DNA from: a virus | Strand: one strand, 5' to 3' | IMG/VR virus record: IMGVR_UViG_3300021085_000111 | Location: 1-34,088 of that record | DNA: 34,088 bases | Shown: positions 1 through 34,088 of the stretch, piece after piece | Position numbering within the stretch: the first letter of the stretch is position 1 | How the letters are laid out: the number at the start of each line of letters is the position of its first letter | Translations under genes and position numbers: made by a program | Notes under the pieces: generated by a model | Seen by the model: the letters and a program-made list of their open reading frames with translations, nothing else | Told to the model about the DNA's origin: nothing | The model's database searches: none

Positions 1-1294
1 TATATGCAAGTGAACCATCACCCCCTGCGTCCGTTACGGATACTGCGCCTCGTGCGCGTTCAGTAGTATGATATTGATTAGAACCTTCTGGAAGTTGTCC
101 TGTGTTTGCGGCACTCAAGTCACTATCGAAGTTTACCTTAGTATATGCGTCTTCAACATCAATAGAGAATACACCAGTAGATGAGTTGTAAGATAAATCT
201 CCACTTGCACTTACCGCACCCCTTGCGCGAGCAGTAGTATGATATTGATTAGTTGAACCTTCTGTTAAATCGTCTGTATCATGATTAGATATATCTGAAG
301 TTTGACCTGTAACATTACCTGTTACGTTACCTGTGAGATTACCTTCAAAGGTTCCTGCCACGAATGTTTCTGAACCTACTGTCCACTTGTCGATTGACTC
401 GTTCCATATCAAAGTCTTATTAGTTGCGTCTCCACGTTCAACTTCAATACCACCATTCTCGGATGGAGTACCTGTGGCATTTGAGTTAACAACAATTACA
501 TTATCTGCAAGTAATAATGTTTCGGTATTGACAGTAGTTTGTGTTCCTGATATCGTAAGGTTACCTGATACAACAACATCGTTGAAGGTAACATCTGAAC
601 TTGTAGCAACAGGTTGTCCTATAGATATTACACCGTCATTATAAGTAACCCCTGTTCCCCCTGAGAACATTCCCTTTACATTAGCAGAGTCAATATTCAA
701 CTCACCACTACTTATGTTTAAACCTTTGTTTGCGGTTATGTGTGCGCGAACTTCGTTTGGACTTGGACCAGTATAAGTGAAAGCACCTGTAGAAGAATTG
801 TAAGTAAATGACCCATCACCTCCACCATCAACGGCAGAAACGTGTGCGCGTGATTCACTTGCGCTTGGTCCAGTATATGTAATGACCCCTGTTGAAGAGT
901 TGTATCCAAGAGAACCATCTCCTCCTGCATCTGTTACAGATAATACACCGCGTACTGTACTCGTAGTCGTTGCGTCAAGTGAAGTTACATTCGTTAATGC
1001 GGCATTCGTACCAAAGGTAAATGTATTTGCGGCACTATCAAAAGTAATAGAAATGTTATTACCTGTAGCAAAGTTTGTGGTAGACCAATTTGTATCGGAC
1101 GCATTGTATGCAAGTATAGAACCTGCAGTCTTATTTAAAGTACTTACTCCTGAAAGGTTATCAATATTAAACGCACCTGAAGTAACTCTTTTTACAGGTG
1201 TTCCTACTTTGAGTTTCTTTACTCTGACTGTGGTGTCTTTATAGATGACAGCATTTATTTTAATCTTTGGGTCTCGGTATATAACTGAAGGCAT
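1..1294 (-). CDS. Tail-fibre-like virion protein (C-terminus cut by window edge)
   Basis: An open frame runs from an ATG at 1294 off the left edge with no stop, so about 431 residues are visible and the gene is partial. The protein begins MPSVIYRDPKIKINAVIYKD and is rich in Gly, Ser, Thr and Asn. It has repeated blocks of the type DAGGDGS-x-x-YNSSTG and NQYHTT-x-RARGAVS. A segment around SGNLTISGTQTTVNTETL is of a kind common in fibre-like proteins of marine T4-like phages. This composition fits a trimeric beta-rich fibre or adhesin at the virion surface. It lies 7 nt after the 122-residue protein and is probably co-transcribed with it from the late promoter at 1703-1710. The ribosome binding site is weak. 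The fibre class is well supported; the exact position on the virion is not. Confidence 0.75.
   Translation of the reverse strand, partial: MPSVIYRDPKIKINAVIYKDTTVRVKKLKVGTPVKRVTSGAFNIDNLSGVSTLNKTAGSILAYNASDTNWSTTNFATGNNISITFDSAANTFTFGTNAALTNVTSLDATTTSTVRGVLSVTDAGGDGSLGYNSSTGVITYTGPSASESRAHVSAVDGGGDGSFTYNSSTGAFTYTGPSPNEVRAHITANKGLNISSGELNIDSANVKGMFSGGTGVTYNDGVISIGQPVATSSDVTFNDVVVSGNLTISGTQTTVNTETLLLADNVIVVNSNATGTPSENGGIEVERGDATNKTLIWNESIDKWTVGSETFVAGTFEGNLTGNVTGNVTGQTSDISNHDTDDLTEGSTNQYHTTARARGAVSASGDLSYNSSTGVFSIDVEDAYTKVNFDSDLSAANTGQLPEGSNQYHTTERARGAVSVTDAGGDGSLAY
61..264. repeat. Two copies of a fibre-domain repeat
   Basis: A 21-base identical segment occurs at 61-81 and again at 232-252, each followed within 3 bases by AACCTTCTG. 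They encode the repeated NQYHTT motif in the fibre protein. These are coding repeats that could support recombination between fibre domains. Confidence 0.7.
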
Positions 1295-1301
1295 ATTTAA
1301 T

Positions 1302-1670
1302 CTATCTTGTTACTGAGGGTGAAACTTCTACTTCTCCTTGGAGTATTCTTTCGATAATAGTATTGTTATTATCGTCTACAAAGGAAAGTTCTACATCATA
1401 CACATAACGACCTCTTGTTTCAAGGGCATCTGTGACTGCGTTAGTTAGGGATAATGTTACGATACCTGCTGTTGGGGGTGTCGCAATAACTGAGTTGAAA
1501 GATACTGTTGAGGGGTCTCCAGCGGAGTCAGCATATCTTCTTTTCATTTTTGAGGTAACTGTTCTGTTTGTTAAGTCATAAACACTACCACTATCGTGAA
1601 CGAGATGTATTTCTATCGCGACATCTGTGCCTTGGTTTATTACAATATCTTCGTGTGATACTAGTGCCAT
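1302..1670 (-). CDS. Small virion structural protein, beta-rich, unknown
   Basis: This gene encodes 122 residues starting MALVSHEDIVINQGTDVAIE. It has an alternating hydrophobic pattern typical of a beta-sandwich: a strand pair near 8-22, a K-x-K-R-R-Y stretch near 42-46, and a final VELSF ... ILQGEVEVSP region. The layout is reminiscent of N-terminal baseplate or fibre-attachment domains such as BppU-type, but that is only an impression. GGA lies 10 nt before the ATG, and a consensus late promoter (TATAAATA on minus, 1710-1703) lies about 33 nt upstream. The gene therefore probably starts its own late transcript together with the fibre gene behind it. It may link the fibre to the baseplate. 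The function is not established. Confidence 0.6.
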   Translation of the reverse strand: MALVSHEDIVINQGTDVAIEIHLVHDSGSVYDLTNRTVTSKMKRRYADSAGDPSTVSFNSVIATPPTAGIVTLSLTNAVTDALETRGRYVYDVELSFVDDNNNTIIERILQGEVEVSPSVTR

Positions 1671-1702
1671 TTTTTAATTCCATTTTACTTAATCGTTACA
1701 TC

Positions 1703-1710
1703 TATTTATA
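1703..1710 (-). promoter_or_regulatory. T4-type late promoter
   Basis: TATAAATA reads exactly on the minus strand, 33 nt upstream of the ATG of the 122-residue structural protein. This octamer is the T4 late promoter core recognised by gp55 with gp33, and a gp33 homologue is present in this window. Confidence 0.7.
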
Positions 1711-1755
1711 TGTTTTTGAAACCCTATATCAGAGAAATAAAAATATATTTTATGC

Positions 1756-1784
1756 TTGACTTTTCTTTAAAAGTATAGTATAAT
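1756..1784 (+). promoter_or_regulatory. Consensus sigma70 promoter with no sense gene downstream
   Basis: TTGACT (1756-1761), a 17-base spacer and TATAAT (1779-1784) form a near-perfect host sigma70 promoter reading rightward. All flanking genes are on the minus strand. Downstream there are only very short reading frames (for example 1806-1853, 15 codons) and two GGGGAGG motifs. The transcript would run antisense into the end of the oxygenase-like gene. It may drive a small RNA. Confidence 0.6.
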
Positions 1785-1891
1785 TAAAGTACTCTTTGGG
1801 GAGGGATGGATATACTAATAATTAATTCTATAAATCTTAATTCGTATAAGTAGTAATACATAATGTTAAGAAATAAGAATACTGGGGGAGG
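1785..1891 (+). other. Possible untranslated RNA region
   Basis: This gene-free stretch follows the rightward promoter. It contains two similar elements about 85 nt apart, each GGGGAGG followed within 3-4 bases by GATAT (1798-1813 and 1885-1898). ATGGATAT (1806-1813) has its reverse complement at 1895-1902, so the ends could pair. No clear terminator is visible. The reading as an RNA is inference only. Confidence 0.3.
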
Positions 1892-2557
1892 TTAGATATC
1901 CATTATCTCCTGTATTGTTTCTTCTTGTATATTAGCACTCATCTCAGTACGATTAAACATATACGATATAGTCATTCTCCAACAATCAGTTTCCGCAGAA
2001 TGATACACTAGTTTACTTTCATGCTCATTATATGAACCAAAGTACCCTGCTTTACAATTCCAACCTTTTCTGTCTTTCATTATAATTATTTCGCCTGTTT
2101 CTCCATCTATATATTGAAAGTGTCCATCCCCTGTTTCACTCCACGAGAATATAAGGTTGTAAGCACTCGCGTTTGCATTATTGTGCCACCCAATAAATCC
2201 ATTAGGTGGATACATTGTGGTTAGAGCATTGTTCTTAGTGCAAAGAATAGAACATAATTCCGTATTGTAATCACTGTATCTTTTAATGAGTTCTGCCGCA
2301 TGTGTATTGTCCTTTATATTTGATTTTAGTTTATCTGCTTTAAGTTCATACGAACACATATCCTCAGGATATCCGTTATGGTCTCTACCCATAAAAACTA
2401 AATTGTCTAAATATTTTTTTGAGGTAAAATGTTTCCGTGATTTGGTGTTACCTATTCTCTTTATTGTTTTCATTACAAGGTCTTTATTCTCGTAATACCA
2501 AAGGAAGTTATTTAATGCCTCCTTGACATATGGATTATTTATAGGTATATCCCTCAC
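1892..2557 (-). CDS. 2OG-Fe(II)-oxygenase-like protein
   Basis: This gene encodes 221 residues. The C-terminal half resembles a double-stranded beta-helix dioxygenase. GWHNNAN gives H125 with N127 where the usual H-x-D/E iron motif sits. VYH gives H186 as the distal ligand. WRMTISY gives R194 as a candidate 2-oxoglutarate anchor eight residues later. In the family such enzymes hydroxylate protein or small-molecule carbons. Having Asn at the second ligand position is unusual and could mean altered or lost iron chemistry. The start is a GTG at 2557 overlapping the TGA of the glycosyltransferase gene, with AAGG 7 nt before it, so translation is coupled. Next to a glycosyltransferase and fibre genes, a role in modifying virion proteins is plausible but unproven. 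Confidence 0.55.
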   Translation of the reverse strand: MRDIPINNPYVKEALNNFLWYYENKDLVMKTIKRIGNTKSRKHFTSKKYLDNLVFMGRDHNGYPEDMCSYELKADKLKSNIKDNTHAAELIKRYSDYNTELCSILCTKNNALTTMYPPNGFIGWHNNANASAYNLIFSWSETGDGHFQYIDGETGEIIIMKDRKGWNCKAGYFGSYNEHESKLVYHSAETDCWRMTISYMFNRTEMSANIQEETIQEIMDI

Positions 2558-3300
2558 ACCAATGCCTTATCCTTTTCAAGACAACCTGAATAATGTCTGA
2601 GTATGACAGGTTTGTTCTCAATTGATTTTAGATTCTCATACTGATATTGTGTAAAGTAGTTCCAACGAATGTCATCATGAAAGAAACCTATCTTGAGGTC
2701 TTTATACTTTTCCATTTTTTCTGTCATGTACCATAGTGTTGTTTGATCAAAGACTTTTAAATTTTTATCCCATTCATCTATTCTTGTGAAACACTCTGGT
2801 TTCCAGTTACCTTTTTGCTGTTTATCATATAACTCATACCACTCATTCATAAACTCTTTCACTAGGGGATTGGAACTTCTATACAGGCACACTCCACCGC
2901 ATAAACTGAACCAACCCCCTTTTTCTATATGGTCAACCTCAAAATGTCTCACTGAATAATATCTGGAGCGTTCTTCAGTAAGTTCATGAAACACCATATC
3001 ATTCTCGCCAAGGTTATCCCATACTGTCATAATATCTTCGTGTTCACATTCCATATCGGCATCAATATACATAGTAACATCATATGGAGAGTTTGCCATA
3101 CCCCATAACTTTGCACGATAGTGATCATCGCATAATATAATATTGTCAGCAATATCTTCTCTTCCATCAAGAAATCTTTCTTCCGTAACGAAAGTGATAT
3201 GTGCCTCCGGATAGAAGTCTTTGATTGACTCTATGAGGTTGATGGCATATATATAAAAGTTGTTCTTTCTTGACGCAACAATAATAAACCCCTTATTCAT
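2554..3300 (-). CDS. GT-A type glycosyltransferase
   Basis: This gene encodes 248 residues. The N-terminus MNKGFIIVASRKNNFYI leads a Rossmann-like nucleotide-sugar fold. TMYIDADME contains a D80-x-D82 motif after a hydrophobic strand, which is the metal and UDP-sugar binding site of GT-A enzymes, similar to family 8 or related. Later motifs are GGWFSLCGGVCLYRSS near 129-144, an acceptor-side region, and a late ILRHYSG. The protein is soluble, with no signal or membrane segment. It overlaps the upstream small protein by 8 nt and the downstream oxygenase-like gene by 4 nt, so all three are probably translated as a unit. Its substrate is unknown. Sitting among late fibre genes, a virion protein target is more likely than DNA. 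The sugar and acceptor cannot be read from the sequence. Confidence 0.7.
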   Translation of the reverse strand: MNKGFIIVASRKNNFYIYAINLIESIKDFYPEAHITFVTEERFLDGREDIADNIILCDDHYRAKLWGMANSPYDVTMYIDADMECEHEDIMTVWDNLGENDMVFHELTEERSRYYSVRHFEVDHIEKGGWFSLCGGVCLYRSSNPLVKEFMNEWYELYDKQQKGNWKPECFTRIDEWDKNLKVFDQTTLWYMTEKMEKYKDLKIGFFHDDIRWNYFTQYQYENLKSIENKPVILRHYSGCLEKDKALV

Positions 3301-3718
3301 CTTTTAGACTTTCTTGGAGTATCATCATAGCATATAGATTAACTTCGATAGTTGATTTTGACCTACGAAGTTTTGATTTAAGTTTTCTATTTTTAGTTAA
3401 TTTTATTTCAGGTATCTCAAAAGTTTCTAGTTTGTACTTGAAAAGTTTCTCTAGTTTCTTTGCCTTCTGTAACTCTTTTTCACTTTCGAGTTTTACCTCT
3501 GCTTCTCTTTGTTTTCTTCCCTTGCGTTCTACTGTAGAAGCATCAATAACATCTTCGCCGAGAAAGGTTAAACATTCTTGAAAGAGAGGATTCTTTTCTT
3601 GAAGTTTCATAACCTTAGTTATGATTTTTCCATCCGGAGAAACTTCTTCGCTAATACAATTTAGAATTTTTTTCTTGGGTGTTTCCCAGAAAGCATTATC
3701 TTTCCAAGTTCTTTCCAT
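3293..3718 (-). CDS. Small basic helical protein, unknown
   Basis: This gene encodes 141 residues starting MERTWKDNAFWETPKKKILN. I chose the ATG at 3718 because GGAG lies 7 nt before it; a longer frame would need a TTG at 3733. The middle (about 65-100) is strongly charged and helical (AEVKLESEKELQKAKKLEKL), probably coiled coil, followed by a Lys/Arg-rich stretch. A one-mismatch late promoter, CATAAATA, lies at 3760-3753 on minus. The gene sits between the Thr/Ser-rich virion protein and the glycosyltransferase and overlaps the latter by 8 nt, so it may be an assembly or modification partner. I do not recognise a family. Confidence 0.5.
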   Translation of the reverse strand: MERTWKDNAFWETPKKKILNCISEEVSPDGKIITKVMKLQEKNPLFQECLTFLGEDVIDASTVERKGRKQREAEVKLESEKELQKAKKLEKLFKYKLETFEIPEIKLTKNRKLKSKLRRSKSTIEVNLYAMMILQESLKDE

Positions 3719-3752
3719 AATAAATCTCCACAATCAAGTATATCTATATGTT

Positions 3753-3760
3753 ATTTATGC
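3753..3760 (-). promoter_or_regulatory. Near-consensus late promoter
   Basis: CATAAATA reads on minus, one mismatch from the TATAAATA late core, about 35 nt before the ATG at 3718. It overlaps the end of the Thr/Ser-rich gene. It could drive the small protein, glycosyltransferase and oxygenase unit. Confidence 0.4.
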
Positions 3761-5404
3761 AGTCCTTACATATAGTTTATATGTGACAATGTCAGCGTAT
3801 GAATTATCTTGGATAGTATCACCTGCAAAGGTGTTTGTGAATGTGGGTGTGAAATTAGTAGTAAAGTTTGTAGTACTTGTAATTGATTCAGAGAAACCTT
3901 GATATTGTGTAGTAGATGTTGATGTTCTTGGCGAACCAGTAAAGGTTGTTGTATAATTTCTCGTACTAGGTGTACCAATAAAGTCTCGAGTAAATGTGCT
4001 TGTAAACGTATTTGTAAAATCGTTAGTAGAGGTTCTTGTTGATATTCTCGTACTTGGTGTTCCTGTACTAGTAGTTGTTGCAGTTGTAGCGGAAAACTTA
4101 TATAAGACCATATTACCAATTCCATAAGGTCTAGAATGAAACCCTGTTCGTGCATATGTAACACCTCCACTTACGATAGTTGTAGGACTACCTGACGAAG
4201 TTGCAACAATTGTTCCGTCAATAAAAACATCTGTACGGTCAGTTCCTGTGCCATTATATATTCCACTAGTGAATTGCCAAGCAATATAGGATTCAGTGAT
4301 ATTATTATATGTCGTAGTTGTTCCAGGATTAGTATATGTTCCTGTGAATGTACTTGTGAACGTACTCGTAAAAGTACCTGTGAATGTACCTGTGAAGGTT
4401 CCTGTATAAGAAGAGGTTCTTTGTGAAGAAAAGTCTTCAGTTCTTGTAGTTGAAGTTCTTGAACTGGAGAAGTCTTGGGTGCTTGTAACTGAATTTCTCG
4501 TATTTGTGTATTGAGTTATAAAATTAGCAACCCTTGTCGTAGAAGTTCTTGGTGTGCCTGAAAACGTTCCAGTATAATTGACCTGCGTTATTGAGTTTCT
4601 TTTATCAATTGCTTCGCCTCTTTGAACCCATGTTCCTGTCTCTGAGGGAGTAGAAGTTCTAATTAGATATGAACCGATACCAAGATTAGTGCTTGTGTTT
4701 AATGCAAGATATCTATCAAGGCAATGTTTTGCAGTTGCTTTCATCTTTGCTAAAGACATTAATTGTAACCCTTGGAAATCTCCTGTCTGACCACTTGCTC
4801 TTTGAACACACATAGTAGAAATAGCAGAAGGAGTAGATGGACTTGACGTCATAGTCTTTCTTTGATAAAGATTAAAAACGGTATCGGTATCGTCTGCGTC
4901 TGTAGTAGTGTCGGTCATGACATTTGCAATAGCAACAGCATAATTTGAAGCAGGACTAGGGGCAGAAGAACCTAAGTAAAAAGTTCCAGGATAATTATTT
5001 GAGTATATTATACCTGCAAGAGTTTCTCCGAGTGCTAATTGGTCTGCATCATTAAACTCGCGTATCTCTTGTTGAATACCTGTTTTAGATTGATACAAAG
5101 GATTGCGAAAATTTGTAGGTAAAGAGGGAACAGAACCACTTTGTTGATATATGTTAGTTGTAGTATTTGTCACACTAAGTGTTCCATGGTCACCAACATC
5201 ACCATCATATTCTGAATTGTTTAAAGAACCAATCAGTTCATCAGTATCCCCAGTAGTTCCAAGAGCACCTAAAGATGTTTGACTATATGTTCCGGATGAA
5301 GTTTGTAACTCTAACCCTGCAAGATATGCAATGTAGTTATGTTCAGCAGTCGTTATCTCCTGAACATCATTAGCAGATTTATGTTTTAATGGTAATCGAG
5401 ACAT
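3755..5404 (-). CDS. Thr/Ser-rich repeat virion protein
   Basis: This gene encodes 549 residues from the ATG at 5404, which is preceded by AGGAG with 6-7 nt spacing; the TTG just before it is not needed. The N-terminus MSRLPLKHKSANDVQEIT looks like a virion attachment segment, followed by a mixed globular region to about 260. Two long stretches, about 270-360 and 440-535, are dominated by Thr and Ser with alternating aromatic residues. One consists of tandem TFTG/TFTS units and the other has TSTFT, TPSTR and TTNFT motifs. The alternation suggests extended beta strands with a Thr face. Similar F-T-x repeat proteins exist, to my recollection, in marine T4-like phages as structural proteins. The gene lies two genes upstream of a glycosyltransferase, making it a candidate O-glycosylation target by inference. 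Confidence 0.65.
   Translation of the reverse strand: MSRLPLKHKSANDVQEITTAEHNYIAYLAGLELQTSSGTYSQTSLGALGTTGDTDELIGSLNNSEYDGDVGDHGTLSVTNTTTNIYQQSGSVPSLPTNFRNPLYQSKTGIQQEIREFNDADQLALGETLAGIIYSNNYPGTFYLGSSAPSPASNYAVAIANVMTDTTTDADDTDTVFNLYQRKTMTSSPSTPSAISTMCVQRASGQTGDFQGLQLMSLAKMKATAKHCLDRYLALNTSTNLGIGSYLIRTSTPSETGTWVQRGEAIDKRNSITQVNYTGTFSGTPRTSTTRVANFITQYTNTRNSVTSTQDFSSSRTSTTRTEDFSSQRTSSYTGTFTGTFTGTFTSTFTSTFTGTYTNPGTTTTYNNITESYIAWQFTSGIYNGTGTDRTDVFIDGTIVATSSGSPTTIVSGGVTYARTGFHSRPYGIGNMVLYKFSATTATTTSTGTPSTRISTRTSTNDFTNTFTSTFTRDFIGTPSTRNYTTTFTGSPRTSTSTTQYQGFSESITSTTNFTTNFTPTFTNTFAGDTIQDNSYADIVTYKLYVRTA
4338..4409. repeat. Six tandem 12-base units inside the Thr/Ser-rich gene
   Basis: Six consecutive 12-base units begin at 4338, 4350, 4362, 4374, 4386 and 4398, with the plus-strand pattern GTWCYTGTRAAN or a close variant. 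Each encodes four residues of the TFTG/TFTS repeat, residues about 332-356. Divergence between units is mostly silent or Gly/Ser, pointing to selection on the protein pattern. Confidence 0.8.
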
Positions 5405-5413
5405 CAATTACTC

Positions 5414-6574
5414 CTAATTCAATACTGTCGTTCCGTCAGCAGCATATATCAAGGGGATACTTGCCTTCAACTCATTTATGGCATCTACAATACAAGTTTT
5501 ATCAGTTGTTGTTAATGAAGCAAGGGTTCTTTTAGTACCACCTTCTGCATTAAATAGGTCTGCTTCTAATTCATTTACTGCGGCAGTCAGATTAGTTGCT
5601 GTTGTGGTAAGGTTTCCGATAGTACCTATTGCATCGTTATTTGGAGAAGCACCAGTACTATTAATTGTATCAATTTCTTCTTCAAGTTCTCGTATAGCAG
5701 CACCTACGTTTGACGCAGTAGTTCCCATTGCGACAGCAGTAATTGTCCCTAGTTTAGTATTGATTGTACTGATAGCACTAGTGTTGGTTGCTACGTTACT
5801 TGTTGCAGTAGCACCTTCATCGTGAACTTCTTTTATCGCAGTAACAACTGTTGATGCCGTTGTCCCTAAGTTAGTTGCATTGATTGTACCAATGTTAGTA
5901 TTTAATGTAGCAATATTAGTTGTCGCAGCAGTTACCTCTGTATGGTTTTCGTTAATTGCTGTAGCAACTGTAGTAGCACTTGTGCTAAGAGAAATACTTG
6001 GCGTTATAGTTCCTGCCATAGTAACATTCGCACCCGCAAACGTTAATGCTGTAGTTGTACCAGATTTCAGAATTAGATTACCACTACTATTCTCTAGGGT
6101 TGAGAAAACAACTCCTGCATCTTTAAGCACTACATCTCCTGTAGCATCAAGAGTAATTGCCCCTGAAGCATCAACACTAAATGCACCTGAAGCAATATCA
6201 AACGCATTTGAACCCGCACTAATACCTTTCGCGGAGGCATCAAAGACACCTTCTATTTCTGCAATCGCACCTGTAACGGTAGTTGCAGTTGTACCCATTG
6301 CAGTGTCACCCTGTAGTAAATCAAGTTCGTTTATTGCGTCAACAATACAAGTTTTGTCGGTAGTTGTAAGCGAAGCAAGGGTTCTTTTAGTACCACCTTC
6401 TGCATTAAATAAGTCTGCTTCTAATTCATTAATTGCTCCTACTACATCTGAATCTTGTGATGTATTAAGTGCGCCTGTCGCTCCTAAGTCAATAGAGACA
6501 GTATTAAATTTAGTCACCAAATCCGAGAAGGTATTGGTAATAACAAGTTTCGGTTTATTTGCTGGTGTGGTCAT
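5414..6574 (-). CDS. Tail-fibre-like protein with internal duplication
   Basis: This gene encodes 386 residues. The start MTTPANKPKLVITNTFSD is followed by helical segments with repeated AINELEADL-type units (DVVGAINELEADL, ATTVATAINENHTEV, ASNVGAAIRELEEEI, NLTAAVNELEADL) separated by GTTA-type turns. This pattern is seen in trimeric coiled-coil and beta fibre shafts of marine phages. A 36-residue block beginning NELEADLFNAEGG occurs identically near the N-terminus and near the C-terminus. Between them is a beta-rich section (about 115-190). The ATG overlaps the stop of the upstream 69-residue gene in a TAATG junction, so translation is coupled. It is likely a fibre or fibre adaptor exposed on the virion. 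Confidence 0.65.
   Translation of the reverse strand: MTTPANKPKLVITNTFSDLVTKFNTVSIDLGATGALNTSQDSDVVGAINELEADLFNAEGGTKRTLASLTTTDKTCIVDAINELDLLQGDTAMGTTATTVTGAIAEIEGVFDASAKGISAGSNAFDIASGAFSVDASGAITLDATGDVVLKDAGVVFSTLENSSGNLILKSGTTTALTFAGANVTMAGTITPSISLSTSATTVATAINENHTEVTAATTNIATLNTNIGTINATNLGTTASTVVTAIKEVHDEGATATSNVATNTSAISTINTKLGTITAVAMGTTASNVGAAIRELEEEIDTINSTGASPNNDAIGTIGNLTTTATNLTAAVNELEADLFNAEGGTKRTLASLTTTDKTCIVDAINELKASIPLIYAADGTTVLN
5517..5575. repeat. Direct repeat, copy 1 (59 bases)
   Basis: These 59 bases match 6372-6430 with a single mismatch. Both encode part of the duplicated 36-residue block in the same fibre-like protein. The flanks encode the same residues but have diverged at silent sites. 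Confidence 0.75.
6372..6430. repeat. Direct repeat, copy 2 (59 bases)
   Basis: This is the partner of the copy at 5517-5575, in the same orientation about 855 bases apart. Recombination between the copies would delete about 285 codons in frame, removing most of the fibre shaft. Confidence 0.75.
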
Positions 6575-6783
6575 TATAGTTTCTCTATTATAGTGTTTAA
6601 GAGTTGTTTCATCTCAGAGACATCTGCCTTAAGTTGTTCGAACTCATTTTCCTTTTGTTTTCTTAGTTCTTTTCTTTCACGTGCTTCTCTAATCTCACTT
6701 TTATTTATATTTAAAATGGTTCCAGTATTCCTATCACGAGCAAGACCGACACCATTTGTTACTTTTACTAAATTGTTATTCAT
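6574..6783 (-). CDS. Small coiled-coil protein conserved near tail genes
   Basis: This gene encodes 69 residues. The N-terminus MNNNLVKVTNGVGLARDRNT includes a short patterned segment. Residues 28-69 form one charged amphipathic helix (REARERKELRKQKENEFEQL, then a leucine-spaced end), very likely coiled coil. Proteins of this kind and size, with the GLARDR-x-TG-x-ILNIN motif, are to my recollection recurrent in marine T4-like phages next to the large DUF4815-type protein, but have no assigned function. The start codon lies in a TAATATG junction one base after the stop of the large gene, with no good ribosome site of its own, so it is probably translated by re-initiation. It may be a small fibre-linking or chaperone protein. 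Confidence 0.65.
   Translation of the reverse strand: MNNNLVKVTNGVGLARDRNTGTILNINKSEIREARERKELRKQKENEFEQLKADVSEMKQLLNTIIEKL
6702..6709 (-). promoter_or_regulatory. Possible late promoter inside the small coiled-coil gene
   Basis: TATAAATA reads on minus, about 127 nt before the fibre-like gene starting at 6574. It is an exact match to the late core but lies in coding sequence, so it may be chance in AT-rich DNA. Confidence 0.35.
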
Positions 6784-6784
6784 A

Positions 6785-9700
6785 TTATGTTGCTAATGCT
6801 ATTGACCTAAAGTCTCTAATGATAGGTGGTGCAGAAGAGTTTGAACTTCTCATTTCAATCTTATATTGATAATGAGTAAACTCATCAAGGTCACCTCCTG
6901 CGCCGCCTATCAGATATCTATATTCTCTGAAAGAAGAGGTATCCGGAGGAACATTTTCTTCTTGAGTCTGAAGAGTCCAATCTACATCTGTTATATCGTC
7001 CCCTTCATTAGCAACTCTAAAGTACAACCTAAAGTCTGCTTCACTTGGTCTTAATGCATTAAGAATAACTTTCAACCCAACTGCTGGTTCATCTAATACA
7101 GATACTCCAGTATGGTGTTTAGCAAGAGCAGAACCACCAAAGGCATTAGTCTCTGCAATATAATTTAATGGAATATTAAACCCTGTGGTTTCTGTACTAC
7201 CCGATATTTGTTTATCTATAAGGTTAGATATTGTTGTTATAGAAGACCTCTGAGCATTTATAGTGGGAGAGACATCTAAACTAGTTGATGTTAATGCCAT
7301 ATTAAAGGTCGTTGAACGAACTAGAGTACCTGCTGGTTCAATTGAAGCGATTTCATTTGCTCTGTTTGCAATCATTCTAGGTTTAGTGAAGAAGTTTTCT
7401 TCCCCTATAGATAAACCTGTAACTGCTGCTTTACCATATGCTGTTTCTGAACCTGCCAAAGAACTTCCGTTTGTAAACTCAGAAGTAAATCCAATTTTTG
7501 TATTATCTGGAACAAGAGCAGTAAAGTTCGGAATAACACCATCAAAGTTTCTTTGATCAGGGAATCTAAATCCTGACCCACCAGTTCTACCTGTTGTATC
7601 AGCATTACCACCTGCGTTGAAAGTGAAACCAAATCCGTCAGCAGCAGTTACAACCCTATTACCATTTAGATTTGCAGCACTAATACCATTATTGTCACTT
7701 CCTGTTACTCCAGAAATTGTTACAGTATCGTCTTTTCTATAACCATGTCCTGGAGCAAGAACAGTAATCGCAGCAGAACCGCTTGTAGTGAATAAAGGAT
7801 TAGTTCTAAGTAATAAGTTTTGTGTATCTGTGTTTTCAAATACCGCAGTGCCTCCTGCTGTATCAAATACAGCATTATGTATTTTGAACATAAGGTCTTT
7901 TGTTTGGTCTGGTTCCCATGTAGAACCATTTTGTGACTTAAAGAGTGAACCCATACTAGGTTGTCTGTTAACCTTTGCTTCAGTTGAACCAAGTTCATAT
8001 TCATATGTTTCTGCAACATATGCCTCAAATTCTACTGATTCTGCAAGAAGAACAATCGCATACTCTGTGTTTGGATTTAAGAAAATTGGTTGATCAAACT
8101 CGAATGTTGTAGGATGACTAAGAACACCAGTCATATCTTGTTCATCTGCCTCTGGAGTTAGTACAGCACCACCATCTATAAATTTAACAGCACCCGTAAC
8201 AATTTCACTTGCAGAAGGAACACCATTTACCATAGGTCTTATCTGTAATTGTATAGGAACACTTGCATCTGCACTTTTAAAGTAACAATCCACTTTAGTT
8301 ACAAACATTCCTGATGATTTGGTAACTCGGAATGACTGAGCAAGAGGGTCTTGTGCCCTTCTTATTTGATCAAATTGTCTTATAGTTTGTACGCGAGTAG
8401 AAAGTGTGCCAGCGGTTGTATACAATGCTGCTGCAATGCTTGTTGCTGATTCATCATTATTCGCACTTATATCTAGTAACTTAAATTCAACCTCTCCAGT
8501 TCGGAACCTTACACCTGTATCTTCTGCATCTTCGTCCTCCGGAAGAGAATTACACGGAATGAAGAAAGAACCTTCTACCTTTCCTTCGGCAGATGATGTG
8601 AGTGCAGCAGTACCTTGAGGATGTTGGGTTGATTCTCTGAATTCATCGCCATATTCAACTCCGCCTGTTTCTGAGTCAGCGAAGTTAGCAAATGCATCAT
8701 CACCCTTTATAAAGTTGTCTACGGAGACTCCATCGAAGAAAGCATAGAATCTTGTATCAGGTTTTAATCCTTCTGCTCTGAAGAATATTTTTCTTGACCT
8801 TATGAAAGGTATGAATGTGACAGATACTTCTCTATCTTCAATCACTTCACGAATAATTCCAGCACCTGTAACGATTCTAGGAGACCTAGTTTGTTCTGCT
8901 TGTCTGGAGGCAAATGCCTCAAGTGCTGGATTAGTTAATGCTCCTAGACCGAAAAGTCCACCGCCTCCACCTGCACCTGCTGCTTGTGCTCTAACATCAT
9001 TAGTAGGTCTTGATGAAGTACCATTCCAGTTCCACATTTGGTCGCCATTCCAACCTGTGAATGTACCTGCGTCAACTGTTCCGAAACCATTCATTGGGAA
9101 GAAGTTATTTGTTGACCAATCCCATCCAACTCTTGGAACCATTGTGATTAAAGGAGGTTCAAATACAGTATCTACCCATTCGTCTGAAGTGGGAGATAAT
9201 GTTATATTACCTACTCCTGTAATTACAGCAAATGGGTTTACATTTTCTGTTCCTGTTGCCTTAATTTGTTTTATCGCTGAGTCTTCACTATAGTTAATGA
9301 AGACTGTATCGCCCTTTAATATAGTGTTTGTTGACTTATCAGAATCATATCTTAAAGTGAAATTGTTTGTCAACTGTTGATTTTGCATAGTTCCAAGGGA
9401 TGGGTCAATCGCAGAACGATTCTCTACATTATTGAAATCAGTAAAGGCACGATTTCTAAAGTTATCAACAAAGAACCCTGACTTAGTTCTGATATTACCA
9501 CTTCCGTCTAGTACTAATAAAGAGTTTGTATCAACCTCTAGTAAATTTAAAGAAGTTGTCTCTTCAATTTTATCAATACGTTTCTCTAATTTAGAGATGT
9601 CATTCATTGTAAATCGTTTTGCTTCAATTGGATTTATGGCAAGGTCTTTTTCACTTAGTCCATAAGCATTATGAGATATTTCAAATAATGGTAAAGTTCC

Positions 9701-11986
9701 TTCTGGTGTAGGGGGAAGTGATGCATCAAGAGCAGCAGTACCTGTAATATTCTTTATTATACCTTGTTCTGTTATAACAATTTTATCAGAACGGTTAAGA
9801 TAGTTTGTTACATCTCCACTAAAGAAATCTCCATTTTTAGGAAGTTCATGCATAGTAGCGTCTCTGCCACCACTAGCATCACCAAATGTTCCATCAGAGT
9901 CAACAGCAGAACGGAAGTCTATAACATCCCTTAAATTAGCAACTACTGTTCCATTTGATTTTAAGTCTGGTATTTTATTGTATGCTATCTCACCGTCATA
10001 TGAATCAACTGAAAAGAAATCTCCATCTGTTGCATGCTCGAAGTGTTTATATTTTACAAAAAGAGTTCCTGTTGGGTCGGTTGTACCCTTATCTAAAACA
10101 AGTCTTGCATTTGCGTAGTGACTTACTCTTTGTCCGTTATCAACATTAAACTTATGCGACAAGTCTGTTCCATTTGTATTGGTTTGTTTTATTTCCGATA
10201 CTGATATAATATCTGTATTATGTAAGTCAACATATTTCACTCCGGTTCTACTATCTGTCAATAGACCTTGTGTTAAATCTACTGATAAAGTTTTTTCACG
10301 AAGAAATTTTCTCCTACGCGATGCTGATGCTTTATTGACCTTTGCTAATACTGTTACTGCTCTACCACTAACAAGAGAAGTATTGATAGCAGCAGAAGTA
10401 AAGGGAGAATTTATTGTAAACGTTGATGCCGCAACATCTCCTGTTGTAGTATCTGTTACTATCCACTCACCACTACTTACAAAAGTTTCTCCAGTCGCTA
10501 ATCCGGATATTGAGAAGTCACCATTAGTGCCTGTTGAGGCAGTGAAAAGTCTTTGAACTTCGAAGTTACTGCTTGATATAGTTTTGATACGAGGATAAGA
10601 TGTGCTATACACGAGTGTATTATTACCTGACTCTTTTAAAACTGCTTTAGAATTTTCTAGTAAAACGTTTGCAAATCTTATTGTTGATAAACCAATACTT
10701 TTAACGTCACGAATATTTTTAGTTGCATTCATTTTAATATCAAATAAATAGACTTTAAAGTTACTGCCGTCTTTTTCTACTGATCGAACTCTTGCAGTAC
10801 CTAATGTTAAAGTTGTACTATCTGTATATCCTGCTTTGTCTCTTAGGTTGATCACCTCAAATGAATCTATACCAAACTTACCTTCAAAGGTATCACATAT
10901 AAAATATGAACCATATGAGACTGGAGCAATATCATTATCAAGTACTGTTGTTGTTCTTGGTTTTAATACAGTTAAAGTTGTTGGTTTGTTAGTTACCGCA
11001 CGATATCCGTTTATGTATGCGACTCCTGGAGATATAGTAATACTTTGATTAGTGCCAGCATCTAAAACGTTTGACTTAAATCTTTTTACGATATAGTTTC
11101 CTGATTCTTCTTTTGTTCTTGTAGCAAGGACTTCAGTTATTTTATTATAATCATCTGTACCTGATACTTGATCAACAATTTTACCCTCAAACACATCACA
11201 GTAATAAACAAAGTTTTCATTAGCAGCAACTTCATCCCTTGTTGTTAAAGTAAGTTGAATCCTATATCTATCTGCTCCTGGAGATGTTTGATTAGGTGTT
11301 GCTCCTTGATTATCAAATAATGCGTCAGTATCTGTAGATGTTATTATATCTTCTGTTATTTTAAAACCAATAACTTTACTAGGATTTTGTGTATACTTAG
11401 AGAGTATAAGACCTTGTTCTTTAACGAATACGAAATGACCCCTTACAAAGAAGTCTCCTGAAGCATTATTAATCTTAGAACCACGACCCACAACGGGTTG
11501 TTTATCTAAACCTGCAGTTACAAGAGTTGTACTTCCGCTTGATAATGTTTCTGATACACCAAACCTTACTGCTGAAGCACCAGTCCCACCATCTTTTGTC
11601 GAAGTGTACTGTATATAAAGAGTGTCTGGGTCAGTACCTACTGCATCTACAACCTCAAGAACCCTTGCTTTTGCGCCATTACTTCCTGTAAATTCTAATC
11701 CTATAAGACTTGAGTTTAATATATTTGTTAAAGAGTTTGTTGCGAGTTTAACAAATTCATAATCATTATTAAGAGATGGACCTCCTGGATTTACGGCAGC
11801 ACCATCTTTGAATATATTACGACCAAATCTTCCAATCTCTTCTTGTATAATTGTTTGCATCTGAGTGAGTTCGCGTGCCTGTAACGCGCGACCACTATTA
11901 AATAATATGCGGTGATAGTTATCACTATCCTTGTAGTCATCCTTATATGTTGACGAAAAGACATTTGAGGTAAAAGTTGTTGGCAT
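6785..11986 (-). CDS. Very large DUF4815-type baseplate/fibre-base structural protein
   Basis: This gene encodes 1733 residues. The N-terminal half has the DUF4815-like signature: YHRILFNSGRALQARELTQM near 24-43, then EEIGRFGRNIFKDGA. This architecture is known from cyanophage structural proteins. The middle (about 960-1080) contains Trp-rich VGWDWSTNNFFPMNG and WNGDQMWNW, followed by a Gly-rich linker. A beta domain around 1080-1120 reads VSVTFIPFIRSRKIFFRAEG, and another near 1225-1300 begins DPLAQSFRV. The C-terminus is beta-rich with IGGAGGDLDEFTHYQYKIEM. The gene lies directly after gp8 and before the fibres. It may take the place of T4 gp9/gp10-type proteins that join fibres to the baseplate; that is inference from position. 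AGGA precedes the ATG. Confidence 0.75.
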   Translation of the reverse strand: MPTTFTSNVFSSTYKDDYKDSDNYHRILFNSGRALQARELTQMQTIIQEEIGRFGRNIFKDGAAVNPGGPSLNNDYEFVKLATNSLTNILNSSLIGLEFTGSNGAKARVLEVVDAVGTDPDTLYIQYTSTKDGGTGASAVRFGVSETLSSGSTTLVTAGLDKQPVVGRGSKINNASGDFFVRGHFVFVKEQGLILSKYTQNPSKVIGFKITEDIITSTDTDALFDNQGATPNQTSPGADRYRIQLTLTTRDEVAANENFVYYCDVFEGKIVDQVSGTDDYNKITEVLATRTKEESGNYIVKRFKSNVLDAGTNQSITISPGVAYINGYRAVTNKPTTLTVLKPRTTTVLDNDIAPVSYGSYFICDTFEGKFGIDSFEVINLRDKAGYTDSTTLTLGTARVRSVEKDGSNFKVYLFDIKMNATKNIRDVKSIGLSTIRFANVLLENSKAVLKESGNNTLVYSTSYPRIKTISSSNFEVQRLFTASTGTNGDFSISGLATGETFVSSGEWIVTDTTTGDVAASTFTINSPFTSAAINTSLVSGRAVTVLAKVNKASASRRRKFLREKTLSVDLTQGLLTDSRTGVKYVDLHNTDIISVSEIKQTNTNGTDLSHKFNVDNGQRVSHYANARLVLDKGTTDPTGTLFVKYKHFEHATDGDFFSVDSYDGEIAYNKIPDLKSNGTVVANLRDVIDFRSAVDSDGTFGDASGGRDATMHELPKNGDFFSGDVTNYLNRSDKIVITEQGIIKNITGTAALDASLPPTPEGTLPLFEISHNAYGLSEKDLAINPIEAKRFTMNDISKLEKRIDKIEETTSLNLLEVDTNSLLVLDGSGNIRTKSGFFVDNFRNRAFTDFNNVENRSAIDPSLGTMQNQQLTNNFTLRYDSDKSTNTILKGDTVFINYSEDSAIKQIKATGTENVNPFAVITGVGNITLSPTSDEWVDTVFEPPLITMVPRVGWDWSTNNFFPMNGFGTVDAGTFTGWNGDQMWNWNGTSSRPTNDVRAQAAGAGGGGGLFGLGALTNPALEAFASRQAEQTRSPRIVTGAGIIREVIEDREVSVTFIPFIRSRKIFFRAEGLKPDTRFYAFFDGVSVDNFIKGDDAFANFADSETGGVEYGDEFRESTQHPQGTAALTSSAEGKVEGSFFIPCNSLPEDEDAEDTGVRFRTGEVEFKLLDISANNDESATSIAAALYTTAGTLSTRVQTIRQFDQIRRAQDPLAQSFRVTKSSGMFVTKVDCYFKSADASVPIQLQIRPMVNGVPSASEIVTGAVKFIDGGAVLTPEADEQDMTGVLSHPTTFEFDQPIFLNPNTEYAIVLLAESVEFEAYVAETYEYELGSTEAKVNRQPSMGSLFKSQNGSTWEPDQTKDLMFKIHNAVFDTAGGTAVFENTDTQNLLLRTNPLFTTSGSAAITVLAPGHGYRKDDTVTISGVTGSDNNGISAANLNGNRVVTAADGFGFTFNAGGNADTTGRTGGSGFRFPDQRNFDGVIPNFTALVPDNTKIGFTSEFTNGSSLAGSETAYGKAAVTGLSIGEENFFTKPRMIANRANEIASIEPAGTLVRSTTFNMALTSTSLDVSPTINAQRSSITTISNLIDKQISGSTETTGFNIPLNYIAETNAFGGSALAKHHTGVSVLDEPAVGLKVILNALRPSEADFRLYFRVANEGDDITDVDWTLQTQEENVPPDTSSFREYRYLIGGAGGDLDEFTHYQYKIEMRSSNSSAPPIIRDFRSIALAT

Positions 11987-11998
11987 TATTCTATTATC

Positions 11999-13357
11999 CT
12001 AAAGTTGTATGACTATTTTAATGTCTTCTGTTTGGTCTGCTGAACGAGTTACTGCTGCTCTATTATCTATATATAACACATCTCCAGTTGAGATATCTAC
12101 CTCTGCTGCAGTTATATGAGAACTACCATGGATAGTTCCGTTACCGCCATCACCCCCAGTTAATCCATGACCTACACCAAAAGACCCATAACCTGTTGTG
12201 TCATTTTGATGGAATGTTAGTGTTTGCCCATCTGTAGATATAGCATCTACAACTGCCTTTGCGCCTGTAGTACCATCTGTTATAGTTTCATCAACAGAAA
12301 ATGCTGCAGTGGGTGCACCACTTAATATTAATTTCCTTAAAGCAAGACCTGTTGAAGCAGTAAAGAGTGTACTACCATCTGTTGTTATGTTTTTAATTAA
12401 CCCTACTTGACGGAAGTCGTTTCCTATAATAAAGTCTCCACTACCATCTGCTCCATCTGGTTTTACTACAAACATAATAGAACTTGAACGTAAATCAACC
12501 CTTGGGTCACTACCTAAACCGCCTTTTGAGGCAAATATGGGTCTAATGACCGCAGCAGTAGTTGGTGAACCTCCTGTAATTTTCACAATAGCATTAGTGT
12601 ATCCTGTACCTAAGTTTGCAGGAGTTCCGATACTTGTAACTTCTACTTTAGAAATTGCACCACCACTCAAAGTTGCTGTTGCGACAGCACCAGTCCCATC
12701 ACCTTCAACAGCAAGAGTTACTGTTCCGCTATACCCTACTCCTCCAGATACAACTTCATATCCTAATATTTGTCCAGATACTGCAGCATCTTGTGCTGCT
12801 TTCTGTTGAGTTTCAGTAGCATTTCCAGGAGTACCAACTAATTTAACAGGAAGGAAATTAGCAGCAACGAACTTACTTACGTCTGCCGCAGATATAGAAT
12901 ATAAAAATCTCCACGCATATCCATCAGAAGTTTCAAAAATAATATAAGGGTTTGATGATTGTAAGGTGGGTTGTACTGTAGAATTTTGTACCACGCCATC
13001 AATTTTATTGTTTTGAACACAAACGAATACGTCATTTTGGTCGTTCATAACATAATATGGGTTACTTGGGGCAACTGCTTGCTTGTCACTATATGCAGAG
13101 TATTTAGCATTCGCAGTCCAGTTATGTCTTTCAATAACAAACGTTGCGTCTGTATCTGCCACTTTCTTAATAGATTGAAGAGAATTTCTAAATAATCTTT
13201 CTTCATAATCTGTATTTTCTGCAGCAATAAGTGTGTCTGTTGAATTCCAATCTTCTGACCTACCTATACCAATAAAGTAATGGTTTGATGCACCATCAAA
13301 ATCAGTTTTGACAAACCCTATAGTATCTCTTTTAAATTTATTTGTTAATATTGCCAT
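11999..13357 (-). CDS. 8: Baseplate wedge protein gp8
   Basis: This gene encodes 452 residues, longer than T4 gp8 (334). The N-terminal part carries gp8-like features: NHYFIGIGRSEDW near 25-37, then RLFRNSLQSIKKVADTDATF, FVIERHNWT, and the YYVMNDQNDVFVCVQN stretch, followed by DGYAWRFLYSIS. A Gly- and Thr-rich insertion around 195-265 (LGYEVVSGGVGYSGTVTLAV and similar) has the look of small beta repeats and explains part of the extra length. The end returns to TGDVLYIDNRAAVTRS and EDIKIVIQL, typical of the family. gp8 is a wedge component that binds gp7 and gp10 in T4. The gene starts right after the fibre-like gene stop (TAAAATG). Confidence 0.8.
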   Translation of the reverse strand: MAILTNKFKRDTIGFVKTDFDGASNHYFIGIGRSEDWNSTDTLIAAENTDYEERLFRNSLQSIKKVADTDATFVIERHNWTANAKYSAYSDKQAVAPSNPYYVMNDQNDVFVCVQNNKIDGVVQNSTVQPTLQSSNPYIIFETSDGYAWRFLYSISAADVSKFVAANFLPVKLVGTPGNATETQQKAAQDAAVSGQILGYEVVSGGVGYSGTVTLAVEGDGTGAVATATLSGGAISKVEVTSIGTPANLGTGYTNAIVKITGGSPTTAAVIRPIFASKGGLGSDPRVDLRSSSIMFVVKPDGADGSGDFIIGNDFRQVGLIKNITTDGSTLFTASTGLALRKLILSGAPTAAFSVDETITDGTTGAKAVVDAISTDGQTLTFHQNDTTGYGSFGVGHGLTGGDGGNGTIHGSSHITAAEVDISTGDVLYIDNRAAVTRSADQTEDIKIVIQL

Positions 13358-13358
13358 T

Positions 13359-14381
13359 TTATGCTACCGTTCCACCATGTGTTGATATTAATTGCCACTG
13401 AGTTCCATCAAACATAAGAGTTGCGGTCTTATGCTGCGCTAATGCGATTGATGTTCCTGCACCAAAAGTGGCAGGAGTTATTGTTACTGTACTCGAGTTT
13501 TTATTTATAATGAATATTATTTGTCCTTGTGTACCGTTTGCAAGAGAAGAAGCATAAACACCTGCACTACTATTAAAAATATGTGTAGTTTTAGACAAAG
13601 ACATTACATGCCCATTACCTTCAGTAATAATTGAAGAAGTGCCTGATGAGAATGCAGAACCTGTTGTTACGGTAACAAGTCCTGTTCCCTTACTCGTAAC
13701 ATTGAGTCCAACATTATTATCTGAACCTGTCGCTTCTAAAGTAGGGTTATCACCTGTTGCGGCATTTGTAAGTTTGAAATGATTTACCGCACTTCCTGTC
13801 GAGGTTATCTCAACGAGTTCATTACCACTTGCATCTTGTATCTCAGTACCAATCTTAGGTGAGTTTATTGTAGGAGTTGTTAGTGTCTTGTTAGTAAGTG
13901 TATCTGTTGTTGCTTTACCAATTAAGGTATCCGTTGCGGCAGGTAAGGTTACTGTGACATCTGCAGTTGAAGCAGGTCCAATCAGAGTTGCCTTATTTGT
14001 TCCGTTGTTTGTACCTTCTAAGAATTCTATCTTACCCGCAGTAGTTGCAGTAGGACTTAATATAGGATTCGTTAATGTTTTGTTCGTAAGTGTTTGAGTC
14101 GCAGCATTGAGAGTAACTGTACCCGTTACATTAGGAAGAGTAATCGTTCTATCTGCGGTTGGAGTTACTACAGTAAGTGTTGTCTCGTAATCATCATTAT
14201 TACCACTACCCTCAAACTCTACTCCAGTGGCATTAAACCTTACGGCATTAGTTAAACTATCACCACCTAATATTGTATAGAGTTCAGTAAAGTTTTCGTT
14301 AATCTTTTGCGCACCTTGACGAAGTGTATCGCCACCACCGTCATTCGCTGAACTTCCTTTATTTAATATTTGTTTTGCCAT
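13359..14381 (-). CDS. Fibre-like structural protein
   Basis: This gene encodes 340 residues. The start MAKQILNKGSSANDGGGDTL followed by RQGAQKINENFTELY is the N-terminal motif (N-x-G-x-x-ANDGxGDTLR...KINxNFxELY) seen in several marine T4-like fibre-base proteins. The central part carries repeated TLTNKTLT units with -NP, -TP and -SP variants (about 95-170). The C-terminal part (about 250-340) is beta-rich with GQIIFIINKNSSTVTITP, which may be a small receptor or trimerisation domain. AGGA lies 9 nt before the ATG, and an exact late promoter lies at 14414-14407 on minus. The gene sits between the gp7-position gene and gp8, an unusual place for a fibre, so it may be a baseplate-attached short fibre. 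Confidence 0.65.
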   Translation of the reverse strand: MAKQILNKGSSANDGGGDTLRQGAQKINENFTELYTILGGDSLTNAVRFNATGVEFEGSGNNDDYETTLTVVTPTADRTITLPNVTGTVTLNAATQTLTNKTLTNPILSPTATTAGKIEFLEGTNNGTNKATLIGPASTADVTVTLPAATDTLIGKATTDTLTNKTLTTPTINSPKIGTEIQDASGNELVEITSTGSAVNHFKLTNAATGDNPTLEATGSDNNVGLNVTSKGTGLVTVTTGSAFSSGTSSIITEGNGHVMSLSKTTHIFNSSAGVYASSLANGTQGQIIFIINKNSSTVTITPATFGAGTSIALAQHKTATLMFDGTQWQLISTHGGTVA

Positions 14382-14406
14382 TTATAATATTCCTAATTCT
14401 TTATTC

Positions 14407-14414
14407 TATTTATA
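14407..14414 (-). promoter_or_regulatory. T4-type late promoter
   Basis: TATAAATA reads exactly on minus in the 57-base gap before the fibre-like gene, 26 nt upstream of its ATG. It probably starts a late transcript covering the fibre-like gene, gp8 and the genes beyond. Confidence 0.65.
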
Positions 14415-14438
14415 ATAGTTATTGACTTATATTTTCAA

Positions 14439-15374
14439 TTATTCGTGTTTACCTTGGTCTAATGTTTCGAATGCAAAGTCATTTGAGAAGTCAATACTAT
14501 CATCATCAAAGGTTGGTGATGTTGCGAGTTGTGCTTCACGTAAACTTCCATACTGATTATTTATCTGTTCAATAGTAATACCGCTCGTTCCGTCGAATAT
14601 CATACTTACAATCTCAGGTCGTATTCTACTTGTACTTGTTGACCCATCTGCTGCAGTATCTGTTACAATAGAAGTATGGTCTATAAATGCAGAGGCAGCA
14701 AAGGATGCTTGATTATGAACAGCGAATGGTGGGGGAGGTGCAACAATCACATCCGGAGCAAGTATAGTATCTAAGGTTGTACTTACTATTTGTATCTCTG
14801 AACCTAAGTAAGTTCCAGCAGGATGAACGAAAAGTTTGTACACATCTCTCCATTTATCTTGAGTTAGTTCTGACTTAATAAGTATTGCATGTCTTTGAAA
14901 TAACTTGTTATCTGTTATATACTTTTCACTAGTAGTTCCAATTTTATCACCAACATTAAATATGTTTTTCTTTGTGTATATAATGTCGGGGTCTATACCA
15001 AAGAATGTTCTAAAGAATTGTTGTATAGAATACTTTGTACCCTTTGACCTAAATAATATATTAGAGTACTTTGATGCTGCACGTTTATCTTGAAACCCTT
15101 CAAAGAAAGACTGACCTAATAACAATTCATCTTCAATAAATGAAAGGAGGTTTAAGTCTGTTTGAGATATATCCCTTGTTTTGAAAAGTTCATTAACAAG
15201 TTTAGATGGGGATGAATTTGAATCCTCAAAATGATAGTATTGGTCGAGTAAAGTAATTAATCTAGGATACTCAGTGCGAAAAAACTCTGGAAGGATTTCC
15301 TTTACAGAGTATTTAGGTAAAGAAAGTTCTCTCCTATTATAATCTAAAAGTGTTATGTCCTTATTTGTAGACAT
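14439..15374 (-). CDS. Baseplate wedge protein, gp7 position
   Basis: This gene encodes 311 residues. The N-terminal helical region YPRLITLLDQYYHFEDSNSS is followed by a long helical block with FIEDELLLGQSFFEGFQDKR, then FRSKGTKYSIQQFFRTFFG. This resembles a wedge protein family of cyanophages found right after gp6. By gene order it occupies the position of T4 gp7, but it is far shorter than T4 gp7 (1032 residues), so homology is not certain. The C-terminal third has PPPPF and an acidic end, DDDSIDFSNDF. GGAG lies 10 nt before the ATG, which overlaps the gp6 stop in TAATG, so the two are coupled. It probably associates with gp6 and gp25 in the wedge. Confidence 0.55.
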   Translation of the reverse strand: MSTNKDITLLDYNRRELSLPKYSVKEILPEFFRTEYPRLITLLDQYYHFEDSNSSPSKLVNELFKTRDISQTDLNLLSFIEDELLLGQSFFEGFQDKRAASKYSNILFRSKGTKYSIQQFFRTFFGIDPDIIYTKKNIFNVGDKIGTTSEKYITDNKLFQRHAILIKSELTQDKWRDVYKLFVHPAGTYLGSEIQIVSTTLDTILAPDVIVAPPPPFAVHNQASFAASAFIDHTSIVTDTAADGSTSTSRIRPEIVSMIFDGTSGITIEQINNQYGSLREAQLATSPTFDDDSIDFSNDFAFETLDQGKHE

Positions 15375-17203
15375 TAAGTATTAACTCCATCTAGTACGTC
15401 AACAACCTTGGTGAAAGTTTTGGCACTATCTAAAACTAAAACGTCTTGTCTTAAAGGAGATATTGCACTTTGATTTGCAGGAACTGCACTCAGTTTTATA
15501 AACGAATCGCCTGAAGTTAAAGAGTCAACTTGTAGACCAACTAACCTTACTACATCATTAGAATAGTCTCCGATATTATCAATAATTACTGTACCAGAAT
15601 TACTGTTAAATATTTCAAGAACATTTGACTTTAATCTGTTTCGTATTATGCAAACATTCCCTTTAAATAAAAATGGGTCAGAAGTAACTCTATAAAATTC
15701 ATCGTCTGGTGCTGCTATAGGTGCAGCATATCTAAGTGTATGATTTTGTATTGCTGTGAGAGTAGGTGTGAACCTTCTTTGCATTTTTATTTCTTGTCTT
15801 GATGATAATACTGCGGCACTTGTAGCATCTACCAAAGATAATAAGTTTGACCTTCTGAATGATTGACCAAATTTACCAGTGTTGTTTGTGAAGTAATTTG
15901 ATATCGCTACATTAACCTCTCCTTCTATTGTATTCCTAGAAAGGGTAGTTAAGTTGTCATTGAATTGGAAAAAGGTTGTAACTTCAATAAACGTCTTTAT
16001 GGGGTCTTCGAACTTAACATCGAATGAGGCAACAGATAATTGCTCTGCTAAATCTAGGATATCTTCTTTAACTGATGTATCTTGCCCTGATTCTATAACC
16101 TCATCATTAAAGAGTATTGAAACGAACACCACACCAAATTCTGGTTCTAATGCATCTTCTCCACCAAAGGATTGTATATCACTAATGAATGTTGAGAAGT
16201 TCTTAAGTATCAACGCAGAGTAGTCTGCAGCAGTTACCATTCTATTCTGTGATGCGTATTGGAATGGAGCATTCTTACGAATACTTTCTATACCTTCTTT
16301 TGAACTACCACCAACAGCGTTTGATACTGTTGATACAGAAAGAGTGTATCCAACATTATTTATGAATACCTGTTGTGATGCTGCAAATACGTTTGCAGTA
16401 TTCGCGGCACTACCATTGGTTGAGATATATTCTACTTCTACTTTTGCACCAACGTTAGGTGCTTTACCGAGTGTGGCACCATTACCAAAAGATAAATCAA
16501 AGTTTCCGTTTGGTGCTTCGCGTAATATATAAAGTGTTGAGTTTTCATTAATTGTTTGAGCATTTACTATATTAGAATATGTAGTGAATGTTGATGAGGT
16601 TGCTGAATCATAGACCCTTACTATTGCAGTAGACATATCCATATTTTTGTCTGGAATAACATAGATAGGATTATTAGATGCCTTCAATGCTATGAATGTT
16701 TTTGTTCTTTGCAGACCCTCTATAATCTTTATATTTGTTTCTCCGGATATATCTGAAAAAATAAAATTACCATTATTATTCACTGCGCTTATATCTTCAC
16801 GAGTTTGAAATATATAACTCTCATCATCAACTGTAGTATTAAATTTAAAGTTTTCGTTTATTTGAATAAGGGGTGGAGCAATCACACCACTACCACTAAC
16901 AACAAGAGATAAGTTTATAGTTGCTTGTGATGAGGTTCTGGAATCAGCAACATACCCTATACCCTCTGCAAGAGATAAGACTGAACTTCTAAGTTGTGCC
17001 GTACTCAAGAATGATTCGTTCAACGCAAAGTTTGCGGTAAGACCGTTGTAATGTGTGTTGTAGGCAAGTACGTCAAGAATACTCGATATTCCTGATGCTT
17101 CAAAATCAAAGTCTTCGAACTCACCAGAGTTTCTAAGAGAATCCTTTAGATTGTTCTTTATACTATTAATATCTAGTGCTGTTGAATTTATTGTAGTTGC
17201 CAT
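15374..17203 (-). CDS. 6: Baseplate wedge protein gp6
   Basis: This gene encodes 609 residues, close to T4 gp6 (660). The N-terminal signature reads INSIKNNLKDSLRNSGEFED, then ILDVLAYNTHYNGLTANFAL with ESFLSTAQLRSSVLSLAEGI, which is typical of gp6 and gpJ-like wedge proteins. A mid-part (about 300-330) has GIESIRKNAPFQYASQNRMV and VTAADYSALI, the conserved core of this superfamily. The C-terminal part is beta-rich. gp6 forms the inner iris ring of the baseplate and holds wedges together around the hub. The start codon directly follows the gp25 stop (TAAATG). The order gp25-gp6 is conserved in T4-like phages. Confidence is high. Confidence 0.88.
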   Translation of the reverse strand: MATTINSTALDINSIKNNLKDSLRNSGEFEDFDFEASGISSILDVLAYNTHYNGLTANFALNESFLSTAQLRSSVLSLAEGIGYVADSRTSSQATINLSLVVSGSGVIAPPLIQINENFKFNTTVDDESYIFQTREDISAVNNNGNFIFSDISGETNIKIIEGLQRTKTFIALKASNNPIYVIPDKNMDMSTAIVRVYDSATSSTFTTYSNIVNAQTINENSTLYILREAPNGNFDLSFGNGATLGKAPNVGAKVEVEYISTNGSAANTANVFAASQQVFINNVGYTLSVSTVSNAVGGSSKEGIESIRKNAPFQYASQNRMVTAADYSALILKNFSTFISDIQSFGGEDALEPEFGVVFVSILFNDEVIESGQDTSVKEDILDLAEQLSVASFDVKFEDPIKTFIEVTTFFQFNDNLTTLSRNTIEGEVNVAISNYFTNNTGKFGQSFRRSNLLSLVDATSAAVLSSRQEIKMQRRFTPTLTAIQNHTLRYAAPIAAPDDEFYRVTSDPFLFKGNVCIIRNRLKSNVLEIFNSNSGTVIIDNIGDYSNDVVRLVGLQVDSLTSGDSFIKLSAVPANQSAISPLRQDVLVLDSAKTFTKVVDVLDGVNT

Positions 17204-17653
17204 TTATCTTAACCTTGCGAGATTTGTGGTTAACTGAACCACCTCAGATGTATTTCTTACTTTAAATATTATTGTCACATCAACAGAATTTTTATAATCG
17301 TCTGTTGTTAGAGTGATGATATCCATTACTTTTGCTCTAGGTTCATTAGATTGAATTGTTGATACTATTCTTTGTGTGAGGATAAAGTTTTCCCCATAAT
17401 CTGCCAATTCAAACAAAGCACTTCTTATATTACCGCCAAAGTCAGGTTTAAAAGGTTTTTCTAATTGGTTAGTCATAATTAGATTTTTTACTGCTTGCTT
17501 AACTGCCGCAGCATCATTCTTTTTATAGATATCTTTTGTTGTTGGTTTTGCTGAAAAGGTTAAGTCTATGTCGACATACTTGCGTGTTCGACTAATCTCA
17601 ACAGAATTAGTTCCTAGATTTGTGTCTTCTTTTGCAAATGCTCTTCTTGTCAT
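17204..17653 (-). CDS. 25: Baseplate wedge protein gp25
   Basis: This gene encodes 149 residues (T4 gp25 has 132). The conserved core reads KKNDAAAVKQAVKNLIMTN, then KPFKPDFGGNIRSALFEL with ILTQRIVSTIQSNEPRAKV, the standard gp25/T6SS TssE-like pattern. gp25 sits at the core bundle of each wedge with gp6 and gp7 and is needed for sheath assembly. The ATG at 17653 follows an exact late promoter (17666-17659) by only 5 nt, so a transcript from it would be nearly leaderless. No alternative Met occurs until near residue 60, inside the conserved core. No strong ribosome site is seen. Confidence 0.88.
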   Translation of the reverse strand: MTRRAFAKEDTNLGTNSVEISRTRKYVDIDLTFSAKPTTKDIYKKNDAAAVKQAVKNLIMTNQLEKPFKPDFGGNIRSALFELADYGENFILTQRIVSTIQSNEPRAKVMDIITLTTDDYKNSVDVTIIFKVRNTSEVVQLTTNLARLR

Positions 17654-17658
17654 ATTCT

Positions 17659-17666
17659 TATTTATA
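17659..17666 (-). promoter_or_regulatory. Late promoter abutting the gp25 start
   Basis: TATAAATA reads exactly on minus and ends 5 nt before the gp25 ATG. With the usual start a few bases after the octamer, the mRNA would begin at or next to the initiation codon. Confidence 0.55.
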
Positions 17667-17699
17667 TGTTTTTAACATTACTTTTTAAATAAAATAATA

Positions 17700-18362
17700 T
17701 TATTGTTGTATTATCGGTTCTGATACTGTTATTCCATCAGTTAAATTATTATTAGTTATTTCAACTAAACTTCCTGATGCTTGTTGTTGTCCGTTAAAGA
17801 AAGTAGCAACCGATGTCTTCTCACCGAACCCTGCTCCAGGATTATACTTAATTTCATAATTTGGTGGAACACTAGGCATTTCTAAACCAATTTGTGCAGT
17901 AAGACTCTTATCCGGATTGTATTGATCATAATCTAAATATAAAACATCATATTCAATATGATCGAACCAATACTTTGCTACATCATAAGTACGTTCTAAA
18001 TCAATCAAACCATTAGTTCCAATTACTTGATAATACACAAGTCTTCCAGTTGCTTTTAATTCCATCTCTGTGCTTATAAAATCTAGCACTTCACGATGGT
18101 AGAGTCCTTCGCTTACAATAAGTCGAACATCATTAAATCTATCTGTATTTCCATTTATTAAAGACATTGCTCTTGCATGTAGGGTCAAATTTCTTGCTAT
18201 TTGAACTCGCCCTAATTCATTTGTTATATATCTGAATGAATTTTTATCTCCATATGCTCCAAGAAACTTTGCCATTGTAATTCCAGGAGCAAGTTTAGTT
18301 CTAGAACTTATAGGTGATAAATTATTGGGGTCGTATAACGGGTCTGGTATCAATCGTTTCAT
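17700..18362 (-). CDS. Conserved-looking virion-region protein, unknown
   Basis: This gene encodes 220 residues. Notable stretches are MAKFLGAYGDKNSFRYITNE, then VQIARNLTLHARAMSLIN, LIVSEGLYHREVLDFIS and TYDVAKYWFDHIEYDVLYLD near 124-143. The C-terminal part is polar and probably disordered (GSLVEITNNNLTDGITVSEP). It has no signal, membrane helix or metal-site motif that I recognise. It lies between the needle protein and gp25, 1 nt after the needle gene stop, with AGGAAAGAGA upstream as ribosome site. This position suggests a hub-associated or assembly protein, possibly a needle partner or tip. I cannot assign a family. Confidence 0.5.
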   Translation of the reverse strand: MKRLIPDPLYDPNNLSPISSRTKLAPGITMAKFLGAYGDKNSFRYITNELGRVQIARNLTLHARAMSLINGNTDRFNDVRLIVSEGLYHREVLDFISTEMELKATGRLVYYQVIGTNGLIDLERTYDVAKYWFDHIEYDVLYLDYDQYNPDKSLTAQIGLEMPSVPPNYEIKYNPGAGFGEKTSVATFFNGQQQASGSLVEITNNNLTDGITVSEPIIQQ

Positions 18363-18363
18363 T

Positions 18364-19974
18364 TTAAAATCTCTTTCCTCTATTATCTAATGAGTTACCT
18401 ATTGCTGTATATCCATATCTTTCCCTATCTTTTTTAGAAAGGGAAGTACTTCTTCCTGTGAGTGCTGGGGGAACTACATTTAAATATGTTAGATGTAACT
18501 TTCCTTCCTTAATAAGTACTGCTCCAAGGGCAGTATTTTTTCTTGTTACTGGATTCCTAAATGCTGACCTTATTTCTTGCGTTGTAGGTTTTCTCCGGAA
18601 TGTCTGTAAATAGTGATCAAGACTTTTGGTCTCATTCCTTATAAAGTCTCCAGCATCCACCGCTGTATGCTGTATAGGTTTTGAGAGTGCTAAGTCTCTT
18701 CTTAATGGACCATCAGTTGGTATTAAATTATTTGCGAGGTCGCGAACTTCTTTAGGGTTTAATGGAATATGACCACCATCTTCTGCTTCTTGACTAAAGT
18801 TTGCCATCATATCTTTAACTGCCATAATACCAGAGATAGCACTTGCAGCAGCAATTAATGTACCCGCTGTTGCACTTGTACCTACAGCACCTATCGCATT
18901 CGCTGCCGCAAGGGCAAGAACAGAACTATTCGCTTTACTTGCATGTAATGCTTTATCCGCAGTACCTTTAAATGTTCCGTGAAATATAGCAGTTCTATAT
19001 CCGGATGGGTTATCAGAACTATCAGACTGAGAAAGTCCAAAACCATCTGAATCATCAGCATTAAAAGGAGAGGTAGTTTTTGGTTTATTTTCTTCTTCAG
19101 AACCTCCACTGAAAGTTTGTCCAGTAAACCTTATATGACTACCACCTATAAGACCAGAGGTTCCTTTTATATTCAGTGCTACTGGTGCTGTTATATTGAC
19201 ATCTTTAGAGACAATATCAATTTGTGTTTCAGAAGATATTAAGAAATCTTTATGAGAAGTAGATTTATAGTTTCCTTCTGTTCCGTCTACCCTATCTCCC
19301 TTAACAAAATTAAAGTCATCTGCTAACATGGTTCTTGTATTGGTCTTAAGAACTTTTTCTGTTTTAGTATCAAAGAATTTTTCTATACATGGTCCAGAAA
19401 CTTCAAGTTTTTGTGCACCCTTAGTTCTTGTATTATTATTTCCTGAAACGTCAAGATTGTAATCTCCTGCAACCTCAACGTTCATATCACCACTTACTTT
19501 GAGATTAAGGTTTCCGTTATATACAAGATTTCCGTGACCTTCTACAATCACAGTATGGTCTCCCCCTGTCACCTCAACCTTATTGTTCAATGCAGATATT
19601 ACAACCGTACCATCAGCACGTAACTCTACACCAGAACCTTTACGATGTTTAATAAGAACTCTTTCTCCTCCTGGAGTATCGTCCATCTCAATTACATGTC
19701 CACTTGGAGTTTCATCAACTTGGTTGAATGGATACTGAGAAGGCATTTGTCTTGGGATTCCTAAAGGAACACCAATCTCACCACCACCCGTGTAAAGTTT
19801 GTTTACCTTAGTACCAACTGCTGCTTTGTTTATAGAAGAACCGAAGTTATATTCTCTTCTTGGATAATCGCCCGAAGCATTCTGCATTCCATCTGCAGGC
19901 ACACCGTCAGTAATTTCTTTACCAATACCGAAGTTTTGTACCCTACTATCAAATCTATTTTTATCTGTTGTCAT
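18364..19974 (-). CDS. gp5-type central needle (beta-helix) without OB or lysozyme domain
   Basis: This gene encodes 536 residues. Residues 80-125 (YPFNQVDETPSGHVIEMDDT, then GGERVLIKHRKGSGVEL) are the conserved lead-in to the triple-stranded beta-helix of gp5/VgrG spikes. Residues 125-290 follow with short alternating strands (LNLKVSGDMNVEVAGDYNL and similar) and end in VALNIKG. In T4 the OB-fold, lysozyme and beta-helix are one chain; here only the needle is present. The C-terminal part is unlike T4: a low-complexity acidic linker near 290-325, an Ala/Gly-rich hydrophobic stretch at about 350-390 (SVLALAAANAIGAVG and on), then a basic region and a final basic tail. The Ala-rich part could be membrane-active or a packing helix. 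GGG lies upstream of the ATG. Confidence 0.75.
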   Translation of the reverse strand: MTTDKNRFDSRVQNFGIGKEITDGVPADGMQNASGDYPRREYNFGSSINKAAVGTKVNKLYTGGGEIGVPLGIPRQMPSQYPFNQVDETPSGHVIEMDDTPGGERVLIKHRKGSGVELRADGTVVISALNNKVEVTGGDHTVIVEGHGNLVYNGNLNLKVSGDMNVEVAGDYNLDVSGNNNTRTKGAQKLEVSGPCIEKFFDTKTEKVLKTNTRTMLADDFNFVKGDRVDGTEGNYKSTSHKDFLISSETQIDIVSKDVNITAPVALNIKGTSGLIGGSHIRFTGQTFSGGSEEENKPKTTSPFNADDSDGFGLSQSDSSDNPSGYRTAIFHGTFKGTADKALHASKANSSVLALAAANAIGAVGTSATAGTLIAAASAISGIMAVKDMMANFSQEAEDGGHIPLNPKEVRDLANNLIPTDGPLRRDLALSKPIQHTAVDAGDFIRNETKSLDHYLQTFRRKPTTQEIRSAFRNPVTRKNTALGAVLIKEGKLHLTYLNVVPPALTGRSTSLSKKDRERYGYTAIGNSLDNRGKRF

Positions 19975-19992
19975 TATTTACCCGTTATTATT

Positions 19993-22900
19993 TTATGGTT
20001 TTAGTCTAGGAATAGGAGTAGTCTTTGGACCCAAATAGTTCCCCATTTCGTCATATAAAGAGTCTTTTTGAGTTAGGTTTGTTGATGTAAATCCTCTTCT
20101 TCTCATAAACGCTCCAAGTGCTCGATTTCCGTGGTTTCCAGGAAGAACCCCTCCGCCTTGTCCACATTGAAGTGGACCTTTATCTAAATGTATGAAATAA
20201 CCATACAAGTGAACCCCCCCATAACCTAAGTCCTCTACTGCCTTTTTTACCAAAGGATATATTACAGAATGTGCCTCTGCAGTGTGATAGTAATTTGTTC
20301 CAAATTTACTGTTTCCAGTCCCGCCATTCTTTGAAGCAAATTTATCAATTTGAATGTCAACTGCTATTCCTCTTAAATGACGACTATATTTTGCTCCTCC
20401 AATTAATGCGTTATAAACTTCGTCACGAAACCCACTACTGACAGTTATATCTGATTCTATAAGGTTGGCAAGTATTGTTAAATCCTTTGGTATCGCCATA
20501 CCTTCATCTTTGAATAGTGCTGGGTCTACCAAGTCGCCCTTTTTTATAACACTTCGTGCATCATCTGTTCCTGTTTGTTCAGCATAAATCACTTTATATT
20601 GTGATTTAGGTGGTCTTTCATTTATTGCTGCTGCTTCATCAGCAACCTCATCAATATCAGGTATTAGATTTTCTACTGGAACATCCTCAGAACTATTTCT
20701 GTTCGTTTCAAAGTTTTCTGCATCGATTCCTGCTTGTCTTTGAATTCGATTATATCTTCTTATCGCCTTAGACGCAGGTGTTAATCTAGAGAACCAATCA
20801 AGTATAACTGCTCCAGGATGTTTTACTGACCCAGGAATTGGACTATTTTCGACTGGAGGTTGTGATAATAAAGGTAAATTCTCTGTATTTTCTTCTGCTA
20901 TTCTTGCGTCTTCTGCTTCTCTTGCTAATCTACTAGAAAAATCTCCTGCTGGAGTTCTTCTTGCTCTAGGTATTTCTGTTTCTTGTCTTGATATTATATC
21001 GAGGAAGGACTCTTCTTCTTGTACTACTTCTCCATTCTCATCAATAGTTGTAATATTTGTAACACTAAGACTTGTATTTGATTCCGCAGAAACAGATTGT
21101 ACAAGGAAATGTCCTGTTACGACACTTTCTTCGTTCGAATCGAATTCAGCACTTTCTAGTTGTGCTGAGTTTACCTTTCCGAATAAAGAAAGTATGTATT
21201 CTGCTACATCAAAATAAGGGTCTAACATGTAATCTTCCTCGTCAGCACCACCTTCATCTGAGAAAAGTGTATGCAACTCGTTATGACCAAAAACATTTCC
21301 TCCAGGAATGTGATTATAAAACACTTTAAGGAATTGCTCTAACGTATCATATTGAGCACGTGTGAATGATGCGCTTGAATTAGAAAACTCAAGACTTTCT
21401 GTACTTGCTCTGTTAATGCCTCCAACCATAACAATACCAATAGAAGTTACATCAAACCCATAATCTGCATGATTTCCCTTCTCTGAAACTGCCCTTCCGC
21501 GTTGAAGTCTTCCATCTCTTCGAATAACATAATGATAACCTATTTCTCCTCCATCACTGTTTGAATCTTCTATCTCTTCTGCACCTATATTCTTATTCGT
21601 AAATGTGTCGGTTGCATGAATGACGACATCTTTAATAGGTCTAGCGCTTCTCATAACACTTAGATAAAATTCTCTTTCTAGTTCTTCTACTGAACCAACG
21701 TATGAGAACTTTGTTTTAATTTTTGGTTCTATTGTATTTCTTGTCGTCTCATTACTCTCTTCAAAAATTTCTTCGAGATTATCATTAAATGCAGAACTAT
21801 TTTCTACTTCAAGAAATTTCTTTCTATATGCATCTTGAACTTCTTTTATCTGTGCTGCAGTTGCACCTCCTGCTTCACCTGCTTCTTTTATCTTATTTAA
21901 TATCTCTTCTTCAGTTAAATTTCCCGATAGTATACCATCTGCTTCATCTAATATATTTTCAAATTTATTTAAAAGGGGAGTTATCCCGCTATCTAGTAGT
22001 GTTATGTTTGCAACTGCTTTTGCTCTCTTAACCCCACCTTCAACTATGTCATTGACTATATTATTAACTGCATCGTCTGGAATATTGAATGTCGTAAGGC
22101 GTTTCACCTCAAGTTTAAGAACATTTAGTGTCTCTTCTGCTAATTCACGAAGAAGACCACCAAGAGTAACTCTTTGTGGTGCACCCTGAACCACTGTTGT
22201 ACGAAATGAAAGTATTTCTGCTGATGCTTCCGCGCTTAATACTCTCCCAGTAAAAGGACTTACAAGTAGGTTATCACCACCTAAATTTTGAATTACTGTT
22301 TGTGGGTTTAAGTCTCGAATTGCTTGACTCGTTTCTGCTGTTGCAGCGGGGTCATAGATTTGTACTGATTGTGATACGTTTAATGCACCCTCACTAATGG
22401 CATTATTAACGCCATCAGACACTTGGTTTGCGACATCTTTCCCTGTTTGTTCAAGACCACCCATCATCTCATCAAAAGTTTCGTTGACACTAGTGGTAAT
22501 ATCTTCAACAACACCATCTACTTGGATAACCATATCCTCATATGCACCTTTTACGCCATCAATAATTCCTTGAATACCTGTTGCTTCTAAAATATGGTTT
22601 CTTATTTCTTTAATCTTACCAATGACGCCACCCATGGGAGTTACTGCAGGAAAAATAGCACCAAGAGAACCTGCTATTCCTACAATTTTAAGAACAGTAC
22701 CAAGAAATCCTGCCGCCGGAGCACCAAGTATAGGAGGTAAAGTATCTAAATGTTTTGCGACATCTTCTCTCGCTTTGTTTGCATTATCGATATGCTTTAG
22801 TTGTGCTGCTTTTATTGCTATAGGTGCACCACTACAAACTACAGTCGCGTCTGGTTTACTGCCACCCCTTACTCCGAAATCTCCTGTGAGTGTAGCGACA

Positions 22901-23262
22901 CCAACTTCACCGTCTGTATTACCACATGTTTTTACCCAACCCCCAAACTCTTTTCCATCATTATTGTTTGCTCCAATTATTGATGAATTGTTCACCCTAT
23001 CTCTATCGATTGCAACTTGTAAATCTAAAGTCGGTTTGGGCATATTTTCTATGTCATATTCTGCAACTGTGACGCCAACATCTACACCTAAACCTTGTAA
23101 TGGTGTCCCTTTAACATCTTCATCAGAAAACGGAATAAATTTAGGTATTGGAACAGGAGGGTTTTCAACCATCTGTGACTTTTCGAGCGCATCCTGAACT
23201 TGTTTTGCCTTGCCTTCTTTTAAAAGTTTTCTAATTGCCGCTTGATTAATTATTGACCTCAT
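19993..23262 (-). CDS. Virion cell-wall hydrolase: amidase_2 plus M15 peptidase
   Basis: This gene encodes 1089 residues. The N-terminal 500 residues form a structural part with a hydrophobic Gly/Ala segment at about 180-215. An N-acetylmuramoyl-L-alanine amidase (amidase_2) domain lies at about 545-695. VIHAT gives H549, GYHYVI gives Y576, GHNEL gives H660 and LDPYFD gives D681, the expected zinc ligands and catalytic positions. After a linker comes an M15-type peptidase domain (about 925-1035). SRHLRGIAVD gives H962 and D969, and YGYFIHLD gives H1025 and D1027. The amidase splits the glycan-peptide bond and M15 enzymes cut peptide stems. The gene lies between the gp5-like and needle genes, so it probably rides on the hub. 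AGGA precedes the ATG. Both active sites look intact. Confidence 0.8.
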   Translation of the reverse strand: MRSIINQAAIRKLLKEGKAKQVQDALEKSQMVENPPVPIPKFIPFSDEDVKGTPLQGLGVDVGVTVAEYDIENMPKPTLDLQVAIDRDRVNNSSIIGANNNDGKEFGGWVKTCGNTDGEVGVATLTGDFGVRGGSKPDATVVCSGAPIAIKAAQLKHIDNANKAREDVAKHLDTLPPILGAPAAGFLGTVLKIVGIAGSLGAIFPAVTPMGGVIGKIKEIRNHILEATGIQGIIDGVKGAYEDMVIQVDGVVEDITTSVNETFDEMMGGLEQTGKDVANQVSDGVNNAISEGALNVSQSVQIYDPAATAETSQAIRDLNPQTVIQNLGGDNLLVSPFTGRVLSAEASAEILSFRTTVVQGAPQRVTLGGLLRELAEETLNVLKLEVKRLTTFNIPDDAVNNIVNDIVEGGVKRAKAVANITLLDSGITPLLNKFENILDEADGILSGNLTEEEILNKIKEAGEAGGATAAQIKEVQDAYRKKFLEVENSSAFNDNLEEIFEESNETTRNTIEPKIKTKFSYVGSVEELEREFYLSVMRSARPIKDVVIHATDTFTNKNIGAEEIEDSNSDGGEIGYHYVIRRDGRLQRGRAVSEKGNHADYGFDVTSIGIVMVGGINRASTESLEFSNSSASFTRAQYDTLEQFLKVFYNHIPGGNVFGHNELHTLFSDEGGADEEDYMLDPYFDVAEYILSLFGKVNSAQLESAEFDSNEESVVTGHFLVQSVSAESNTSLSVTNITTIDENGEVVQEEESFLDIISRQETEIPRARRTPAGDFSSRLAREAEDARIAEENTENLPLLSQPPVENSPIPGSVKHPGAVILDWFSRLTPASKAIRRYNRIQRQAGIDAENFETNRNSSEDVPVENLIPDIDEVADEAAAINERPPKSQYKVIYAEQTGTDDARSVIKKGDLVDPALFKDEGMAIPKDLTILANLIESDITVSSGFRDEVYNALIGGAKYSRHLRGIAVDIQIDKFASKNGGTGNSKFGTNYYHTAEAHSVIYPLVKKAVEDLGYGGVHLYGYFIHLDKGPLQCGQGGGVLPGNHGNRALGAFMRRRGFTSTNLTQKDSLYDEMGNYLGPKTTPIPRLKP

Positions 23263-23274
23263 TACAATTTCCTA

Positions 23275-24102
23275 CTATGCGCCATTATACGTGTTAACAG
23301 GTCTCAACTCACGTAATCTAGAAAGTGATTCCTTAAGATAGTATTTAGCGAAAACTTTAAAGGAACCATCATCGCCTCCATACCTGTCTGTTTCTAATAA
23401 ACGGATATATGAATCTCTCATAGTTCCATTAAACTCCCACATAATAAACTCGAGTTGATCACTAAAATCTGTCCCAGAGTCGCTAAACTCTTTCAAGTGT
23501 CTTAATCTCACACCAGTCCACCCAGCAATTCCGTATGGTCCATCCTCTACCTTTCCTCCGGATATCATTCCCCTTTGAAATAAATTTTCAGTAATACCAA
23601 GTGTTTGATTATAGGTAAGACCGGAGTTTAAAAAGAACTGTATAGTAAACTCTTGTCTTCTTTTCTTAGTTTCTTCGTCTAGTTTATCTTGTAAATCATT
23701 TTTTATATTAAATGTAGTTATGTTAAGAGAATCTTGGTCAAATACACTTTGCTTCGTTGATAACTGTACTTGAGAAGGTCGTTCTATTGTGGGCATAGAA
23801 CCCAACACGATAGGGGTTTGTGAGTTCTTACCGTCCATAAACATACCAAATACTAATGCGCTAGGTAATATGCGAGGTATCTTACCAATACCTGATACTC
23901 CACCTTCGGTAGTTGGAAGAACGCATTGCGCCCATGGTAAATGGTCTTCAGGAATATCTTGTGTATTCTCGCTGTGTAATCCGTGTATGCGTATCTTTAC
24001 TCTTCCTTCATACCCTGCAGGTGGGGTTGAGTTTATAACAGTTGCAATAAACCATCTTGTGCTATCGCCATAGTATTCTGATAAAATAGGATGGGGACTC
24101 AT
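23275..24102 (-). CDS. 5: gp5-like hub protein: OB-fold plus lysozyme-like domain
   Basis: This gene encodes 275 residues. Residues 15-105 match a gp5 OB-fold: RWFIATVINSTPPAGYEGRV, KIRIHGLHSE, HLPWAQCVLPTTEGGVSGIG, then FGMFMDGKNSQTPIVLGSMP. Residues about 150-250 match a Phage_lysozyme2-like tail lysozyme pattern: LTYNQTLGITENLFQRG, then GPYGIAGWTGVRLRHLKEF and DFSDQLEFIMWEF. The family usually has a catalytic Glu in an N-L-x-x-E-S-G motif. Here that place reads NLFQRG, so the Glu may be missing or displaced (E172 lies before N173). There is no beta-helix; the needle is a separate gene. AGGA lies 4 nt before the ATG. The gene follows the gp27-like gene, the hub partner in T4. Confidence 0.75.
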   Translation of the reverse strand: MSPHPILSEYYGDSTRWFIATVINSTPPAGYEGRVKIRIHGLHSENTQDIPEDHLPWAQCVLPTTEGGVSGIGKIPRILPSALVFGMFMDGKNSQTPIVLGSMPTIERPSQVQLSTKQSVFDQDSLNITTFNIKNDLQDKLDEETKKRRQEFTIQFFLNSGLTYNQTLGITENLFQRGMISGGKVEDGPYGIAGWTGVRLRHLKEFSDSGTDFSDQLEFIMWEFNGTMRDSYIRLLETDRYGGDDGSFKVFAKYYLKESLSRLRELRPVNTYNGA

Positions 24103-24107
24103 AATTC

Positions 24108-25622
24108 CTAATCTCTCTGAGAATCTAGTTTACGAAGATTAAGTGTGATGTTATGGTCATTTCTTGTAAACTGATGTTTAAGTTCGTAAATAAGGTGTTT
24201 TCCTGAATATCTATTATCATACATGCCTTCAACACTTTCTACCTCTGCAACATTACTTCTTATCCTTATATCTATAATCCTTCCTACGGTTGCTCTACCA
24301 ATCATAAAAGTAGAACCTTCAATTACAATAGTTAATGGATGTTTATTTAAATGTGCCTTCATTGCCTTAGAAGAAATCTTATGTCTAAAATTTTTTTCTT
24401 GTTTTTCATCGTGATAACTTTGCAAATCTCCGTAAGTTCCAGATGACGATATTGTATGAAAATTTCTAGAGGGATATAGGTCAATGCTTTTAGATTTATT
24501 TTCTGGTCCTATAGCAAATTCTTGGTCTACAACGTTTTGAACTGCGGATGTATTTCCTATAATCATATCCTTTTGTAATCCAAACACGCTTGTTCTTGCT
24601 AGATGAGCAATTTTCGCCACTTCCCCTGTACCTATATTAGTGTTAGAGTAGTTACTACTGACTGCTCCCATATCTACCATTTTTAGTGTGTCAGAACTTT
24701 TAGGAATATCTATTTCTTTAATAGTAAGGTAACTATCTAATCCTCTACCTATACTTTTCGTCGCAGTAGTGGGAGAAAAAATATAAGGTTTGTTATTGAA
24801 AGGCGACTGACTTAGCATAGTTTCTAGATTACCAATTCTAATAACAGATTTCGCTAACTCTTCTGGCGGAACATCGTTTGAATCATCGTTTGCTTTCAGC
24901 ACTGGAATATTTAATGTAGCGAAAGTATAATATGGAGAACTATTCCTTGTTGTCAATCTACTACATAACCAAGTTATAGTATCTATGACATTTAGGTTAG
25001 GAACAATTATATTCATACCCCCTTGAACACTTACAATATCTTTTACATTTTTAACGCCCGTAAGACTTACGTCAATTTTTTGCCCAAATTCATTTCGAAT
25101 AATTTTCCTTATGATATGTTCTAGATTACCACTATAAGATTTTCTTAATTTTGTACTGCGACCAATGAATCCATTTTCATCCATAATAGAAAATACAAAA
25201 GTACTTGTGGAGGAAGACTTATTATTCTTTTTAGTTGCTTCAATACCAGTCATTATAAAACTCTTTTTTACTATCATTTCTTCATGGTCTTTATCTGCAG
25301 TACCAATACTGAGCAGTATTCTTTCTGTTCCTGAAAATTCCATTCCACTAAACATATTTCTATTATCAACTACAACAATTTTGCCTGTTAAAAAAGGTTT
25401 ATCTAAAGATTCATATATAAGAACTTCAGCAATCAATGTAGTTATGTTTATAATCAGCGGAACTTTTCCTACTTCTTTTTTTCCCTCTGGTCTGACAATT
25501 ATAGTTTGTTCGTCCGTTTCATCTTCAACTTTAGGTGGTGTGTTTGGTACAGACCATCTATCTGCATACATTATCGCCTCAGTTATTTTGTACTGAGGAT
25601 GGGTTTGAGAAGCAGTAGACAT
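24108..25622 (-). CDS. gp27-like baseplate hub protein
   Basis: This gene encodes 504 residues, longer than T4 gp27 (391). The core (about 60-240) has VPLIINITTLIAEVLIYESL, FLTGKIVVVDNRN, SGTERILLSIGTADKDHEEM and HIIRKIIRNEFG, and continues to NVIDTITWLCSRLT. This pattern matches hub proteins of the gp27/VgrG/gpD type. The end has KAHLNKHPLTIVIEGSTFMI, ATVGRIIDIRI and YSGKHLIYELKHQFT, and an NHDxTLNLxxL-like terminal strand. The hub trimer is the adaptor between the sixfold tail tube and the threefold needle. The gene lies between gp53 and the gp5-like gene, and gp27 binds gp5 in T4, so the assignment rests on both pattern and order. The ribosome site is weak and it starts 3 nt after the gp53 stop. 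Confidence 0.65.
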   Translation of the reverse strand: MSTASQTHPQYKITEAIMYADRWSVPNTPPKVEDETDEQTIIVRPEGKKEVGKVPLIINITTLIAEVLIYESLDKPFLTGKIVVVDNRNMFSGMEFSGTERILLSIGTADKDHEEMIVKKSFIMTGIEATKKNNKSSSTSTFVFSIMDENGFIGRSTKLRKSYSGNLEHIIRKIIRNEFGQKIDVSLTGVKNVKDIVSVQGGMNIIVPNLNVIDTITWLCSRLTTRNSSPYYTFATLNIPVLKANDDSNDVPPEELAKSVIRIGNLETMLSQSPFNNKPYIFSPTTATKSIGRGLDSYLTIKEIDIPKSSDTLKMVDMGAVSSNYSNTNIGTGEVAKIAHLARTSVFGLQKDMIIGNTSAVQNVVDQEFAIGPENKSKSIDLYPSRNFHTISSSGTYGDLQSYHDEKQEKNFRHKISSKAMKAHLNKHPLTIVIEGSTFMIGRATVGRIIDIRIRSNVAEVESVEGMYDNRYSGKHLIYELKHQFTRNDHNITLNLRKLDSQRD

Positions 25623-25625
25623 ATT

Positions 25626-26387
25626 CTATAATCTTTGTTTCATAAGAGACTTAAATTCACGGACAACTGGACCAATAGAACTTGGTTTGATAATAACAAT
25701 TCGTTGTAGTTCTAGGTTTTTATTTTCAAGTCTTTCGCGATATGATATGGGAGTCAACCCTTGAGCAGGATTACCGAAATCAAATAAAGGTAAATCTTGA
25801 TGTACTCCATCAGCATCTTCATAATGATGAACGGAATCATACTGAGCAGACTCTGATATAAGATTTACTACTTTATTTCCGTCAACAGTTGAAAAAGACA
25901 ATTGTTCAGTTGGAAGGAATGCACTGCCTCCAGTATTTATTATTATTTGACCCATCTCTGGTATCTTACGTATTATTGTTCCTTGTGTACCACTTTGTTG
26001 ACCTGTCACTGTTGCCCCAACAGGAAATAATTCATATGAACCATTATCACTTGATATATCACCATTAGTGGTTACTGTTCTATGAGGATATCTAACTTTT
26101 GATTCTTCAAGCAAATCATAACTAGGAATTGCCCAACCAGATTCACGAATGTGTTCGTTTACAAGAAAAAATGTCCAATAGTAATCTACAGTCCCATAAA
26201 GTTTGTAAGATAGTGTATCAGGTCTTTCTCCTGCCATTATTGTATATTTTTCATATAAGGTTTCACTATTCTTTGTATGTTCTAATACAGAAACATATTG
26301 AGAAAGTTTCTTGGTGAAGACAGGGGTTTCATTATCCCCAAACCTATACGGAACTGATTGAAAATTTGTAAAATAATTTGTAGGCAT
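25626..26387 (-). CDS. 53: Baseplate wedge protein gp53
   Basis: This gene encodes 253 residues (T4 gp53 has 196). The conserved N-terminus reads NYFTNFQSVPYRFG, then SETLYEKYTIMAGERPDTLS, YKLYGTVDYYWTFFLVNEHI and RESGWAIPS, the typical gp53 block of marine T4-like phages. The part after about 105 is a beta-type insertion (VGATVTGQQSGTQGTIIRKI and on), and the end is YRERLENKNLELQRIVIIKP. gp53 stabilises the wedge-to-wedge contact and works with the hub. GGGGA before the ATG gives a strong ribosome site. It directly follows gp48 with no gap. Confidence 0.88.
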   Translation of the reverse strand: MPTNYFTNFQSVPYRFGDNETPVFTKKLSQYVSVLEHTKNSETLYEKYTIMAGERPDTLSYKLYGTVDYYWTFFLVNEHIRESGWAIPSYDLLEESKVRYPHRTVTTNGDISSDNGSYELFPVGATVTGQQSGTQGTIIRKIPEMGQIIINTGGSAFLPTEQLSFSTVDGNKVVNLISESAQYDSVHHYEDADGVHQDLPLFDFGNPAQGLTPISYRERLENKNLELQRIVIIKPSSIGPVVREFKSLMKQRL

Positions 26388-27512
26388 TTAAAATCCCCTG
26401 TTATTATTAAGTTTGTTATCTGGGTCTTTATCACCTTCTATGTCTTGTCTTACTAAGCGAGTAGATTCTGTAAACGATAAACTTAATTCAGTCTGATAAG
26501 GCGAAACATCCTCACCGTCTTTTGGGTCATTAAAGAATACTTGCTTACCACTGTTATATTTAACATTTACTGAAGTTAAATATGCTGGTTTTATTTTATG
26601 AAATATTTCTTTACCTTCATACATCATGTGTATATAAAATCTTTCTGGAAATTTATACCCCATACTAATTCCTGCTTCGTCAATTGACTCTGGATATAGT
26701 TGTTTGCGGAAAAATTTTACAATATCTTTAATTGCCCTTGCCTCATTTTTTGAGGTAGGAATCATAGTAAACGCAAACGAAAATGTACGAGTTTGTACAC
26801 CCTCAAAGGTTTGTCTTGTATTTGGATTTACTGTAACTTGAGAAGCAACATTCGCTACTTTTTTAATTACTGTTGTATCAAAATCATCACTACTGAAGTT
26901 TTGTAAAACTTGATTAACTGCAAGGTTTGTTGATGCGCTATTAGCAGCACCTTTTAATCCACGCGCCAATGTGCTCACTCCTGAATTTAACATTGCGGTT
27001 AAAGGGTTTGTACCATTTTGTAACGCAGAAAGACCGATAGCACCAGCACGACCTATATCTACACCTTTATAGTCTACACCACCACTAAAATCTATTCCTG
27101 CGGGCATATATATGTCTACATATTCTCCTGGAATTACAGGTAATATAATGTCTCGGTCAAGTACCGCATCAGTAGATGCTGATTGGGTTTCTGTCATCTC
27201 ATTCAAAAGATTACCCATTGCTGCAAGTGTATCTCCAGATTTTGCTACCTCGCTGAGATTTTCCAGACCTGCAGTAAGTGATTTAAGCAAAGGTGAAACA
27301 ATAGTACCTATATTACCCAAAGTCACAGGTTTCTCTTTAATGACCTCAAATTTTATGTAGGTTTTATTACCATTTTCTTTGAGGTTTTGAGGAAAAGTGT
27401 TTTTTACATAATTTGACATAAAATCAACAGGATGTTTAGCACCTTCCCCACTAGCGGTAGTTTTTCTTATCACTGTAGTGGTGGAATTGTTAGTTGATAT
27501 TCCGTCTGCCAT
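26388..27512 (-). CDS. 48: Baseplate tail-tube cap gp48
   Basis: This gene encodes 374 residues, near T4 gp48 (364). The N-terminal part is polar (STNNSTTTVIRKTTASGEG), followed by NYVKNTFPQNLKENGNKTYI and a Gly/Ala-rich mid part. The diagnostic stretch is in the C-terminal half: TRTFSFAFTMIPTSKNEARA, then IKDIVKFFRKQLYPES and YKFPERFYIHMMYEGKEI. This is the tail-tube-like fold shared by gp48 and gp54. gp48 caps the hub and starts tube assembly. It could be gp54 instead, as the two are paralogues. AGGA precedes the ATG, and an exact late promoter lies at 27557-27550. It is the first gene of the long minus-strand series. Confidence 0.75.
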   Translation of the reverse strand: MADGISTNNSTTTVIRKTTASGEGAKHPVDFMSNYVKNTFPQNLKENGNKTYIKFEVIKEKPVTLGNIGTIVSPLLKSLTAGLENLSEVAKSGDTLAAMGNLLNEMTETQSASTDAVLDRDIILPVIPGEYVDIYMPAGIDFSGGVDYKGVDIGRAGAIGLSALQNGTNPLTAMLNSGVSTLARGLKGAANSASTNLAVNQVLQNFSSDDFDTTVIKKVANVASQVTVNPNTRQTFEGVQTRTFSFAFTMIPTSKNEARAIKDIVKFFRKQLYPESIDEAGISMGYKFPERFYIHMMYEGKEIFHKIKPAYLTSVNVKYNSGKQVFFNDPKDGEDVSPYQTELSLSFTESTRLVRQDIEGDKDPDNKLNNNRGF

Positions 27513-27549
27513 CTTAGTTTCCTACTAAATAGTTTATATTCGTCAAGTC

Positions 27550-27557
27550 TATTTATA
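27550..27557 (-). promoter_or_regulatory. T4-type late promoter for gp48
   Basis: TATAAATA reads exactly on minus, 37 nt before the gp48 ATG, inside the 53-base divergent gap with gp4. It is the likely start of the main baseplate transcript. Confidence 0.7.
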
Positions 27558-27565
27558 AGGTTTTT

Positions 27566-28051
27566 ATGGCATATTCTGGAAGATATTCAGTAAAAAATCC
27601 ATCTAAGTATGAAGGTGACCCAACTAAGGTTATCTATAGGTCATTATGGGAACGGCATGCCTTCAAATGGTGTGACGATAACCCCAATATAGTCAAGTGG
27701 TCATCCGAAGAAGTTGTTATACCTTATCTATATGAAGTAGATAGGAAGTATCACCGATACTTTATGGACTTGAAACTTTCAACTAAACAGGGTAAGACAT
27801 TCCTTGTAGAGATAAAACCTGATGGACAAACTAGACCTCCAAAGGGTGCAAGGAAAACAAAGAGATATCTTACTGAGAGTTTGACTTTTATTAAGAACGT
27901 GAATAAGTGGGAAGCAGCAGAAGAATATGCCAAGGACAGAGGTTGGGAGTTTGTGATATGGACTGAGAAGAACGAACCCTTGAAGTCTATTATACCTAAG
28001 TCAACCAAACCATTAAAACCAATAAAACCTTACAAACGTCGTAAAAAATAG
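27566..28051 (+). CDS. 4: Head completion nuclease gp4
   Basis: This gene encodes 161 residues (T4 gp4 has 150). MAYSGRYSVKNPSKYEGDPT and KVIYRSLWERHAFKWCDDNP are the conserved family opening. The TnsA-like nuclease core has E29 in LWER, D68 in YFMDLK and the E82-x-K84 pair in LVEIKP, all intact. gp4 acts after DNA packaging on the head, probably trimming the DNA end before tail attachment. The C-terminus is Lys/Pro rich (KPLKPIKPYKRRKK). AAGG lies 6 nt before the ATG. Its own promoter is not obvious in the 53-base divergent gap. Confidence 0.87.
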   Translation: MAYSGRYSVKNPSKYEGDPTKVIYRSLWERHAFKWCDDNPNIVKWSSEEVVIPYLYEVDRKYHRYFMDLKLSTKQGKTFLVEIKPDGQTRPPKGARKTKRYLTESLTFIKNVNKWEAAEEYAKDRGWEFVIWTEKNEPLKSIIPKSTKPLKPIKPYKRRKK

Positions 28052-28059
28052 TATAAATA
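28052..28059 (+). promoter_or_regulatory. Late promoter abutting the next start codon
   Basis: TATAAATA is exact on plus and ends 6 nt before the ATG at 28066, starting at the gp4 stop codon. As at gp25, a transcript from here would have almost no leader. Confidence 0.55.
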
Positions 28060-28065
28060 GACTAT

Positions 28066-28644
28066 ATGAGTAAGATATTCGATACCCTATCACAAGAAGC
28101 ATTCCGAGCGGGAGTAACACCTCGTACTGCGGAATCACGTAAATGGTTTCGCCAACGTGCAAGAGATTTACGAGGAATTAATCGTAACGCATTAATGGGA
28201 GAGTTACCTACTGGTGGGGATATAGTCGGAACGATGCAGATGTTCTTTTACGACCCAAAGACAAAAGATACATTACCGTATTATGACACCTTCCCTTTGG
28301 TTGTTATAGTTGGACCTGCACCAAAGGGTTTCTATGGATTAAACCTACACTACATTAATCCTATGTTACGAGCAAAGATGCTAGACGGGTTAATGGATAT
28401 TGCATCAAGTAAAAACTCACCTACCGCAAAATTTAACATTACATATAGTACTCTTAAATCAACAGCAAATTTAAAATACTATAAACCTTGTTTTAAACAT
28501 TATTTAACATCAAATGTTAAAAGTAGTTTTGCACAGGTTCCTGCCACAGATTGGGAGATAGCAGCATTCCTTCCTGTAGCAAGTTTCAAGAAAATTCCAA
28601 ATGCTCTTACTGCATACTCAGACTCAAGAAAGATGATAGGTTAA
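28066..28644 (+). CDS. Conserved T4-like assembly protein, unknown
   Basis: This gene encodes 192 residues. MSKIFDTLSQEAFRAGVTPR, then TAESRKWFRQRARDLRGINR, MQMFFYDPKTKDTLPYYDTF, PLVVIVGPAPKGFYGLNLHY and INPMLRAKMLDGLMD form a pattern I associate with proteins located next to gp4 in marine T4-like phages. The end has YYKPCFKHYLTSNVKSSFAQ and DWEIAAFLPVASF. It has no signal or membrane segment. In T4 the neighbours of gene 4 include gene 2, the DNA-end protector (274 residues), so that role is possible but not supported by a motif. It could equally be a tail or neck protein. The ribosome site is weak. Confidence 0.55.
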   Translation: MSKIFDTLSQEAFRAGVTPRTAESRKWFRQRARDLRGINRNALMGELPTGGDIVGTMQMFFYDPKTKDTLPYYDTFPLVVIVGPAPKGFYGLNLHYINPMLRAKMLDGLMDIASSKNSPTAKFNITYSTLKSTANLKYYKPCFKHYLTSNVKSSFAQVPATDWEIAAFLPVASFKKIPNALTAYSDSRKMIG

Positions 28645-28648
28645 AAAA

Positions 28649-29365
28649 ATGGCACAACGGATAGATGATATTTTATCAGAAATCGGTAAAGGTGGAGGTC
28701 TAGCAGACTCTAATTTATATAGAATTAAATTGCCTACAATAAACGGCGAAAATAGAGGTATGGATATATTGTGTACTGATATATCTTTACCTAGCAGACA
28801 AATTACCACAAGAGAAGTTCAAATGGGGATGGATAACACATTCAGGGTTGCTTATGGCGATTCACATATGGATATTAATCTTTCGTTTATGCTTCTAAAC
28901 GATTTTGGAGCAAGGTATTATTTTGAAGCATGGCAAAGCACAGCATATGATTCTCAAAACAAAACATTAAGGTTTCATAAAAGTTATGTTAAACCTGTAA
29001 CAATCCAAGTTCTAAGAAAGGGTGTTGCGTTTGATATCACAAAGAAGAAATTATTTAATGCTGGTAAAATACCAAGTTCTATAAGGACAAGACTTCCTAG
29101 ATTAGGTCCACTAGATTTTGCTCAAGGGCAGTTCGATTTAAATTTTATCACAAAAGATGATATAATATATGAGATTGAACTTACAGATTGTTTTCCATTT
29201 AGTATGTCAGAGATTACTATGGGGGGAGGAACTGAACAAATATTACTTAAGCAACAAGTACAACTATCGTTTAAGAAGTTTAAAACTGTAACAAAATATG
29301 ACAAAGGAAGAGGGAGTCAGATTGGCGAGGCACTTCTTGGCGGCGTTATGAGAAAAATCTTTTAA
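28649..29365 (+). CDS. Tail-tube-like protein (gp19/gp54 fold)
   Basis: This gene encodes 238 residues. The first half follows the tail-tube protein plan: NLYRIKLPTINGENRGMDIL, CTDISLPSRQITTREVQMGM, then NTFRVAYGDSHMDINLSFML and NDFGARYYFEAWQSTAYD. The later half is beta-rich with IIYEIELTDCFPFSMSEITM and LLKQQVQLSFKKFKTV. It is longer than a tube protein (T4 gp19 has 163 residues) and sits before gp26 and gp29 in a hub gene group, so a tube-initiator (gp54-like) or tube-base role is likely. gp48 is encoded separately on the other strand. AGG lies before the ATG, which starts 4 nt after the upstream stop. Confidence 0.6.
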   Translation: MAQRIDDILSEIGKGGGLADSNLYRIKLPTINGENRGMDILCTDISLPSRQITTREVQMGMDNTFRVAYGDSHMDINLSFMLLNDFGARYYFEAWQSTAYDSQNKTLRFHKSYVKPVTIQVLRKGVAFDITKKKLFNAGKIPSSIRTRLPRLGPLDFAQGQFDLNFITKDDIIYEIELTDCFPFSMSEITMGGGTEQILLKQQVQLSFKKFKTVTKYDKGRGSQIGEALLGGVMRKIF

Positions 29366-29371
29366 AAAGAT

Positions 29372-29379
29372 TATAAATA
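29372..29379 (+). promoter_or_regulatory. T4-type late promoter for gp26 and gp29
   Basis: TATAAATA is exact on plus in the 48-base gap before gp26, 34 nt upstream of its ATG. It probably drives gp26, its frameshift product and the tape measure. Confidence 0.7.
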
Positions 29380-29413
29380 AATTATATTATAAACACGGAG
29401 AATAAATAATATT

Positions 29414-30124
29414 ATGGCACTACCTAAGTTAAATGAATCAGTTAGATATGAGGTACAAATACCTTCAACCATGAAGGTCGTAACATACAGACCATATCTA
29501 GTGAAAGAAGAAAAAATACTTTTACAAGCGCATGAATCAAATGATGAAAAAACAGCGATGAGAGCAATGCTCGATACTGTAGTTGCTTGTATATATGACA
29601 ATGTCGATATTGATTCACTCACCTCTTTTGATGTTGAGTATCTATTTACAATGATAAGGGCAAAGTCAGTCGGAGAAACTTCTACATTAAATGGAGTTTG
29701 TTCTGCAAAAGATTGTGACGGAAAAACAGATGTTACTATAGAATTAAGCAGTATAGATATTCCGACACCACCTAAAGACATTAGTAATATTGTAGAGATA
29801 AATCCAGAAATATCTATAGAATTAAGATATCCTTCTTACAATGCTTTTATGTCAAACTTTTCTCAGGGTATGTCTGAATCAGAATACGGTTTAAGTCTGA
29901 TCAATCATTGCATATTAGCAATTCTTACACCCAACGAAAGAATAACAGAATGGTCTCAAAAAGAAATGGATGAATTCATTAACTCAATGACATCACTTCA
30001 GTTCGAAAAACTCGGAGATTTTCTTGGAACTATTCCGTCATTAAAACAAAAAGTAGAGTTCACCTGTAAAAAGTGTGGACATGAGAATAAATTAACATTG
30101 GAGGGTCTTCAAGATTTTTTTTAG
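29414..30124 (+). CDS. 26: Baseplate hub assembly protein gp26 (short form)
   Basis: This gene encodes 236 residues (T4 gp26 has 208). MALPKLNESVRYEVQIPSTM, TYRPYLVKEEKILLQAHES, then FDVEYLFTMIRAKSVGETS match the gp26 family. C96 and C101 plus the C218-x-x-C221 pair near the end (EFTCKKCGHE) suggest a zinc ribbon. The protein helps assemble the central hub. GGAG lies 13 nt before the ATG. The frame ends in a run of eight T (30115-30122) that forms a -1 slippery site (T TTT TTT) immediately before TAG. The next frame continues with sequence resembling a tail chaperone extension. Confidence 0.85.
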   Translation: MALPKLNESVRYEVQIPSTMKVVTYRPYLVKEEKILLQAHESNDEKTAMRAMLDTVVACIYDNVDIDSLTSFDVEYLFTMIRAKSVGETSTLNGVCSAKDCDGKTDVTIELSSIDIPTPPKDISNIVEINPEISIELRYPSYNAFMSNFSQGMSESEYGLSLINHCILAILTPNERITEWSQKEMDEFINSMTSLQFEKLGDFLGTIPSLKQKVEFTCKKCGHENKLTLEGLQDFF

Positions 30125-30315
30125 TATGCCTCTCGCATGACAATTTAGTTTCTCATTTTAAAACTAATTTTGCTTTGATGCAGCATTTTAAATATTCGTT
30201 ACATGATATTGAAAATATGCATCCGTGGGAAAGAGAAGTTTATTTAATGTTATTAGAACAACATCTCGAAAAAGAGGCAGAAGAACAGGAAAAAAGAAAT
30301 CAGACGAACGCATAA
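29414..30315 (+). CDS. gp26 frameshift product (gp26 plus 64-residue extension)
   Basis: A -1 slip in the eight-T run joins 236 gp26 residues to 64 residues encoded from 30121 to 30312, ending TAA at 30313-30315 and giving about 300 residues. The extension has no start codon in its first third. It reads VCLSHDNLVSHFKTNFALMQ, then FKYSLHDIENMHPWEREVYL, MLLEQHLEKEAEEQEK. The open frame runs from the slip to a stop 10 nt before the tape-measure gene. The layout mirrors the G/GT chaperone genes that precede the tape measure in lambda-like phages. A small hairpin (ATGC/GCAT around 30126-30138) follows the slip. Whether the ratio of short to long forms matters here is inference. An internal ATG at 30178 could instead give a separate 45-residue protein. 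Confidence 0.7.
30115..30122 (+). other. Slippery run for -1 ribosomal frameshift
   Basis: Eight T bases sit in gp26 codons as TTT TTT TAG. A -1 slip keeps both tRNAs paired with TTT. A five-base-pair hairpin follows after about 3 bases (stem around ATGC at 30126-30129 and GCAT at 30135-30138). The stop lies immediately after the slip in the zero frame. Confidence 0.65.
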
Positions 30316-30324
30316 GGTAAACAC

Positions 30325-32118
30325 ATGGCAATTGATGACACCCACGGAACTGGTAATCCCGTATTTTTAGATACACAATCATTAGGAAACAGTGATTCTG
30401 ATACACTGAGACTAACTCAAATTGCTCTGTCACTCCAAGTTACAAATAAGCAGTTAGAATTGCTCAGTAAGGCAAATCAGGTTCAAGTAATACAGGGTGA
30501 AACTCACACCTTGCAACTCCAAGGTATTTTTTCTTTGGTTAGTAAATATTTCGATGACCTTAATGCGAAAAAGGGAGATGAAGAAGAAGAAAGGAAAGAG
30601 TTACTTGCTTCATTAAAGGGTCTTAAAGAAAATAAAGGAGGTAAAGGTAGTAGTCCTAAAGAAAAAGATGAGACTAAAGACCGAAAAGGTATGTTGGGAT
30701 TTCTTGGTTTAATCTTAAGTAGTTTGATAAAAGCGCCTCTTCTCTTTCTTGCAGGACTTGGTAGTCTTGGTCTAGGTAAAATGATTTTTGGTAAAGGCGG
30801 TTTTGCTACAGTAAAGTTTTCGTTAGGTCTTTTAAGAGGTTCAATTGATAAAATCAATAAGTTCAATTCAAAGATTTTTGGTATAGATAAATTTAAAGAA
30901 GCATCTAAAAAGGCAAAACCAACTAAATCATTTAATAAAATGAACAAACTAGCAAGGGCGGGTGTATCTCAGAAACAAATGGCAAAAATGCCAAACGTGT
31001 ATGGTAAGGAAGTAAGTAATTTAGCGAAACAAATGAGTCCCAAAGAGTTTCAACAGATGAGAAAAGGTAGTGGCACTATGAATGCCATAATGAGGGGTTA
31101 TCAAAAATTCGTAGGAATGTTTGACAAATTTAAAAAACCAGCGGGTCCACCTAAACCTTCAGGCGCAGGAAAGTTATCAAAACTTATTAGTGGATTTAAA
31201 AATTCAATTAAGACAATGCTTGGTCCATTTAGGGTAATTGGTAAAATGTTTGGAGCAATATTTGCACCACTTAGAATTATATTTACTATATTTGAAACAG
31301 TAAAGGGTGCTATACAAGGATTTAATCGATATGGTGAAGACGGAAGTATATTTTCTAAATTAGTAGGTGGTGTGCTAGGAGGTATCGGTGGCGCATTTAA
31401 AGCGATTGTAGGTTATCCACTTGACCTTTTAAGAAGTATCGCTGCATGGATTCTTGGAAAGTTTGGATTTGACAATGCTGCAGCGTATTTGAAAGGATTC
31501 TCCGTTACGGCAATGATAGGAGACTTCTTTAATGCGATTAGTGACAAAATAGTAGGATTTTTCTCAAACATAACTAGTGCCTTTGATCAAGGGATGGGTC
31601 CAGGACTCGCTAACCTTGCTATAAAATTAGCACAGATATCCACAAAGATAATGAGATTTCCTATGGCATTAACAGCAGGTGGTCTTGCTGGTGTCCTTGC
31701 TATAACTCCTGGAGGTAAAAGTCCTAAAGAAGCATTTTTTGATGCTTTCAATGGAGTTATGAATTTTGGTGATTCTGCATTTGAGGGTGCACAGAAACTT
31801 GTTGGTGTAGAGACTCAAACAGAAACCGATGCAAGAATAGCAAAAGAAGTTGCAGAAGCAGAAAAAGCAAGACTTGAGAAAAAAGAAGCAGATAGAGCAA
31901 GAAAATTAAAAGAAGAAGAAGAACGAAAAAAGGCAGCACTAGAAGAACAAGAAAGATTACAAGCAGAGCAAGCAAGAAGACTTGAAGGTGGGACTAATGT
32001 GGATAACAGTCAAACTTCTGTGACTAACAATTCATATTCTGGCGCTCTTGATGGTGCATCGGATTCTGGACCACCTCCTGAATTCGCAATGCTTATGGGT
32101 TTAGCGGGATTAGGATAA
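30325..32118 (+). CDS. 29: Tape measure / hub protein gp29
   Basis: This gene encodes 597 residues, nearly the T4 gp29 size (590). The N-terminus MAIDDTHGTGNPVFLDTQSL leads into helices with LRLTQIALSLQVTNKQLELL. Residues 122-157 (MLGFLGLILSSLIKAPLLFL and on) form a hydrophobic segment typical of tape measures, and more such segments lie at about 330-360 and 380-465. The C-terminal part (about 505-555) is a long charged coiled coil (AKEVAEAEKARLEKKEADRA and on). Tape measure length sets tail length, and hydrophobic parts may enter the host membrane on injection. AAGG lies about 7 nt before the ATG. It follows the frameshift gene at 10 nt and ends at the bidirectional terminator. Confidence 0.8.
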   Translation: MAIDDTHGTGNPVFLDTQSLGNSDSDTLRLTQIALSLQVTNKQLELLSKANQVQVIQGETHTLQLQGIFSLVSKYFDDLNAKKGDEEEERKELLASLKGLKENKGGKGSSPKEKDETKDRKGMLGFLGLILSSLIKAPLLFLAGLGSLGLGKMIFGKGGFATVKFSLGLLRGSIDKINKFNSKIFGIDKFKEASKKAKPTKSFNKMNKLARAGVSQKQMAKMPNVYGKEVSNLAKQMSPKEFQQMRKGSGTMNAIMRGYQKFVGMFDKFKKPAGPPKPSGAGKLSKLISGFKNSIKTMLGPFRVIGKMFGAIFAPLRIIFTIFETVKGAIQGFNRYGEDGSIFSKLVGGVLGGIGGAFKAIVGYPLDLLRSIAAWILGKFGFDNAAAYLKGFSVTAMIGDFFNAISDKIVGFFSNITSAFDQGMGPGLANLAIKLAQISTKIMRFPMALTAGGLAGVLAITPGGKSPKEAFFDAFNGVMNFGDSAFEGAQKLVGVETQTETDARIAKEVAEAEKARLEKKEADRARKLKEEEERKKAALEEQERLQAEQARRLEGGTNVDNSQTSVTNNSYSGALDGASDSGPPPEFAMLMGLAGLG

Positions 32119-32155
32119 AAAAAAGGGAGACCCGAAAGTCTCCCCTGCCTTTTTT
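32117..32155. terminator. Bidirectional rho-independent terminator
   Basis: The stem GGGAGAC (32125-32131) pairs with GTCTCCC (32138-32144) around a six-base loop. It is followed by six T (32150-32155) on plus and preceded by eight A (32117-32124), which are T on minus. It sits between convergent gp29 and gp32 and can end both transcripts. Confidence 0.85.
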
Positions 32156-32166
32156 ACGTGGGTTTA

Positions 32167-32180
32167 AGGGGAAATCCCCT
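32167..32180. other. Short GC hairpin in the convergent gap
   Basis: AGGGG pairs with CCCCT around a four-base loop AAAT, between the terminator and the gp32 stop codon. On minus it would lie in the gp32 3' leader, before the terminator. It may protect the mRNA end or be part of a compound terminator. Confidence 0.45.
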
Positions 32181-32222
32181 CCCTAATTATTCGGGGATAC
32201 CAATGGTAAAGGCGGACATCTT

Positions 32223-33149
32223 TTAATCCTCTGCCGCGAGTTTCGCGAAGTAGGATAATGTATCATCATCTCCCTCAGATGCCATCGCTACCTGCGGTTG
32301 AGGAGCAGACGGAATCACTTGAGGTTCAACTGACTTAGACCCTACGGTCTCAGCAGTTTGTTGTAATGATTCATTCTTCATAGTAGAACCTGAACCAGTC
32401 GCCTGACCTAACACAACTTCAAGTCGTGCTTTTAAATCATTGTAAGACTTGTATGATGATGGGTCAGTAAACTCACTCATGTCATGCATAGTATTATAGG
32501 TTGCTTCTAGTTTAGTTTCATCGCCTTCTAACAACGCAGAAGGTGACTTGAACTCAGACTTGTCATAGTTACGATATCCCGCAACGTTACGTATCTTAAG
32601 TTGGAAGTCAGCACCACTCCAGAAATCAAATGGATTTACAGGAGTCTCATCCGGATACTCGGGTTGCATCTTATCCATAACCTTATCAAAGATTTTCTTA
32701 CCAAAGTCGTAAAGGAATACTTTACCATTGTTAGAAGGATTAGATGGGTCACTCAGTACCATGATGTTAGTTACATAATGTAGTCGTCTCTTTTGAGAAC
32801 GAGCAATTTCTTTGTCTGACTCTATACCAGAGTTCCAAAGTCGTGAGTTGTATTCACTCACAGGGTCTGCTTCACCACCCAATGTAGTACGTGATTTCTC
32901 TACATACCATTGACCAGTATTACCCTTAAAGAAATGGTCAAAGTATCTTACCCATGGTAACTCTTGACCTTCCCCCGCAGGAAGAAATCTCACAACGGCA
33001 TAACCATTACCAGACTCATCTACAGTCGGTTTCCAGAACCGTGTATCTTCATATTTGTTTGTTGATTTTTTTGTATTAGACATTTCAGCGGCAGCGTTAG
33101 CGAGTTTAGAAACATCAGTACGATTAGATTTTAAATTAGCAAAAGACAT
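32223..33149 (-). CDS. 32: Single-stranded DNA-binding protein gp32
   Basis: This gene encodes 308 residues, close to T4 gp32 (301). The core reads RFWKPTVDESGNGYAVVRFL, LPWVRYFDHFF, then GQWYVEKSRTTLGGEADPVS with NSRLWNSG and GKVFLYDFGKKIFDKV. The basic N-terminus has KSNRTDVSKLANAAAEM (cooperativity region) and the C-terminus is acidic (EGDDDTLSYFAKLAAED) for partner binding. In T4 four zinc ligands, one His and three Cys, sit around this region. Here the CPVC-type site is DPVS (95-98) and no Cys is nearby, so zinc is lost, as in cyanophage gp32 to my recollection. AAGGA lies before the ATG. The gene covers single-stranded DNA in replication, repair and recombination. Confidence 0.9.
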   Translation of the reverse strand: MSFANLKSNRTDVSKLANAAAEMSNTKKSTNKYEDTRFWKPTVDESGNGYAVVRFLPAGEGQELPWVRYFDHFFKGNTGQWYVEKSRTTLGGEADPVSEYNSRLWNSGIESDKEIARSQKRRLHYVTNIMVLSDPSNPSNNGKVFLYDFGKKIFDKVMDKMQPEYPDETPVNPFDFWSGADFQLKIRNVAGYRNYDKSEFKSPSALLEGDETKLEATYNTMHDMSEFTDPSSYKSYNDLKARLEVVLGQATGSGSTMKNESLQQTAETVGSKSVEPQVIPSAPQPQVAMASEGDDDTLSYFAKLAAED

Positions 33150-33192
33150 ATATATTTTTCCTTGTATGTTTTGTGTGTTTTGTATTATTTGT

Positions 33193-33221
33193 ATTATAGT
33201 ATATTGCGACTAATAAGTCAA
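33193..33221 (-). promoter_or_regulatory. Early sigma70 promoter for gp32
   Basis: On minus, TTGACT (33221-33216), a 17-base spacer and TATAAT (33198-33193) form a near-perfect early promoter, 43 nt before the gp32 ATG. It matches the rightward promoter at 1756-1784 in both hexamers and spacing. Confidence 0.8.
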
Positions 33222-33224
33222 GTA

Positions 33225-33232
33225 TATTTATA
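33225..33232 (-). promoter_or_regulatory. Possible late promoter upstream of gp32
   Basis: TATAAATA reads exactly on minus, 75 nt before the gp32 ATG and just upstream of the early -35 element. With the sigma70 promoter it would let gp32 be made both early and late. Confidence 0.45.
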
Positions 33233-33245
33233 ACATTTTTTCCTC

Positions 33246-33557
33246 CTATTTTGCGGGAAGTCTATGAGACTTTTCAAGGAAGTTTAGATTCATTGCTTCT
33301 GATTCTATCCTATCCTTTATAGATGACGAAAGATATTTCTTAACATCATCAATCTCAATTGTATTCTCTTCACAGAGATGTACTACGGAATCCATATAAG
33401 ACATAGACATTTTTCTTACATTATCTTCTACCATCTTACTGAATCTTTTCTTACTTAGGAAGTTACTTTCTTCCTTTTCATCAGTAGGACTATCTGCCCC
33501 ACCTTGTACGAAATCAACTTTCAACTTCTTCTCCTTCTTCTTCAAAACCTGTGCCAT
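33246..33557 (-). CDS. 33: Late transcription accessory protein gp33
   Basis: This gene encodes 103 residues from the ATG at 33557, or 110 from an ATG at 33578. SNFLSKKRFSKMVEDNVRKM, then SMSYMDSVVHLCEENTIEID with KKYLSSSIKDRIESEAMNLN and FLEKSH fit the gp33 pattern of T4-like phages, near its usual size (112). gp33 bridges the late sigma factor gp55 and the sliding clamp at late promoters, matching the TATAAATA sites in this window. The N-terminus is basic (KKKEKKLK). It overlaps the upstream gene by about 44 nt from the nearer start. The start is uncertain: AGG lies 8 nt before 33578, and only GGA abuts 33557. Confidence 0.7.
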   Translation of the reverse strand: MAQVLKKKEKKLKVDFVQGGADSPTDEKEESNFLSKKRFSKMVEDNVRKMSMSYMDSVVHLCEENTIEIDDVKKYLSSSIKDRIESEAMNLNFLEKSHRLPAK

Positions 33558-33993
33558 TCCAGACACCACCATCATCATACCAGTAACCTGTTATTCGTTT
33601 GACTTCACCGTTATCATGATAACCTTTTTTAGTTACTAACCATTTTATCTTATATTGCTTTTCGGAACCATAGAACATATCTAACCAAAGACCTGTTCTC
33701 AGATACGTTTTCATATTAGCAATATAAACTTGAAGGGAGGTATACTCGTTTCTTTCTTTCCACTTATGTGAATCTCTCTTCAGACGCATTTCTTTTGTTT
33801 TGATATCAAGTTCGCAGTTCTTTATCCAACTCTTCACTTTCTTCCAATGTAACCCATGGTCTTCAGGTAAGTTTCTTATATCCTCATGAATAGAAAGACT
33901 GCCATCATGCCCACGAGCGAGTCGTGCTTTCGCAAGACGTTCACTCGCAGCAAGACGTTGCTCCTCAGTGAGTTTACGTTTCTTCTTTGCCAT
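33514..33993 (-). CDS. Conserved hypothetical protein upstream of gp33
   Basis: This gene encodes 159 residues. The N-terminus MAKKKRKLTEEQRLAASERL is a basic helix. The middle has LPEDHGLHWKKVKSWIKNCE, then SLQVYIANMKTYLRTGLWLD and MFYGSEKQYKIKW with VKRITGYWYDDGGVWNG and a short acidic tail (EEEGEEVES). The pattern is one I associate with marine T4-like phages in the gp33-gp32 area, without assigned function. It could bind DNA or RNA through its basic start. The ATG sits 1 base after the upstream gene stop (TAATATG) with no clear ribosome site, so translation is probably coupled. The end overlaps gp33. Confidence 0.6.
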   Translation of the reverse strand: MAKKKRKLTEEQRLAASERLAKARLARGHDGSLSIHEDIRNLPEDHGLHWKKVKSWIKNCELDIKTKEMRLKRDSHKWKERNEYTSLQVYIANMKTYLRTGLWLDMFYGSEKQYKIKWLVTKKGYHDNGEVKRITGYWYDDGGVWNGTGFEEEGEEVES

Positions 33994-33994
33994 A

Positions 33995-34088
33995 TTATGC
34001 GGTGGCGCGATTGAAGGTTAGTAAACTATCAACGCGGAAACTTCTCCAGTCATTGAGGTCAGTATCAAATACTCGTACCGCAGTTTGG
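33995..34088 (-). CDS. C-terminal end of a gene running off the right edge
   Basis: A minus-strand frame is open from the edge to TAA at 33997-33995 and gives 30 residues, QTAVRVFDTDLNDWRSFRVD and on. The R-V-F-D-x-D-x-x-x-W-R-S-F-R pattern resembles the last strands of small SH3-like or WYL-type phage proteins. The stop lies 1 base before the next start. Too little is visible to name it. Confidence 0.55.
   Translation of the reverse strand, partial: QTAVRVFDTDLNDWRSFRVDSLLTFNRATA

Follow-up and report, generated by a model that had tools for sequence, protein, structure and literature searches.

A -1 slip that provides two forms of a tail protein has long been known in phage lambda. In pairs of this G/GT type, the fusion is made at a low and fixed ratio, is required for tail assembly, and binds both the tape measure and the tube protein. 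The tail assembly chaperones of HK97, gp13 and gp14, belong to the same context, and the chaperone gene sits between the tail tube and tape measure genes. In lambda itself, the short protein G is accompanied by the rarer -1 frameshift fusion GT, and G-T frameshifting is described as widely conserved among long-tailed phages "except T4" (PMC5009743). The gp26 and gp51 proteins of T4 are listed as hub assembly chaperones, gp51 being absent from the final particle, and genetic work cited in the same article puts gp26 in the hub (PMC3004832). A position in the hub would not suit a pure chaperone and counts against a chaperone reading of gp26. According to its title, the study of Vladimirov, Gautam and Davidson (2022, Virology 566:9) holds that T4-like chaperone genes suggest a non-frameshifting mechanism, and two papers cite it, one point being that some T4-like phages have a pair of short and fused genes, the other that poly-T slip sites occur in the chaperone genes of T4-like phages (PMC10885494, PMC12846349). 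To judge from that title and these citations, the tail assembly chaperones of T4-like phages are an already known kind.

We analysed the IMG/VR virus record IMGVR_UViG_3300021085_000111, a fragment of 34,088 nt from a marine relative of T4 that is here called the window. Our main conclusion is that its gp26 and a -1 extension of it represent a tail assembly chaperone in a short and a long form, which would work like lambda G and GT, a reading to which we assign a probability of about 0.91. An earlier note on this DNA had proposed such a G/GT analogue in a T4-like phage, and the proposal is supported by a conserved frame, a conserved heptamer, kinship to T4 gp26 and gp51, and an HK97-like predicted fold. 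The putative pair is like those of lambda and HK97 in having a short and a -1 fused form, a gene position on the tube side, and a similar N-terminal domain fold. Unlike them, gp26 is longer (236 aa), its match to the HK97 structure 2ob9 covers only residues 1-86, and the slippery site is T TTT TTT with a Shine-Dalgarno (SD)-like element upstream.

The putative short form, gp26 (29414-30124, + strand; 236 aa), is matched by Pfam PF12322 and PHROG 150, and its gene ends with CTT CAA GAT TTT TTT TAG. As the earlier note had stated, the closing TTT TTT TAG falls in a run of eight T (30115-30122, + strand). Within the run lies, in the X XXY YYZ register of the gp26 frame, the slippery heptamer T TTT TTT (30115-30121, + strand), which the TAG stop adjoins (30122-30124, + strand). 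The -1 frame begins with the codon TTA at 30121 and, again as claimed, remains open for 64 codons up to a TAA at 30313-30315; this extension (30121-30315, + strand), corresponding to the T part, is matched by PHROG 634 and by the C-terminus of PHROG 150, and the gp26-gp51 fusion would have a length of 300 aa. The spacing to the next ATG, at 30325, had been given as 10 nt and counts 9 nt. When ATG, GTG and TTG were sought in the -1 frame of the window from the slip onward, none was found before TTG 30175, which is followed by ATG 30178. The SD-like element, GGAGGG (30100-30105, + strand), lies 9 nt before the slip site and is a candidate frameshift stimulator. Directly 5' of gp26 is a gene of the tail tube family (28649-29365, + strand; PHROG 45 tail tube, E 3.7e-23), and ORF597, a frame of 597 aa (30325-32118, + strand), occupies the tape-measure position.

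Judged by its profile matches, the extension is a gp51 domain, a name absent from the earlier note. In a PHROG search it matched PHROG 634 (baseplate hub assembly catalyst, gp51) with E 1.5e-24 over profile positions 59-118 of 121; a second match was to the C-terminal end of PHROG 150 (E 1.9e-6). With an E cutoff of 10, tblastn with the extension found 585 phage records; among the 40 matches listed, most of the annotated ones fell on genes named gp51/hub assembly catalyst or gp26/baseplate hub. Relatives were gathered as the best 80 of 592 and the best 80 of 570. In 80 of 80 IMG/VR loci among the matches listed, the -1 frame after the gp26 stop is open, three reaching the contig end, and the protein read in it is similar throughout (e.g. 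LSHDxLVNHYKTNFALMQHHxYSLTELENMxPWEREIY); four of these loci, L001-L004, share 97-100% identity with the window. The enlarged set comprised 179 gp26 loci with the window included, 153 of which are distinct over the last 600 nt of gp26 (L002 equals the window there, and L177 is the same gene as L091), and dereplication at a threshold of 90% nucleotide identity reduced the 179 loci to 80.

A profile of the extension matched the -1 frame of 177 of the 179 loci at E 1e-3 (153 of the 179 being distinct) and of 176 at 1e-10; it was built from 17 extensions that all lie within the searched set, and the value of the result resides in the remaining loci and in the frame control, where the two alternative frames of these loci gave 358 translations and not one match. 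The two non-matching loci, L126 and L171, are on contigs that end after 13 and 8 codons. Seven further named records, those of Vibrio phi-Grn1, Caulobacter Cr30, Delftia PhiW-14, S-CRM01, Agrobacterium Atu_ph04, AS-yj and Aeh1 (the last being the same genome as L179), matched the profile at E 3.8e-8 or better.

The first 19 codons of the extension, which the earlier note had described as free of ATG yet plausible as protein, were compared in 693 pairs from 67 dereplicated loci. Read in the -1 frame, they had a dN/dS of 0.144 (0.081 in the 15 pairs with the window); read in the gp26 frame the value was 1.27, and in the third frame 3.41. Stops within these codons numbered 0 in the -1 frame, 41 in the gp26 frame beyond its own stop, and 65 in the third frame. 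The 67 loci are the 80 less three without the heptamer, eight that are distant or carry indels (L085, L089, L090, L091, L093, L178, L179 and L180) and the two truncated ones (L126 and L171). The stretch 30121-30178, whose conservation in the -1 frame had been suggested as a check, is thus strongly conserved as protein-coding sequence (0 of 67 loci with a stop), and the description as protein-like and free of ATG was borne out. Our data confirm that the -1 frame after gp26 is strongly conserved protein-coding sequence, beyond what chance would give.

The slip site is conserved as well. T TTT TTN, in the gp26 phase and ending at most one codon before the stop, is present in 176 of 179 loci and in 77 of the 80 dereplicated ones, and all seven further named records (phi-Grn1 to Aeh1) carry it. 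In the 77, the codon before the heptamer encodes D, S, N, G or A and always ends in T, the next codon is always TTT, and the last codon is TTC in 46, TTT in 28, TTA in 2 and TTG in 1, the last base of the heptamer being any of the four even at the cost of a change from F to L; this base pattern follows in part from the definition of the heptamer, and the informative part is its presence in 77 of 80. By the genes' own codon usage, the heptamer has a log10 P of -23.8 for the 77 loci and of -19.8 for 77 or more of 80, kinship being ignored in both figures. The three loci without T TTT TTN, from Vibrio phages K364 and Kuja and Salmonella phage Vi01 (L087, L088 and L092), keep the -1 extension (profile E 2.2e-19, 5.2e-18 and 1.3e-9, respectively) and must employ another slip site or restart. 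Kuja and Vi01 are recorded as Ackermannviridae, and in K364 a start codon overlaps the gp26 stop.

Pairing with the anti-SD sequence, calculated with an E. coli-type 16S tail, from which that of the host may differ, showed one sharp minimum in the 77 loci, with a mean of -7.4 kcal/mol at -16 to -7 from the heptamer; control positions starting 90 to 41 nt upstream averaged 0.03 (s.d. of columns 0.96). An SD core of four or more consensus bases was found in 73 of 77 loci (731 of 2400 control windows) and one of at least five in 34 of the 77 (control, 776 of 7469). At the element, glutamate is encoded by GAG in 45 cases and by GAA in 5, the corresponding counts elsewhere in gp26 being 543 and 1208. 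The observed mean best energy was -7.49 as opposed to -5.65 +/- 0.16 (lowest -6.17) in 300 synonymous resamplings. Because both the GAG bias and the pairing energy go beyond what the encoded protein and synonymous resampling account for, the SD-like element is not merely a by-product of the protein sequence. A second, weaker anti-SD peak is seen family-wide about 38 nt before the heptamer (mean -3.4 kcal/mol).

The spacer between the SD-like element and the heptamer is 10 nt in 48 loci and 9 nt in 16, hence 9-10 nt in 64 of 77. The signal is like that of E. coli dnaX in its combination of a heptamer with an upstream internal Shine-Dalgarno sequence, the spacing here being mostly 9-10 nt. The dnaX heptamer, however, consists of A and not T, whereas here it is a T heptamer, and the downstream hairpin is weak in the window and stronger in a cyanophage subgroup. 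The spacing falls within the range of dnaX-type -1 signals, a distance of 9-14 nt having been given for SD elements that stimulate a -1 shift (PMC5009743). In the passages of the literature consulted, we met no description of an SD-like stimulator in this chaperone family; Vladimirov et al. (2022) may describe one.

The earlier note had also pointed to a short hairpin after the slip, and here its claim stands only in part: the hairpin is able to form but is not clearly above shuffled sequence. Hairpin 1 (5 bp; 30125-30139, + strand) is weak in the window (z -1.78 for 30122-30141), as is a possible hairpin 2 (7 bp; 30145-30167, + strand). Taken against shuffles, the window stems had a z of -1.36, and 22 of 200 shuffles folded at least as well, leaving a strong stimulatory hairpin in the window unsupported. 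In an alignment of the 14 sequences of the window's group, 90% of cells were paired in helix 1 and 67% in helix 2, and one position of helix 1 was changed on both sides. Across 75 loci, the region 7-57 past the heptamer start had a mean z of -2.34, compared with -0.4 at 100-150. In 26 cyanophage-type sequences, a stem begins five bases after the heptamer with 93% of cells paired; one cell was changed on both sides, and the covariation score was not above slid controls. A search of 29900-30500 against Rfam was negative up to an E of 1. Downstream structure is a possible aid in some clades only, and the sequence data make the SD-like element the better-supported candidate stimulator when set against the window hairpin.

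The search values for gp26 itself were E 9.7e-53 for Pfam T4_baseplate (PF12322) and E 7.7e-54 for PHROG 150. With the predicted model of gp26 (pLDDT 89), Foldseek retrieved no structure at E 0.001 or better, and the HK97 chaperone 2ob9 stood at rank 10 (E 0.49, probability 0.51). Upon realignment, 3fgx was top (Z 8.3, 86 aligned, rmsd 3.6, model residues 5-96) and 2ob9 second (Z 7.2, 85 aligned, rmsd 3.4, model residues 1-86), followed by a third row with Z 4.8 and others with 2.6 or less. The model thus gives moderate support to a resemblance between the N-terminal domain of gp26 and the fold of the HK97 tail assembly chaperone, a Z of 7.2 being below what would be decisive alone. A PDB sequence search with the gp26 profile yielded six matches at E up to 1, among them no phage protein and no 2ob9, and NCBIfam at E 0.01 gave no match for four window proteins or T4 gp51. 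A fold search with the model of a T4-type gp51 produced no chaperone row; its best row, C1QBP (Z 5.2), was taken as unrelated.

In T4, genes 26 and 51 are separate and lie on opposite strands. T4 gp51 (249 aa) is matched by PF12322 over residues 1-201 (E 3.9e-52) and by PHROG 634 over residues 147-246 (E 1.2e-23), and its residues 206-245 align with the extension profile at 33% identity (hhalign E 1.9e-4, probability 48%). Owing to these matches, T4 gp51 can be described as a gp26-like domain fused to the extension. The T4 proteins therefore have the same PF12322 domain and the same C-terminal extension as the pair in the window, but in T4 the long form comes from a second, divergently oriented gene and gp26 is without the heptamer, whereas here the extension is in the -1 frame. 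T TTT TTN was absent from the 3' end of the gp26 gene in seven of seven T4-type controls (T4, L181-L183, L185, Thanatos-1 and 50AhydR13PP), which are a few relatives from one clade. A search of the 34-kb record for a second gp26-like gene at E 0.001 gave only one match, to the gp26 of the window, the record being only a fragment. In L195, at 1501-2246, a T4-type copy of gp51 has its frame broken in the middle of the gene, away from the chaperone junction, either through a sequencing error or as a real break.

The gene that follows had been called the gp29 tape measure, of which the tape-measure position holds and the gp29 label is almost without homology support. ORF597 had one PHROG match of its own at E 0.01, to a family of unknown function. 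In an alignment (A5) of 12 chosen sequences from loci with a complete downstream ORF, several tape-measure PHROGs were matched by members, none of them by more than 4 of 12; PHROG 1283, to which T4 gp29 belongs, was matched by one of 12 (E 0.0067). With that single member and an hhalign probability of 0.9%, we rejected the identification of ORF597 as T4 gp29. The probability against the putative tape measure of HTVC008M was 17%; in that phage, the annotated putative tape measure is one small ORF further downstream. We infer that ORF597 is probably the tape measure protein, and the order of tail tube, gp26/gp51 and probable tape measure fits the lambda plan. Directly 3' of the gp51 extension, HTVC008M (L085 3403-3735) and Melnitz (L095 2719-3048) encode a protein of about 110 aa with the motif ADTNGDGKVSxEEH. 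Elsewhere in the window, the - strand at 19993-23262 encodes a 1089-aa protein with Amidase_2 (E 2.2e-11) and Peptidase_M15_3 (E 8.2e-9), both domains of cell-wall hydrolase type, and at 3755-5407, likewise on the - strand, there is a 550-aa ORF with TGTFTGTFTSTF-like repeat stretches that has no Pfam match at E 0.001.

Twenty annotated named records carry the -1 extension (a Desulfovibrio record without annotation is outside the 20), and none of them shows a joined gp26-gp51 gene. The extension is unannotated in six (S-WAM1, S-MbCM7, Vi01, Atu_ph04, Aeh1 and AS-yj), its gene starts at an internal codon in six others (HTVC008M, C48C1, Kuja, phiAS5, Melnitz and phi-Grn1), and at or near the gp26 stop in the remaining eight (P-SSM2, K364, RL2RES, YB07, ME01, Cr30, PhiW-14 and S-CRM01). 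The frameshift reading suggests that what is annotated as short "gp51" genes in marine T4-like phages represents truncated parts of the fusion protein. According to a published comparison, gp51 is missing only in Aeromonas phage Aeh1, and gp51 of cyanophages has about 20% of the normal length (PMC3037559). In Aeh1 (L203), we find the gp51 extension in the -1 frame within an unannotated gap after gp26, at 1677-1844. The chaperone locus of phage Adele (Vandenendeviridae) likewise has a conserved -1 frame and a poly-T site, and the downstream ORF of the Adele type is also usually annotated as a separate gene; that locus differs in belonging to other phage families and in its GTTTTT motif (PMC12846349).

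Such annotations would be correct if gp51 were a separate short protein, translated from a start of its own or through restart once gp26 has terminated, with the SD-like element only holding ribosomes for the restart. From TTG 30175 or ATG 30178 of the window, this protein would have 46 or 45 aa. We consider it improbable as the general explanation, even though 6 of 20 records place the gene at an internal start and 8 of 20 on or close to the gp26 stop, and SD sequences near gene ends may assist restart (PMC5009743). Of the 80 dereplicated loci, 24 do have an ATG three codons past the slip, and an ATG overlapping the gp26 stop occurs among the further named records. However, 29 of the 80, the window included, have no ATG, GTG or TTG in the first 13 post-slip codons or in the short open stretch upstream. 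The codons preceding the internal start are constrained, as the dN/dS of 0.144 (0.081 for the window pairs) attests; the SD-like element keeps its 9-10 nt to the heptamer in 64 of 77 loci, and at this place the window lacks ATG, GTG and TTG; and T TTT TTN itself is kept in 77 of 80. Lineages in which a start codon accompanies the gp26 stop may nonetheless produce a free gp51 by restart.

Less probable still is transcriptional slippage, whereby RNA polymerase would insert an extra base into the run of T, so that translation of the altered mRNA would give the fusion. The eight consecutive T of the window, shared by 22 of 77 dereplicated loci with the window counted, would suit such a process, but 49 of the 77 have only six T, which is a short run for polymerase slippage and a proper -1 ribosomal heptamer; conservation of the SD-like element also argues against it. 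That the break reflects a homopolymer sequencing error or a single gene in decay is scarcely credible. Homopolymers are error-prone and the record is an IMG/VR fragment, yet the same break recurs in 80 of 80 IMG/VR contigs among the matches listed and in 21 named phage records, with TAG, TAA or TGA as the stop and also at runs of six T. Programmed -1 frameshifting that yields a gp26-gp51 fusion is, in contrast, strongly supported by these sequence comparisons.

Under programmed frameshifting, most ribosomes would halt at the TAG and release gp26 of 236 aa, whereas a minority would move back by one base at T TTT TTT and produce the 300-aa gp26-gp51 fusion. The GGAGGG located 9 nt upstream would pair with the 16S rRNA tail, probably aiding the slip. 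The lambda pair, taken as a model, suggests a division of labour in which gp26 would cover the tape measure protein and tail tube subunits would be recruited through the gp51 part. What the sequences and the model show is the -1 coding sequence, the conserved heptamer, the SD-like element, the relation to T4 gp26 and gp51, and the likeness to the HK97 gp13 fold; the occurrence and ratio of the slip, the effect of the stimulator and the binding partners are inferred.

For T4-like phages outside the T4 clade, we lean slightly towards the view that the three-part -1 signal, composed of the SD-like element, T TTT TTN and, in some clades, a hairpin, is ancestral and includes a conserved stimulator, and that the T4 clade duplicated gp26, fused the extension in frame and lost the heptamer. 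A protein pair that some clades obtain through a frameshift, and another clade through duplication of a gene, would constitute a testable case. Furthermore, the frameshift would explain both the "missing" gp51 of Aeh1 and the short gp51 of cyanophages.
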